Shown one piece after another: positions 1 through 64,000 of a DNA stretch of 64,000 nt; within the stretch, counting starts at the first letter, position 1; every line of letters starts with the position of its first letter. Below the pieces are notes generated by a model. It saw only the letters and a list, made by a program, of their open reading frames with translations. It had not been told where the DNA came from and ran no database searches. The stretch lies in NCBI GenBank assembly GCA_009845425.1, contig VXZQ01000014.1, positions 62,001 through 126,000 of the forward strand. Direction: 5' to 3'. Both the position numbers and the translations under genes were made by a program. Source of the stretch: Holophagales bacterium (GTDB lineage Bacteria > Acidobacteriota > Thermoanaerobaculia > Multivoradales > Multivoraceae).

Positions 1-2221
1 ATCGACGGAACGGCCACCGGTCATCCTGATCACGATCGACACGCTGCGGGCCGACCGGCTGTCGAGCTACGGCTCGTACCGGGTCGCGACGCCCCACATC
101 GACCGCCTGGCGGCCGAGGGCATCCGCTTCGCCAACGCGTCTTCGACGGTGCCCTTCACCTTGCCGGCCCACAGCTCGATCATGACGGGGCTCTACCCGC
201 CGTCTCACGGGGTTCGGGAGAACGTCGGCTATGTGCTGGCGCCCGAACTCGTGACGATCGCCGAGCGCTTCCGGGACGCGAGCTACCGGACGGGCGGTTT
301 CGTCAGCGCCTTCGTGCTCGACGCCCGCTGGGGGATCGCCCGCGGCTTCGACACCTACATCGACGACTTCGACCTCGACGCGATGGCGGGCGCCAACCTG
401 GGCTCAGTCCAGCGGGCGGGTTCGGAGACCATCGGGCACGCGCTCACCTGGCTCGAGGGCGGGGGAGGTGAGGAACCCTTCTTCATGTGGTTGCACCTGT
501 TCGACCCGCACGATCCGTACGAGCCGCCGGAGCCCTTCCGCTCCGAGTACGCGGGGCGGCCCTACGATGGCGAGGTTGCCTACACCGATTCGCTGATCGG
601 CGAGTTCCGCGCCGCCCTCGAGCAGCGCGGGTTGTTCGACGAGGCTGTCGTCGTGCTGACGGCGGACCACGGCGAAGGGCTGGGAGACCACGGCGAGAGC
701 TACCACGGCTTCTTCGTCTACGACTCCACGGTCCATGTGCCGCTCATCGTCCGGCTTCCCGGCGGCGTCGAGAGCGGACGGGTGGTGACCGACGCCGTGA
801 GCCACGTCGACATCGCGCCGACCCTGATCGAGCTTCTGGACCTCGACGGAACTGGCGCCGCCCAGGGCCGGAGTCTGCTCCCGGACATGCAGGGACTGCA
901 GAATCCCCTTGCCGAACGTAGTGTCTACGCCGAGTCCTTCTACGCGCTCGACCACTACGGCTGGGCGCCGCTTCGCTCGCTGCGCACGGCGGAGCACAAG
1001 TACATCGAAGCGCCCGAACCCGAGCTCTACTCCCTGCTCGAGGACCCGGGCGAACTCGCGAACATCCTCCTCGAAGAGCGCGATCTGTCGCGCCTCCTGC
1101 GGGCGGAGGCTCTCGAGCTCGCGGCGGAACTCGATCGGACGGCCCCGAGTTCCAGCGCCGAACCGGATCTCGACGAAGACACGCTGGCACAGTTGCGTGC
1201 CCTCGGCTACCTCGCCGGCCGCGGTGCCGCCGGTGGGGGGGACTCGGAAGGCCCGCGCGCCGACCCGAAGGACAAGGCGCACCTGCACCGCGCGATCATG
1301 CGGGCGCAGAGCGCTTTCGGCGCCGGCGACGACGACGCGGCCGCGGCCGAGCTGCGGGCGGCGCTCTCGGAAGACGAGGGGCTGCTCGACGCGCACCAGC
1401 TTCTGGGCACGATCACCCTCCTTGCGGGCGACCCGGAGCCGGCGATCGGCCACTTCCGGAGCGCGCTGGCCCTCGATCCCGAGCACCGGCAGTCTCTGCT
1501 CGGCCTGGCCAACGCCTACCGCGAACTGGGACGCATCGACGAGGCGGTAGTCGGCTACCGTCGGCTGCTCGAAGTCGCGGGTCAGGACGCGAAGGCGACG
1601 ATGGCCCTGGCGCGGATCCACGTCGACGGCGGCGAACTGAGCGAAGCCGAGAGGGTGCTGACCGCCGCTGCCGAAGGGCGCGAACCGCCCGCGGTCGTCA
1701 CGAACAAGCTGGGCGAGGTGATGGCGCTCCTGGGTCGTAGCGGCGATGCGGAGGCGAAGTTCCGGCAGGCCATCTCTTCGAATCCGGAACTGGGCGAGGC
1801 CCACTTCAACCTCGCCGTCCTGCTGGATGAATCGGGGAGGATGGAGGCCGCGATCATCGCCTACCGGCAGGCGGCCGAACTGCGCGCCCGGGACCACCGG
1901 CCCCGCTTCAATCTGGGCCGCCTCTACGGCCGGCAGGGCCGCGCGGATCTCCAGATCGAGGCCTACCGCGGCGCGGTCGAGGCGGCGCCGGACTTCACCG
2001 TTGGTTACTTCCACCTGGCGAAGGCGCTGATGGATCACGGCCGCGATCTCGACGAAGCGGAGACGTTCGCGCGCCGCGGTCTCGAGAGTGAGCCGGCCGG
2101 CCGGGACGGCGCCCTGGGTTACTTCGTGCTGGCCGACATCCTGAACCGGCTGGGCCGCCCGGCCGAGGAGCGGCAGGCGCTGGCGCGCGGACAGGCGCTG
2201 CTAGCTGGCGGCGAGCGCTGA
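1..2221 (+). CDS. Sulfatase-like hydrolase with TPR tail (5' end outside window)
   Basis: The reading frame is open from base 2, so the true start lies upstream. The N-terminal half is an alkaline-phosphatase-superfamily (sulfatase-like) domain: ITIDTLRADRL near the left edge and TADHGEGLGDHGE near bases 658-700 supply the usual metal-binding Asp/His residues. At the position where sulfatases carry the formylglycine Cys or Ser (C/S-x-P-x-R), this protein reads TLPAH, so Thr is the probable nucleophile and ordinary sulfatase maturation is unlikely. From about base 1260 the protein becomes a run of about eight tetratricopeptide repeats to the C-terminus. No signal peptide can be judged because the start is missing. 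The substrate is unknown; a phosphodiesterase or transferase is as likely as a sulfatase. The 3' end overlaps the convergent hydrolase gene by 21 bases. Confidence 0.85.
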   Translation, partial: STERPPVILITIDTLRADRLSSYGSYRVATPHIDRLAAEGIRFANASSTVPFTLPAHSSIMTGLYPPSHGVRENVGYVLAPELVTIAERFRDASYRTGGFVSAFVLDARWGIARGFDTYIDDFDLDAMAGANLGSVQRAGSETIGHALTWLEGGGGEEPFFMWLHLFDPHDPYEPPEPFRSEYAGRPYDGEVAYTDSLIGEFRAALEQRGLFDEAVVVLTADHGEGLGDHGESYHGFFVYDSTVHVPLIVRLPGGVESGRVVTDAVSHVDIAPTLIELLDLDGTGAAQGRSLLPDMQGLQNPLAERSVYAESFYALDHYGWAPLRSLRTAEHKYIEAPEPELYSLLEDPGELANILLEERDLSRLLRAEALELAAELDRTAPSSSAEPDLDEDTLAQLRALGYLAGRGAAGGGDSEGPRADPKDKAHLHRAIMRAQSAFGAGDDDAAAAELRAALSEDEGLLDAHQLLGTITLLAGDPEPAIGHFRSALALDPEHRQSLLGLANAYRELGRIDEAVVGYRRLLEVAGQDAKATMALARIHVDGGELSEAERVLTAAAEGREPPAVVTNKLGEVMALLGRSGDAEAKFRQAISSNPELGEAHFNLAVLLDESGRMEAAIIAYRQAAELRARDHRPRFNLGRLYGRQGRADLQIEAYRGAVEAAPDFTVGYFHLAKALMDHGRDLDEAETFARRGLESEPAGRDGALGYFVLADILNRLGRPAEERQALARGQALLAGGER

Positions 2222-3061
2222 GGCCACAAGCACCGCCATCTGCTCCGGATCCTCCAGCGGGCCGAGGTGGCCGAGCCCCTCGATCTCGAGAAAGAGCACG
2301 TTTGGCAGCTCGCTCACGATCGCCTCGGCCCAGTACGCGGGTCCCGGAATGAGCACCGAGCCTCGCATCAGCGTCACGGGGCATTCCACCTGGTGGAGGC
2401 CGTCCCAGGCACGGTGGTGGGGTCCCATGAGGTAGAGCTGTGCCTCGACGTCGGGGTGGCACTTGATCTCGACCGCGCCGTCCGCTGACGGTGCGAAGCC
2501 GTGCCGGACGTAGACCTCGAGCGCTTCCGGGTCGAGCAGGGAGTAGGGGACCTTCTCGGAGTAGTTGGCGAAGGCGGCTTCGTGGGACGCGAAGCGTCTG
2601 CGGCGACGCCTGGTCCGTTCGACCCAGACGCCCAGGCGTGCGTCGTCGTCCGTGACGCCGGGCGGATAGATGACCGGTTCGTAGCAGACGAGGCCGGCGA
2701 ACAGGCCCGGCCTCTCGGGGGCGATCATCAGCAGCGAGGCGGCGCCCATCGAATGGCCGAAACCGAACAGCGGTCGTTCGGAGCCGAGTTCCAGCGCGTC
2801 GATCACTGCGACCAGATCCTCCGCACAGCTTTCCCAGCTGTAGTCGAGGCCGTCCGGCGCGGTCGCGTCGCCGTGCCCCCGGACGTCGACGCTGATCCGG
2901 CGAAAGCCGTCGAGCTGCTCGAGCATCGGGTCGTACACCCGCCCGTGAAAGCCGGTGGCATGGCCGGCGATCAGGTCGGGCCCTTCACCGCCGAAGTCGT
3001 AGACCGCGACTTCGACGCCGTCGGTGGACGGGACGCGGTGGACGGAGACCGGTTCGAGCAT
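2201..3061 (-). CDS. Alpha/beta-fold hydrolase
   Basis: A 286-residue cytosolic alpha/beta hydrolase with no signal peptide. Visible landmarks are the oxyanion-loop HATGFHG at residues 34-40, the nucleophile elbow GHSMG with Ser104, and a C-terminal GLGHLGP giving His265 as the catalytic base. The fold and size fit the large esterase, lactonase and C-C hydrolase family, but the substrate cannot be read from sequence. A run of six arginines around residues 131-136 lies in the cap region and is unusual. The gene converges on the sulfatase-like gene, overlapping its last 21 bases, and diverges from the sensor kinase gene 51 bases away, so it is probably transcribed alone. Confidence 0.85.
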   Translation of the reverse strand: MLEPVSVHRVPSTDGVEVAVYDFGGEGPDLIAGHATGFHGRVYDPMLEQLDGFRRISVDVRGHGDATAPDGLDYSWESCAEDLVAVIDALELGSERPLFGFGHSMGAASLLMIAPERPGLFAGLVCYEPVIYPPGVTDDDARLGVWVERTRRRRRRFASHEAAFANYSEKVPYSLLDPEALEVYVRHGFAPSADGAVEIKCHPDVEAQLYLMGPHHRAWDGLHQVECPVTLMRGSVLIPGPAYWAEAIVSELPNVLFLEIEGLGHLGPLEDPEQMAVLVASALAAS

Positions 3062-3112
3062 CGGTCGCGGAAACTAGCAGCATCGGTACGGCCCTCGTTG
3101 CAGAATAGAGCG

Positions 3113-4255
3113 ATGCCGAAGCATGTTGCCCGGTTCAACCGGGACAGCCGCCGCTCGGCGGAGAGCGTCCGGGTGTGGCGGCTGCAGATCGGCTTCCTGC
3201 TGCTGCTTGCGATCACAGCCGTGCAGGTCGTCTGGTGGCTGGTCGACCAGTCCAGGCTCGCGGACCGCATTGCCTCGGACCGCGTCGCCGAGGTCGAATT
3301 GGACCGGGAGGCGGCGGAGGCGTCGCTGCGAGCCGGTCAGTCGCCCGAGGAGCTCCGCGCCCTCTATCCGCAACTGGAGATCGACGCCGGGGAGGCGAGG
3401 ATCCGCGCGGAAGCTCGGGCGGCGATCGAAGGGGACCGCCGTAGCCACCTGAACCAGTATCGCTGGGAGGGGGGGTTCTTCCTGGCGGTGATAGCGGGCG
3501 GGGTGCTGCTCATGTGGGGCGTACTGCGCCGGGAGGCGGATCTCATGTCCCGCCAGCAGAACTTCCTCGCCGCCGTGTCGCACGAGTTGCGGAGTCCACT
3601 GGCGAGCCTGCGGCTGACGACGGAGACGTTGCTGCTCCGCGACCTGGTGGCGGCCGACCGGCGTTCACTCCTGGAGCGCAACCTGGAGGACCTGCGGCGC
3701 CTGGAGCGGATGATCGGCAACCTCCTGGAGACGAACCGGCTGGAGCAGGCGAAGGTCGAGCCGCGCCGCGAACCGGTCGACCTGGCGGAGGCGGTGTCCC
3801 TCGCCTTTGCCGAACTCGGGCACCGGAACGACGGCAGCGGAGACGTCGAGATCGAGGTCAGGGTCGAGGACGGCCTCGATCTGCAGGCCGACCCCGTGGG
3901 CCTGGGTACGGTGCTACGGAACCTGATCGGCAACGCGATCGAGTCGGCCCGGGCGGCGGGCACGAAAGTGGAGGTCACTGCCAGACGACTCGACTCGACC
4001 GTCGAACTCGAAGTTCTCGACGACGGCGTCGGTTTCGATCCGGCTGACGGCCGTCGCCTGTTCGAGAAGTTCTACCGCCCCGGCAGCGAACTGCGGCGCG
4101 ACAAGAAGGGCAGCGGTCTGGGGCTCTACCTGGTGCGCAGCTTCGTGACGCTCGAGGGAGGGGAAGTGGAGGCGAGCAGCGAGGGCCCGGGTCGCGGCGC
4201 GGTGTTTCGCGTCACGTGGCCGATCAGGCGGCAGGTGGTGGGATCGGCGTCGTGA
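3113..4255 (+). CDS. Sensor histidine kinase
   Basis: Membrane-bound two-component sensor of 380 residues. The frame is open further upstream, but the ATG at 3113 begins just before the first membrane segment and lies beyond the divergent hydrolase gene, so I choose it. Order of parts: transmembrane helix about 25-44, a short charged extracytoplasmic segment of about 75 residues, transmembrane helix about 120-138, DHp helix with the phosphoacceptor His157 in FLAAVSHELRSPLASL, then the ATPase domain with N-box LRNLIGNAIESA, G1 DDGVGFD and G2 GSGLGLYLVRSF. The stimulus is unknown. The stop codon overlaps the start of the response regulator (GTGA), so the pair is translationally coupled. Confidence 0.93.
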   Translation: MPKHVARFNRDSRRSAESVRVWRLQIGFLLLLAITAVQVVWWLVDQSRLADRIASDRVAEVELDREAAEASLRAGQSPEELRALYPQLEIDAGEARIRAEARAAIEGDRRSHLNQYRWEGGFFLAVIAGGVLLMWGVLRREADLMSRQQNFLAAVSHELRSPLASLRLTTETLLLRDLVAADRRSLLERNLEDLRRLERMIGNLLETNRLEQAKVEPRREPVDLAEAVSLAFAELGHRNDGSGDVEIEVRVEDGLDLQADPVGLGTVLRNLIGNAIESARAAGTKVEVTARRLDSTVELEVLDDGVGFDPADGRRLFEKFYRPGSELRRDKKGSGLGLYLVRSFVTLEGGEVEASSEGPGRGAVFRVTWPIRRQVVGSAS

Positions 4256-4968
4256 GACCCGCCGTCGAAGACCGGGTGCGGGTCCTGCTGATCGAGGACG
4301 AGGAGAACCTCGCCGCCGGCATCCGCTTCAACCTGGAGGCCGAAGGACTCGACGTCGACTGGGTTCGCGACGGCAGGCAGGCGCTGGAGCGGGTTCGGGA
4401 TCCGCGCTACCAGCTCGTGATTCTCGATGTGATGCTGCCGGGTGTGGACGGCTTCACGTTGTGCGAGGAGGCCCGTAGCGCCGGCGTCGATACGCCGGTC
4501 CTCTTCCTGACCGCCAAGGCTGAGGTCTCCGACCGGATTCGCGGCCTCGAAGCCGGAGGCGACGACTACCTCGCCAAGCCGTTTCACCTGACGGAGCTGC
4601 TGCTGCGGGTGCAGGCGATCCTCCGGCGACGGTCATGGCGCCCCGGGGACGCGCCGGATGCGGTGCGCTTCGGCGGCAACCACTTCGACTTTTCGGCTTT
4701 CGCCGGCGCTTCCTGGGACGGTCAGGCCCAGCAGTTGACGCAGAAAGAGGCGATGATCCTCAAGACCCTGGCGGCGCGGGAGGGTGAAGTCGTCTCGCGC
4801 GAGGACATCCTCGACCGCGTCTGGGGTTACGAGGCCTTCCCGTCGTCACGAACCGTCGACAACTTCATCCTCCGGCTGCGCAAACGCTTCGAACCGGATC
4901 CCGAGCGGCCGCGCCACTTCCACACCGTCCGCGGCGTCGGCTACCGGTTCACCGCCGACGCCGACTGA
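4252..4968 (+). CDS. OmpR/PhoB-family response regulator
   Basis: Cytosolic DNA-binding partner of the preceding kinase, 238 residues. The GTG at 4252 overlaps the kinase stop as GTGA; an in-frame GTG at 4216 inside the kinase gene is the alternative, but it adds a non-homologous tail. Receiver domain: acidic pair in LLIEDEEN, phosphoacceptor Asp59 in VILDVMLPG, Thr87 in FLTAKAE and Lys109 in YLAKPF. The C-terminal winged helix carries the usual SSRTVDNFILRLRKRFE and HTVRGVGYRF motifs. It should bind direct-repeat operators as a dimer when phosphorylated. Target genes are not evident. Confidence 0.94.
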   Translation: MRPAVEDRVRVLLIEDEENLAAGIRFNLEAEGLDVDWVRDGRQALERVRDPRYQLVILDVMLPGVDGFTLCEEARSAGVDTPVLFLTAKAEVSDRIRGLEAGGDDYLAKPFHLTELLLRVQAILRRRSWRPGDAPDAVRFGGNHFDFSAFAGASWDGQAQQLTQKEAMILKTLAAREGEVVSREDILDRVWGYEAFPSSRTVDNFILRLRKRFEPDPERPRHFHTVRGVGYRFTADAD

Positions 4969-4978
4969 GCCGCGGGCG

Positions 4979-5713
4979 CTACTGGACCTCGAGCAGTTCG
5001 ATCTCGAAGACCAGGGCCGCGGCAGGCGGGATGGCGGGCCCCGAGCCGTGGGCGCCGTAGGCGAGTTCGGCGGGGATGAAGACCTCCCACTTGGCGCCCG
5101 GCTTCATCAACTGCAGCGCCTCGGCCCAGCCCGGGATGACGCTGCCGATGGGGAACGTGGCGGGCTGGTCGCGCTCGTAGGTGCCGTCGAATCGCGTGCC
5201 GTCGATCAGCGTGCCCCGGTAGTGGACCGTCACTGACTGGTTGGCGGTCGGGCTGTCTCCTTCGCCGGGGCGCACTTCCCTGTAGAGGAGGCCGGAGTCC
5301 GTCTTGACGATGCCCTCTTCCCTGGCCTTCTGGGCGAGGAAGGCGGCGCTCTTGGCGGTGTTCTCCATCATTGCCGCCTGTCGCTGACGGTCCGCGTGCT
5401 CCTGCATCTTCGCGCCGAGTTCTCGGAGCACAACATCGATCTCATCGGAGTCCATCGCCTCCGACCCTTCAAGCGAGTCCCTGAAGCCCCGGAGAAGCAG
5501 GTCGGCGTCGAGGAGCAGGTCGTCCGGCCCCAGATTGCTTCCGATGTTGACGCCGAGCGCGTAGGAGGCCTTCTCGTCCCAGGTCTCGGCGATCGGCGCT
5601 TCATCCCCGTCGCCGGCGTCGGCGACGGCCTCCTCCTGGGCGCAGGCCGGCGCCGCGGCAAGGAGTACGAGGATGGCGGCGGTCAACAGGAAGTGTGTGC
5701 GCGGCTTGTTCAT
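4979..5713 (-). CDS. Periplasmic FKBP-type peptidyl-prolyl isomerase
   Basis: About 244 residues starting at MNKPR; an ATG three codons upstream (5722) is an equally possible start. A hydrophobic signal sequence ends at ACA/QE, predicting export to the periplasm. The region to about residue 150 resembles the helical dimerisation domain of the Mip/FkpA/FklB group (ASYALGVNIGSNLG, then a long helix). The C-terminal 90 residues are the FKBP fold with VTVHYRGTLIDGTRFD, GSVIPGWAEAL and ELAYGAHG, including the aromatic and Asp positions of the active site. Its expected role is folding of exported proteins. It diverges from uppP. Confidence 0.9.
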   Translation of the reverse strand: MNKPRTHFLLTAAILVLLAAAPACAQEEAVADAGDGDEAPIAETWDEKASYALGVNIGSNLGPDDLLLDADLLLRGFRDSLEGSEAMDSDEIDVVLRELGAKMQEHADRQRQAAMMENTAKSAAFLAQKAREEGIVKTDSGLLYREVRPGEGDSPTANQSVTVHYRGTLIDGTRFDGTYERDQPATFPIGSVIPGWAEALQLMKPGAKWEVFIPAELAYGAHGSGPAIPPAAALVFEIELLEVQ

Positions 5714-5770
5714 GGCGCGCATCGTATCCGCAAGCGGGAGTCGGTGTGACGGCTTCGCTATCCTCGTCGC

Positions 5771-6577
5771 GTGGGGCCGCTGCAGTTGATCCTCGTGGCT
5801 CTCGTGCAGGGGCTGACCGAGTACCTGCCGATCAGTTCCACGGCGCACCTCATCCTGCTGCCGCGGCTGTTCGGCTGGGAGGATCAGGGTCTGGCGGTCG
5901 ATGTAGCGGCCAACACGGGTACGCTGCTGGCGGTCATCGCGTACTTCCGAAAGGACCTTGCGGGCTACGTTCGGGCGTTGTTCCACGGCGGCGAGGACGG
6001 CGACCGGGACGGCAGCCAGGGTGCGCGGCGAATGATCCCGCTGCTGGCCCTGGCCTCGCTGCCCGTTCTCGTGGTTGGCATCGCGGCGGGCGACTGGATC
6101 GCCGGAGATGCCCGCAGTCCGGCCTTGATCGCCTGGGCGACGATCGGCTTCGGTCTGGTGCTCGGCGTCGCGGATCGCTGGGGCAGGCAGAAGCGCCGGC
6201 TCGAGCAGGTGAACTGGTGGAATGCCCTGGTGTTCGGGCTGGCGCAGGCAACCGCGCTCATTCCGGGCGCCTCCCGGGCCGGAGTCGTCATCAGCGCGGG
6301 CCGGCTGCTCGGTTTCGACCGCGAGTCGTCCGCCCGCTTCGCCTTTCTGCTGGCCCTGCCGGTGGGCGTCTTCGTCGCCGGCAAGGACAGTCTGGACCTG
6401 GTGCGCGGGGCGTTGCCGCTGTCTCAACTGCCGTCGCTGCTCCTGGTCGCCGCGCTGTCGGCCGTCGTCGGCTACCTGGTGATCGGCGGCCTGCTCGGCT
6501 GGCTCAGGCGCCGCAGCCTGCAGGTCTTCGTCGGCTACCGGCTGGCGCTCGGCGTCGTGCTACTCCTGGTCTTTTAG
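5771..6577 (+). CDS. uppP: Undecaprenyl-diphosphate phosphatase
   Basis: Integral membrane enzyme of 268 residues (GTG start) that recycles undecaprenyl diphosphate to the monophosphate carrier for peptidoglycan and other envelope polymers. Both diagnostic motifs are intact: QGLTEYLPISSTAHL at residues about 14-28, and the second motif PGASRAGVVISAGRLLGFDR with its catalytic Arg. About seven to eight hydrophobic helices are visible, and the length is normal for BacA/UppP. It is divergently arranged with the FKBP gene, 57 bases apart, and followed by a 196-base gap before the regulator gene. Confidence 0.95.
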   Translation: MGPLQLILVALVQGLTEYLPISSTAHLILLPRLFGWEDQGLAVDVAANTGTLLAVIAYFRKDLAGYVRALFHGGEDGDRDGSQGARRMIPLLALASLPVLVVGIAAGDWIAGDARSPALIAWATIGFGLVLGVADRWGRQKRRLEQVNWWNALVFGLAQATALIPGASRAGVVISAGRLLGFDRESSARFAFLLALPVGVFVAGKDSLDLVRGALPLSQLPSLLLVAALSAVVGYLVIGGLLGWLRRRSLQVFVGYRLALGVVLLLVF

Positions 6578-6773
6578 CGGGCGACGCGCGGGCGCACCTA
6601 CAAGATGGTAGATGGTGAGCCCTTTCGCGAACCGCCCACCAGGGGGCGCAGTGGCCTGATCCCGTTGCCGATTATCGCGCGTCGTTCGTGGCTTGATCGC
6701 CAGAAGATCACTCGTGAACGTCACACTGCCTTGGAGGACAGTGACCTGAAGCAAGACAGGGCAAGGACGTGTC

Positions 6774-7922
6774 ATGAACTCACTCGATGCCTTCGATCGC
6801 GCCCTTGCGGCGCTGCATCAGGCGGCGCTCGACGACGCCCATTGGCCCGCGGCCGCCACCCTGATCGAAGAGCTCTGCGGTACGACGGGCAATGTGCTGA
6901 CGGTCAGCGAAGGTTGCGGCGAGGAGCTTCGCGTCCACTTCTACCAGCACTTCTACCGCGGCGAGCCTCGAGAGGACCTGACGCGTTTGTACCTCGAGGT
7001 CTACTATCCGCAGGACGAAGCGCCGCCGCGCGTCATTGAGCGGCCCGCTGGGCAAGTGATTCATGCCCCCGAGCTGTACACGGAAAGAGAGTTGAAGACA
7101 TCGGTCGCGTACAACGAGGGATATCGCCGCCTTCACAACCAGAACGGCCTGATCACGCGCTTCGAGGGGCTGGACGGTCTGCGCATCGTCTGGGCCCTCA
7201 ACGATCCCGTTGACAGCGACGGCTGGCAGCCCGCTCAGCTCCGCTTGATCGAGTCCCTGCTGCCGCATGTCCGCCAGTTCGTTCGCGTCCGTCAGGCGTT
7301 GGTCGGGGCCGATGCGCTGAGCGCAGGCCTGACCGGCTTGCTGGAGAACGGCCGCATCGGCGTCCTGCACCTGGATCGGAGCGGCCGCCTGCTCGCGGCG
7401 AACACGCCCGGAAGGGACATCCTGCGTCGCGGCGAGGGGCTGTCCGATCGCGACGGCGCCCTGCACGCCTCGCTACCGGCGGACGACGGCAGGCTACGGA
7501 GGCTGCTGAAGCGTGCCCTACCGGTCTTCGGGAGCGCGAAACCGCCGGCCGGCGGCTCGATGAGGATCCAGCGCCCCCTGCTGCGGTCGCGGCTGGAGCT
7601 TCACGTGCACCCCGTGGAGACCGAACAGGCCGACTTCGGGGGTCGGCGGGTGGCGGCGCTGGTGCTGGTGGTGGACCCGGAGAGCCGTCCGCGCATCGAT
7701 CCCGTGCGCCTTTCCGTGCTGCTCGGGCTGTCCCCGTCGGAGGGCGTGGTGTCGGCGCTGCTGGCCGAGGGCCGGCCGGTGCGCGAGATCGCCGCGACCG
7801 CGGGCTACAAGGAAAGCTACGTCCGCTGGCTTCTGAAGCAGGTCTACAAGAAGCAGGGCGTGTCCGGTCAGATCGCCCTGGTGCAGCGGGTTCTGACCGC
7901 GTACGCCTTCCCGCGCCGCTGA
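6774..7922 (+). CDS. LuxR-type helix-turn-helix transcriptional regulator
   Basis: A 382-residue cytosolic regulator. The first about 180 residues have no motif I recognise. Residues about 195-290 look like a PAS-type sensory module (IGVLHLDRSGRLLAANTPGR). The C-terminal 65 residues form a LuxR-like HTH, beginning LSPSEGVVSALLAEG and continuing through EIAATAGYKESYVRWLLKQV. There is no receiver domain, so control by a small ligand rather than phosphorylation is likely. The next gene, a secreted PKD protein in the same direction, is a plausible target, and a dyad lies between the two genes. The 196-base gap upstream (6578-6773) contains no gene; an imperfect stem lies around 6719-6745. Confidence 0.8.
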   Translation: MNSLDAFDRALAALHQAALDDAHWPAAATLIEELCGTTGNVLTVSEGCGEELRVHFYQHFYRGEPREDLTRLYLEVYYPQDEAPPRVIERPAGQVIHAPELYTERELKTSVAYNEGYRRLHNQNGLITRFEGLDGLRIVWALNDPVDSDGWQPAQLRLIESLLPHVRQFVRVRQALVGADALSAGLTGLLENGRIGVLHLDRSGRLLAANTPGRDILRRGEGLSDRDGALHASLPADDGRLRRLLKRALPVFGSAKPPAGGSMRIQRPLLRSRLELHVHPVETEQADFGGRRVAALVLVVDPESRPRIDPVRLSVLLGLSPSEGVVSALLAEGRPVREIAATAGYKESYVRWLLKQVYKKQGVSGQIALVQRVLTAYAFPRR

Positions 7923-7983
7923 CGTTTGGCGAGCTTTCGGCCGCTTCCCTTCCGTCTCTCTTCGTCGGTACGCCGGGCTGATC

Positions 7984-8003
7984 CATCTCCTAAATGGGAG
8001 ATG
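7984..8003. promoter_or_regulatory. Dyad between the LuxR-type regulator and the PKD protein gene
   Basis: Perfect 7-bp inverted repeat CATCTCC / GGAGATG separated by TAAATG, in the 207-base gap upstream of the secreted protein gene. Its size suits a dimeric HTH regulator site. It has no T-run, so it is not an obvious terminator. Assignment as an operator of the adjacent LuxR-type protein is inference from position. Confidence 0.35.
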
Positions 8004-8129
8004 CGCGCGCCCTGCACTCTGTTGTAGTTACGTCGCGCGTTCTCGGCTTCGAGAGGTGCGCTCGCCGCTCGCGGGTAGCTGCCGCTCTGAAGTGCGCCGT
8101 CGATGACGAACAACACTCAGGAGAGATTC

Positions 8130-9827
8130 ATGAACGCGCCGCTCAGACGACATCAAGTGGGGTCGGCGGTCGTCCGCCTGCTCGTGACCGCTCTCGCGTT
8201 GGGAGCGTCGGCGGATGCGTCACTCGCACAGCACCCGGAAGTGGAGATTTCCTGGAAGCGGTCGGACGCCATCAGCTTGGAGGGCTACCGGTTCCTCGTG
8301 TGGGTTCTGGTCGACCAGCAACCCGGGCGCCGGGTGTCGTTCCGGGTGGATGTGACGCACCACGGTGGCGCGACCGTGGACGACTACTCCCTCTTCGGGT
8401 TTCGGCACGTCGGTCCGACCCGCCGGGAGCAGGTGTTCTACTGGGATGCGACTGAGGACGATCTCGACGACGACTGCGAGTGGGTGGAGCTTCGTCTTGT
8501 GCCGGAATCGCCGGGCGTGACCGCCAGCGATCAGCCGTTTCGGATCAGGATTGTCGACGACGATGGCGCGGCCATCGATTGCGGTTGGGGCGACATCCCT
8601 GGTGGCGGCGGCGCCCCTCCCGGCGCCCCTCCCGGCGGAGGTCCGCTTCCCCCTGAGCCTGAGTCTGAGCCTGAGCCCGGGCCCGGGCCCGAGCGCGAGC
8701 CCGAGCCGGAACCAGAGCCCGAGCCCGAGCCACTTCCACCGCCTGAGCCGCCGACGGCGGCGTTCACGGTAACGGGAGCGACCTGCGACGCGGAGCTTTG
8801 CCGGGTTGTCACCGGCGCGGACGTGACGTTCACGGACACGAGTGCCGGCACCGTTGCCCGGCGCTCATGGGACTTCGATGTCACCGGCGGCAGGGCGCCG
8901 TCCGGTGCGACCGTTCGCTATGCCTGGTCGTCGCCCGGCTTCTACGAGGTTAGCCTCAATGTCGCCGGGGCCGGCGCTGAGTCCACGGCGTCGCGCGTCT
9001 TCCTGGTGGAGGCAGCCGACCCCGTCGGCACTTGCGAACCGGGACCCTACACGCTCTGCCTGCGGGAGTCGCGTTACCAGGTCCGCGCGACGTGGACTCA
9101 TCCGGACGGCGAAGTGCTGGCCGGTGGCGTGGTCCATGCGGGCACGAACGACTCCGGGCTTCTCTACTTCCCCAGCAGGGAGAACTGGGAGGTCCTGGTC
9201 AAGGTGCTGGACGGCTGTTCGTTCAACGGCCGGGACTGGGTCTTTCTCGCTTCGGCGACGACCCTGGAGTACGAAGTTACGGTGACAGACACCACCAACG
9301 GCGAGACGTGGGAGTACGGGAACGAGCCGGGCACCTCATCTCCCGCAGCGACGGACACGACCGCTTTCCCCGGCAACTGCGATGGAGAACCGGAGGCTGC
9401 TTCGCCCGAACCGGGGACTACTGCGAATCGACCGCCGCCTTGGACGGCGGTCGAAGACACTTCTGAAGGCGGTGTCGTTGCGGCTTCACCTCTCTTGCTT
9501 CAGGAGGGCCGCTTCGAGGTCAGAATGGAGTGGTCGACGGCGGAAGGTCTGGAGGGTGCGGCCCGCCCGGCCAGGCCGGACACGGTTGACTCGGGCCTCT
9601 TCTGGTTCTTCGAGCCGGACAACTGGGAGGTTCTGATCAAGGTCCTGGACGGTTGCTGGTTCAACGGGCACTACTGGGTCTACGCGGCCTCGGCGACCGA
9701 CGTGGGTCTCGACATCGCGGTGACGGACATGATGACCGGGGACGTGCGCCGCTACACCAAGAGTCCCGGCCTGCCAGCACCGGCCTTGACCGACGCTGCC
9801 GCGTTTCCGAACAGTTGCCGACCGTAG
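8130..9827 (+). CDS. Secreted PKD-domain protein with duplicated C-terminal 'VKVLDG' domain
   Basis: 565 residues from the ATG at 8130, which is preceded by CAGGAGAG; the ATG at 8103 is too early. A signal peptide ends near SLA/Q, so the protein is exported. An N-terminal domain of about 130 residues (Calx-beta-like in flavour, not certain) is followed by a Gly/Pro stretch and a Pro-Glu linker. A PKD domain follows (AAFTVTG, DTSAGTVARRSWDFD, YEVSLNVAG). Then come two copies of a domain of about 110 residues whose cores read NWEVLVKVLDGCSFNGRDWV and NWEVLIKVLDGCWFNGHYWV. I know this repeat only as an unnamed domain that recurs in secreted proteins of Acidobacteriota-like genomes. Paired cysteines suggest disulphides. 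A cell-surface or adhesive role is a guess. Confidence 0.85.
   Translation: MNAPLRRHQVGSAVVRLLVTALALGASADASLAQHPEVEISWKRSDAISLEGYRFLVWVLVDQQPGRRVSFRVDVTHHGGATVDDYSLFGFRHVGPTRREQVFYWDATEDDLDDDCEWVELRLVPESPGVTASDQPFRIRIVDDDGAAIDCGWGDIPGGGGAPPGAPPGGGPLPPEPESEPEPGPGPEREPEPEPEPEPEPLPPPEPPTAAFTVTGATCDAELCRVVTGADVTFTDTSAGTVARRSWDFDVTGGRAPSGATVRYAWSSPGFYEVSLNVAGAGAESTASRVFLVEAADPVGTCEPGPYTLCLRESRYQVRATWTHPDGEVLAGGVVHAGTNDSGLLYFPSRENWEVLVKVLDGCSFNGRDWVFLASATTLEYEVTVTDTTNGETWEYGNEPGTSSPAATDTTAFPGNCDGEPEAASPEPGTTANRPPPWTAVEDTSEGGVVAASPLLLQEGRFEVRMEWSTAEGLEGAARPARPDTVDSGLFWFFEPDNWEVLIKVLDGCWFNGHYWVYAASATDVGLDIAVTDMMTGDVRRYTKSPGLPAPALTDAAAFPNSCRP
8640..8740 (+). repeat. Pro-Glu coding hexanucleotide repeat
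   Basis: Degenerate tandem repeats of the type CCTGAG/CCCGAG encode the Pro-Glu linker between the N-terminal and PKD domains of the secreted protein. Slippage could change linker length between strains. Confidence 0.8.
9041..9821 (+). repeat. Two protein-level copies of an about 110-residue secreted domain
   Basis: Unit 1 lies at about 9041-9380 and unit 2 at about 9486-9821, both inside the PKD protein. The shared order is SG-L-x-F/Y-F, NWEVLxKVLDGC, FNG..WV.. ASAT, VTDxxxG, and a final AFPxxC. DNA identity is lower than protein similarity, so the duplication is old. Confidence 0.75.
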
Positions 9828-9838
9828 TTCAAGCCAGG

Positions 9839-9860
9839 GGTGCCGCCCTCAGGCGGCGCC
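9839..9860. terminator. Hairpin at the convergent PKD gene / leuB junction
   Basis: GGTGCCGCC, CTCA, GGCGGCGCC form a 9-bp stem with one G-T wobble. The loop includes the leuB stop codon. It lacks a T-run on either side, so it is a weak candidate for a shared terminator. Confidence 0.35.
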
Positions 9861-10919
9861 GATCCTGCTGGCGATGGCCTGGCCCATCTCGGTCGTCGAT
9901 ACGGCGGCCTGGCCGTCGGGCGCCAGATCGGCGGTACGGAGCCCGTCGTCCAGAACCTTGGCGACCGCCGCTTCGACCCGGTCCGCCTCCGCGCTCAGGT
10001 CGAGGCTGTGGCGGAGCAGCATCGCGGCGCTCAGGATCGCGCCGATCGGGTTGGCGATGCCGCGGCCCGCGATGTCGGGCGCCGAGCCGTGGACCGGCTC
10101 GTACAGGCCCTGGCTGCCTGAACCTAGCGACGCCGAGGGCAGCATGCCGAGCGACCCCGCGAGGATCGCCGCTTCGTCGCTCAGGATGTCGCCGAACATG
10201 TTGCCGGCGAGGATGACGTCGTAGTCCGCGGGCGAGCGCATCAACTGCATCGCGAAGGCGTCCACGAGGTGGTGGGTGACCTCGACGTCCGGCCAGGCGC
10301 TGGCGACCTCAGTCACGGATCGCCGCCAGAGCCGCATTGAGGCGAGCACGTTCGCCTTGTCGATCGACGCGACCTTGCCGCGACGTCCCCGCGCCGCTCG
10401 CAGCGCGACCCGGGCGACGCGCTCGACTTCGGCGGTGGAGTAGACGAGGGTGTCGTGGGCCACGTCGCCGTCGCCCTGCTCCTGGCGGGGACCGAAGTAG
10501 ATGCCGCCGGTCAGCTCGCGCACGAACAGCAGGTCGACTCCGCGCAGCAGTTCGGGCTTGAGCGGGGCGAACGGAGCGAGGGATTCGAACACCGGTACCG
10601 GGCGCAGGTTGGCGAACAGGCCCATCTCCGCCCGCAGGTCGAGCAGCCCCTGTTCGGGCCGGAGTTCGGCGGTCGGATCGGACCACTTCGGTCCGCCGAC
10701 GGCGCCCAGGAGCACCGCGTCCGCCTCCTTGCACGCGACCAGCGTGGCGGGCGGCAGCGGATTCCCGAAGTCGTCGATCGCGTTGCCGCCCATCGGGTGG
10801 GACTCGAGCTGGAAGCCGTGCCCGCCGAGTTCGGCGACGGCGTTCAGGACGCCCGCCGCTTCCGCGGTGACTTCCGGCCCGACGCCGTCGCCGGGCAGGA
10901 GGACGATGTTCGCCTGCAT
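9849..10919 (-). CDS. leuB: 3-isopropylmalate dehydrogenase
   Basis: 356 residues. It oxidatively decarboxylates 3-isopropylmalate to 4-methyl-2-oxopentanoate with NAD in leucine synthesis, and the 3-methylmalate analogue if citramalate feeds the pathway. The start ATG at 10919 gives the family N-terminus [13 protein letters not shown]. Substrate-site residues appear in ELTGGIYFG, the catalytic Lys in [10 protein letters not shown], and the metal-binding Asps in [15 protein letters not shown]. Cofactor-loop [14 protein letters not shown] is typical of NAD use. It is the last gene of the ilv-leu operon, 14 bases after leuD. Confidence 0.96.
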
Positions 10920-10933
10920 GGGGAGTCGTTCGC

Positions 10934-11557
10934 TCAGTCCGAACGGGTATCGAGCCGCGCCGCGTTGGCGGCCTCGAAAGCCTGGATCGCAGGCGCCTGG
11001 TTCAGCAGGTAGCCGAGCTGGTCCGTGCCGTCGAGCAGGCAGCGGCGGGCGAAGGGGTCGACCTCGAAGTTCGTCTCGCCGCCGCCGGGCAGGCTGAGGG
11101 TCCGCGCTTCGAGATCGATCGTGACCTCGGTTGCCGGATCGGCGGCGACGGCGTCGAACAACGCGGCGGAGACGTCTTCGCCCACCGGCACGACGAGCAG
11201 TCCGTTCTTCAGTGCGTTGCTGCGGAAGATGTCGGCGAAGGAGGTGCTGATGACCGCGCGGAAGCCGTAGCCGACGAGCGCCCAGGGCGCGTGCTCGCGG
11301 GAGCTGCCGCAGCCGAAGTTGTCGCCGGCGAGGAGAATCCTGGCCTCGCCGTGTTCGGCGCGGTTCAGCACGAAGTCGGAGATGGGATCGCCTTCCGGGT
11401 CTCCGTCCCGGTAGCGCCAGCGGGAGAAAAGGCCGGAGGCGAGGCCGCTGCGGTCGGTGACCTTCAGATAGGACGCCGGGATGATCTGGTCCGTGTCGAT
11501 GTTCTGGATCGGCAGCGGCGCCATGGTCCCGGTGTAGCGGGTGAAGCTCTTGCTCAC
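10934..11557 (-). CDS. leuD: 3-isopropylmalate dehydratase small subunit
   Basis: 207 residues from a GTG start at 11557 that overlaps the leuC stop (GTGA), implying translational coupling of the two subunits. It forms the swivelling domain of isopropylmalate isomerase; family motifs are [14 protein letters not shown], the [17 protein letters not shown] phosphate/substrate loop and [15 protein letters not shown]. The length is normal for bacterial LeuD. The heterodimer with LeuC can also isomerise citramalate in the isoleucine branch, which matters because cimA lies at 23.5 kb. Confidence 0.96.
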
Positions 11558-12975
11558 GACAGGACCTCTCGCACATCGGTGACCCGACCGGTAATGGCCG
11601 ACGCTGCCGCGGTCAGCGGGCTGGCCAGGAAGGTGCGGCCACCGGCGCCCTGGCGGCCCTCGAAGTTGCGATTCGACGTGCTGACGGCGTACTGGCCGGG
11701 GGCGAGCTGGTCGCCGTTCATCGCCAGGCACATCGAGCAGCCGGCTTCGCGCCACTCGGCGCCGGCGTCGACGAAGACCTGGGCGAGCCCGTCGCGTTCG
11801 GCCTGCCGCTTGACCGCGTCGGAGCCGGGCACGATGAGCACCCGCAAGCCGTCGGCGACCTTGCGGCCGCGCAGCACGTTCGCCGCGGCCTCCAGGTCGC
11901 TGTAGCGCGAGTTCGTGCAGCTTCCGACGAAGACGACGTCGATCGGCTTGCCCTGGAGCTGCTGGCCGGGTTCGAGGGCCATGTAGTCGAGCGCCTTGCG
12001 GAAGGAGGCCCGCTTCTCGGGTTCGATGGCGTCGTCTTCCGGTACCGCTCCCGCGATTGGGATCGCCATGCCGGGGTTCGTGCCGTACGTGACCATCGGT
12101 TCGAGCGCCGAGCCATCGAGAGTCGTGGTCCGGTCGTAGACCGCTCCCTCGTCGGTGGGAAGCGACCGCCAGTCGTCGAGCGCCGCCTCCCAGGCATCGC
12201 CGGCGGGCGCCATCGGACGGCCCTCCAGGTACGAGAAGGTGACCTCGTCGGGAGCGATCAGGCCGGCGCGGGCGCCGCCCTCGATCGACATGTTGCAGAC
12301 CGTCATCCGGCCCTCCATGTCCAGCGCGCGAATCGCTTCGCCGGTGTACTCGAAGACGTGGCCGGTGCCGCCGCCGATGCCGAGCCTGGCGATCACGGCG
12401 AGGATGATGTCCTTGGCGACCACGCCTTCCGGCAGGCGGCCGTCGACGCGCACCTCGTAGGTCTTCGGGCGGTGCTGCAGCAGGCACTGGGTGGCGAGCA
12501 CGTGGCCGACCTCGCTGGTGCCGATGCCGAAGGCGAGCGCGCCGACGGCGCCGTGGGTGCTGGTGTGGCTGTCGCCGCAGACGACGGTCATTCCGGGCTG
12601 CGTGGCGCCGAGTTCCGGTCCAATCACGTGAACGATGCCGCGGCGCTCGTCGCCCATCGCGTAGAGCGGGATGCCGTGCCGCTCGCAGTTCGCCTGCAAT
12701 CGGTCGAGTTGGGCGGAGCCCTCCGGGTCGAGCACCCGGAGCCGTGCGTCGTCGATCGAAGGATCGGTCGGCGTCGAGTGGTCCATCGTCGCCAGCGTCA
12801 GATCGGGCCGGCGCACGGGGAGCCCCCGCTCGTCCAGCCCGGTGAACGCCTGAGGCGAAGTTACCTCGTGCACCAGGTGCAGGTCGACGTAGATCGTCGC
12901 GGGCAGACCCTCCTTCCCCGCGGTGACCAGGTGGCGCCGCCAGATCTTCTCGAACAGGGTCCTCGGTCGACTCAT
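11554..12975 (-). CDS. leuC: 3-isopropylmalate dehydratase large subunit
   Basis: 473-residue aconitase-family subunit carrying the [4Fe-4S] cluster. Cluster ligands are visible in [18 protein letters not shown] and in [12 protein letters not shown]. The N-terminus [12 protein letters not shown] is typical of LeuC. The start codon overlaps the leuA stop (ATGA), and the stop overlaps the leuD start (GTGA). It catalyses the dehydration-rehydration of 2- to 3-isopropylmalate in the cytosol. Confidence 0.97.
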
Positions 12976-14591
12976 GCGTCCACCGGCTGCGGTCTCGAGA
13001 CCCTGAGCGTGGCGGGGCCTCCCTCGCCGGCCGTGTACTTGGTGCCGATCGCGGTGAGCATCCGGTTGAGAGCCGCCAGGTACGCCTTGGCGGAGGCGAC
13101 GATGACGTCCGTGTCTGCGCCGTAGCCGCCGAAGACGCGCCCTTTGCCGCGGCCGGAGGTCGGACTCTTGATTCTCACCGTGACCTCGCCCATCGCGTCG
13201 ATGCCCTCGGTGACGCTGTGGACGTTGTACTCGAGCAGGGTGTTCCTGGCTTCGACCACGGCGTCGATGGCCCGGAAGGTCGCGTCGACCGGGCCGGTGC
13301 CGACGCCGGGCGAGATGTACTCGTGACCGTTTGGCCCGCGCAGACGGGCGGTCGCGGTCGGCATGCCGGGCCGTCCGCAGGAGATCTGCAGGTCGGTCAG
13401 GGTGAAGATCTCCGTCGGCGCCAGGATCTCCTGGTTGGCCAGCGCCTGCAGGTCGGCGTCGGTGATGTCCTTCTTCTGGTCGGCCAGTTGCTTGAAGCGG
13501 CGGAAGGCCTCACCAAGTTCTTCCCGGTTCAGCTCGAAGCCGAGTTCCTCCATGCGCATCCGGAGCGCGTGCTTGCCGGAGTGCTTGCCGAGCACCAGCC
13601 TGCTCTGAGTCAGGCCGACCGTCTGCGGGGTCATGATCTCGTAGGTGCGCTGATCCTGGAGCATGCCGTGCTGGTGGATGCCCGCCTCGTGGGCGAAGGC
13701 GTTCTCGCCCACGATCGCCTTGTTCCGGGGCACCGCGATGCCGGTGTAGTGGGCGACCAGGCGACTCGTCCGTACGAGTTCGGTCGTGTTGAGACGGGTG
13801 CCGACGCCGTAGATTTTCGGCCTCGTGTGGAGCGCCATGACGACTTCCTCGAGCGAGGTGTTGCCGGCGCGCTCGCCGATGCCATTGATCGTTACCTCGA
13901 CCTGCCGCGCGCCGGCCTCGATCGCCGCCAGCGTGTTGGCGGTGGCGCAGCCGAGATCGTCGTGGCAGTGCGCGGACCAGATGACGTCTTCGGCGCCGTC
14001 AGTGTGCTTCATCAGGTAGCGGAAGAGGTCGCCGTACTCGACCGGCATGTCGTAACCCACCGTGTCCGGGATGTTCAGCGTCGTGGCGCCTTCCTTGACG
14101 GCGAGCGAGAGCACCTCGACCACGAAGTCGGGATCGGAGCGGCTGCCGTCCTCGGGACTGAACTCGACGTCGTCGCAGAGGGAGCGCGCGTGTGCCACCA
14201 TGTGGCCGACCTGGCTCAGAACCTGCTCCCGGGTCATGCCCAGCTTGCGGTCCATGTGCAGGTCGGACGTGGCGATGAAGGTGTGGATGCGGGGTTTGGC
14301 GGCGTCCCGCACGCCCTGCCAGGCCTTGTCGATGTCCTCGCGCCAGCAGCGGGCGAGCCCGGCGATGACCGGTCCGTCGCCCTTGCCGACTTCGCGGGCG
14401 ATCCGGCGGACCCCCTCGAGGTCGTCGGGACTGGCGGCGGGAAAGCCCGCCTCCATGATGTCGACGCCGAGAACTGCAAGCTGGCGGGCCACCTCCAGCT
14501 TCTCGGCGCTCGTCATCGTCGCGCCCGGCGACTGCTCGCCGTCGCGCAGCGTGGTGTCGAAGATCCGGACCCAGTCTCCGTTGTCTGGCAT
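12972..14591 (-). CDS. leuA: 2-isopropylmalate synthase
   Basis: 539 residues starting at an ATG preceded by GGAGGTG, a strong ribosome-binding site. It condenses acetyl-CoA with 2-oxoisovalerate, the committed leucine step. The TIM-barrel domain shows [28 protein letters not shown] and [15 protein letters not shown]. The C-terminal region, including [17 protein letters not shown], is the regulatory LeuA dimer domain, so leucine feedback is expected. The gene stands 2 bases after ilvC and overlaps leuC by 4 bases. Confidence 0.96.
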
Positions 14592-14593
14592 TG

Positions 14594-15595
14594 CTACACC
14601 TCCTTGGCGTCCAGGAACGGCATCATCCGCCGCAGTTCCCGGCCGACCTCCTCGATCGGGTGGCTCCGCTCCCGCTTTCTCCGGGGATCGAAGCGCGGAC
14701 GTCCGTTCCGGTTCTCGGCGATCCAGTCGCGGGCGTAGGTCCCGTCCTGGATGTCGCGGAGCACCTTGTCCATCACCGCCCGCACGTCCTCCGTGATCAT
14801 CTGGTCGCCGGCGTGGTAGCCGCCGTGCTCGGCGGTGTCGGAGACGCTGTACCACATGTAGCCGAGCCCGCCCTCGTACATCAGGTCGACGATCAGCTTC
14901 AGCTCGTGCAGGCACTCGAAGTAGGCGACCTCGGGCTGGTAGCCGGCCGCGACCAGCTTCTCGAAGCCGGCGCGGACCAGGGCGGAGGCGCCGCCGCAGA
15001 GGACGATCTGCTCACCGAACAGGTCGGTCTCCGTCTCCTCGGCGAACGTGGTCTCGATCACTCCGGCGCGGGTGCAGCCGATCCCCTTCGCGTAGGCCAG
15101 GGCATCGGCCAGGGCGCCACCGGTGGCGTCGTTCTCGACCGCGACCAGGCCCGGCGTGCCGGCGCCTTCGGTGAACACCTCCCGCACCCTGTGTCCCGGT
15201 GCTTTCGGCGCGACCAGGGACACGTCGACTGCCTGCGGCGCGTCGATTTCGCCGTAGCGGACGTTGAACCCGTGCGCGAACATCAGGGTGTTCCCCGGTT
15301 CGAGGTTCGGCGCGATGTCCTGCTCGTAGAGCCCCGCCTGCACCGTGTCGGGCGCCAGGACCATGATCATCTGCGCCCGCGCGGCCGCGGCCGCGTTGCC
15401 GAGCACCTCGAGCCCGTCGGCCTCCGCCTTGGCGGCGCTGCCGCTGCCCTCACGCAGACCGACGACGACGTCGACTCCGCTGTCGCGCAGGTTCAGCGCA
15501 TGGGCATGGCCCTGGCTGCCGTAGCCGATGACGGCGACGGTGCGGCCGTCGAGCCTCGCAAGATCCGCGTCGTCGTCGTAGTAGAGCTTGGCCAT
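14594..15595 (-). CDS. ilvC: Ketol-acid reductoisomerase
   Basis: 333 residues from the ATG at 15595. The N-terminal Rossmann domain reads [21 protein letters not shown]. The knotted C-terminal domain carries the Mg-binding [12 protein letters not shown] and [17 protein letters not shown]. It converts acetolactate and acetohydroxybutyrate to the dihydroxy acids of valine and isoleucine synthesis. This is the short class I type. The next enzyme, ilvD, is not in the window. Confidence 0.97.
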
Positions 15596-15633
15596 CTGGA
15601 TGGGTTCCTCGTCTGGTGATTCGAGCGGTGTGG

Positions 15634-16179
15634 TCAGAGCACGTTGCGGCGTGCCGCCGCGCGGCTGCGGTTGGGCTTGAAGCCCTCGTCCTTCAGGGTG
15701 TGGCCGCCGCGGCCCAGGGCGATCATGCCGGTGCGCACCATCTCGACGATGCCGAACGGACGCACGAGTTCGGTGAAGTTCTCGAGTTTCTCCTCCTCGC
15801 CGGTGATCTCGACCACCAGGCTTTCGGCGGAAACGTCGATGATCCGGGCGCGGAAGATGTCGCAGAGCTGGATCACCTCCCGCCGATTCTCCGAGGAGGC
15901 CTTGACCTTGACCAGGGCCATCTCCCTCACCACGGAGGGCTGGCTGTGCAGGTGGTCCACGTGGACGACGTCGACCAGCTTGTACAGGTTCTTGACCAGC
16001 CGGTCCGCTTCCGCGCTGTCCGACTCCATGACGATCGTCATCCGTGACATCTCGTCGCGTTGCGTGCGGCCGACGGACAGGCTGTCGATGTTGAAACTGC
16101 GCCGTCGGAACAGGTTCGCCACGCGGGCAAGGACCCCGGGGCGGTTCTCGACCAGCGCGGCCAGGATGTGCTTCGCCAT
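15634..16179 (-). CDS. ilvN: Acetolactate synthase regulatory (small) subunit
   Basis: 181 residues with an N-terminal ACT domain ([33 protein letters not shown]) and the conserved C-terminal half typical of the long IlvH/IlvN type. It binds valine-type effectors and activates and feedback-regulates the IlvB catalytic subunit. It lies 30 bases downstream of ilvB and 38 bases upstream of ilvC in the same operon. Confidence 0.95.
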
Positions 16180-16209
16180 CGCGGGATTTCCTCGAGAAGC
16201 CGGTCGACC

Positions 16210-18135
16210 TCAGACGCCGAATCGGGAGCCCAGGGCGGCCGCCGCCGCGGGTTCCTCGGACTCCGACGGCTTGGATTCCGGCGGCGTGGACTCTGGAGTT
16301 TGGGGCTCCGGGGCTTTCGCGGCTACTGCCCGCTCCCGGCGCTGTTGCTCGAACTCTTCGGGAGTCGGCCGGCGGATCATGTCGTCCAGGTCGGCGCCCG
16401 CCGGCACCATGGGAAAGACGATCTCCTCCTTCTCGACCACGAAGTCGATCAGGGTCGGTCCGGCTGTCTGCGAGCGCGAGGCCTTGACCGCCTCTTCGAT
16501 CTGGCCACGCTCGCTGACGCGGACGGTCGGGATGCCGTAGGCCTCCGCGAGCTTGCAGAAGTCCGGGTTGACCATGGGCGTCTGGTTGTACCGCTCCTCG
16601 TAGAAGAACTCCTGCCACTGGCGGACCATGCCGAGGAAACCGTTGTTGATGATCGCGATGTGGACGTTGACCTGCTCCTGGACCGCGGTGGCGAGCTCCA
16701 TCATGGTCATCTGGAATCCGCCATCGCCGACGATGGCCCACACTTCCTGGTCGGGGCGGGACATCTTGGCGCCGATCGCAGCCGGCAGCCCGAAACCCAT
16801 CGTGCCGAGGCCGCCGCTGGTGATCAGGCTGTGCGGCCGTTCGTGGTGGTAGTACTGGGCCTCCCACATCTGATGCTGGCCGACGTCGGTCACGGTGATG
16901 GCCTCGCCGTCCGTGAACTCGAACAGGTCCCGGATGACCTGGGCGCCGAGCAGCTTGCCTTCGGGGACCGCGGGATGCTGCGGCGCGTCGGCCGGCCGCA
17001 CGATTTCCCGCAGCTCCGAGTCGGCGCGCCACTCGGCGATGCGGTCGAACCAGGCCTCGTTCGGTCGTCGTTCGACCCGGTCGAGCAGTTGGCTCAGGAC
17101 CTCGCCGAGGTCACCGACGATGCCCACGTCGACGGTCACGTTCTTGTTGATCTCGGAGGGATCGATGTCGACGTGGATCTTGCGCGAGTCCCGGGCGTAG
17201 GTCGCCAGGTTGCCGGTCACCCGGTCGTCGAAGCGCATGCCCAGGGCGATCAGCAGGTCGGCCTGCTGGATCGCGTGGTTCACCTCGGCGCCGCCGTGCA
17301 TTCCCATCATCCCCAGGCAGAGCGGGTGGTGTTCGGAGATCGCGCCCTTGCCGAGCAGGGTCAGGGCGATCGGAATCTGCGCCTTCTCCGCCAACTGTGC
17401 GAGTTCACGGTTGGCGCCGGCCATCGAGATGCCGTGGCCGGCGAGGATGATCGGCCGCTTGGACTTCCGGATCAGTTCCAGGGCCGCGTCGACCTGGCGC
17501 GCCCGGGCCGCCCGCGGCGGGCTGTAGCCGGGGAGTTCGATCGGTTCCGTCGGGTAGACGAACTCGGCCTCCTGGATCTGGACGTCCTTCGGGATGTCCA
17601 CCAGCACCGGCCCGGGCCGCCCGGTGCGGGCGATGTGGAACGCCTCGCGCATCACCTCGGGCAGCTCCTCGATGCTCGTCACGAGGTAGTTGTGCTTGGT
17701 GATCGGGAGGGTGATCCCGGTGACGTCCGTTTCCTGGAAGGCGTCGCTGCCGATCGCGCCGGTCGGCACCTGTCCCGTGATGCAGACGATCGGAGAAGAG
17801 TCCATCATCGCGGTGGCGATACCGGTGACGAGGTTCGTTGCGCCGGGGCCGCTGGTCGCCATCGCCACGCCGACCTTGCCGGTGGCGCGGGCGTAGCCGT
17901 CGGCCATGTGCGACGCGCCCTGTTCGTGGCGGGTCAGCACGTGGTGGAGCTGGGGGTACTTCGTCAGGGCGTCATAAGTGGGCAGGATGGCCCCGCCCGG
18001 ATAGCCGAAGACGATGTCGACCCCCTCGCGCAGCAGGCACTCGCACACGATCTCGGCGCCGGTCAGCACGACGGCGTCCGTGCTCGTGCCCGCTTCCTCG
18101 TTCGCTTGGTCCGTTGCGGTCGTTTCGTCACTCAT
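16210..18135 (-). CDS. ilvB: Acetolactate synthase catalytic subunit
   Basis: 641-residue thiamine-diphosphate enzyme making acetolactate or acetohydroxybutyrate. Landmarks: [16 protein letters not shown], catalytic Glu in [16 protein letters not shown], and the ThDP/Mg motif GDGGFQMT with [13 protein letters not shown]. The last about 45 residues form a Pro/Ser/Glu/Ala-rich extension beyond the usual end (after EEFEQQRRE) with no known role. Length without the tail is normal. It follows ilvE by 15 bases. Confidence 0.96.
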
Positions 18136-18150
18136 CTCGGCCTCCTCGCG

Positions 18151-19107
18151 TCACCCGGCCAGGGGCGGTGCGGCCTCCTGCAGCCGGGGTACCTGGGTGA
18201 GCCAGTTGTGGCGGTCGGGGAGCCGGCCCTCGACCAGCCCGAAGAACTCCTCCTGGAGGTGGTGCGTGATCTCGCCGCGCGTGCCGCTGCCGATCGGGAT
18301 CCGGTCGACGGAGCGCACGGGACTCACCTCGGCCGCGGTGCCGGTCATGAACAGCTCGTCGGCGAGATAGAGCTCTTCCCGGGCGATCGGCTGGAAGCGG
18401 ACGTCGTACTTCAGGTCGCGGGCGATCGTGATGACCGAGTCCCTGGTGATGCCGCCCAGGATCGAGTTGTAGAGCGGCGGCGTGTGGATCACTCCGTCCT
18501 TGATCAGGAAGAGGTTCTCACCGGCGCCCTCGCAGACCAGCCCGCGGTCGTCGAGCATGATGCCCTCGGCGTAGCCGTGCTCGCGTGCCTCAATGGACAC
18601 GAACTGGTTCGTCACGTACTGCCCGCTGATCTTGCCCAGCGGCACGGCCGTGTTCGAGTTGAAGCGCCGCCAGGAACTGATCGCGGCGTCGACGCCCTGT
18701 TCGATCGCCTCCTCGCCGAGGTAGCGGCCCCACCGCACGGCGTAGATGGCCAGCCTGGAACTGCAGGAAGTGGGATTGAGGCCCATTTCCTCGTTGCCCC
18801 GGTAGATCAGCGGGCGGATGTAGCACGACTCCAGGCGGTTGCGGGCCACCGCCTCGATGCACAGCTCCTCGACCTGGTCCTGGGTGTAGCCGGGGTCCAT
18901 GCGCATGATCCGGCAACTGTCGAACAGGCGCCGAACGTGGGGACCGAGGCGGAAGATCGCCGTCGTCTCGCCCGTGTCGTAGGCGCGGATCCCCTCGAAC
19001 ACCGACGAACCGTAGTGCAGGCCGTGGGTGGTGAGGTGGACGGTCGCTTCGTCCCAGGGCTTCCACTGGTCGTCGATCCAGATCCACTCTGATCGTTCTA
19101 TGGGCAT
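18151..19107 (-). CDS. ilvE: Branched-chain amino acid aminotransferase
   Basis: 318-residue fold-type IV PLP enzyme for the last transamination to Leu, Ile and Val. The PLP lysine is Lys159 in PLGKISGQYVTNQF. Other landmarks are THGLHYGSSVFEGIRAY near residue 30, SCYIRPLIYRG, and CEGAGENLFLI with the phosphate-binding GGITRDSVITIA. It is the first structural gene behind the attenuator; the start ATG at 19107 is preceded by GGAG at a 9-base spacing. Confidence 0.96.
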   Translation of the reverse strand: MPIERSEWIWIDDQWKPWDEATVHLTTHGLHYGSSVFEGIRAYDTGETTAIFRLGPHVRRLFDSCRIMRMDPGYTQDQVEELCIEAVARNRLESCYIRPLIYRGNEEMGLNPTSCSSRLAIYAVRWGRYLGEEAIEQGVDAAISSWRRFNSNTAVPLGKISGQYVTNQFVSIEAREHGYAEGIMLDDRGLVCEGAGENLFLIKDGVIHTPPLYNSILGGITRDSVITIARDLKYDVRFQPIAREELYLADELFMTGTAAEVSPVRSVDRIPIGSGTRGEITHHLQEEFFGLVEGRLPDRHNWLTQVPRLQEAAPPLAG

Positions 19108-19133
19108 GCAGTTACTCCACTAGCGGCTGAACC

Positions 19134-19162
19134 AAAAAAGCCCCCAGGCGGTGCTGGGGGCT
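19134..19162 (-). terminator. Intrinsic terminator of the ilv-leu attenuator
   Basis: Read on the minus strand, AGCCCCCAG and CTGGGGGCT form a perfect 9-bp stem with a 6-base loop, followed directly by a run of T. It lies between the leader peptide and ilvE, so it would stop transcription before the operon. The first arm (complement of 19156-19162) can instead pair with GGGGGCT at 19198-19204, at the end of the leader peptide codons. Confidence 0.92.
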
Positions 19163-19191
19163 TGAAGTCGCTCAGTTTCCTGTTGGTGCGC

Positions 19192-19260
19192 CTAGTTAGC
19201 CCCCTGGGTCACAAGGACCAGAACCAGAACCAGCAACAGAAGAATGGCGGGACGAGTCAT
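19192..19260 (-). CDS. Branched-chain amino acid leader peptide (attenuator)
   Basis: A 22-codon frame from the ATG at 19260 to TAG at 19192. It begins MTRPAI and continues with four Leu, then alternating Val and Leu codons, ending VTQGAN: 12 of its 22 residues are Leu or Val, plus one Ile. It precedes a strong intrinsic terminator and ilvE by the spacing of classical ilv/leu leaders. Ribosome stalling in the Leu/Val run would leave GGGGGCT (19198-19204) free to form an antiterminator; completion of the peptide would cover it and permit termination. No clear Shine-Dalgarno is seen. A 5-bp hairpin, CTACC-GGGC-GGTAG at 19282-19295, lies just upstream. Confidence 0.88.
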   Translation of the reverse strand: MTRPAILLLLVLVLVLVTQGAN

Positions 19261-19307
19261 GGGATAAGGAAATCCGTTGATCTACCGGGCGGTAGGTCGT
19301 GCGGGGG

Positions 19308-19337
19308 AGCGTAGGAGAGGAGAGGAGCGGCTGTCAA
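19308..19337 (-). promoter_or_regulatory. Promoter of the ilv-leu operon
   Basis: On the minus strand a perfect -35 box TTGACA (complement of 19332-19337) is followed after 18 bases by TACGCT (complement of 19308-19313), a weak -10. Start of transcription would be near 19300, about 40 bases before the leader peptide. The -35 box overlaps the stop codon of the upstream serine hydrolase. Confidence 0.6.
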
Positions 19338-20401
19338 GGGGCCTGCCCAAGGAGCAACCGGCGGATCCGGCCAGTGACCTCTTCGGATCGGGCGTCGTTC
19401 ACGAACAGGCAATACAGCAGGTCGTCGCGGTCGGGGAAGAAGTTCAGGTCGGCGAAGAAGAAGCCGTTGCCGCCGTTGTGGCCGATCATCCGCTCGCCGT
19501 TCGGGAGGTGGAAGGTGACCCATCCGTAGCCGTAGAAGGAGTCGCCGTAGCCCTCGTCCACGTGTTCGCCGAACAGGGCGTCGAGCGACTCGGCGTCGAG
19601 CACTTCACCGCCGCGCAGGGCCCGGACCCAGCGGGCCATGTCCTCGATGGTCGAGTGAATGCCGCCGTTGCCGACCAGGTGCCACGAGAAGCCGTCTTCG
19701 TCGGTCTGCTTGTCGGTCACCCGGCCGAAGCGGCGGCCGTCCCGGTAGCCGGCGGCGAGGTGCGCTTCGGACCAGTCGGCCAGGCGGTAGCCGGTGGCGC
19801 TCATGCCCAGCGGGTCGAAGAACTCCCGCCGCAGGAACTCCTCGTAACTCGTGCCGGAGCTCAGTTCGATGATCGCGGCGAGCACGGAGTAGCCGGTGTT
19901 CGAGTAGTCGTGGCGTTCGCCCGGCGGGTAGTGCAACTCGGTGCGCCAGACCGCTTCGAGGTAGTCGTCGCGGCTGATGTACTCCTCGTCCGAACCGAGC
20001 GCGGGAGGCAGGCCGGCGGTGTGGGTGAGTAGCTGGTGGATCGTGATCCCGGCCTGGTCGGGGGGCGCATCTGGGAAGAAGCGGCCGACCGGATCGTCGA
20101 CGCGCAGGCGCCCCCGCTCCTGGAGCCTGAGGATCGCGGCGCCGGTGAACTGCTTTGTGATCGATCCGATCGTGGACACGGTCTCCGGCCGGAAGGGCAC
20201 GCCGGCTTCCCGGTCCGCCAGGCCGTAACCGGCCCGGTGGAGCACCTCGCCGCCCCGGGCCACCAGCACGCTGCCGGCGAAGCCTCCCGCCGCTTCCTCC
20301 AGCAGGAGGTCGTCGAGGCCGGTGGTGTCGGCCGTGGGCGGAGTGGCGCACGCGGCGGCGAGCGGGATGGCCGCGAACAGCGCGCGACTCCTGGTCGTCA
20401 T
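19334..20401 (-). CDS. Beta-lactamase-family (class C fold) serine hydrolase
   Basis: 355 residues from the ATG at 20401 (an ATG ten codons upstream is possible). The N-terminus is a signal peptide with an AAAC that may be an imperfect lipobox, so the protein is exported and perhaps lipid-anchored. Catalytic motifs of the family are complete: SITK (Ser80, Lys83), YSN in HDYSNTGYSVLA, and GHNGG near the C-terminus. Likely a D-aminopeptidase, esterase or carboxypeptidase-like enzyme rather than a true resistance lactamase. It stands upstream of the ilv operon promoter, in the same direction, and diverges from the SNF2 gene. Confidence 0.88.
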   Translation of the reverse strand: MTTRSRALFAAIPLAAACATPPTADTTGLDDLLLEEAAGGFAGSVLVARGGEVLHRAGYGLADREAGVPFRPETVSTIGSITKQFTGAAILRLQERGRLRVDDPVGRFFPDAPPDQAGITIHQLLTHTAGLPPALGSDEEYISRDDYLEAVWRTELHYPPGERHDYSNTGYSVLAAIIELSSGTSYEEFLRREFFDPLGMSATGYRLADWSEAHLAAGYRDGRRFGRVTDKQTDEDGFSWHLVGNGGIHSTIEDMARWVRALRGGEVLDAESLDALFGEHVDEGYGDSFYGYGWVTFHLPNGERMIGHNGGNGFFFADLNFFPDRDDLLYCLFVNDARSEEVTGRIRRLLLGQAP

Positions 20402-20449
20402 CGTCAGGAAGCCTAGCGCCGAAACCAACACAACGCTCCGAATCGGCGC

Positions 20450-20468
20450 TACAATCGAGCGTTTACGC
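20450..20468 (+). promoter_or_regulatory. Possible -10 box and shared GTTTACGC motif before the SNF2 gene
   Basis: TACAAT at 20450-20455 is a good -10 box, but no convincing -35 is seen. GTTTACGC at 20461-20468 covers the expected transcription start. The same octamer, in the same orientation relative to the gene, precedes dnaE2 and imuA, so it may be an operator. Confidence 0.35.
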
Positions 20469-20488
20469 GCGCGCTTCGTCTACCTTCC

Positions 20489-23428
<2,940 letters not shown>

Positions 23429-23453
23429 GGCCGGTCAATAGGGTAATGGGCCG

Positions 23454-25013
23454 ATGACGACCAGGATCGAGCTGTACGACACGACGCTCCGCGACGGAAC
23501 CCAGCGCGAGAACATCTCTCTGTCGCTGGCGGACAAGCTGGCAATCGCCAGACGGCTGGACGCTTTCGGTATCCCCTACCTCGAGTGCGGCTGGCCCGGT
23601 TCCAACCCCAAGGACGCCGACTTCTTCGCCGCGATCCGCGAGGTCGAACTCGAGCAGGCGAAGATTTGCGCGTTCGGCAGTACCCGCCGCAAGAACGACA
23701 CCTGCGCCCACGACGGCAACATCCAGGCCCTGGTGGCGGCCGGAACGCCGGTGGTGACGATCTTCGGCAAGAGCTGGGATCTCCATATCGAGAAGGTCCT
23801 GGAGACCGAGATCGCGGAGAACGAAGCGATGGTCCGGGACTCGGTCGGCTACCTCAAGGAGCTCGGACGCGAGGTGATCTACGATGCCGAGCACTTCTTC
23901 GACGGTTTCGCCGCGAATCCCGAGTGCGCTCTCGGCACCCTGCGCGCCGCGGCCTCCGCGGGCGCCGACTACGTCGTGCTCTGCGACACGAACGGCGGTT
24001 CCCTACCGTGGCAGATCGAGGCCGGCGTCGAGGCGGTGCGAGCCGAACTCGGCGACCAGGCGCGGATCGGCATCCACACCCACGACGACGGCGGCTGCGG
24101 CGTGGCCAACTCGCTTGCCGCCGTGCGTGCCGGTGCCGTCATGGTGCAGGGCACGATCAACGGCTACGGTGAGCGGGTAGCGAACGCCAACCTGGTCACC
24201 ATCCTGCCCGACCTGCAATGCAAGATGGGCTGTTCCTGCGTCCCCGACGAGCGACTCCGGGAGTTGACGGCCCTCTCGCGCTACGTCGCCGAGGTGGCGA
24301 ACATCACGCACGACGACCATCTGCCCTATGTCGGCCGGAGCGCCTTCGCGCACAAGGGCGGCGTCCACGTCGCGGCCATGCTGAAGGAGCCGGCGAGCTA
24401 TCAGCACCTGGAACCCGAACGCGTGGGCAACGAAATGCGCGCCGTGGTCTCCGAGCTCTCGGGCCGCGGCAACATCGCTCATCTCGCGGCGGGCGCCGGG
24501 ATCAGGGAGACCCCCCACGCGCGTGAGGTGCTGTACAAGGTCAAGGAGCTGGAGAACCGCGGCTACAGTTTCGAGGCCGCCGAGGCGTCCGTCGAGCTCA
24601 TGCTGCGACGGGCGGAACCGGGCTATGAGGCGCCGTTCCGCCTGATCGACTTCCTCACCGTGGTCGAGCACCGCGATGGTCGGGGCCTCGTCGCCGAGGC
24701 GACGGTCAAGGTCGAGGTGCCGGACGGCACGATCGCCCATACGGCCTCTGAGGGCAACGGCCCGGTCAACGCGCTGGCGCACGCGCTGCGCAAGGCGCTG
24801 GAGCCGCACTACCCGGCCCTGGGCGAGATGCGGCTCGCCGACTACAAGGTCCGCATCCTGGACAGTGCCCAGGGCACGGCCGCGACGACCCGGGTGCTCG
24901 TGGATTTCGTCGCCGGCGGCCAGCGCTGGACCACGGTCGGTGCGGGCACGAACATCATCGAGGCGAGCTGGGAGGCCCTCTCCGACGCGATCGAGTTCGG
25001 CTTGACGTCCTGA
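23454..25013 (+). CDS. cimA: (R)-citramalate synthase
   Basis: 519 residues. The barrel motif YDTTLRDGTQRENISLSL, GSTRRKNDTCAHDGN, HTHDDGGCGVANSLAA and NGYGERVANANL identify the citramalate synthase branch of the isopropylmalate/homocitrate synthase family rather than LeuA. A C-terminal LeuA-type regulatory domain is present (ASEGNGPVNALAHALRKAL). It condenses pyruvate with acetyl-CoA; with LeuCD and LeuB this yields 2-oxobutyrate and so isoleucine without threonine deaminase. It starts 25 bases after the SNF2 gene and converges on gcvP with a 16-base gap. Confidence 0.94.
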   Translation: MTTRIELYDTTLRDGTQRENISLSLADKLAIARRLDAFGIPYLECGWPGSNPKDADFFAAIREVELEQAKICAFGSTRRKNDTCAHDGNIQALVAAGTPVVTIFGKSWDLHIEKVLETEIAENEAMVRDSVGYLKELGREVIYDAEHFFDGFAANPECALGTLRAAASAGADYVVLCDTNGGSLPWQIEAGVEAVRAELGDQARIGIHTHDDGGCGVANSLAAVRAGAVMVQGTINGYGERVANANLVTILPDLQCKMGCSCVPDERLRELTALSRYVAEVANITHDDHLPYVGRSAFAHKGGVHVAAMLKEPASYQHLEPERVGNEMRAVVSELSGRGNIAHLAAGAGIRETPHAREVLYKVKELENRGYSFEAAEASVELMLRRAEPGYEAPFRLIDFLTVVEHRDGRGLVAEATVKVEVPDGTIAHTASEGNGPVNALAHALRKALEPHYPALGEMRLADYKVRILDSAQGTAATTRVLVDFVAGGQRWTTVGAGTNIIEASWEALSDAIEFGLTS

Positions 25014-25029
25014 TTCCCGGCCAGACCGG

Positions 25030-28001
<2,972 letters not shown>

Positions 28002-28005
<4 letters not shown>

Positions 28006-28958
28006 AGCTTGCTGAAGAGCCAGGCCACGTAGCCCCCATAGGCTGCCACGAGCAGCGTGCCCCAGGTCCGTCCGATGCTGCGGCCGTGTCGCAGCAGGTA
28101 GACGGCGAGGAACATGAGGAGGCTGAAGAAGAGCATGACCGAGGCGTCCAGACCCTCGGCGAGGAAGGTGGTTTCGAAGGGGCGGATGAGGATCGCGGCC
28201 GGCAGGACGAGCAGAATGTTGAACACGTTGGAACCGACGATGTTTCCCAGCACGATGCCGTGGTGGTTCCGGTAGGCCGCCACCAGGCAGGCGGCGAGTT
28301 CGGGCACGCTGGTGCCGAAGGCCACGACCGTGAGTCCGACGACCTTCTCGCTGACGCCAAGGGCCAGCGCCAGCTCCTCCGCCGCCGGCACGAGGAGCCC
28401 GGCCGCTCCGACGGCGAGCAGGATGAGTCCCACGAGGGTGCCAAGGACGGACTTGAGTGAGCTGACGCCCTGGGGATCGGCTGGTTCGGCGTCGCCGGCT
28501 CGGACCAGAACGATCAGGAAGTACGCCATCAGCGCGAGCAGCACCACGCCCTCGAACCGGCCGAGGCGGCCGAAGGCGGTGAAGGTCAGGACGAGCAGGG
28601 ACGTCGCGAGCATGAAGGGCAGCTCGCGGCGGACCAGGCGGATCGCCTGGCGCTCGGCGCCTTCGCTGTGGTTGTGCAGAGGCACGACGAGCGCCGAGAT
28701 GCCAAGGATCAGGCCGACGTTGGCGATGTTCGAACCGACGACGTTGCCGTAGACCAGCCCGGCGGAATCCCGCAGCGCGGCGGCTATCGCCACGCCGAGT
28801 TCCGGCGCCGAGGTGCCGAAGGCGACGACGGTGAGCCCGATCACCGTCGGACTGACGCGCAACACCGCGGCCAGGCCCGTCACGGAGCGCACGAGGATCT
28901 CGCCGCCGGCCCAGAGCACGGCGATGCCGAGCACAATCAGCAGCAGGGAGATCAGCAC
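28002..28958 (-). CDS. Calcium/sodium antiporter (CaCA family)
   Basis: 318-residue inner-membrane protein with about ten helices in two inverted halves. Each half has the diagnostic alpha repeat: [17 protein letters not shown] with [13 protein letters not shown], and [16 protein letters not shown] with [13 protein letters not shown]. This matches the YrbG-like bacterial cation exchangers. A cytosolic loop of ordinary length separates the halves. It is translationally coupled to gcvP; no functional link is obvious. Confidence 0.93.
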
Positions 28959-28994
28959 GGGTTGGGCTAAGGGGGCGAGGGGGAGAAGCGCTGG

Positions 28995-30488
<1,494 letters not shown>

Positions 30489-30527
30489 CCGCTTTCAGGG
30501 GCAACCTATGCCCAGCGTTCGGACTCG

Positions 30528-31430
30528 TCAATCGGAACCGCCCAGTCGCCGCGCTTCGACCGGCGCGGCGGGATAGAGATTGCTGCGGTTGGCGGCGACG
30601 AAAGCGTAGACGCGGATGCCGGCCAGGTGGGCGATGTCCAGGGCCAGGCTCGACGGCGCGCCGACCGCGGCAAGCACCGGGATGCCGGCCACCGCCGCCT
30701 TCTGCACGATCTCGAAACCGAGCCGACCGCTGACCGCGAGGATCGTGCCGAAGAGAGGCAGCCGGTTCGCCCGCAGCGCCTTGCCTACGACCTTGTCGAC
30801 GGCGTTGTGGCGTCCGATGTCTTCACGAAGCCAGAGCAGTCCGGGCTGCCCGCCGGCGACCTCGAACAGGGCCGCCGCATGAACGCCGCCGGTGTCGCCG
30901 AAGAGGAGTTGGCCTTCCTGCATGGCCGCCGGCAGCTCCTGGACCAGGAGCCGCTCGCGGTCCGGCTCCAGGTCGAGCGGCCGGATCGCCGGCAGCCGCA
31001 CCCACAGGTCCTCGAGTGAGGGCTTGCCGCAGACTCCGCAGGCGCTGGTGACGCGGAAGGCTCGTTCCCGCTTCCTTGTCTCGGCGCGGCGGCTCACCGC
31101 CCGGCGTCCCCTTGCCGAGAGCCGGACGTCGACGATCGATCCGGGGACGGCCGGCTCGGCGTTCGGCGGCAGCGCCTCGTCCAGCCGCGGCGCCTCGCCC
31201 ACGATCACCTTCTCGACGTCGACGACCTGCTCGATCATCCCTTCGGCGTAGAGGTATCCGAGCGCGAGGTCCCTCTCCGCGCCGGGGCTGCGCATCGTCA
31301 CGACGACGGCCTCGCCGTCGACCCGGATCTCGAGCGGTTCCTCGACCGCCACCACGTCGCGCCCGAGGTCGCCGGAGCGCTCGACCAGCGCGCCGCGCTC
31401 CGCTCGCGTCTCGGGTACCGCTGGCTTCAC
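30528..31430 (-). CDS. fdhD: Formate dehydrogenase accessory sulfurtransferase FdhD
   Basis: 300 residues from a GTG at 31430 that overlaps the stop of the oxidoreductase gene (GTGA), which decides the start. The family loop SACGVCGK provides the two cysteines that relay sulfur to the bis-MGD cofactor. Other conserved parts are FGDTGGVHAAALF, REDIGRHNAVDKVVGKAL and SGRLGFEIVQKAA. It activates the molybdenum enzyme encoded just upstream. Cytosolic. Confidence 0.95.
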   Translation of the reverse strand: MKPAVPETRAERGALVERSGDLGRDVVAVEEPLEIRVDGEAVVVTMRSPGAERDLALGYLYAEGMIEQVVDVEKVIVGEAPRLDEALPPNAEPAVPGSIVDVRLSARGRRAVSRRAETRKRERAFRVTSACGVCGKPSLEDLWVRLPAIRPLDLEPDRERLLVQELPAAMQEGQLLFGDTGGVHAAALFEVAGGQPGLLWLREDIGRHNAVDKVVGKALRANRLPLFGTILAVSGRLGFEIVQKAAVAGIPVLAAVGAPSSLALDIAHLAGIRVYAFVAANRSNLYPAAPVEARRLGGSD

Positions 31431-33637
31431 GCCAGGGCTTCCGTTCGTTCGACGTGTACGCGGACGCCATACTCCGGCTCGCCGGAGTCGGGGTCCAGGG
31501 ACCAGGGCAGCAGCTCCATGCACTCGGGCCAGTGCGCTTCGACGTTGCCGGCCTTGATCTGCCCGAAGCGGGCCACGAACTCGATCCGCGACACCGGCGA
31601 CGAGACGACGACCCGCTGGCCGGCGCCGATGCCGCGCGCCCGCCCATCCTCCGCGTTCATCAGCAGGTCGGAGCGCTCGAGGCCGGTCAGGGGATCCCGC
31701 CCGGCGTGGACCATCGAGTTGAACTGTCGCCCCCGTCGCGTGGAGAGGAAGAGCTCACCGTCGAACAGCTCCCTGTCCGCCGGCGGCTCGACCGCATGGA
31801 ACCTGGCGCGGCCGGATGGTGTGGCGAAGCGCCCGTCCTCGAACAGTTGGGCGCCGCCCCACTGGAACTGGTCGCCCTTTCGCTTCAGGTTCTCGATCCC
31901 GGCGTAGCGGGGCACGGTAGCCGCGATCTCGGTCCGTATGGCCTCGGTGCCGGCGAAACCGAGGACGCCGGGAGGATCGGGACGCACCCGGGAGACGACC
32001 TCACAGAGCACTTCCCACTCCGGCCTGCACTCGCCGAGCCTTCGGCTTTCGGCGCCGTCGTGTCGAATCGAGGGCGAGTAGACGATGCGTCGCTCGGTCG
32101 TCGTTTCGGTGACCCCGCCGGGGATCTCGTAGCGCGTCGTGGCCGGCAGCAGCAGCACGGTGTCGCTCGGTTCGACCAGCATCGCGGTGTTCAGTACGAC
32201 ATCCTGGTGAATGCGAAGCGCGGGCCGATGCAGGGCGCTCTTCTGACGTTCGGGTTCCGGCGCCGTCTCGAGGAAGTTGCCGCCGACGATCCACCACGCG
32301 TCGATCGCACCGGCCGCCGCCGCTTCGATCTGCCCGGTGGCTGCCAGGCCGGGGCCGCGCGGCGGCTCGAAGCCCCAGGCGTTCGCCCAGCGGTCGAGGA
32401 TCTCCGTGTCCGATTCCGGGGTGCAGCCGACCTCGGCGCCCCCTTGCACCCCGGAGTGGCCTCGAATCGGCACAAGGCCGGCTCCGGCCTTGCCCGGAAG
32501 CCCGCGCATCAGGCCCAGGTTGGTGAGCGCCAGCACGGTGTCGACGCCGTGGCGGTGCTGGGTCAGCCCCATCGACCAGACCAGGATCGTCTTCGGTCTG
32601 GAGCGGAGAAGGTCGGCGAAGCGTTCCATCTCGGCGCGGGGAGTGCCGCTGGAGCGCTCGATCGTCTCCCAGGAGGTGTCGCGAAGCACCGTCTCGACCT
32701 CGGCGAAGTTCTCGGTTGAGGGTTCGACGAAATCGCGAACGACCCCTCCCGGACGGTCGAGCAGTGCCTTCATCGTCCCGTTGAGGAAGGCGAGATCGCC
32801 ACCGGTATCCACGGCGAACCAGTGTTCGGCGAGGTCGGTGCCGAACAGGGCGCTCGACGGGACCGATGGCACCCAGTAGCGGTCGAGGCCGGGTTCCCGG
32901 TAGGGGTTCACCACCGCGATCTCCGTGCCGCGGCGGCGCGCGAAGTGAAGGTACTTGATGGTGACCGGCTGGTTGTTCGGCACGTTGGAACCGAAGAACA
33001 CGATCAGGTCCGCATCGAGCCAGTCGCGATAGGAGTTCGTGGCCGCGCCAACCCCCAGGGCGCGCCTGAGCGCGATGGTCGACGCCGCGTGGCAGAGGCG
33101 CGCGGCGGTGTCGACGTGGGGTGTGCCGAAGAACCGCGCGGCCTTCTGCGCGACGTAGTAGGTCTCGTTGGGAATGCCGCGCGAGGTCAGGAAGAAGGCC
33201 GCGCGCGTGGGGTCGCGTTCGCGGACTCCGGCCAGCCCCGTGGCGGCGATGTCGATCGCCTCGGGCCAGGAGACGCGCCGGAAACCCGGCTCGCCGGCTC
33301 GACGCAGCATCGGGTGCGCCAGTCGTCCCAGGCCGCGCAAGGCCGTCGAGCCGCGTGCGGCAAGGGCTTCGGCGTCGGCGAGCAGCGCCGGGTCGAGCGC
33401 CGGCATCGTGTTCAGCCGCAGCAGATCGAGCCGGACCATGCACAGGTGTACGCCGTCAAGCGTCCAGTCGCGCAGCCCCGAGGTCCCCAGCGCGCAGCCG
33501 TCGCAGACGCCGTCCCGCAGAATGCGCCATGCATAGCCCGCTTCGTCCCGGTTCCGCCAGGCCACCTTGGCCATTTCCAGGTAGTGGCGCGGTTTGGTTT
33601 GCCCCAGGCCAAAGGGGGTCCGCGGGCTGGGGCTCAC
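31427..33637 (-). CDS. YdeP/FdhF-like molybdopterin oxidoreductase
   Basis: 736 residues from a GTG at 33637. It belongs to the bis-MGD oxidoreductase superfamily, closest in layout to the formate-dehydrogenase-alpha-like YdeP group: an N-terminal DGVCDGCALG segment, FFLTSRGIPNETYYVAQKAARFFGT, IVFFGSNVPNNQPVTIKYL, IRGHSGVQGGAEVG and the C-terminal molybdopterin-binding MVHAGRDPLTG. No twin-arginine signal is seen, so it is cytosolic. No electron-transfer subunits flank it. The substrate of YdeP proteins is not established. Coupled to fdhD. Confidence 0.9.
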   Translation of the reverse strand: MSPSPRTPFGLGQTKPRHYLEMAKVAWRNRDEAGYAWRILRDGVCDGCALGTSGLRDWTLDGVHLCMVRLDLLRLNTMPALDPALLADAEALAARGSTALRGLGRLAHPMLRRAGEPGFRRVSWPEAIDIAATGLAGVRERDPTRAAFFLTSRGIPNETYYVAQKAARFFGTPHVDTAARLCHAASTIALRRALGVGAATNSYRDWLDADLIVFFGSNVPNNQPVTIKYLHFARRRGTEIAVVNPYREPGLDRYWVPSVPSSALFGTDLAEHWFAVDTGGDLAFLNGTMKALLDRPGGVVRDFVEPSTENFAEVETVLRDTSWETIERSSGTPRAEMERFADLLRSRPKTILVWSMGLTQHRHGVDTVLALTNLGLMRGLPGKAGAGLVPIRGHSGVQGGAEVGCTPESDTEILDRWANAWGFEPPRGPGLAATGQIEAAAAGAIDAWWIVGGNFLETAPEPERQKSALHRPALRIHQDVVLNTAMLVEPSDTVLLLPATTRYEIPGGVTETTTERRIVYSPSIRHDGAESRRLGECRPEWEVLCEVVSRVRPDPPGVLGFAGTEAIRTEIAATVPRYAGIENLKRKGDQFQWGGAQLFEDGRFATPSGRARFHAVEPPADRELFDGELFLSTRRGRQFNSMVHAGRDPLTGLERSDLLMNAEDGRARGIGAGQRVVVSSPVSRIEFVARFGQIKAGNVEAHWPECMELLPWSLDPDSGEPEYGVRVHVERTEALA

Positions 33638-33665
33638 CGACCGATCATAGAAGAGCAGCGTTAGA

Positions 33666-36600
33666 GTGTCGGCGGTGCGGATCTTCCGAGTCGTCCTCGT
33701 GCTGGCCGTGGCGGTCGCTCCGTCCGCGGCGTCGGCGCAGCGTGGGCAGGCGCAAGTCACACCGGCCTTCGAGCCTGAGAACTTCGCCGCCGCTGTCGAT
33801 CCGCGGGCCGACGGTTGGGACACCGAGGCGCTCAGCGAACAGGCTGAGGCCCAGCTCAAGAGCGTCGCTGCGTGGCTCGCGGACGTTGCCGCGGATGGCC
33901 CCGATGCCGTGCCGTCAAGGGACGTCGCGTCGGTCGTCGATCAGGCCTTCGAGTCGTCGGGGTTCGTGCCCGGTGAACTGACCGCGCGCTACCGGGACAC
34001 GGCGTTCGCCGTCGATAGCGGGAGCGTGAGTGGCGCGGCTACGACTTATCGCGGCGCCCAGGGCTTCAGGCGCGCACTCGGCGCTCTCGCCGATCGGCTG
34101 GCCGGCGACCGGTCGCCGCGGGCGGACTTCAAGCTCTACTCGGTTGATGCCGGCTCCGCCGGGTTCACGATCCTTGCGCACTTCGAGGCCTCGGTCGCGG
34201 GACCGGCCGGCAGCCGGCAGTTGAACGCAGTCTGGTCGACCATCTGGAGGTTGCCGGCGGACGGCGACGGCGGGCCGCTGCTGCTCAGGGTCGAGGTTGC
34301 CGACTACGAGGAGACGTCGACTGCCCGCGGCCCCCTCTTCGTCGACGTCACCGGAGCCGCCGTCGGCCACAACCCTAGCTACCAGGACCAGTTGCTGCAG
34401 TTGCCCGACGCCTGGCTCAACCGGATACCGAAGGCGGTCGGCTACAACAAGACCGGCTGGCAGGGCGTGTCGGTCGCCGATGTCAACGGGGACGGGCTGG
34501 ACGACATCTTCCTGCCCGAGCAGGGCGGCCTGCCGAACCGTCTCTATGTTCAGAACCGGGAAGGCACGTTCGACGACCGCTCGGCCGAAGCCGCGATCGA
34601 CTACCTGGAACGCGCCCTCGCCGGGCTGTTCGTCGACCTGGACAATGACGGCGACCAGGACCTCGTCCTCTCGAGCCGGCCCGCGGTGCTGGTGCTCGAG
34701 AACGACGGCGGCGGTCGATTCGCCCGCGTTCGCCACATCGCCGGCAACATCCCGGACAGCAACTCGCTGTCCGCCGCCGACTACGATGGCGACGGCGACC
34801 TCGATCTCTATATCTGCGGCTACCGGCGTGCCTACGACGAGCGGGGCGTCGCCAGTCCCGTGCCCTACCACGACGCGAACAACGGCGGCCGCAACGTGCT
34901 GCTGCGCAACGACGGGGGCTTCCGCTTCGTCGATGCGACGGTCGAGGCGGGACTCGATGTGAACAACCGCCGTTTCAGCCTGGCTGCATCCTGGGAGGAC
35001 TTCGACGGCGACGGCGACGCGGACCTCTACGTCGCGAACGACTACGGCCGCAACAACCTGTACCGCAACGACGGCGGCCGCTTCGTCGACGTGGCCGGGG
35101 AGGCCGGGGTCGAGGACATCTCGTCCGGCATGTCCGTGAGCTGGGCCGACTACAACCGGGACGGACGGATGGACGTCTACGTGGGCAACATGTTCTCGGC
35201 GGCCGGCAACCGGATCACCTATCAGCGGAAGTTCGAACGTGACCGGCAGCGCGCCGGTCCGCTGGCGGAGGTCCAGCGCATGGCGCGCGGCAACTCTCTG
35301 TTCGCGGGTGCTTCGGGCGGCGCTTTCCGCGATCGCAGCGTGGACGCCAACGTCACGATGGGTCGCTGGTCCTGGTCGTCCGTCTTCGCCGATATCAACA
35401 ACGACGGCTGGGAGGACCTGGTGGTCGCCAACGGCAACCTGACCCAGACACTCCCGGACGACCTGTGAAGCTTCTTCTGGCGGCAGGTCGTGCCGCGTGC
35501 GCCCAGTTCGCCGGATGACCGCTCGCTGGAGCCGTATCTCGAGTCCCTGCGCGCGCTTCACGAACGGCTCGACGAGGGCCTTTCGTTCAGCGGCAACGAG
35601 CGCAACTGCGTCTTTCTGAACCCCGGTGAAGCCGGCGGGGCCTTCGCCAACGCGTCGGCGGTGAGCGGCCTGGACTTCCCGGACGACGGCCGCGGCGTCG
35701 GTTTCCTCGACCTGGAGGGCGACGGCGACCTGGACGTGGCGATCAGCAACCGGACCGCGCCACGGTTGCGGCTGATGCGCAACGAGTTGCCGGCGGGAGA
35801 CCGGTTTGTCGCTTTGCGCCTTGAAGGGAACGGCGCCGGCACCAACCGGGACGCGGTCGGAGCGCGGGTGGAAGTCCCGACCTCGTCCGGCATCCTCCGG
35901 CGCTCCGTCCGCGCCGGCGAGGGTTTCCTCTCGCAGTCGAGCCGCTGGCTCCACTTCGGTTTGGGCGACAGCGAGGTTGCAGGACCGGTGAGGGTCCGCT
36001 GGCCCGGGGGCGGCAGCGAGACGTTCGCCGGCGTCGAGGCAGGGGGGCGCTACCGGGTCGTGCAGGGCAGCGGCCGGCCGGAGGCCGCGCCGGCGCGACC
36101 GAGACGGGCACCATTGACGCCACGGGCCCAGGAGCCGCCGGCGGCGACCACCGGCGCGCGCGTCGTGCTGGCGCCGCGTCCGCCGGCCCCTTCCTTGACG
36201 CTCCGTTCGTTCGACGCCTCCGAACCGGTCGCGGTCGAGGCGGGCCAGGGCCGGCCGGTGCTGGTCAACATCTGGGCGAGCTGGTGTGTTCCCTGCCGTT
36301 TCGAGCTCCAGGACCTGGCGAACGAGGAGGGTGCGCTGCGGGCCGCTGGTCTCGAGATCGCCGCGCTGTCGACGGACGGCATGGGCGACGTCCCGACCAC
36401 GACCGAAGCGGCGGCGCGGAGCTTCATGGACGAGATCCGCTTCCCGTTCCCGCACGGCATGGCGACCGAGGAGACGCTGGACAAGGTCGAGATCGTCAAG
36501 AGATCGCTGTTCGACCGCCGTTTCCCGCTGTCGCTGCCGTTCTCCATGCTGCTCGACGGCGAGGGCCGGGTCGCCGTGCTCTACCGGGGAGGCGTGACCG

Positions 36601-37895
36601 CCGATGTCCTGATCGCGGACCTCGAACTGCTCGACGCGCGGGATTCCGACCTGCGCGTCGCGTCGGCGGCGCTTCCAGGCCGCTGGTTCACGGAGCCCCC
36701 GGACGAGGTGTCGCTCGCGAGCCACGCGCGCTGGTACGAGGAGCGGTTTCCCGAGGAGTCCGTGGCCCTTCTGCGGCGTTCGGTCGAGGTCGAGCAGGCG
36801 CGCCTCGACGATAGCGGTGGAGCGTCGTTCGAGCGGCAGGGGGCGCGGGATCGGCTGTTCAGGTCGCTCCAGCGCCTGACCGTTCTCGAAGGCCGGCGTG
36901 GAGACAACCAAGCGGCTGCCCGGTACGCCCGGGCCGCCCTCGACCTCGAACCCGACGATCCGGCCGCCCGGGCCGCCTGGCAGAACGCTCTCCTCGACGC
37001 AGGCGACACCGGCTCGGTACGGGCGCAGGCCGAGGCCGCGCTCGCGGCCGATCCGGGAGACGTGGCGGCCCGGGTGCGTCTTGCCGAACTGCTCGACCGG
37101 GAGGGACGCACGGACGACGCGTTGCGGGAGCTCGGACGCGCGGTGGAGGGCAGTCCGCGTGACGTGGAGTTGCGGTATCTCTACGGCCAGTTGCTCGGCA
37201 AGGCGGAGCGCCTGCGGGAGGCGATGGAGCAGTTCGCGGCCGTCGTCACCCTTGATCCGCGCCACGTCGAAGCGCACCGGGTTCTGGCGGAAGCCGCCGT
37301 CCGCAGCGACGAACTCGGCGCCGCCTGGGGACACTACCGGGCGATCCTCGAGGCCGAACCGCGGGACCCGGAGGCCCTCTACGGGGCGGCCCGGATCGCG
37401 GCCGCCGCGGGCCGCATGGAAGAGGCGATCGAGAACTACCGGGCGCTGCTTTCGCACGACCCCGATCACGCCGCGGGGCGGCACGAACTCGGACTGGCCC
37501 TGATCCGTGGCGGTCCGGCCGGCGCCGCCGAGGGCGCGGAGCACCTCCGTCGCGCCTACGTCGAGGACCGGAACCTCCTGGCGCGGGGCAACGACATCGC
37601 CTGGACCCTGGCAACCCATCCGGACGCGGGCCGGCGCGACGGCCAGCTCGCGCTCCTGATCGCCCTCGAACTGAACGCGGTCGCCGGCGGCGCCGAGCCG
37701 GCTCTGCTCGAGACCCTGGCCGCCGCCCAGGCCGAGACCGGCGACTTCGCAGCGGCGTCGCGGACGGTAGAGAAGGCGCTCGAGATCGTCGGCGACCCGC
37801 GGAACGACTCGCCCGACCGGGAGCGGCTGCTCGAGCTGCTGAACCGCAGGCTGGAGCAGTACCGGCAGGGGATTCCGCTGCGCTCGGGGCGGTAG
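33666..37895 (+). CDS. Predicted selenoprotein: FG-GAP propeller, ASPIC/UnbV, TlpA thioredoxin and TPR fusion
   Basis: Reading the TGA at 35466-35468 as selenocysteine gives one frame of 1409 residues. A signal peptide (about 1-24, ending ASA/Q) predicts export. Calcium-binding D-x-D/N-x-D-G motifs of propeller blades: VNGDGLDD, LDNDGDQD, YDGDGDLD, FDGDGDAD, YNRDGRMD and INNDGWED before the TGA, and LEGDGDLD after it. So the seven-motif propeller is complete only if the TGA is read through. Sec601 sits in PDDL-U-SFFWRQVV. An ASPIC/UnbV domain follows (NRDAVGARVEV, RWPGGGSETF), then a TlpA-like thioredoxin domain with WCVPC (Cys874, Cys877) and about seven TPRs. A SECIS-like hairpin lies at 35480-35496. 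As two separate genes, the second would start at GTG 35490 with no ribosome-binding site and a broken propeller. Confidence 0.8.
35466..35496 (+). promoter_or_regulatory. Predicted bacterial SECIS element and Sec codon
   Basis: The TGA at 35466-35468 is followed after 17 bases by the apical loop of a perfect hairpin: GCGGCA (35480-35485), loop GGTCG, TGCCGC (35491-35496). The E. coli fdhF minimal SelB-binding hairpin is GGUUGCAGGUCUGCACC, with its loop 17-18 bases after the UGA. Both share the core GCAGGUC. The bulged U of the E. coli element is absent, and the lower stem is weak. Confidence 0.78.
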
Positions 37896-37896
37896 T

Positions 37897-41325
<3,429 letters not shown>

Positions 41326-41332
41326 CCCCGAA

Positions 41333-41340
41333 GCGTAAAC
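41333..41340 (-). promoter_or_regulatory. GTTTACGC motif upstream of dnaE2
   Basis: Minus-strand GTTTACGC ends 8 bases before the dnaE2 ATG. A longer reading, GTTACC-GCCCG-GTTTAC, gives a GTT direct repeat with an 11-base period. The same octamer precedes imuA and the SNF2 gene. A damage-response operator is a hypothesis only. Confidence 0.3.
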
Positions 41341-41428
41341 CGGGCGGTAACGGAAAGCAAGATAGTGGAGGCACATCTGCCCGCGCTGTGGCAACATGAA
41401 AGTGAACCCGGTAACAGGAGATGTGAAA

Positions 41429-41749
41429 GTGGCGAAGTACCTGATCGAAGCGAACTACACTCACACCGGCGTCCAGGGCCTGATCCAGGAAGGCGGCAGC
41501 CGTCGGCGGAAGGCGCTCAGTGAAACCGTCGAGGGCGCAGGCGGCACGGTGGAGGCCATCTACTACGCGTTCGGTGGCGCCGACCTGCTGATGATCGTCG
41601 ACCTTCCGGACAACGAGACTGCGGTCGCGGTTTCAATGACCCTGAACGCCGGCGGCGGCATCAAGGTGACGATGCGCGTCCTGATGACTCCGGAGGAGAT
41701 CGACGGCGCGGTCGCGAAGAGCGTGCCCTACCGCGCGCCTGGCGCCTGA
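41429..41749 (+). CDS. GYD-domain protein
   Basis: 106 residues. I choose the GTG at 41429 because AGGAG stands 8 bases upstream and the product then begins AKYLIEANYTHTGVQGL, the normal family start; an ATG at 41396 adds 11 unrelated residues. The single GYD domain (PF08734-like, ferredoxin-like fold) includes GGTVEAIYYAFGGADLLMIV and DLPDNETAVAVSM. The family has no established function. Cytosolic. It diverges from dnaE2 and converges on the TPR gene. Confidence 0.85.
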   Translation: MAKYLIEANYTHTGVQGLIQEGGSRRRKALSETVEGAGGTVEAIYYAFGGADLLMIVDLPDNETAVAVSMTLNAGGGIKVTMRVLMTPEEIDGAVAKSVPYRAPGA

Positions 41750-41757
41750 ATCCGCCG

Positions 41758-43464
41758 TCAGGGTGCCCGCAGCGCTTGGCGGGCCTGGTAGAGCGCGAGG
41801 CGGTCGAGCCGCTGCGGCGAATTGCCGCCGGCAGCCTGACGCTCCGCTTCCAGCGCTCGCTGCTGCCAGGTGACCGCGTCGTCGAACCGACCGGCTTCGG
41901 CCAGAGCCATCGCCAGCGTTTCCAGATGGTCGAGCGCCGGCTGCTCGTCGACGACGCTCTGTGCGAGGTCCACCGCCCGCGCGCCGTCCCGGACCCCGTC
42001 ATCGGAGCTGGTCGCCAGAAGCCGCGCCAGAAGGTGGCGCGTCGCGATGTCGGCTGGGAAGCGCACGAGGGCTTCGTCCAGGGTCTGACGCGCCTCGGCG
42101 TAGCGACCGGTCTCGAACTGCATGAGACCGAGATTGAAGCGCGCCTGAAGGTCATCCGGCGTCAGTGAGACGAGGGCCAGAAGCTGGTCCACGGCCGCTT
42201 CCGCCCGTCCTGAGCCGATGAGCAGGGCGGCGAGGGTTCGGCGCGCTTCGATCATCGCGGGGTCCGCGGCGACGATCTGCTCGAGTTCGGAGATGGCGCC
42301 GGCCGTATCCCCTGTGCCGGCCCGCATCTGCGCCCGCTCGAGGCGCCAGGGCAGGTTCTCCGGCATGAGGTCGGCCGCCCGCTCCAGGTGGGCGGCGCTC
42401 TCCGTTCGACGGCCAGCGCGGTTCAGGAACATCGCGAGCGCGTAGTGGGCCGGCCCGTGTTCCGGGTTGAGTGCGATCGTCCGGCGCAGGTGCCTTTCCG
42501 CGCGCTTGTCGTCGCCGACCACGAGGAGCGAACCTGCGAGGCGGAAGTGAACCTCCTCGTCCGTCTCGTCCGCTTCCAGAATCTCCTCGTACAGCCGGAT
42601 CGCGCGGTCGTAGTTGCCTTCCGCGGCGGCGGCGACGGCTCGGTCGAGCGGCAGCGTGACGTCCTCCTCGAGCGGCCGCAGCCGTTCGAGCAGCGGGTCG
42701 TACATCGGGATCAGGACGTCCTGGTTCAGCCGCCACGCCTCGGCGGCCCGGTCCGCGTCGCCCAGGGCGCGGTAGGCGAGGCCGACGTGGTGATTCGCTT
42801 CGCTGCCCTCGGGCTGGGACGCGGCGACCTCCTGGAAGATCTGGAGCGCCTTCGCCGGGTCGTCTCGCTCCAGGGCGATGTAGCCGAGTCCGATACGGGC
42901 CGTGGCGCTTTCCGGGTAGGCCTCGATCGCCGCCTCGTAGGTGGCCTCGGCACCGTCGATGTCGCCGGTGGCCACCTGGAGTTCGGCGAGGCGGATGAGC
43001 GTCGACGGATCGTCCGGCCGGATGGCCAGCGCCTCCTCAGCGGCTGCTACCGCCCCTTCGAGGTCTCCGGAAGCGATTTGCAACAGCAGTTTGAAGTAGG
43101 CCCACTGGAAATCCGCGGGCGCCAGCTCCCTGAGCTGGTCCAGGCAGACCGCTGCCGCGTCGTGCAGCTCGTAGTGCAGGTAGCGCGCGCAGAGATCGCC
43201 GAAAGTGTTCGCCGCCAACTGCGCTTGCATGGGCTCGGCGGCATGCTGGAGGGCGCCGGCCGTGAGCGTCCGATAGTCCCGAAGCCGTTGGGCGTCGACC
43301 GCCGGAACTTGGCTCAGATCAGGCTCCGGCACCCGGCTGAGATCGAGCGTCTCCTTGACACGACGGATCTCCAGAAGTTCGGCGAAGTCCTGGGCGACGG
43401 CGGGCAGCGGGGCGATCAGCAGAAGCGCGACGATGGCCGCGGGCCCGCTGGGGGGACGACTCAT
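41758..43464 (-). CDS. Secreted tetratricopeptide-repeat protein
   Basis: 568 residues. A signal peptide of about 24 residues ends AVA/QD, predicting the periplasm. After residue about 100 the protein is nearly all TPR helices, with recognisable units such as ATARIGLGYIALERDDPAKA, EEVHFRLAGSLLVVGDDKRA and LQARFNLGLMQFETGRYAEA; I count about ten. No catalytic domain is seen, so it is likely a scaffold. It resembles the TPR tails of the sulfatase-like and selenoprotein genes in general character only. It lies 4 bases from the VOC gene upstream, probably one transcript. Confidence 0.85.
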   Translation of the reverse strand: MSRPPSGPAAIVALLLIAPLPAVAQDFAELLEIRRVKETLDLSRVPEPDLSQVPAVDAQRLRDYRTLTAGALQHAAEPMQAQLAANTFGDLCARYLHYELHDAAAVCLDQLRELAPADFQWAYFKLLLQIASGDLEGAVAAAEEALAIRPDDPSTLIRLAELQVATGDIDGAEATYEAAIEAYPESATARIGLGYIALERDDPAKALQIFQEVAASQPEGSEANHHVGLAYRALGDADRAAEAWRLNQDVLIPMYDPLLERLRPLEEDVTLPLDRAVAAAAEGNYDRAIRLYEEILEADETDEEVHFRLAGSLLVVGDDKRAERHLRRTIALNPEHGPAHYALAMFLNRAGRRTESAAHLERAADLMPENLPWRLERAQMRAGTGDTAGAISELEQIVAADPAMIEARRTLAALLIGSGRAEAAVDQLLALVSLTPDDLQARFNLGLMQFETGRYAEARQTLDEALVRFPADIATRHLLARLLATSSDDGVRDGARAVDLAQSVVDEQPALDHLETLAMALAEAGRFDDAVTWQQRALEAERQAAGGNSPQRLDRLALYQARQALRAP

Positions 43465-43468
43465 TTGA

Positions 43469-43852
43469 CTAGCTGTTGCTCAGCGGCTGATGGAAGTAGT
43501 AGCAGAGCCCGTCCGGCGCCACGACGAAGAAGACGCGGAACTTCTTGCCGTCGCGCTTGTCGATGCGCCAGTTCTTCACCTTGACGCCATTGCGCTTCAG
43601 TTCGGCTCGCGCCCGCTTGATGTCGGTGACCAGGATCGCGGCGCCGTCCATGCTGGCGTCGCCGCCGTTGATCGCGAAACCGATGCGGACGCCGTCGCGC
43701 TCCAGGATGACCGTTGGCACGGGCTCTTCGCGGCGCTCGACTTCCTGGAGCCCGAAGGCGTCCGCGTACCACTTCGCAGTTGCATCCAGGTCCTCGACCG
43801 GAAGAGCCAGCACGTCGTCCTGAAACGGGTAGGCGGCTTCGTAGAGCTTCAT
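43469..43852 (-). CDS. VOC-superfamily (glyoxalase/bleomycin-resistance fold) protein
   Basis: 127 residues from the ATG at 43852. The paired beta-alpha-beta-beta-beta modules are visible: [20 protein letters not shown] in the first half and [20 protein letters not shown] with DPDG-like [11 protein letters not shown] in the second. Members are metal-dependent lyases, dioxygenases or binding proteins. The substrate cannot be assigned. Cytosolic. Confidence 0.8.
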
Positions 43853-43894
43853 GGGGAGGAGTCTAGCCACCGGGATCGTGGAATCATCGCCGCC

Positions 43895-44266
43895 ATGGAC
43901 CGCGAAGCTCTCGACCGCGCCCGGCGCAAGGCGGAGGCGATCGGCATCGCCAACGTGGAGCGGCACATCTTCCTGTGCTGCGACCAGACGAAGCCGAAAT
44001 GCTGCGACCGGGAGTTGTCGCTCGAGTCCTGGGACTACCTCAAGCGCCGGCTGCTCGAACTGGGCCTCACCGAGTCCGGCACGGTGATGCGGACGAAGGC
44101 GAACTGCCTCCGCATCTGCGATGCGGGCCCGATCGCCGTCGTCTATCCCGAAGGCGTCTGGTACTGGGGCTGCACGCCCGAGGTTCTGGAACGGGTGATC
44201 CAGGAGCACCTGATCGGCGGCCGGGTGGTGTCGGACCAGGTGATTGCGGGCGCGAATGCGGTCTGA
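43895..44266 (+). CDS. Thioredoxin-fold [2Fe-2S] ferredoxin
   Basis: 123 residues from the ATG at 43895. Cluster cysteines are visible in [14 protein letters not shown] and in the second motif [20 protein letters not shown] followed by a final W-G-C. This matches the Shethna-type thioredoxin-like ferredoxins and the NuoE-like fold. It is a soluble one-electron carrier with unknown partner. It diverges from the VOC gene and ends 6 bases before the convergent imuB stop. Confidence 0.88.
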
Positions 44267-44272
44267 ACCTCC

Positions 44273-45862
44273 TCAGTCGTACACTCCGTCCGCGAACCAC
44301 CGTTCCGACGTCCGGTCGCGGTAGATCCGGCACACGGCACCACTCCGCAGCTCGACGTCCCAGTAGTCCCGCAGCGCGGGGGCTTCCCGCCACCAACCTT
44401 CCTCGATTTCCCAGGGACCGGCGGCGGTGCGGACGGCGCCCTCGATGCGGACGTGGCGGTCCTCGGTCGGCAGGGGATTGATCTGTCGCGGTGCGGGGCA
44501 GGGCGTGGCGCGATCCGTCTCTTCGCTCTCCGCGGTCAGCACCTCGACCTCGACCGGCGGCCGCAGGGTGCGGACCGCCAGCATGCCGCGACCCGGCCTC
44601 GGTTCGAGCCGGATCCGCGGCGGCGGGGGCGGGTCGTAGTCGGCCAGGTGGAAACGCTCCGGCAGGTGGCCGTTCCGGGTGCGCGGCGAGCCGACGCGGT
44701 TCGGGCCGAGCAGGGCGAGCAGTCGCGCGGTGACGGCGGCCAGGCGATCGGGCGACAGGGCGGCCGGCCCGAGCAGGCTGAGCTGCGCCTGGCGCGGAAC
44801 GTCGGGATGGGCGAGCAGTTGCATGGAGGTGATCGGCGCCCGGGGCGGCTCGGCCTCCAGGTGGAGGCGGATCAGCGACAGCAGCGTCCGCGCCTCGCGG
44901 GTGGGCGCCGGCAGTTCGATGGCCAGTTCGTGGAGGCCCTCGGGCTCGACCTTGAGCGACAGCTCGAGCCGCCTGCAGCCCATGCCCCGGGCGTCGAGCC
45001 GGTCCGCCAGCCGGGAGACGGCGCCGCGGGCGACGAACAGGAACGGCTCCAGGTTGTCGATTGGCCACTCGAAGGTCTGCGACTCGCGGAAGGTGGGCGG
45101 CGGCGGACGGGGAGTCAACGGCTCCGGGTCGAAGCCCCGGGCGGCGGAATGGAGCGCCGTGCCGCGCTCGCCGAGGCGGCTGTGGACCTCGGCTGCCGGC
45201 AGACCGGCCAGGTCGCCGACCGTGCGCAGTCCCCAGAGCTTCAGCGTGTGGAGGACTCCAAAGTCGTCGCCGTCCTGCGCCGAGTCGGGGTCGCGGTTAC
45301 CGTCCTCGAACAGGGACTTGAGCGGCAACGGCGCCAGAAACCGGGCCTCGCCGCGGGGGGCCACGACGTTCGGCGACCGCGGCAGGGCGGCCGCCGCTCG
45401 CGCTGCCAGCTTGCTGCCGGCGATGCCGACCCGGCCGGGGAGGCCGGCGGCGTCCATGTCCCGCATGATCGACTGGCCGAGGCTGTGCTCGCCATTCCCG
45501 GCGGATGCCGGACTGATGCCGGCCAGGTCCAGGTAGACCATGCCCTCGCCGCCGTCCTCGACCCGGGGCGAGAAGGCGTCGGCGATCTCGAGCAGCACCT
45601 CCTGCGCGGTGTGCTCGCGCTCGGGATCGCGGGTGCGAGAGACCAGGCCGGACTCGATGTTCCGGGCCTGGGCCACAGTCAGCCCCGGCCGCACTCCGGC
45701 TCGCCGCGCCAGCCGGGAGGCGGCGACGATCCGCGCCGACGGACCTTCGTGGACCACGACCGCCTCGCGGGCGAGTTCGGGCGCTCCTCGCAGGTAGGCG
45801 GCAAGTGGAAAGAGGGCCGCCTTCATGCAGGCGATGCGGGCTCTCCGGCGTTTACCCGGCAC
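44273..45862 (-). CDS. imuB: ImuB, catalytically degenerate Y-family polymerase subunit
   Basis: 529 residues from a GTG at 45862 that overlaps the imuA end by 11 bases; an internal ATG at 45826 would remove the conserved first strand RIACMKAALFPLAAYLR. The Y-family palm and fingers are recognisable (AARIVAASRLARRAGVRPG, GEGMVYLDLAGIS, VGIAGSKLAARAAA), and helix-hairpin-helix residues occur in TVGDLAGLPAAEVHSRLG. ImuB proteins lack polymerase activity and link DnaE2 to the beta clamp. The C-terminal region is the ImuB-specific extension. Confidence 0.9.
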   Translation of the reverse strand: MPGKRRRARIACMKAALFPLAAYLRGAPELAREAVVVHEGPSARIVAASRLARRAGVRPGLTVAQARNIESGLVSRTRDPEREHTAQEVLLEIADAFSPRVEDGGEGMVYLDLAGISPASAGNGEHSLGQSIMRDMDAAGLPGRVGIAGSKLAARAAAALPRSPNVVAPRGEARFLAPLPLKSLFEDGNRDPDSAQDGDDFGVLHTLKLWGLRTVGDLAGLPAAEVHSRLGERGTALHSAARGFDPEPLTPRPPPPTFRESQTFEWPIDNLEPFLFVARGAVSRLADRLDARGMGCRRLELSLKVEPEGLHELAIELPAPTREARTLLSLIRLHLEAEPPRAPITSMQLLAHPDVPRQAQLSLLGPAALSPDRLAAVTARLLALLGPNRVGSPRTRNGHLPERFHLADYDPPPPPRIRLEPRPGRGMLAVRTLRPPVEVEVLTAESEETDRATPCPAPRQINPLPTEDRHVRIEGAVRTAAGPWEIEEGWWREAPALRDYWDVELRSGAVCRIYRDRTSERWFADGVYD

Positions 45863-46685
45863 GTCTCAGGACCTCGACAGGCGCGCCGGAGCGGCGGTTC
45901 TCCGCCCGACGGGGTGGCATGTCTGGCAAGGGGCGCCTCAGGCTGCCGGTAAGCACGCGTAGCTCGACTTCGGCCGCGGCGCCCGGCCGTTCGCCGCGTG
46001 ACTTGGCGAGTTCGAGCCGGGTTCTGAGCCCGTCGAGCAAGCGTGGGCTCCTCGGTGCGGCCTGCGCCCAGAGGGCGCGGACCGGCGACGTTCGCGACCC
46101 CAGATCGAGAATCTTCTGCGGTGCCGTGCCGCCGGCGCGGTACGGCGCCGCGATCAGCAGCGCCGCCTGATGGTCGTCCGCCGCGCGCCGCAGTCGCAGC
46201 CACGCCGATTCCTTGCCGCGGCCGCCGGGGACCGGCGGTAGACCGAGGTCGAGCACGACCAGGGGGAAGCCGCCGCCGATCAGCACCTCGGCGCTGCCCA
46301 GAGCCTGCTTCAGCCGCCTGGGCCGTGCCCAGAGCAGCCGTTCGAGGACGACCCCGGCGCGCGCCGCGGCCTGCGGATCGAAGTGGTCCCCCAGATCGAC
46401 CAGCGCCGCCGATTCACCGCTCTCGGTGGCCCCGGCCAGCAGTTCCAGCACCAGGGAGAAGCGGCCGCTGCTCCGGGGACCGATCAGCTCGATCGTCTGC
46501 CCGCGGCGGATGCCGCCGTCCAGCAGGCGGTCGACGCCGGCCAGCCGCGTGGCGAAGACGTCAGCTTCTACTTCATGGATTCCGGCCGGGTCGTCGCCGC
46601 TCACCAGATCCCGCCCGCGCCGGATCTGGCGCATCAGGGACCGCGGCCACTGCGAGTCGGTGAGAGCTGCGGGCAGGGGGTTCAC
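45852..46685 (-). CDS. imuA: ImuA, RecA-like mutasome protein
   Basis: 277 residues (GTG start at 46685). RecA/SulA-like fold: FATRLAGVDRLLDGGIRRGQ, a degenerate P-loop in ELIGPRSSGRFSLVLELL, and LIGGGFPLVVLDLGLP as the Walker B strand. It is the first gene of the imuA-imuB pair, and with DnaE2 forms the inducible mutagenesis cassette of many non-enteric bacteria. A TATGAT -10-like box lies about 45 bases upstream, preceded by the GTTTACGC motif. Confidence 0.88.
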   Translation of the reverse strand: MNPLPAALTDSQWPRSLMRQIRRGRDLVSGDDPAGIHEVEADVFATRLAGVDRLLDGGIRRGQTIELIGPRSSGRFSLVLELLAGATESGESAALVDLGDHFDPQAAARAGVVLERLLWARPRRLKQALGSAEVLIGGGFPLVVLDLGLPPVPGGRGKESAWLRLRRAADDHQAALLIAAPYRAGGTAPQKILDLGSRTSPVRALWAQAAPRSPRLLDGLRTRLELAKSRGERPGAAAEVELRVLTGSLRRPLPDMPPRRAENRRSGAPVEVLRRAG

Positions 46686-46749
46686 GGCGCCGTGGAGCGG
46701 AACGAGAAGAGACGTGGAAGTGGGAAGAGACCATCATAGCGCAACTAAG

Positions 46750-46757
46750 GCGTAAAC
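46750..46757 (-). promoter_or_regulatory. GTTTACGC motif upstream of imuA
   Basis: Minus-strand GTTTACGC, followed 10 bases later by TATGAT. It would sit between the -35 and -10 boxes of an imuA promoter. It is identical to the octamers before dnaE2 and the SNF2 gene. Confidence 0.3.
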
Positions 46758-46776
46758 GGGAAGCCGAGCGCATAGT

Positions 46777-47208
46777 TCAGCGCAGCCGCTGGAGGAACCA
46801 CCAGTGGTGTCCCTCCAGGTCCAGGGCGCCGTAGCTCCGGTCGACCCAGTACCCCTCGCCGTAGTCCTGGGTCGCCGGCTCTACCGTGATCCCGGCGCCC
46901 GCCGCCCGCGCCCGCTCGCAGTGCGCGTCGGCGTCGTCGACGTACACGGCCAGCGACTGCGTGTTCACGCCGCCGACTGTCCGCGGAGACTGCTGGTACT
47001 CCCGGTCCGGCTGCAGTCCCGTCTGCCCGACCATGATGAGGCCGCCGTCCAGGACGAGCTGCGAATGGACGATGCGTCCCTGTTCGTCCTCGACCCGCTC
47101 CTGGACCTCGAAGCCGAAGGCGCGGACCAGCCAGTCGATCGCGGCTGCCGCGTCGTCGTAGAAGAGGGAGGACGAGATTCTCGGCCAGCCTTCAGGTGGG
47201 TTCTTCAT
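46777..47208 (-). CDS. VOC-superfamily protein (PhnB-like)
   Basis: 143 residues with GGAGGAC six bases from the ATG. It has the two-module VOC layout: SSSLFYDDAAAAIDWLVRAF in the first module; LAVYVDDADAHCERARAAGA and EGYWVDRSYGALDLEGHHWW in the second. The ending DLEGHHWWF is typical of PhnB-like glyoxalase-family proteins of unknown substrate. The start overlaps the stop of the ABC ATPase gene (ATGA), so it is the third gene of that operon. Confidence 0.85.
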   Translation of the reverse strand: MKNPPEGWPRISSSLFYDDAAAAIDWLVRAFGFEVQERVEDEQGRIVHSQLVLDGGLIMVGQTGLQPDREYQQSPRTVGGVNTQSLAVYVDDADAHCERARAAGAGITVEPATQDYGEGYWVDRSYGALDLEGHHWWFLQRLR

Positions 47209-47879
47209 GGAGTCCTCCAGGTTGTGTCTTGCGGGAGGGAGTCGAGTTCCCGGATCTCGCCGTCACGCAGAACGAGAAAGCGGTCGGCGAGTTCCGCCAG
47301 CGATCCGGCTTCGTGGGTTGCGACGAGCGCCACGCCGCCGGCCTCCCGGAGCGCCTTGAGCCACCCGTGGATGCGGCCTCGCCAGTGTTCGTCCATCGCG
47401 TCGAGCGGCTCGTCCAGGATCGCCGTTCGCGGTGTTCCGATCCAGGCGGCGGCGAGGAGAACCCGACGGCGCTGGCCTCGGGACAGCTCGCGAATGGACA
47501 GGTCGGCGGAATCCTCGAGGTCCGTTTCGGACAGGACCTGGTCGACCTGCTCCGCCGGCTGCGATCTCAAACGGCAGACGAGGCGCAGAACCTCGCGAAT
47601 CGTCGCGAACGGCGTCACGTCCGGTTCCTGGGGAACGAACGCCAGGTCGGAGCGGGCCGCGACTTCTCGTCGCCACAGATCGGAGCCGTTGACGAGGACT
47701 CTTCCCGCGTCGGGTTTCTCCACTCCGGCAGCGAGCTTCAGCAACGTCGTCTTGCCGGCTCCGTTCTCACCGGAGAGCAGGGTCACTCCGCTCGCAACCT
47801 CCAGGTTCAGATCGCTGAAGATGCGACTCCGGTCGTCGTAGGCGAAGGCGACGCCTTCCAATCGGAGGCCTCGCGTCAC
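47205..47879 (-). CDS. ABC transporter ATP-binding protein
   Basis: 224 residues from a GTG at 47879 overlapping the permease stop (GTGA). Walker A is SGENGAGKTTLLKLAAG, the signature is LSRGQRRRVLLAAAW, Walker B AILDEPLDAMDE, and the H-loop VATHEAG. Small single-domain exporter type, similar in size to CcmA-like ATPases. It should energise the neighbouring membrane protein. Substrate unknown. Confidence 0.92.
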   Translation of the reverse strand: MTRGLRLEGVAFAYDDRSRIFSDLNLEVASGVTLLSGENGAGKTTLLKLAAGVEKPDAGRVLVNGSDLWRREVAARSDLAFVPQEPDVTPFATIREVLRLVCRLRSQPAEQVDQVLSETDLEDSADLSIRELSRGQRRRVLLAAAWIGTPRTAILDEPLDAMDEHWRGRIHGWLKALREAGGVALVATHEAGSLAELADRFLVLRDGEIRELDSLPQDTTWRTP

Positions 47880-49219
47880 GATTCCGCCTCCCGGGCAGCG
47901 TCGAATCGACGTTCCAGGAAGAGGCCCGCCTTGAGCGCGCGCTCGCGTCTGACCGACGCTTCCAGCGCGAGCGGCGAGGCCAGTCCCAGGACGAGCGCGG
48001 TCAGGGGCTGCAGGCTCGTGAGGAGGGCGGCCAGGAGAGCCTCGATCCAGGTCCACGCTCCGAGTCGCGTGAGTCCCCGGAGCGAGTTGCGCATCCGTCC
48101 CGGCAGCCGAACCGCCAGAAAGACGAGGAGCGCGAGGACGGATAGGCCGCTCGAGGCCGGCAGGTAGAGAAGCGGGATCAACAGGGGGCTGGCAATCAGC
48201 AGCAGCAGGACGGCGTCCGCGGCGACCCGCCGTCTCGCGGACCAGGGAAGCGAACGGGACCAGGCCCAGGGCGGCCGGCGCGCGCTCAGCAGCGTCGCCA
48301 CGGCGAGAATCGTCGCAGTCACGCCCAGCGAGGCGCCGAGGCGCAAGACGAGATCGGTCTGATCGGCCGTGAACTCGTTGTTGTGGATGGCCAGGCCGGT
48401 CGGCGCCGCGAACAGGGCGGCGGGCAGGTGAGCCAGTGTGATCCACAGTCCGAGCGCTCGCAGGGAGAAGGCGAGTTGACCCATCGGCAGACACCGCCCG
48501 AGTGACCGAAGGGAGAACGGAACCGAGGGAACGCGCGCGGAGCGCGGTGACCAGCGCCCGGCCTGGAAGTGCGCGAGGGCGAGAAGGGCAATGGCGGCCG
48601 CCAGACCCGGAAGCGAGGCGCTCGCCGCCAGCGGTCCGGCCACGGCGGCACAGGCGCGAACCCGCCCCGGTGCCGGCGTCCAGGTGCCTGCGGCCGCCAG
48701 CGCTACGAGCGGCAGAGCAACCAGGGCTCGGGGCGAGGCCGGCTCACCGAGCACTCTGCCTCCGATCCAGAGAACGATCCACAGACCGGCAAGATGGGCG
48801 AGGGTCGACGCGACGCCCAGGACACCGGCGGTCCAGCGGGTCCTTGGACCGACGGGCAGATGAAGCTGCCAACCGCGGTGGGCCGGCGCCAGACGCCGTG
48901 CCGCCGCGGCAGCGGCCACGACCGCCCAGACCGCGAATCCGAGCCTGGGCGCGGAGAAGGCCTCAGGCGTCGCGATGCCGGCGGCCAGACCTTTGAGCAG
49001 AAGCTCGCGCGCCGCGGGTGGCTGTAGCGCCACAAGCACCAGCAGGAGGACCAACTGGAACGTTGCCAGACCGAGGGTGACCCGCGCCCCGGAAGAAAGG
49101 TGGAACCGGTAGCTCGCTCCCAGTCCGGCCGTTGTCACCCGCTGATGCACCGTTGGGGAGGATAGCCGCCGTGAAGAGTGCGGGGCGTTCCCTGACAGCG
49201 ACGGCTTGCCACGTTGCAC
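47876..49219 (-). CDS. Polytopic membrane protein, probable ABC permease
   Basis: Up to 447 residues from a GTG at 49219; a later GTG, at VTTAGLG, is also possible, since the first 30 residues are hydrophilic. About ten or eleven hydrophobic helices follow, with Arg-rich cytosolic loops. I recognise no family signature; identification as the permease rests on the 4-base overlap with the ATPase gene. The 52-base stretch upstream, 49220-49271, separates it from the HNH gene. Confidence 0.7.
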   Translation of the reverse strand: MQRGKPSLSGNAPHSSRRLSSPTVHQRVTTAGLGASYRFHLSSGARVTLGLATFQLVLLLVLVALQPPAARELLLKGLAAGIATPEAFSAPRLGFAVWAVVAAAAAARRLAPAHRGWQLHLPVGPRTRWTAGVLGVASTLAHLAGLWIVLWIGGRVLGEPASPRALVALPLVALAAAGTWTPAPGRVRACAAVAGPLAASASLPGLAAAIALLALAHFQAGRWSPRSARVPSVPFSLRSLGRCLPMGQLAFSLRALGLWITLAHLPAALFAAPTGLAIHNNEFTADQTDLVLRLGASLGVTATILAVATLLSARRPPWAWSRSLPWSARRRVAADAVLLLLIASPLLIPLLYLPASSGLSVLALLVFLAVRLPGRMRNSLRGLTRLGAWTWIEALLAALLTSLQPLTALVLGLASPLALEASVRRERALKAGLFLERRFDAAREAES

Positions 49220-49271
49220 CAGGTCTTCTACCTTGCGTTGCGAATGCGATCCTCGGTTGTTTGCGCCTGAG

Positions 49272-50771
49272 CTAGGCGGCTCGCGAGGTTTCCCGTTCCC
49301 GCGCTACCACCGCCTCCAAATGCGGTGGCGGCCGCCACAGGCACTCCATCACGTAGGGCAGGTCGAGCGGCCGGCCGTCCCAGGTCGGCATCGACTCCTT
49401 GCCCGTGATCAGGATGCCGGCGTTCTCCAGGTGCTCGACCAGCTGCCGGGCGGCGTGAAGGCCGACCGGTGGAGGCGCCGGACTCTGCTCCAGGGGCCTT
49501 CCCCGGCGATGGAAGAACTCTACGGCGCCCTCCTTGCTCATCCGTACGCTGAAGTCGCCTTCATGGAGCAGTCGGTGGTGCCGCCGGCAGAGGAGCATGA
49601 GGTTCGAGAGCTTCGTCTCGCCGCCGTCGGCCCAGTGGACGATGTGGTGGGCGTCGCAGTGCTTCGAGGTGCAGCCGGGGAAGCGGCAACCCTGATCGCG
49701 GAACTCCAGGGCGCGACGGATCGGCGGTGGAATGGTGCGCGTCTTGCGGCCGACGCTCAGGATCTGGCCCGATCGGTGAGTGATCCGGACTTTGCCGGCG
49801 TCGCAGGCGATGCGCCGGGCCGTTTCCGCGGAAACAGGAACGTGTGAGTCGCCGAGCCAGGCGCCGCAGGGCGAAGACCGGCCGTCTGCCGGTTGGCGAC
49901 CCGCTGGCGTTTCCGCGGGAACGTGTTCGGCTTCAGCCCTCGCTGCGGGATGTTGCCGCGGGCGAGTCGGTGGCGTTTCCGCGGAAACGTCTGCCGCCTG
50001 CGCTTCCGTGCAAGCACACGACGCGCAGCCGACCGCCGGATCTTCCTGCGGGGCCCTCAGTTCCTTCTCGCTCGCATGAACGACGACCTGGTACCGGTCG
50101 CCGCTTGAGCCAGGATCGAGACCGCCCTTGAGCGCGCTCTCGGCGACGAGCGCCAACGCATCGGCCCGCACCTTGCCGGCGGACGGCCGGTCCTCCGGGC
50201 AATCCGCGTAGAGCTTCTCGCCGGCTGCCTTGAGCGCCTTCAGTACCACTTCGCCCGCTTCCGGCGCCAGACGTCCGCGGATCACAAACATGCCGTTCTC
50301 GTCGATGTGGCTCGTCACATGGCTCGACGCGTTGCGCAGCTCGTCGTCGGCAGCCTCGACCGAACGGTCGATCCTGCGCCAGGACCGGACGACGCGTTCG
50401 ATGTGCGCCGCGGTTCCGGCCTTTCCGAGTTCGACGAGGTCCTTCTCCGTGTCGGGCCGAGCGACGCGAGTCAGGGCCCGCACCTTGGAGTAGGAGAGTT
50501 CGCTCCGTCTCATCGCCTCGCTCATCAGGGGCAATTCGCCCAGAGCCCGGGCGACCCGCACCTTCTCGCGGGCCGCGCCGGGTGCAAGTCCAATTCGCCA
50601 GGTAAGCCACTGCGCGCAACTGAGGAAGCCGCAGTTCCAGCCCTCCTCCTCGTCGAACCTGCGAATCAGAACAAGCAGCTCGTAAGTCGCCGCGTCGATC
50701 CGCGCTGCGAGCGTGGCGATCTCCTCGCCCATGCGCTCCTTGCTACTCATGCCGGTTTCGTTGTCAATCAT
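49272..50771 (-). CDS. DUF222 / HNH endonuclease-domain protein
   Basis: 499 residues (ATG at 50771, alternative at 50750). The N-terminal DUF222 (13E12-type) region spans about residues 15-220: FLSCAQWLTWRIGLAPGAAR, ELSYSKVRALTRVA. The C-terminal HNH motif starts with CRFPGCTSKHCDAHHIVHW and ends LCRRHHRLLHEGDF, with the zinc cysteines and catalytic His-His present. Between them, about residues 255-320 form a low-complexity linker containing the repeated peptide V-S/P-A-E-T. Such proteins are multicopy in many genomes and their function is not proven. The linker is encoded by palindromic repeats described separately. Confidence 0.88.
   Translation of the reverse strand: MIDNETGMSSKERMGEEIATLAARIDAATYELLVLIRRFDEEEGWNCGFLSCAQWLTWRIGLAPGAAREKVRVARALGELPLMSEAMRRSELSYSKVRALTRVARPDTEKDLVELGKAGTAAHIERVVRSWRRIDRSVEAADDELRNASSHVTSHIDENGMFVIRGRLAPEAGEVVLKALKAAGEKLYADCPEDRPSAGKVRADALALVAESALKGGLDPGSSGDRYQVVVHASEKELRAPQEDPAVGCASCACTEAQAADVSAETPPTRPRQHPAARAEAEHVPAETPAGRQPADGRSSPCGAWLGDSHVPVSAETARRIACDAGKVRITHRSGQILSVGRKTRTIPPPIRRALEFRDQGCRFPGCTSKHCDAHHIVHWADGGETKLSNLMLLCRRHHRLLHEGDFSVRMSKEGAVEFFHRRGRPLEQSPAPPPVGLHAARQLVEHLENAGILITGKESMPTWDGRPLDLPYVMECLWRPPPHLEAVVARERETSRAA
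49822..49988. repeat. Three palindromic repeats GTTTCCGCGGAAAC inside the HNH gene
   Basis: Perfect 14-bp palindromes at 49822-49835 and 49975-49988 (the latter extends to 16 bp with flanking C/G), and a one-base variant at 49909-49922. Spacings of 87 and 66 bases are multiples of three, so each copy adds the same peptide, V-S/P-A-E-T, to the linker. This suggests a small palindromic element that tolerates insertion in coding sequence, or an expanded tandem linker unit. Confidence 0.8.
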
Positions 50772-51155
50772 TCCGTTGTCATCCCATGCTGGACCTGACG
50801 GTCGGCTTGGCGGGTCTCGGAGGTCGCGAGACCGGCCTGTCGGGGACCTCCGTTTGGGAGACTGAATCTATCACTTGGTCATTGAGAACCACAAGTAAAT
50901 CCAACGTGGTGGAGGCCAGATTCGGCCTCCTGGAGGGCCGCGATCGCGGCGTGAGGATCGGCGAGCCCCGAAGACAAGGTCAGCACGCCTAGTTGGCCAA
51001 CAGGAGCGCTGAGTCTGGTGACGGACGTGCGTCTAGCGCGCAAAGTCCTAGACTCCATTGCCAGCCGTCGGCGCGCCTACTTGCGCCAAACAGAAAGGCC
51101 TACGGACGCGCGTGACCACCGCCGTCGGGGGCGAGTACTCTTCGGTACTTGCCGA
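50772..51155 (-). other. Non-coding leader of the HNH gene, rich in inverted repeats
   Basis: No convincing gene is seen in these 384 bases. The stretch holds GGTCTCG/CGAGACC (50813-50833), an alternative GGAGGTC/GACCTCC pairing (50819-50851), GGAGGCC/GGCCTCC (50911-50930), the 14-bp palindrome GCCGCGATCGCGGC (50937-50950), GTTGGCCAAC (50992-51001) and GTCTAG/CTAGAC (51031-51053). It could be a structured 5' leader, a small RNA or a recombination site. Confidence 0.5.
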
Positions 51156-51329
51156 TCAGGGTTGATCTACTTCGATCCCGATCGGATTGTCCGAGATGAG
51201 CCGGAGAACTTGCCTGACGTCCTGAACATACACGATGCCCGTGTTCACGTCGTACGTGTAGGGCCCAGGCTTGTCATCGGTGTCAAGCACCCTGTTCCTG
51301 TCGTACCGGTAGGCGGAGACCAGGCTCAT
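51156..51329 (-). CDS. Small unknown protein, 57 residues
   Basis: ATG at 51329 preceded by GGGAG at a 3-base spacing; stop TGA at 51156. The product begins MSLVSAYRYDRNRVLDTDDK and ends GIEVDQP. It is hydrophilic with a YTYDVNTGIVYVQDVRQVLR core. It follows the 139-residue gene by 14 bases in the same direction, so a two-gene unit is likely. No family recognised. Base composition is less GC-rich than the surroundings. Confidence 0.5.
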   Translation of the reverse strand: MSLVSAYRYDRNRVLDTDDKPGPYTYDVNTGIVYVQDVRQVLRLISDNPIGIEVDQP

Positions 51330-51343
51330 CTGCTCCCGGGAGT

Positions 51344-51763
51344 TCAGTCGTCATCTTCGTCTCCCCGGACGAACAACACTGAGCCGAGAGGGAACTCCGG
51401 GCTGTCGTGAGTCTGGGTCGGGTCCAGCGGCTCACGCACTTTGGCTTCGTGCTCCCATCTCTTGCCGCCACCTTCCTTCTTGCGGCCCCGGAACAGGAAC
51501 GCTTGGTGCTCCGGCTGATTGACCAGGCGGTTTCTCAGTTCCTTTTGGTCGTCCTCCGTGATGCCTGCCAGCTTGTTGTGGTGTTGTCTTCGATTCTCGG
51601 CGACCGTCATGTCGACACCATCCACCTTCCCGTCCTCGTCGGTGAATACGGGGTGCGTTAGGTTCATTTCGCCGTTTGCCATCAGTTCGACTCCCTCGAT
51701 GCGCTGTCCGCTTGGGCCACGGACGACCCCTTCGCTGTCAACGTGGATCCTGCCGCTGCTCAT
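51344..51763 (-). CDS. Unknown hydrophilic protein
   Basis: 139 residues from the ATG at 51763, or 145 from a GTG at 51781. Charged, with a beta-like start (SSGRIHVDSEGVVRGPSGQR), a helical middle (ITEDDQKELRNRLVNQPEHQ) and an acidic end (RGDEDDD). No domain recognised, and no signal peptide of its own. The frame is continuous upstream with that of the small secreted peptide except for the TGA at 51788-51790. It lies in the AT-richer patch. Confidence 0.55.
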   Translation of the reverse strand: MSSGRIHVDSEGVVRGPSGQRIEGVELMANGEMNLTHPVFTDEDGKVDGVDMTVAENRRQHHNKLAGITEDDQKELRNRLVNQPEHQAFLFRGRKKEGGGKRWEHEAKVREPLDPTQTHDSPEFPLGSVLFVRGDEDDD

Positions 51764-51787
51764 GCTCGGCCCGTGGTTCACTCCTGG

Positions 51788-51967
51788 TCAGGGCGACTCG
51801 ACGCAGTGTGGGAAGTGCTGCTCGATGGTGGCCCGGTCGGGAGGGGCAACCTCGCACTCGCTGGGTGCAAAGCACTCTAGCCACTTGGGAGCGATTCTCG
51901 CCTGGCCGGAGCTATCCGCAGGCAACGCCACTCCCAAGGCTATGGCGGGGAGTACGTAGGACTTCAT
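51788..51967 (-). CDS. Small predicted secreted protein, 59 residues
   Basis: ATG at 51967 with GAGGAGG eight bases upstream, a strong ribosome-binding site. A signal-like segment MKSYVLPAIALGVALPADSS is followed by a short mature part with three cysteines (WLECF, SECEV, PHCVES). No family recognised. The stop TGA is in frame with the next gene; I found no SECIS-like hairpin after it, so I treat it as a true stop. Confidence 0.55.
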   Translation of the reverse strand: MKSYVLPAIALGVALPADSSGQARIAPKWLECFAPSECEVAPPDRATIEQHFPHCVESP

Positions 51968-52035
51968 TCGGTCATCCTCCTCAGGTCGTCGTCAATTCAC
52001 GTCGCTTCTTCCGCCACTTCACACATACTCCGCCA

Positions 52036-52308
52036 TCAGCGGCCGGCCTTGCAAGTGAACTCCGCCGGCTTACCAACGGCCAACGATGCGGCCCGGTCGC
52101 TCAGCGCAGGGGCATAGTCGTCAAGACACACGCTCAGGTTTCTTTCCCCATAGCCAGTCACACGCCCGACCTCTACCCACGCTCCGTCGAACGTGGACTT
52201 CAGGATGACTGCATCAGAGTCGTGTGGCCACCCACAAGCCATCACCGAGAACGCCAGTGCGGCCAACACTAGAGCGGAACCTCCCAAAGTGGATACGGCT
52301 GATGTCAC
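52036..52308 (-). CDS. Small putative lipoprotein
   Basis: About 90 residues if the GTG at 52308 is the start; the frame is open further upstream with an Arg-rich, unlikely N-terminus. A hydrophobic stretch LVLAALAFSVMAC ends in a lipobox-like Cys25. The mature part (WPHDSDAVILKSTFDGAWVE) has two further cysteines that could pair. No homologous family recognised. The 140 bases upstream to the ThuA gene (52309-52448) hold nothing I can identify. Confidence 0.45.
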   Translation of the reverse strand: MTSAVSTLGGSALVLAALAFSVMACGWPHDSDAVILKSTFDGAWVEVGRVTGYGERNLSVCLDDYAPALSDRAASLAVGKPAEFTCKAGR

Positions 52309-52448
52309 TGTTTCAGCCCCAGAGAAGGTCGATGGAGTCGATGGAACCTCAGTCGCACGCCGTCTGGCGCGTCGGCGCGTTCGGAACACGGCATCGCGGC
52401 GGTTGTGTTTGTTTCGGCAGTACTTGGGCGGTGTTTAGGCCCAACACT

Positions 52449-53345
52449 TCACGGAACCACGTCCGCCCAGTTCGGCGCGGCGGCGGCTTCGCCTTCGCCA
52501 GCCGCCCATTCGATCGTGTCGCCGACCCAGGCCTGGAACATCTCGTGGTCCCAGACGTCCTCGCGGTGGCCCATCGCGTTGTAGAGGACGCGGCCGGCGC
52601 CGAGTTCGCGGCACCAGGCGATGGGATAGGGCGCGATGTCGTAGACCTCCTGTTTGGCCCGTTCTTCGCCCGGGTCCATCAGCGCGAGGACGTGGAGCTT
52701 GTCCTCAGCGACGTTCTTGAACAGGTACCACTCGTCCATGATCTTCCAGCCGTCCTCGACGGACTTCATCGTCGGGTGGTGGGCGTTGGCGACACGGACG
52801 ATGCCGGGGAACTGGGCGCCGTGGTGGGTGAACTCGCCGCCGATCATGCCGATGTAGGGGGTGATCTCGTCGTTCTCGCCGTGGAAGGTGTCGGTCGCGG
52901 GGTGGAAGCCGACGAAGCCGCCGCCGGCTTCGATCCAGGCGATCAGGTCGGAGACGCCGTCGGCGCTCATCGGGGGATTGCCGTCGCCTCGGAAGAAGCC
53001 CTCGCCGGTGCCGCCGCGCTGGGTCAGATCGCCGGTCGTGTAGAAGATGACGACATCGAAGTTGGCGAGCTGGGTCGCATTGATCAGGCCGGCGTCCTTG
53101 GTGGACGTGATCTCAAAGCCCCGCTCGGCCGCTACCTGGGCGAGCACGGTGTCGACATGGCTGGGATGGCCATCGGTGCGCTTGATCGCCGAGTGCTGGA
53201 AGCCGGAGGATTTGCTGAGGAAGAGGACGCGGACGGGGTCGTCGGCTTCGGACTCGGAGTCGGAGGCAAGGGTGGGGGTGGCTGCGAGGAGGAGAAACGC
53301 GAGGGCGAGGAGCAGGGGGCGAATGCGACTTTGAGCGTGGATCAT
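52449..53345 (-). CDS. Secreted ThuA-domain protein
   Basis: 298 residues with a signal peptide ending TLA/S. The rest is a ThuA-like (class I glutamine-amidotransferase-like) domain: VRVLFLSKSSGFQHSAIKR, FDVVIFYTTGDLT, GGGFVGFHPATDTFHG, IGMIGGEFTHHGAQFPG and a C-terminal YNAMGHREDVW. ThuA proteins are associated with sugar (trehalose, 3-keto-sugar) metabolism; in many environmental bacteria they occur as exported proteins beside glycoside-related enzymes. The exact reaction is not settled. Confidence 0.88.
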   Translation of the reverse strand: MIHAQSRIRPLLLALAFLLLAATPTLASDSESEADDPVRVLFLSKSSGFQHSAIKRTDGHPSHVDTVLAQVAAERGFEITSTKDAGLINATQLANFDVVIFYTTGDLTQRGGTGEGFFRGDGNPPMSADGVSDLIAWIEAGGGFVGFHPATDTFHGENDEITPYIGMIGGEFTHHGAQFPGIVRVANAHHPTMKSVEDGWKIMDEWYLFKNVAEDKLHVLALMDPGEERAKQEVYDIAPYPIAWCRELGAGRVLYNAMGHREDVWDHEMFQAWVGDTIEWAAGEGEAAAAPNWADVVP

Positions 53346-53370
53346 GCGGGGAAGTTACCACCGCCGCAAG

Positions 53371-54213
53371 TCAACTGAACTTCGCGATGACCTCTTCGCC
53401 GAACTGGGCCAGGCTGTCCGGCGGCATCGGCGGGAAGATGACGCGGGAGACGCCGAGTTCGGCCATGCGCGCCACGTGATCGGGCGGTCCGCCGTTGGCT
53501 GTGATCTCGATCGCGTCCGGGTCGCGGCCGGCCGCCTCGGCGCTCTCGCGCATGATGCCGAGCAGGTGCTTCAGCTTGTCGACGTCGCCGAGAGCGGGGA
53601 AGAAACCGTCGCCCAGTTCGCCGGCGCGGCGGGCGGCGCGGTCCGAGTGGCCGCCGACGACGATCGGCACGGAGTCCTGGACGGGCTGCGGTCGGCTGTA
53701 GCAGTCGGAGAAGGAGACGAACTCGCCGTCGTGGCTCGGGCAGTCCTCGGTCCACAGCGCCCGGAAGGCGCGAATGTAGTCGTCCAGGCGGCGTCCGCGC
53801 CCGGCGAAGGGCACGCCCAGGGCGTTGAACTCCTCCTCGAGCCAGCCGACGCCGACGCCCAGCACTGCCCGGCCGCCGGAGAGCTTGTCGAGCGTGGCGA
53901 CTGCCTTGGCGGTGACCAGGGGGTTGCGTTGTGGGACGATCAGGATGCCGGTGGCGAGCTTGATGCTCTTGGTCGCAGCGGCCACGTAGGATAGCCAGAC
54001 GAGCGGGTCGGGGATGTCGAAGTCCTCGCGTCCGCCGGGCATCTTGCCGCTTTCGTCATAGGGGTAGGGGGAGGCGTAGCCGCGCGGGACGACGACGTGC
54101 TCCACGGTCCATAGCGAGTCGAAGCCGGCGGCTTCGGCTGCCTGAGCCAGACCCGCGGCGGGCGGGCCATCGACGAACGGGCCGGTGTTGGCGAACATGA
54201 TGCCGAACTTCAT
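53371..54213 (-). CDS. LLM-class flavin/F420-dependent oxidoreductase
   Basis: 280 residues from the ATG at 54213, preceded by GAGGAGAAG; an upstream extension is not homologous. Luciferase-like TIM barrel: MKFGIMFANTGPF, GFDSLWTVEHVVVP, IKLATGILIVPQRNPLVTAK, LSGGRAVLGVGVGWLEEEF, VPIVVGGHSDRAARRAGELG. The family transfers hydride or oxygen using F420H2 or FMNH2. Spacing resembles the F420-dependent subgroup annotated from actinobacteria and acidobacteria, but cofactor choice is not certain. Confidence 0.88.
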   Translation of the reverse strand: MKFGIMFANTGPFVDGPPAAGLAQAAEAAGFDSLWTVEHVVVPRGYASPYPYDESGKMPGGREDFDIPDPLVWLSYVAAATKSIKLATGILIVPQRNPLVTAKAVATLDKLSGGRAVLGVGVGWLEEEFNALGVPFAGRGRRLDDYIRAFRALWTEDCPSHDGEFVSFSDCYSRPQPVQDSVPIVVGGHSDRAARRAGELGDGFFPALGDVDKLKHLLGIMRESAEAAGRDPDAIEITANGGPPDHVARMAELGVSRVIFPPMPPDSLAQFGEEVIAKFS

Positions 54214-54285
54214 CTCTTCTCCTCGTTCTGCGGCCCCCATCTTCAGGGCCACGGGCGCGCGGGACTGTAGCAGCGTTCCCTGAGC

Positions 54286-56574
54286 ATGAGACGGGCACTC
54301 GACGCGGTTGCGCGATGGACGATTCGCTCGCCGTGGAGGGCGATCGCCTGTGCCGTCTTACCGGCGCTCGCCCTGGCCGCGTTGCTGCCGGCGACGACGG
54401 TCGATCTCACGTTCACAGGCGTCATGAACCGGGCCAACGAGCACGTCGGCCGTTACTTCGAGGTGTCCGAGCAGTACGAACTCGGCGGTCTGCTTCTGGT
54501 ACTGCTCGAGGGCGAGGAGGAGCGGCTCGATCAGGCCGTAGACCGCACGATCGAGGCCGCGTCGGCGCTGCCGTCAGTCGCCGCCGCCCGACGCCCGCTG
54601 CCACTCGAGTGGCTCGCGGAGCAGGCGCCGTGGCTTGTCGAGCGGCCTCTGTTCGACCGTTGGCTCGCCCTCGTCGAGCGGCCGGACGACGTTGCGAATC
54701 TGGCGGAGTTCGCCGCCTCTGCCGTGGCGCTTCGCGGCGCGGTGGCCAGCGTGCCCGGCGCCCGCCTCGTCGAGATCAAGATGGCGAAGGACCCGCTGGC
54801 GGAAGAGGTGGGCGAGAGCCCGTTCTTCGAGATCGAAGCCGCGATCGAGAGCGCCCTGGCCGGTTCCGGGGTGACGGCGGGCTTCTCGGGCCTGCCGGCG
54901 CTGTCGGCGGGTGACCAGGAGCAGACGTTGGGCGCGATCAAGCGCCTGACACCGATCAGCCTCGTGCTCGTCCTGCTTCTCTTCCGGATCGTCGAGAAAC
55001 GACCGGGCGGCATGCTGTCGGTGGCTGCGGTTCTGATCCTCGCGATTGGCGCCGCCCTGGGCGCCGTCGGCGTCCTGACCGGGAAGTTGACCGTGATGGA
55101 GACGTTCTTCGGCGTCACCGTCTTCGGTCTCGGCATCGACTTCGCCGTCCATCTCTTCGTGCGCCAGCGAGAGGAACTGGCTCATGGTCGCTCGTTCGAG
55201 CAGGCGTTGCGGCGTACCCTGTCCGGCGCCGGCCGCGGCGTCGTCGCCGGGGGCATCACGACGGCGGGGGCGTTCCTCATCGCGGCCACCGCGCCGGACC
55301 CGGTGGCGCTGCATCTCGGTCTCTCGGGCGGGCTGGGCCTGCTCTTCTGCCTGCCGCTGACGCTGCTCCTCCTGCCCTCCGTCTGGGTGCTGCGACAGCG
55401 GCGGCACCGCCGGCGGCTCGAAACCGCGGCCGCGGCCCCGGCCGGGCGTCCGACGCCCGTCCCCGTTCCCGGCCTCCCCTCCGTCGTGCGGTGGGCGACG
55501 GAGCGCCCAGTTCGCTGCCTCGTGGTGAGCGGTGTCCTTGTGGCGGCGGCCCTTGCGGGTTTGCCGCGGCTGCAGGTCGAGACGCGGCTTGAGCGGATCA
55601 TGAACCGCGGCGTGCCGGCCATCGCGATGGTCGACCGGATCCAGGAGGTCCTGGGCACGAACGGCGCACCGTGGATTCTCGCGGCGGAGAATCTCGAGCA
55701 GGCCCGGGAGTTCGCGGACCGGCTGGACGGTCATCCGCTGTTCAGCGAGACGGTCAGCCTCGGCACGATTCTGCCGGCCGATCTGGCTGAGCGTGCCGCG
55801 GAACTGCACCGCGTGTTGGGAGCCGAGGACGGGACGGCCGCGGCCGGCGGGGGAATGGGCGATCCTCGGGTCTTGGCAGTGGGGGCGCTCCGTCGAGCCG
55901 CGGCGGCTGGGCCACCGAACATCGACTCCGTGCCGCCCAGCTTGCGCGACAAGTTCATCGCGCCCACCGGGGAGTTGCTCGTCTTCGCTTACGCCGCGGA
56001 CTCGAAGGCGGACGGCGCCCTGGCCCGGCGTCAGCGCGAGGTGGTGCAGGCGATCGACCCAGGTGCCAGCGGGCTGTTGGCGGTGGTGGAGGGAATGATG
56101 ATCGGCGACCGGCCGTGGATCCCCTGGATCGCCGGGGCGATCCTGGGTTTCGTACTGCTCGTTCTCTGCGTCGACTTCCGGCGGCTCGCCTCGGTCCTGC
56201 TGGCGGTGTTGCCGGTCCTGGCTGCCGTGCCGTTCACCCTGGGCGTGCTGTGTTGGGTCGGAATCCCGTTCAACGTGATGACCTGGCTCGTGCTGCCGCT
56301 GATCTTCGGGCTCGGCATCGACGACGGCATCCACGTCGTCCACAGGTTCCTCGACGATCCGGCTCAGCCGATTCGCGCGGCTGCCCTGTCGGTTGGGCGC
56401 GCGATCGCCATGACCACGCTGACCACGACGGCGAGTTTCTCGATCCTGCTGTTCACCGACCACCCGGGCCTGGAGACGATGGCGGCGGTCATGCTGATCG
56501 GCCTGCCGGCTTGCCTGCTGGCGTCGGTGACGGTGCTGCCGGCGGCGGCGGTTCTTCTGCTCGGTAAGCGTTAG
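54286..56574 (+). CDS. MMPL/RND-superfamily transporter
   Basis: 762 residues. Two halves, each a first helix, a large extracytoplasmic loop and five clustered helices, as in MmpL and hopanoid-type RND exporters. Landmarks: FFGVTVFGLGIDFAVHLFVR and GITTAGAFLIAATAPDP in the first half; LPLIFGLGIDDGIHVVHRFL and AMTTLTTTASFSILLF in the second. The acidic residues in the GLGID segments are the proton-relay positions. No adaptor or outer-membrane partner is adjacent. Probable substrates are lipids or hydrophobic compounds. Confidence 0.9.
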   Translation: MRRALDAVARWTIRSPWRAIACAVLPALALAALLPATTVDLTFTGVMNRANEHVGRYFEVSEQYELGGLLLVLLEGEEERLDQAVDRTIEAASALPSVAAARRPLPLEWLAEQAPWLVERPLFDRWLALVERPDDVANLAEFAASAVALRGAVASVPGARLVEIKMAKDPLAEEVGESPFFEIEAAIESALAGSGVTAGFSGLPALSAGDQEQTLGAIKRLTPISLVLVLLLFRIVEKRPGGMLSVAAVLILAIGAALGAVGVLTGKLTVMETFFGVTVFGLGIDFAVHLFVRQREELAHGRSFEQALRRTLSGAGRGVVAGGITTAGAFLIAATAPDPVALHLGLSGGLGLLFCLPLTLLLLPSVWVLRQRRHRRRLETAAAAPAGRPTPVPVPGLPSVVRWATERPVRCLVVSGVLVAAALAGLPRLQVETRLERIMNRGVPAIAMVDRIQEVLGTNGAPWILAAENLEQAREFADRLDGHPLFSETVSLGTILPADLAERAAELHRVLGAEDGTAAAGGGMGDPRVLAVGALRRAAAAGPPNIDSVPPSLRDKFIAPTGELLVFAYAADSKADGALARRQREVVQAIDPGASGLLAVVEGMMIGDRPWIPWIAGAILGFVLLVLCVDFRRLASVLLAVLPVLAAVPFTLGVLCWVGIPFNVMTWLVLPLIFGLGIDDGIHVVHRFLDDPAQPIRAAALSVGRAIAMTTLTTTASFSILLFTDHPGLETMAAVMLIGLPACLLASVTVLPAAAVLLLGKR

Positions 56575-56586
56575 CCTCGGCTCGCC

Positions 56587-57285
56587 ATGCCGGAACCGAT
56601 CGCACTCTGCTTCAGCGGCGGCAAGGACAGTTGCCTCGCTCTCCAGGAACTGCGCCGGCAGGGCCGTTTCGAGGTGGTGGAACTGGTCACGACGGTGACC
56701 GACGCCTTCGACCGGGTCAGCATGCACGGCGTCCGCCGTTCGTTGTTGCGGGAGCAGGCGGACTCGATCGGCCTTCCGCTGACCGAGGTCGTCGTGCCGC
56801 CCGAGCCGTCGAACGTGGTCTACGAGCGCGAAATGGGCAAGGCGTTCGCGAAACTCCGCGAACGGGGAATCAGCCGGGTCGGTTTCGGTGACCTGTTCCT
56901 CGAGGATCTCCGCGAGTACCGCGTCCGCCAGCTCGCGGAAGTGGGCCTCGAGTGCGAGTTCCCGATCTGGCACACGCCGACGGACGAAATGGCTCGGACC
57001 TTCATCCGTGACGGCTTTCGGGCCGTGACCGTCTGCGTCAACCCGGCCGTTCTGCCCGTCTCCTTCGCCGGACGCGCCTTCGACGACGCCTTCCTCGCCG
57101 ATCTTCGGGCCGGCGTCGATCCGTGCGGCGAGAACGGCGAGTTCCACACGTTCGTGTTCGATGGCCCGATCTTCGATCGGCCGATCGCTGTCGATCTGGG
57201 TGAAGTGACCGAGCGGGACGGCTTCGGCTTCTGCGATCTGCTACCTGCGGCTCGCCCGACTCCGGCGCGGGCAATCTCCGTATGA
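56587..57285 (+). CDS. DUF71/COG2102 ATP-pyrophosphatase-family protein
   Basis: 232 residues. The PP-loop SGGKDS at residues 10-15 and the family motif GENGEFHT at 181-188 are both intact. Eukaryotic and archaeal relatives are diphthine-ammonia ligases (Dph6), but bacteria lack diphthamide. Comparative genomics has linked the bacterial branch to B12 salvage. Here the stop overlaps the start of a BtuF-like gene (ATGA), supporting that link. An amide- or adenylate-forming step on a corrinoid precursor is a reasonable guess, not established. Confidence 0.85.
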   Translation: MPEPIALCFSGGKDSCLALQELRRQGRFEVVELVTTVTDAFDRVSMHGVRRSLLREQADSIGLPLTEVVVPPEPSNVVYEREMGKAFAKLRERGISRVGFGDLFLEDLREYRVRQLAEVGLECEFPIWHTPTDEMARTFIRDGFRAVTVCVNPAVLPVSFAGRAFDDAFLADLRAGVDPCGENGEFHTFVFDGPIFDRPIAVDLGEVTERDGFGFCDLLPAARPTPARAISV

Positions 57286-58208
57286 GCGAGCCCCGCATCG
57301 TCTCGCTGATCGCCAGCGCCACCGAGATCGTGTGCGCGCTCGGCTTCGCGGACCGCATGGTCGGCCGGTCGCACGAGTGCGACTTTCCGCTGTCGGTGGA
57401 GAAGCTGCCGGTGTGCTCTTCGTCAAAGGTCGACGTCGACGGATCGAGCCGAGCCATCGACGACCAGGTGCGCGCGATCGTCGCGGACGCCCTCTCCGTC
57501 TACCGGGTCGACGCGCAGCTTCTGGACGAACTCGCCCCAACCGTGATCGTGACCCAGACCCAGTGCGAGGTGTGCGCTGTCAGCCTGAAGGATGTGGAGC
57601 AGGCGGTTTGCGAACTCGTGGCGTCGGAGCCGCGGATCGTCTCGCTCGCGCCGATGGACCTCGGCGACGTGTTCAGCGACATTCACTCCGTCGCCTCGGC
57701 GCTCGGCTGTCCGGAGCGGGCGGAGCGGCTGAACACCGGGTTGACGGCTCGCCTCGACTCGATCCGAGACCGTTCCCGTGAACTCGCCGAACGGCCCACG
57801 ATCGCCTGCATCGAGTGGATCGACCCGCTGATGCATGCTGAGAACTGGATCCCCGAACTCGTCGAGATCGCCGGCGGAACGGTGATGCTCGGCGAGGCGG
57901 GAAGGCACTCGGGCTACTTCGAGTTCGAACGGATGGTCGAGGCCGATCCCGACGTCATCGCGGTCATGCCCTGCGGCTTCGACATTCCTCGCACGGCGGC
58001 CGAGATGCCGCCGCTGACCGCCCAGCCGGGCTGGGCCGATCTTTCCGCGGTGCGTAGCGGACGCGTCTTCCTGACCGACGGCAACCAGTTCTTCAACCGG
58101 CCGGGTCCCAGGGTCGTGGAGTCAGCGGAGATCCTGGCCGAACTGCTGCACCCGGAGGTCTTCGACTTCGGCCACCGCGGGTCCGGCTGGACGGAGTGGG
58201 TTGGCTGA
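57282..58208 (+). CDS. BtuF-like cobalamin-binding protein without signal peptide
   Basis: 308 residues of the periplasmic-binding-protein class III fold: PRIVSLIASATEIVCALGF, LLDELAPTVIVTQTQCEVCA, AGGTVMLGEAGRHSGYFEFE and the closing VFLTDGNQFFNRPGPRVVES. These match the cobalamin-binding branch of the BtuF family. There is no signal peptide or lipobox, and no BtuC or BtuD gene is adjacent, so this copy should be cytosolic. Coupled to the DUF71 gene by ATGA, and overlapping the glycosyltransferase gene by 8 bases. Confidence 0.85.
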   Translation: MSEPRIVSLIASATEIVCALGFADRMVGRSHECDFPLSVEKLPVCSSSKVDVDGSSRAIDDQVRAIVADALSVYRVDAQLLDELAPTVIVTQTQCEVCAVSLKDVEQAVCELVASEPRIVSLAPMDLGDVFSDIHSVASALGCPERAERLNTGLTARLDSIRDRSRELAERPTIACIEWIDPLMHAENWIPELVEIAGGTVMLGEAGRHSGYFEFERMVEADPDVIAVMPCGFDIPRTAAEMPPLTAQPGWADLSAVRSGRVFLTDGNQFFNRPGPRVVESAEILAELLHPEVFDFGHRGSGWTEWVG

Positions 58209-59526
58209 TCCCGCGACCGGGCTGCCGTCGCGGCGGTCGCTCATGTACATCGACGGGGTGGGTCTTTGGTGCGCTCTGGGATACGCCGCCCTCGCGTTGC
58301 TGGCGCGTCAGCCGGGCGAACCCGAACTCGGCTGGTTCTTCCTCCTCGTCGCCTGGACCGGCCTCCCGGTCTTCGGCCTCTTCTACCGCTTCCTGAGGAC
58401 CGGCGAGCCGGTCCCGGTTCGCCGCCTGTTCGCCTGGGCGGTCGTCTTCCGCCTCGTAGGGCTCGTCGGCGGTCCGTTCTACGAGGACGACTTCTACCGC
58501 TACCTCTGGGACGGATTCCGGTTCGCCACCGCTGGGACTCCGTATGGCGCCGCGCCGGAGGACTTCTTCGTCGACCCAGCGGTGCCGGCGCTGTTCCAGG
58601 GCGTGCTCGACGGCGTCAACTACCCGGAACTGCCGACGATCTACGCGCCGGTGACCCAGGTCGTCTTCCTCGTCGCGTACTGGATCAAGCCGGCCAGCGT
58701 TGCCGTGCTGCAGGCGATCCTGATCGCTGTCGATCTGGCAGTCGTCGTCCTCCTGCTCCGTCTGGCGCCCGCACGGAACGTTCTGCTCTACGCGTGGTGC
58801 CCGCTCGTGGTCAAGGAGATCGCCTTCACCGCGCATCCCGACGGAGTCGGAGTGTGCCTGCTGCTGGCCGCCATCGTCCTCGCGAGGGACCGTCGGTTCT
58901 GGACGGCGGCCGCTCTCCTTGGGCTTGCCGTTGCGACGAAGACCTTCGCCCTGGTGCTGGCGCCCCTGGTCCTGGTCCGTGCACGGCCGAAGCACTGGGC
59001 GCTGTTTGCCGCCACGCTGGCGGCGGCTTACCTGCCGTTCGTCGTCGCCGGCGGCACCGATCTCGTTTCGCTCCTGACCTTTGCTCGCGACTGGGAGTTC
59101 AACTCGGCGATCTTCGGACTGCTCGGGACGGTTGTGCCGCCGTCTTGGGCGCGGCTGGTCGTCGGACTGCTGTTCGCCGCCTTCTGGGGCTGGTACTGCC
59201 TTCGCTACGTCCGCAGCGGAGAAGGCGGAATCCCACGCGGCGACCTGCTGTTCGGGGTTCTGTTGCTGCTGTCGCCGGTGATCAACCCGTGGTACCTGCT
59301 CTGGCTGCTTCCCTTCGCGGTACTCTTTCCGAGCTTCTGGGCGTGGACGGCGTCGGCGGCGATCCTGCTGAGCTACATGACCGGGCTGAACCTTCCCGAC
59401 TACACGTTGCAACCCTACGCGCAGCCGCTCTGGGTCCGCGGGCTGGAGTTCGGTCTGATCGGGCTGGCGCTCGCCGTCGACCTGACCGCGCGGCGACGGA
59501 GAGAGATGCAAGAGGACATGGAATGA
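58201..59526 (+). CDS. GT-C-type membrane glycosyltransferase
   Basis: 441 residues from a TTG at 58201, or 427 from the ATG at 58243, which starts just before the first helix. About ten to twelve transmembrane segments. The first outer loop carries YEDDFYRYLWDGFRFATAG, the acidic motif of GT-C enzymes that use polyprenyl-phosphate sugars; NPWYLLWLLPFAVL near the end is also typical of the GT87-like/mannosyltransferase group. Acceptor unknown. It sits between the BtuF-like and DUF547 genes in a chain of overlapping genes. Confidence 0.82.
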   Translation: MADPATGLPSRRSLMYIDGVGLWCALGYAALALLARQPGEPELGWFFLLVAWTGLPVFGLFYRFLRTGEPVPVRRLFAWAVVFRLVGLVGGPFYEDDFYRYLWDGFRFATAGTPYGAAPEDFFVDPAVPALFQGVLDGVNYPELPTIYAPVTQVVFLVAYWIKPASVAVLQAILIAVDLAVVVLLLRLAPARNVLLYAWCPLVVKEIAFTAHPDGVGVCLLLAAIVLARDRRFWTAAALLGLAVATKTFALVLAPLVLVRARPKHWALFAATLAAAYLPFVVAGGTDLVSLLTFARDWEFNSAIFGLLGTVVPPSWARLVVGLLFAAFWGWYCLRYVRSGEGGIPRGDLLFGVLLLLSPVINPWYLLWLLPFAVLFPSFWAWTASAAILLSYMTGLNLPDYTLQPYAQPLWVRGLEFGLIGLALAVDLTARRRREMQEDME

Positions 59527-60344
59527 CGATTCGAAAGTGGATGGGCCTGACGGGAGCGGTGGTCCTCGCCATCGCCTGCGGTGCCCCGGAATCGAGCGAG
59601 ATCGCCGGCTGGGACGTCAGCGACGAAACGAGCACGGAGCGGATCGATCACGGCCCCTGGCAGGAGATCCTGGACGGCTACGTCACCGCCGACGGCTCGG
59701 GCGTCAACCTGTTCGACTATGCGGCGTTCTCTGGCAGCTCCGGCGACGGGGCGAAGCTGGCCGGCTATCTGGAGTACCTGCAGGGTCTCGATCCGCTTGC
59801 CTACTCACGGGCCGAGCAGATGGCGTACTGGATCAACCTCTACAACGCCCTCACGGTCCAGGTGGTGCTTTCGGAGTACCCGGTGGACTCCATCAAGGAG
59901 ATCCACGAGGGCGTCATTCCGAACACCGGCCCGTGGCAGGACCCGCACGCGCAGGTGAACGGCCGGGACCTGAGCCTGGACGACATCGAGCACGGCATCC
60001 TGAGGCCCCTGTGGCGGGACAGGCGGATCCACTACGCGGTGAACTGTGCCGCGTACGGTTGCCCCCACCTGCTGGCGACGGCGTTCACCGCCGCCAACAC
60101 CGAGGAGCTGCTGGAGCAGGGTGCGCGGGACTACGTGAACAATCCGCGGGGAGTCGACTTCGTCGACGAGGACTTCATCGTCATCTCGAGCATCTACCAG
60201 TGGTACACCGAGGACTTCGGCAACACCGAAGAGTCGGTGCTGGCCCACCTCATCGATTACGCGGACGAGGACCTCGCCGCGCGTCTGCGCGGCTTCGATG
60301 GTTCGATCGACTACGAGTACGACTGGAGCCTGAACGAGCCCTGA
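59523..60344 (+). CDS. DUF547 exported protein
   Basis: 273 residues; the start overlaps the preceding stop (ATGA). An N-terminal signal ending VVLAIAC is a near-lipobox, so it may be a lipoprotein. The DUF547 core is clear: SRAEQMAYWINLYNALTVQ, SLDDIEHGILRPLW, RIHYAVNCAAYGCPHL and the C-terminal YQWYTEDF. The conserved Cys/His pattern suggests a papain-like fold, but the family function is unknown. Confidence 0.88.
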   Translation: MTIRKWMGLTGAVVLAIACGAPESSEIAGWDVSDETSTERIDHGPWQEILDGYVTADGSGVNLFDYAAFSGSSGDGAKLAGYLEYLQGLDPLAYSRAEQMAYWINLYNALTVQVVLSEYPVDSIKEIHEGVIPNTGPWQDPHAQVNGRDLSLDDIEHGILRPLWRDRRIHYAVNCAAYGCPHLLATAFTAANTEELLEQGARDYVNNPRGVDFVDEDFIVISSIYQWYTEDFGNTEESVLAHLIDYADEDLAARLRGFDGSIDYEYDWSLNEP

Positions 60345-60356
60345 GCGCCGTTTCGG

Positions 60357-61232
60357 TCAGTACGTGTCGAAACTGAAGCCGACCGAGAGGCTAAGGACGT
60401 CCGACACAGCGGTGTTGCGCCCGCCGACGACCGAACCGTAGGAGATGCCGAGATTCGTCGTGTCGGTGAGACCGATGCTGACCGTGCCGATGACGAGTTC
60501 GATGTCTTCCTGGAGTTCCGGAAAGCGGGAGGGAGAGAAGGGCCGAACCCCGATGTCGAGCCCGGAGGACTCGGCGTCCGTCATCCGGTAGCCGAGGTTC
60601 AGCCCGACCCGGTCGCCCACGAGAATGCCCGCCGACAGGTTCAGGAAGGTGTCGGCCGGAATGTTGCTGTTGCGGTACCGGTAGCCCAGTTCGGCGGACA
60701 GGGCGCCGCGCTCTCCCACGTACTTGCCGATGAGCAGGGAGAGTTCGCCGCCGTCGCCGCCGTCGCCCAGGGAGCTGATGTAGCCGGTCGTGTAGCTGCC
60801 GCCGACGATCGCGGCGGCGCGCAGGGCGAGGCTGGGCCCCGAACTCACCACTTCGTCCCGGAACCGCCAGACCAGGCCGGCGTTCACGTCCTGCAGGCCG
60901 CTCAGGTTCTCCTTGGGCGGAAACGGTGCCGACGGTCCCGCCATGAAGGAACTCTCGGCGGCGCCGACGCGGAAATCCAGAGCCAGCGAGTCGGAGATGC
61001 CGTAGGTGCCGTTGACCCAGAGCGTCTCCTGGCCGAGCTCGTGGCCGCCGGCGGGAGTCGGTCCCTTCACGGCCGCGCGGTAGAACTCGGTCGCCTCCTG
61101 GGAGACGTAGGAGACGGAGATCGTTCCGGCTCCGGGAGCCGGCAGCCAGGGCGATCCTTCGGAGAAGGCGGGCGGTACGGCGACCGCGGCCGCCAGAACG
61201 GCGGTCAGGGAAACGAAGCGCTTGCGCGTCAT
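60357..61232 (-). CDS. Predicted outer-membrane beta-barrel protein
   Basis: 291 residues from the ATG at 61232, which overlaps the stop of the small CxxC protein (ATGA). A signal peptide ends AFS/E. The mature chain alternates hydrophobic and polar residues in strand-length stretches (SLALDFRVGAAESS, GALSAELGYRYRNS, VGLNLGYRMTDAES) and ends in an aromatic residue (FSFDTY), the barrel-assembly signature. It resembles the neutral porin-like or transporter-like barrels; substrate unknown. Confidence 0.78.
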   Translation of the reverse strand: MTRKRFVSLTAVLAAAVAVPPAFSEGSPWLPAPGAGTISVSYVSQEATEFYRAAVKGPTPAGGHELGQETLWVNGTYGISDSLALDFRVGAAESSFMAGPSAPFPPKENLSGLQDVNAGLVWRFRDEVVSSGPSLALRAAAIVGGSYTTGYISSLGDGGDGGELSLLIGKYVGERGALSAELGYRYRNSNIPADTFLNLSAGILVGDRVGLNLGYRMTDAESSGLDIGVRPFSPSRFPELQEDIELVIGTVSIGLTDTTNLGISYGSVVGGRNTAVSDVLSLSVGFSFDTY

Positions 61233-61603
61233 AGCTTGTAGCGCCGCGTCAGGTAGAAGTGAACGAGTTCCTGTTCGTCCGGCATGCCCTCGCACTGGGC
61301 GTCGCCGGCGCCGGGGCAGAGCACGTTGATGTGCTCGTCGTCGGCCGTTCCCGGCTTTTCGGCCTCGTCGCGGGCTTCGAGGCTGTTCTTCAGGCTGAGG
61401 GCGCGATCCCGATCGAGGTCTCGCTTCTCGAGGGGGCAGGAGGGGCAGACGAGCTTCTGGAAGGTGAGCGCCTTGCCCATGGTGTAGGCGTCCCTGGGGT
61501 TGATCCCCTTGCCCGCGGAAATGGAGCCGGATGCGTACAGGGCCGCTTGCGCAAGGCAGGCAACCAGGATGCAGACCGACAGCCCGATGGCGAACCGTTT
61601 CAT
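61229..61603 (-). CDS. Small exported CxxC protein
   Basis: 124 residues from the ATG at 61603, preceded by AAAAGG; longer upstream reading is not supported. A signal peptide (MKRFAIGLSVCILVACLAQA) is followed by GKALTFQKLVCPSCPLEKRD, so a CxxC pair lies early in the mature protein, with two further cysteines near LCPGAGDAQCEG. The pattern would suit a c-type or redox-active thiol protein, but there is no CxxCH heme motif. Coupled to the barrel gene; probably one functional unit. No family recognised. Confidence 0.65.
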   Translation of the reverse strand: MKRFAIGLSVCILVACLAQAALYASGSISAGKGINPRDAYTMGKALTFQKLVCPSCPLEKRDLDRDRALSLKNSLEARDEAEKPGTADDEHINVLCPGAGDAQCEGMPDEQELVHFYLTRRYKL

Positions 61604-61739
61604 CCTTTTGGTGTCTCCCGTCGCAGAGATGGAGGGGCTCTGCGAAGTGCGTGTTGAAGGTGGGCGGAACGTAGCACAGCGCTGTGCCACAATCACCGGC
61701 CGTCAGCGAACGACGACCACCCAGGAAGGAGCGGCAGGC

Positions 61740-62591
61740 ATGATCCAGACGGGCGAGTTCAGGGGCTTCGAGGTGTCCACCGAGGATCCGGGGATCCTGG
61801 TCATCACGTTCAACCGGCCGGACCGTCTCAACGGCATGGACGCGCCGATGAAGCGGGACCTGCTGGAGACGCTGACGCAGGCCGCGATGGAGGACTCGGT
61901 TCGGGTCGTTCTGTTTGTCGGCAGCGGCAGGGCGTTCTCGGCCGGCGACGACATCAGCGGACAGGACAAGGGCCGGCGCGGCGAGGCCCTGGTGCCCGAC
62001 ATTCATCGGGGCCACGACAACGTCCTCGGCACGATCAACGGGCTGCGCAAGATCTCGCAGCCCATCAACACGGCGATTCGCGGCATGGACAAGCTGACGA
62101 TCGGGGCGATGAACGGCGTAGCGGTCCAGACCGGCTTCTCGCTCGCGCTCAGTTGCGACTTCCGGATCGCCTCGAGCGCGGCCCGCATGGGCAGCGGCAC
62201 GCTCCGCTTCGGGCTTCTTCCGGACGAGGGCGGCCACTACCTGCTGCTTCAGATGATGGGGCTGCCGAAGACGATGGACTTCCTGATGCGCAGCAGGCTC
62301 GTCGGCGCGGCGGAGGCGCACGACCTCGGGCTCGTGCACGAAGTGGTGGAGCCGGACGAGTTGATGCCGCGGGCCATGGACCTGGCGCGTGAACTCGCCA
62401 ATGGGCCGCAGGTGGCGATGCGGCTGCTCAAGCGCAGCCTCTACAACGCCGCCGACCAGACCTGGGAGCAGTCGCTCGAGGACATCGCGGCCCGGACGCC
62501 GATGGCCGACCATCACCCGGACTCCCGCGAGGGGGTGGCGGCGTTCCGCGGGAAACGGAAGCCGTCCTTCAACGCCTGGCTGGAGGAGTGA
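61740..62591 (+). CDS. Enoyl-CoA hydratase/isomerase-family protein
   Basis: 283 residues from the ATG at 61740, with AGGAAGGAG upstream; the 136 bases before it (61604-61739) hold the divergent start region. Crotonase fold: VITFNRPDRLNGMDAPMK, GSGRAFSAGDDISGQD (oxyanion hole), AMNGVAVQTGFSLALSCDFR, and a C-terminal ADHHPDSREGVAAFRGKRKP that is typical of the family. The two Glu positions used by classical hydratases appear occupied by other residues (FSLAL; GSGTLRFGLLPDEGG), so it may be an isomerase, hydrolase or dehydratase-like member. Paired with a thiolase downstream. Confidence 0.88.
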   Translation: MIQTGEFRGFEVSTEDPGILVITFNRPDRLNGMDAPMKRDLLETLTQAAMEDSVRVVLFVGSGRAFSAGDDISGQDKGRRGEALVPDIHRGHDNVLGTINGLRKISQPINTAIRGMDKLTIGAMNGVAVQTGFSLALSCDFRIASSAARMGSGTLRFGLLPDEGGHYLLLQMMGLPKTMDFLMRSRLVGAAEAHDLGLVHEVVEPDELMPRAMDLARELANGPQVAMRLLKRSLYNAADQTWEQSLEDIAARTPMADHHPDSREGVAAFRGKRKPSFNAWLEE

Positions 62592-62674
62592 CCGACCGAC
62601 CGGACGGTAGGTGCTAGTCTCGGGGGTCCGAAGGACCGACTACACAGCCACCATCCACGCCAGGGAGCCTTTCC

Positions 62675-63856
62675 ATGACTGACGCCGTCATCGTTTCCAC
62701 CGCCCGCACGCCGATCGGCAAGGCCTATCGGGGCGCCTTCAACAACCTCGAGTCGCCGACCATGGGCGCGGCGGCGATTTCCGCCGCGGTCGAACGCGCC
62801 GGCGTCGAGAAGGGCGAGGTCGACGACGTCGTCATGGGCTGCGCCATGCAGCAGGGCACCCAGGGCAACAACGTCGCCCGGCAGTGCGCGATCCGGGCCG
62901 GCCTGCCGGTCGAGGTGTCGGGAATGACGGTGGACAGGCAGTGCTCGTCGGGCCTGATGGCGATCGCCACCGCCGCCAAGCAGGTCGTGATCGATGGGGC
63001 GCCGGTCGTGGTCGCCGGCGGAATCGACTCGATCAGTCTGGTGCAGAACGACAAGATGAACCACTTCCGTGTTCCCGATCCCTGGATCAAGGAGAACAAG
63101 CCGGATCTCCACCTGCCGATGATCGACACCGCCGAAGTCGTGGCGAAGCGCTACGACGTCACCCGCGAGCAGCAGGACGAGTACGGCTTGCAGAGCCAGC
63201 AGCGGACCGCGGCCGGGCAGGAGTCGGGCGCCTTCGACGACGAGATCATCACGATGAACGCGACCAAGATGATCCTCGACAGGGCGACCGGGGACATCAG
63301 CTTCGGCGAGGTCGAGCTCAGCCAGGACGAGGGCAACCGGCCGAGCACGACGATCGAGGGTCTTTCCGGGCTCAAGCCGGTGCGCGAGAACGGCACCATC
63401 ACCGCCGGCAACGCGAGCCAGCTCTCCGACGGCGCCTCGGCGTGCGTGGTCATGGACTCGAAGCTGGCGGAACAGCGCGGACTTGAGCCGCTCGGCATCT
63501 ACAAGGGCATGGCGGTCGCCGGCTGCGAGCCGGACGAGATGGGGATCGGCCCCGTCTTCGCCGTGCCCAAGCTGCTCGAGCGCCAGGGCCTGACGATCGA
63601 CGACATCGACCTGTGGGAGCTCAACGAGGCGTTCGCCGTCCAGGTCATCTACTGCCGCGACCGGCTGGGCATCCCGAACGAGAAGCTCAACGTGAACGGC
63701 GGCGCGATCTCGATCGGCCATCCCTACGGCATGAGCGGCGCCCGGATGGTCGGTCACGCCCTGATCGAGGGCAAGCGCCGGGGCGCGAAGAACGTCGTCG
63801 TCACGATGTGCATCGGCGGCGGCATGGGCGCCGCGGGACTGTTCGAGGTGGCGTGA
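62675..63856 (+). CDS. Thiolase (acetyl-CoA C-acyltransferase)
   Basis: 393 residues, normal for biosynthetic or degradative thiolases. Nucleophile Cys90 lies in [12 protein letters not shown]; the second active site reads [20 protein letters not shown], and the third [14 protein letters not shown]. Together with the enoyl-CoA hydratase-family gene it suggests beta-oxidation of acyl or branched-chain CoA esters. A GGTCC-GAA-GGACC mini-hairpin lies at 62625-62637 in the 83-base gap. Its stop overlaps the next start (GTGA). Confidence 0.94.
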
Positions 63857-64000
63857 CGCCAGGAGGCGGCTGGCGAAGAGGATTCGGGGGGCGGCGCCGT
63901 TTCGTCGTCGCCGCTCTGGCCGCCCTGGTCGCGGTTTCCGCTCCGGCCGCCGCGCAGACCGAGTTCCATTTCCAGTTCGGCGAATTGCTGAACCCGTTCT
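63853..64000 (+). CDS. Start of an exported protein (3' end outside window)
   Basis: GTG at 63853 overlaps the thiolase stop (GTGA). The 49 visible codons give a basic, Gly/Arg-rich start, a hydrophobic stretch [19 protein letters not shown] and a probable cleavage before [15 protein letters not shown]. Exported; nothing more can be said. Confidence 0.65.

Follow-up and report, generated by a model that had tools for sequence, protein, structure and literature searches.

Evidence for a ribosome-mediated attenuator upstream of a branched-chain amino acid operon in Acidobacteriota

What governs transcription of the ilvE–leuB operon in this Holophagales bacterium? We analyzed a 64-kb window, by which we mean the whole 64,000-nucleotide stretch of the contig, from the genome of an acidobacteriotan host (class Thermoanaerobaculia), 4.3 Mb in 17 contigs. 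The original prediction, made from the letters of the window, placed a complete transcription attenuator directly upstream of the operon. Considering anatomy, conservation, cross-lineage co-variation and folding together, we put the probability at roughly 0.92 that this region is a ribosome-mediated transcription attenuator sensing charged Leu-, Val- and Ile-tRNA.

The leader region and its operon

All eight genes of the predicted operon were recovered on the minus strand, each by an NCBIfam model above its cut-off: ilvE, encoding branched-chain aminotransferase and the first structural gene (18154–19107; TIGR01122/NF005146); ilvB and ilvN, the large and small subunits of acetolactate synthase (16213–18135, TIGR00118; 15637–16179, TIGR00119); ilvC, ketol-acid reductoisomerase (14597–15595, TIGR00465); leuA, 2-isopropylmalate synthase (12975–14591, TIGR00973); leuC and leuD, the large and small subunits of isopropylmalate dehydratase (11557–12975, TIGR00170; 10937–11524, TIGR00171); and leuB, 3-isopropylmalate dehydrogenase (9852–10919, TIGR00169). 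According to these assignments, the genes make leucine, valine and isoleucine, the same amino acids that make up the codon run of the leader described below. A citramalate synthase gene (23454–25013, plus strand; TIGR00977) lies 4 kb from the operon and could supply a threonine-independent route to isoleucine; our leader detector found no leader before it. Within 1.5-kb flanks, no convincing attenuators were found before ilvD, hisG or trpE in the genus, although hisG and trpE are perhaps not the first genes there, and the matches that did appear there were rejected because they resembled chance ORFs.

Direct reading of the minus strand from 19337 to 19107 located the leader ORF, the antiterminator and the terminator where they had been predicted. 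The leader ORF (19192–19260, minus strand) comprises 22 codons (MTRPAILLLLVLVLVLVTQGAN), starting with an ATG at 19260 and ending in a TAG at 19194–19192, and the predicted Leu/Val run consists of 12 consecutive Ile/Leu/Val codons, codons 6–17. Its last codons contain the expected GGGGGCT (19204–19198), the 5′ strand of a 7-bp antiterminator whose partner, AGCCCCC at 19162–19156, is a shared segment that, by sequence and folding, can pair either with GGGGGCT or with the 3′ arm of the terminator. As in classical attenuators, an intrinsic terminator (19134–19163, minus strand) stands between the leader and ilvE. It reads AAGCCCCCAG (19163–19154)–CACCGC–CTGGGGGCTT and is followed by a T-run ending at 19134; the terminator, T-run and coordinates agreed with the original prediction, and the stem proved to be 10 bp rather than 9 bp. 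When the 64-kb window was searched for a leader joined to a terminator, the ilvE leader was the single instance.

A putative sigma-70-type promoter, TTGACA-18-TACGCT, occupies 19308–19337 on the minus strand, with the −35 element TTGACA at 19337–19332 and, after an 18-nt spacer, the −10 element TACGCT at 19313–19308. The predicted −35 was present and the whole arrangement recurred unchanged in the genus members scanned, but the −10 is weak, matching TATAAT at 3/6 positions, and a generic promoter scan made no call for it; we therefore regard the promoter as plausible. It would give the leader a 5′ UTR of 41 nt, and no Shine-Dalgarno sequence was present 5′ of the leader ATG.

The −35 hexamer (19332–19337) overlaps the stop codon of an upstream serine-hydrolase-like gene (19334–20431) transcribed in the same direction, so transcription from that gene may enter the attenuator. 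This layout invites a simpler account, in which a plain 5′ terminator ends transcripts of the upstream gene and the hydrophobic ORF is a chance frame of no function. Such an account also draws on the modest 7-bp complementarity, which in the window alone reaches p ~0.035 by shuffling. The weight of the case rests on comparison with other genomes.

Conservation and co-variation among relatives

We first considered the genus. Named records give the relatives as MAGs of Acidobacteriota under the labels Holophagales, Thermoanaerobaculia or ‘Candidatus Multivorans thiocomprendens’, many of them presumably sponge-associated, judging from their sample names. The element precedes ilvE in 20 other genomes of the genus, and in all 20 the leader frame, the GGGGGCT/AGCCCCC pair and the terminator are kept, so that no relative was found with the terminator but without the leader frame. 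The predicted Leu/Val codons were likewise retained in these genomes, the run being partly eroded in L022, where several Leu codons have become Pro while the terminator and GGGGGCT are retained. Variable columns of the codon run fall at codon positions 1, 2 and 3 in the ratio 7/1/9, and 17 of the 20 variant codons remain codons for Leu, Val or Ile; by this measure, the frame of the leader is kept and its substitutions follow a coding pattern. The distance from stop to terminator is 27–28 nt, with exceptions in L007 (32 nt), in which the frame ends differently because of an insertion and its stop falls on the antiterminator, and in L022 (45 nt). A second clade, L016–L021, has longer frames, the nearest ATG lying 54–57 codons before the stop.

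Both stem segments are nearly invariant within the genus, which makes co-variation there uninformative; we therefore compared families. The sample consisted of the window plus 100 branched-chain amino acid (BCAA) loci taken at class and phylum level, giving 101 loci, 1.48 Mb and 40 families. In the class-level genome search, 97 of 139 genomes had no match to the large subunit of acetolactate synthase at E ≤ 1e-80; BCAA auxotrophy or diverged enzymes may explain many of these. Our detector asked for an intrinsic terminator preceded, at ≤80 nt, by the end of an ORF with ≥8/12 I/L/V codons, and ignored the antiterminator altogether. It returned 37 leaders upstream of BCAA genes, defined as ≤700 nt 5′ of such a gene on its own strand, and 1 elsewhere, although this zone accounts for 6.2% of what was searched (binomial P = 5.5e-44). 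The 37 leaders came from 35 loci in 17 of the 40 families, with a median stop-to-terminator gap of 27 nt (range, 21–44). Because the detector is conservative, having missed L023/L086, in which a leader is visible and the T-run is broken, 35/101 loci is a lower bound on prevalence. The gammaproteobacterial loci from the first search also carried leaders before ilv genes, as expected there.

Three further observations came from this survey. In L155 (10161, minus strand), a leader and terminator with a GGATGATG antiterminator do not lie ahead of any gene recognised as belonging to BCAA synthesis; this may be an orphan attenuator, or it may regulate some other gene. In L050 (9717, plus strand), on a contig labelled Anaerolineae (Chloroflexota), ilvE is preceded by a candidate BCAA leader with a terminator. 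Finally, an Acido-Lenti-1 RNA (Rfam RF01687) lies near an acidobacteriotan BCAA operon in L168 (10019–10065, minus strand).

The antiterminator, whose complementarity had played no part in detection, proved to differ between lineages while remaining matched to its partner. Pairs included GGGGGCT/AGCCCCC, CCGGGGGTT/AACCCCCGG, GGATGATG/CATCATCC, TGACGGC/GCCGTCA and GGGTGACGGCC/GGCCGTCACCC, among others, positioned from ~18 nt before to a few nucleotides after the leader stop. With one leader per family, native leader-by-terminator complementarity scored 395, while the highest of 50,000 permutations reached 370; with all 42 leaders, it scored 813, compared with a maximum of 704.5 in 20,000. The compensatory stem changes anticipated by the original prediction are thus found between families, above all shuffles. 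In several families, the antiterminator takes in the UGA of the leader itself. The GGATGATG or TGAYGGC type of antiterminator (L109, L112, L113, L115, L148, L132, L164, L179 and L181) recurs in several families, mostly with the TGA stop of the leader within it. As read from these sequences, the codon run, the stop, the antiterminator and the terminator change together from lineage to lineage, and the differing antiterminators suggest that the same switch has been rebuilt repeatedly.

These comparisons largely refute the account of a plain 5′ terminator and an ORF arising by chance, to which we give very little weight: the frame is kept with coding-type substitutions, the combination of leader and terminator is almost confined to the regions upstream of BCAA genes, and the antiterminators are matched even though their sequences differ. 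We consider it equally improbable that the leader mainly aids ilvE translation by reinitiation, with termination secondary. Leader genes near structural genes are common, Acidobacteria included, but their frequency peaks at a distance of ~10–13 nt (PMC4833913), whereas here ~85 nt separate the leader stop from the start of ilvE, and a strong terminator lies in that interval.

Least probable of all is that the terminator answers to a ligand-binding riboswitch or to a T-box, the latter a known control of BCAA genes in Firmicutes, and that the ORF is incidental. Although ppGpp riboswitches can govern ilvB in other bacteria (PMC10272879), no Rfam family matched the window at gathering, no riboswitch- or leader-type Rfam element was found at gathering in 12 related loci, and what is conserved is a codon run with an antiterminator/terminator pairing rather than a large fold. 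None of the Rfam leader families, such as Leu_leader and Phe_leader, reached gathering in the window; in a relaxed scan, the best match was Phe_leader, which scored 22.9 bits where 55 are required. We read this as a similarity of layout, without membership of the family.

Predicted switching by ribosome position

Ribosome-mediated attenuation was favoured by this cross-lineage co-variation and also by folding with a ribosome placed at successive codons. For this analysis, the window transcript was cut before the 3′ arm of the terminator. With the ribosomal A site at codons 6–14, the predicted probability of the antiterminator was 0.79–0.99; depending on the assumed footprint, it was 0.70–0.99 at codon 15 and 0–0.83 at codon 16, and with the ribosome further along, between codon 18 and the stop codon, it was ~0. 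Switching occurs where the codon run ends, and the values beyond that point agree with the proposal that the leader stop is placed so that a terminating ribosome masks GGGGGCT. In both sequence and folding, the antiterminator and the terminator exclude each other, as originally claimed. When the full-length transcript was folded to equilibrium, the terminator prevailed even with a stalled ribosome (P 0.85–0.95); the decision would therefore have to be kinetic, made during transcription.

A coarser measure, in which the whole 5′ arm of the terminator was scored as paired with anything upstream, counted 37 of the 44 leaders as switching and 7 as not passing. The value for the window by this arm-wide measure went down from 0.82 to no lower than 0.49, since the arm remains able to pair with other upstream bases; the E. 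coli leuL positive control dropped from 0.55 to 0.01.

Folding without a ribosome gave a different picture among relatives. In the window, the leader is predicted to sequester GGGGGCU and the predicted probability of the antiterminator is 0.03, compared with 0.84 in L006 and 0.91 in L016. The sequestering 1:2 protector hairpin, UUCUGUUG with CAACAGGAA, is predicted in the window but not in L006, L016 or most other leaders. Since it is not kept in these relatives, we left it out of the proposed mechanism.

From these results, we infer that leader translation, stalling, termination and readthrough occur in vivo as follows. RNA polymerase would start near 19301, and a ribosome would translate the 22-codon leader. 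A shortage of Leu-, Val- or Ile-tRNA would stall the ribosome at codons 6–16 and leave GGGGGCU (19204–19198) free to pair with AGCCCCC (19162–19156) once the latter has been made, blocking the terminator hairpin so that the operon is transcribed. When the amino acids are plentiful, a ribosome at the UAG would cover GGGGGCU, the AAGCCCCCAG/CUGGGGGCUU hairpin would form, and transcription would end near 19134.

Other leaders in the comparison may begin translation differently. In a promoter scan, 16 of ~38 leaders had an in-frame ATG 2–7 nt after the estimated transcript start (for example, L088, L090, L093, L094, L105 and L114), an excess with P ~1e-14 under a simple random model and for an interval chosen after seeing the data. 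This pattern suggests that ~16 of the comparative leader ORFs are leaderless. Tandem arrangements also occur upstream of ilvD: two genomes carry two complete modules of promoter, leader and terminator (L091, 11882 and 12461; L094, 12732 and 13177; all minus strand), and a third carries two leaders (L149, 10056 and 10343, minus strand). Each tandem leader in L091 and L094 has its own predicted promoter, both of good consensus in L091. It is conceivable, at somewhat under even odds in our estimation, that BCAA attenuators across the phylum are two-state and often leaderless, some in tandem, having no protector hairpin, so that an untranslated leader reads through and only a ribosome reaching the stop causes termination.

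Relation to known attenuators

The attenuator in the window is real as a sequence element and looks functional, and its phylum-wide distribution appears to be unreported. Regarding novelty, the original prediction that the finding was undescribed needs dividing. The mechanism itself is well known, also outside Proteobacteria, leader-peptide attenuation of BCAA genes having been described in Proteobacteria and Actinobacteria (PMC1262725, PMC10272879). In the open literature, almost no attenuator functions have been assigned in Acidobacteriota, and our search, whose coverage stopped short of Lopatovskaya et al. 2010, found no report of an acidobacterial leader peptide or BCAA attenuator. What appears to be new is the spread of the mechanism through Acidobacteriota.

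This adds a further phylum to those with leader-peptide control of BCAA synthesis and provides an attenuator with its sensed signal and with parts open to experiment for uncultured sponge-associated bacteria and for 17–20 of the 40 sampled acidobacteriotan families. As different families use different antiterminators, suggesting repeated rebuilding, the group should be useful for studying how attenuators evolve and whether a leader that lacks a Shine-Dalgarno sequence or a 5′ UTR alters the default state of the switch.

Several known systems invite comparison. The ilvB-OMG and Leptospira ilvB motifs are BCAA-codon-rich uORFs before ilvB and have been proposed as attenuators in several phyla (PMC10272879); no Rfam family matched such an element in the window or in the 12 related loci at gathering. 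Corynebacterium glutamicum ilvBNC (ilvB-II motif) shares a BCAA leader peptide and a terminator/antiterminator switch with the window, but it belongs to Actinobacteria, governs ilvBNC only and includes an anti-antiterminator hairpin in its model. Its leader has no ribosome binding site and starts one nucleotide from the transcript start (PMC11857589), unlike the window leader with its predicted 41-nt 5′ UTR; the ~16 apparently leaderless comparative leaders resemble it in this respect. The enterobacterial leaders of E. coli and its relatives, ilvL (ilvGMEDA), ivbL (ilvB) and leuL, have in common with the window a BCAA codon run, an antiterminator and an intrinsic terminator before BCAA genes, and leuL of E. 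coli behaved like the window in the same folding test. In contrast to these enterobacterial attenuators, the lineage described here has no conserved protector hairpin, its leader is unrelated in sequence and has no Shine-Dalgarno sequence, and ilvE-ilvBNC-leuACDB would be governed as one unit.
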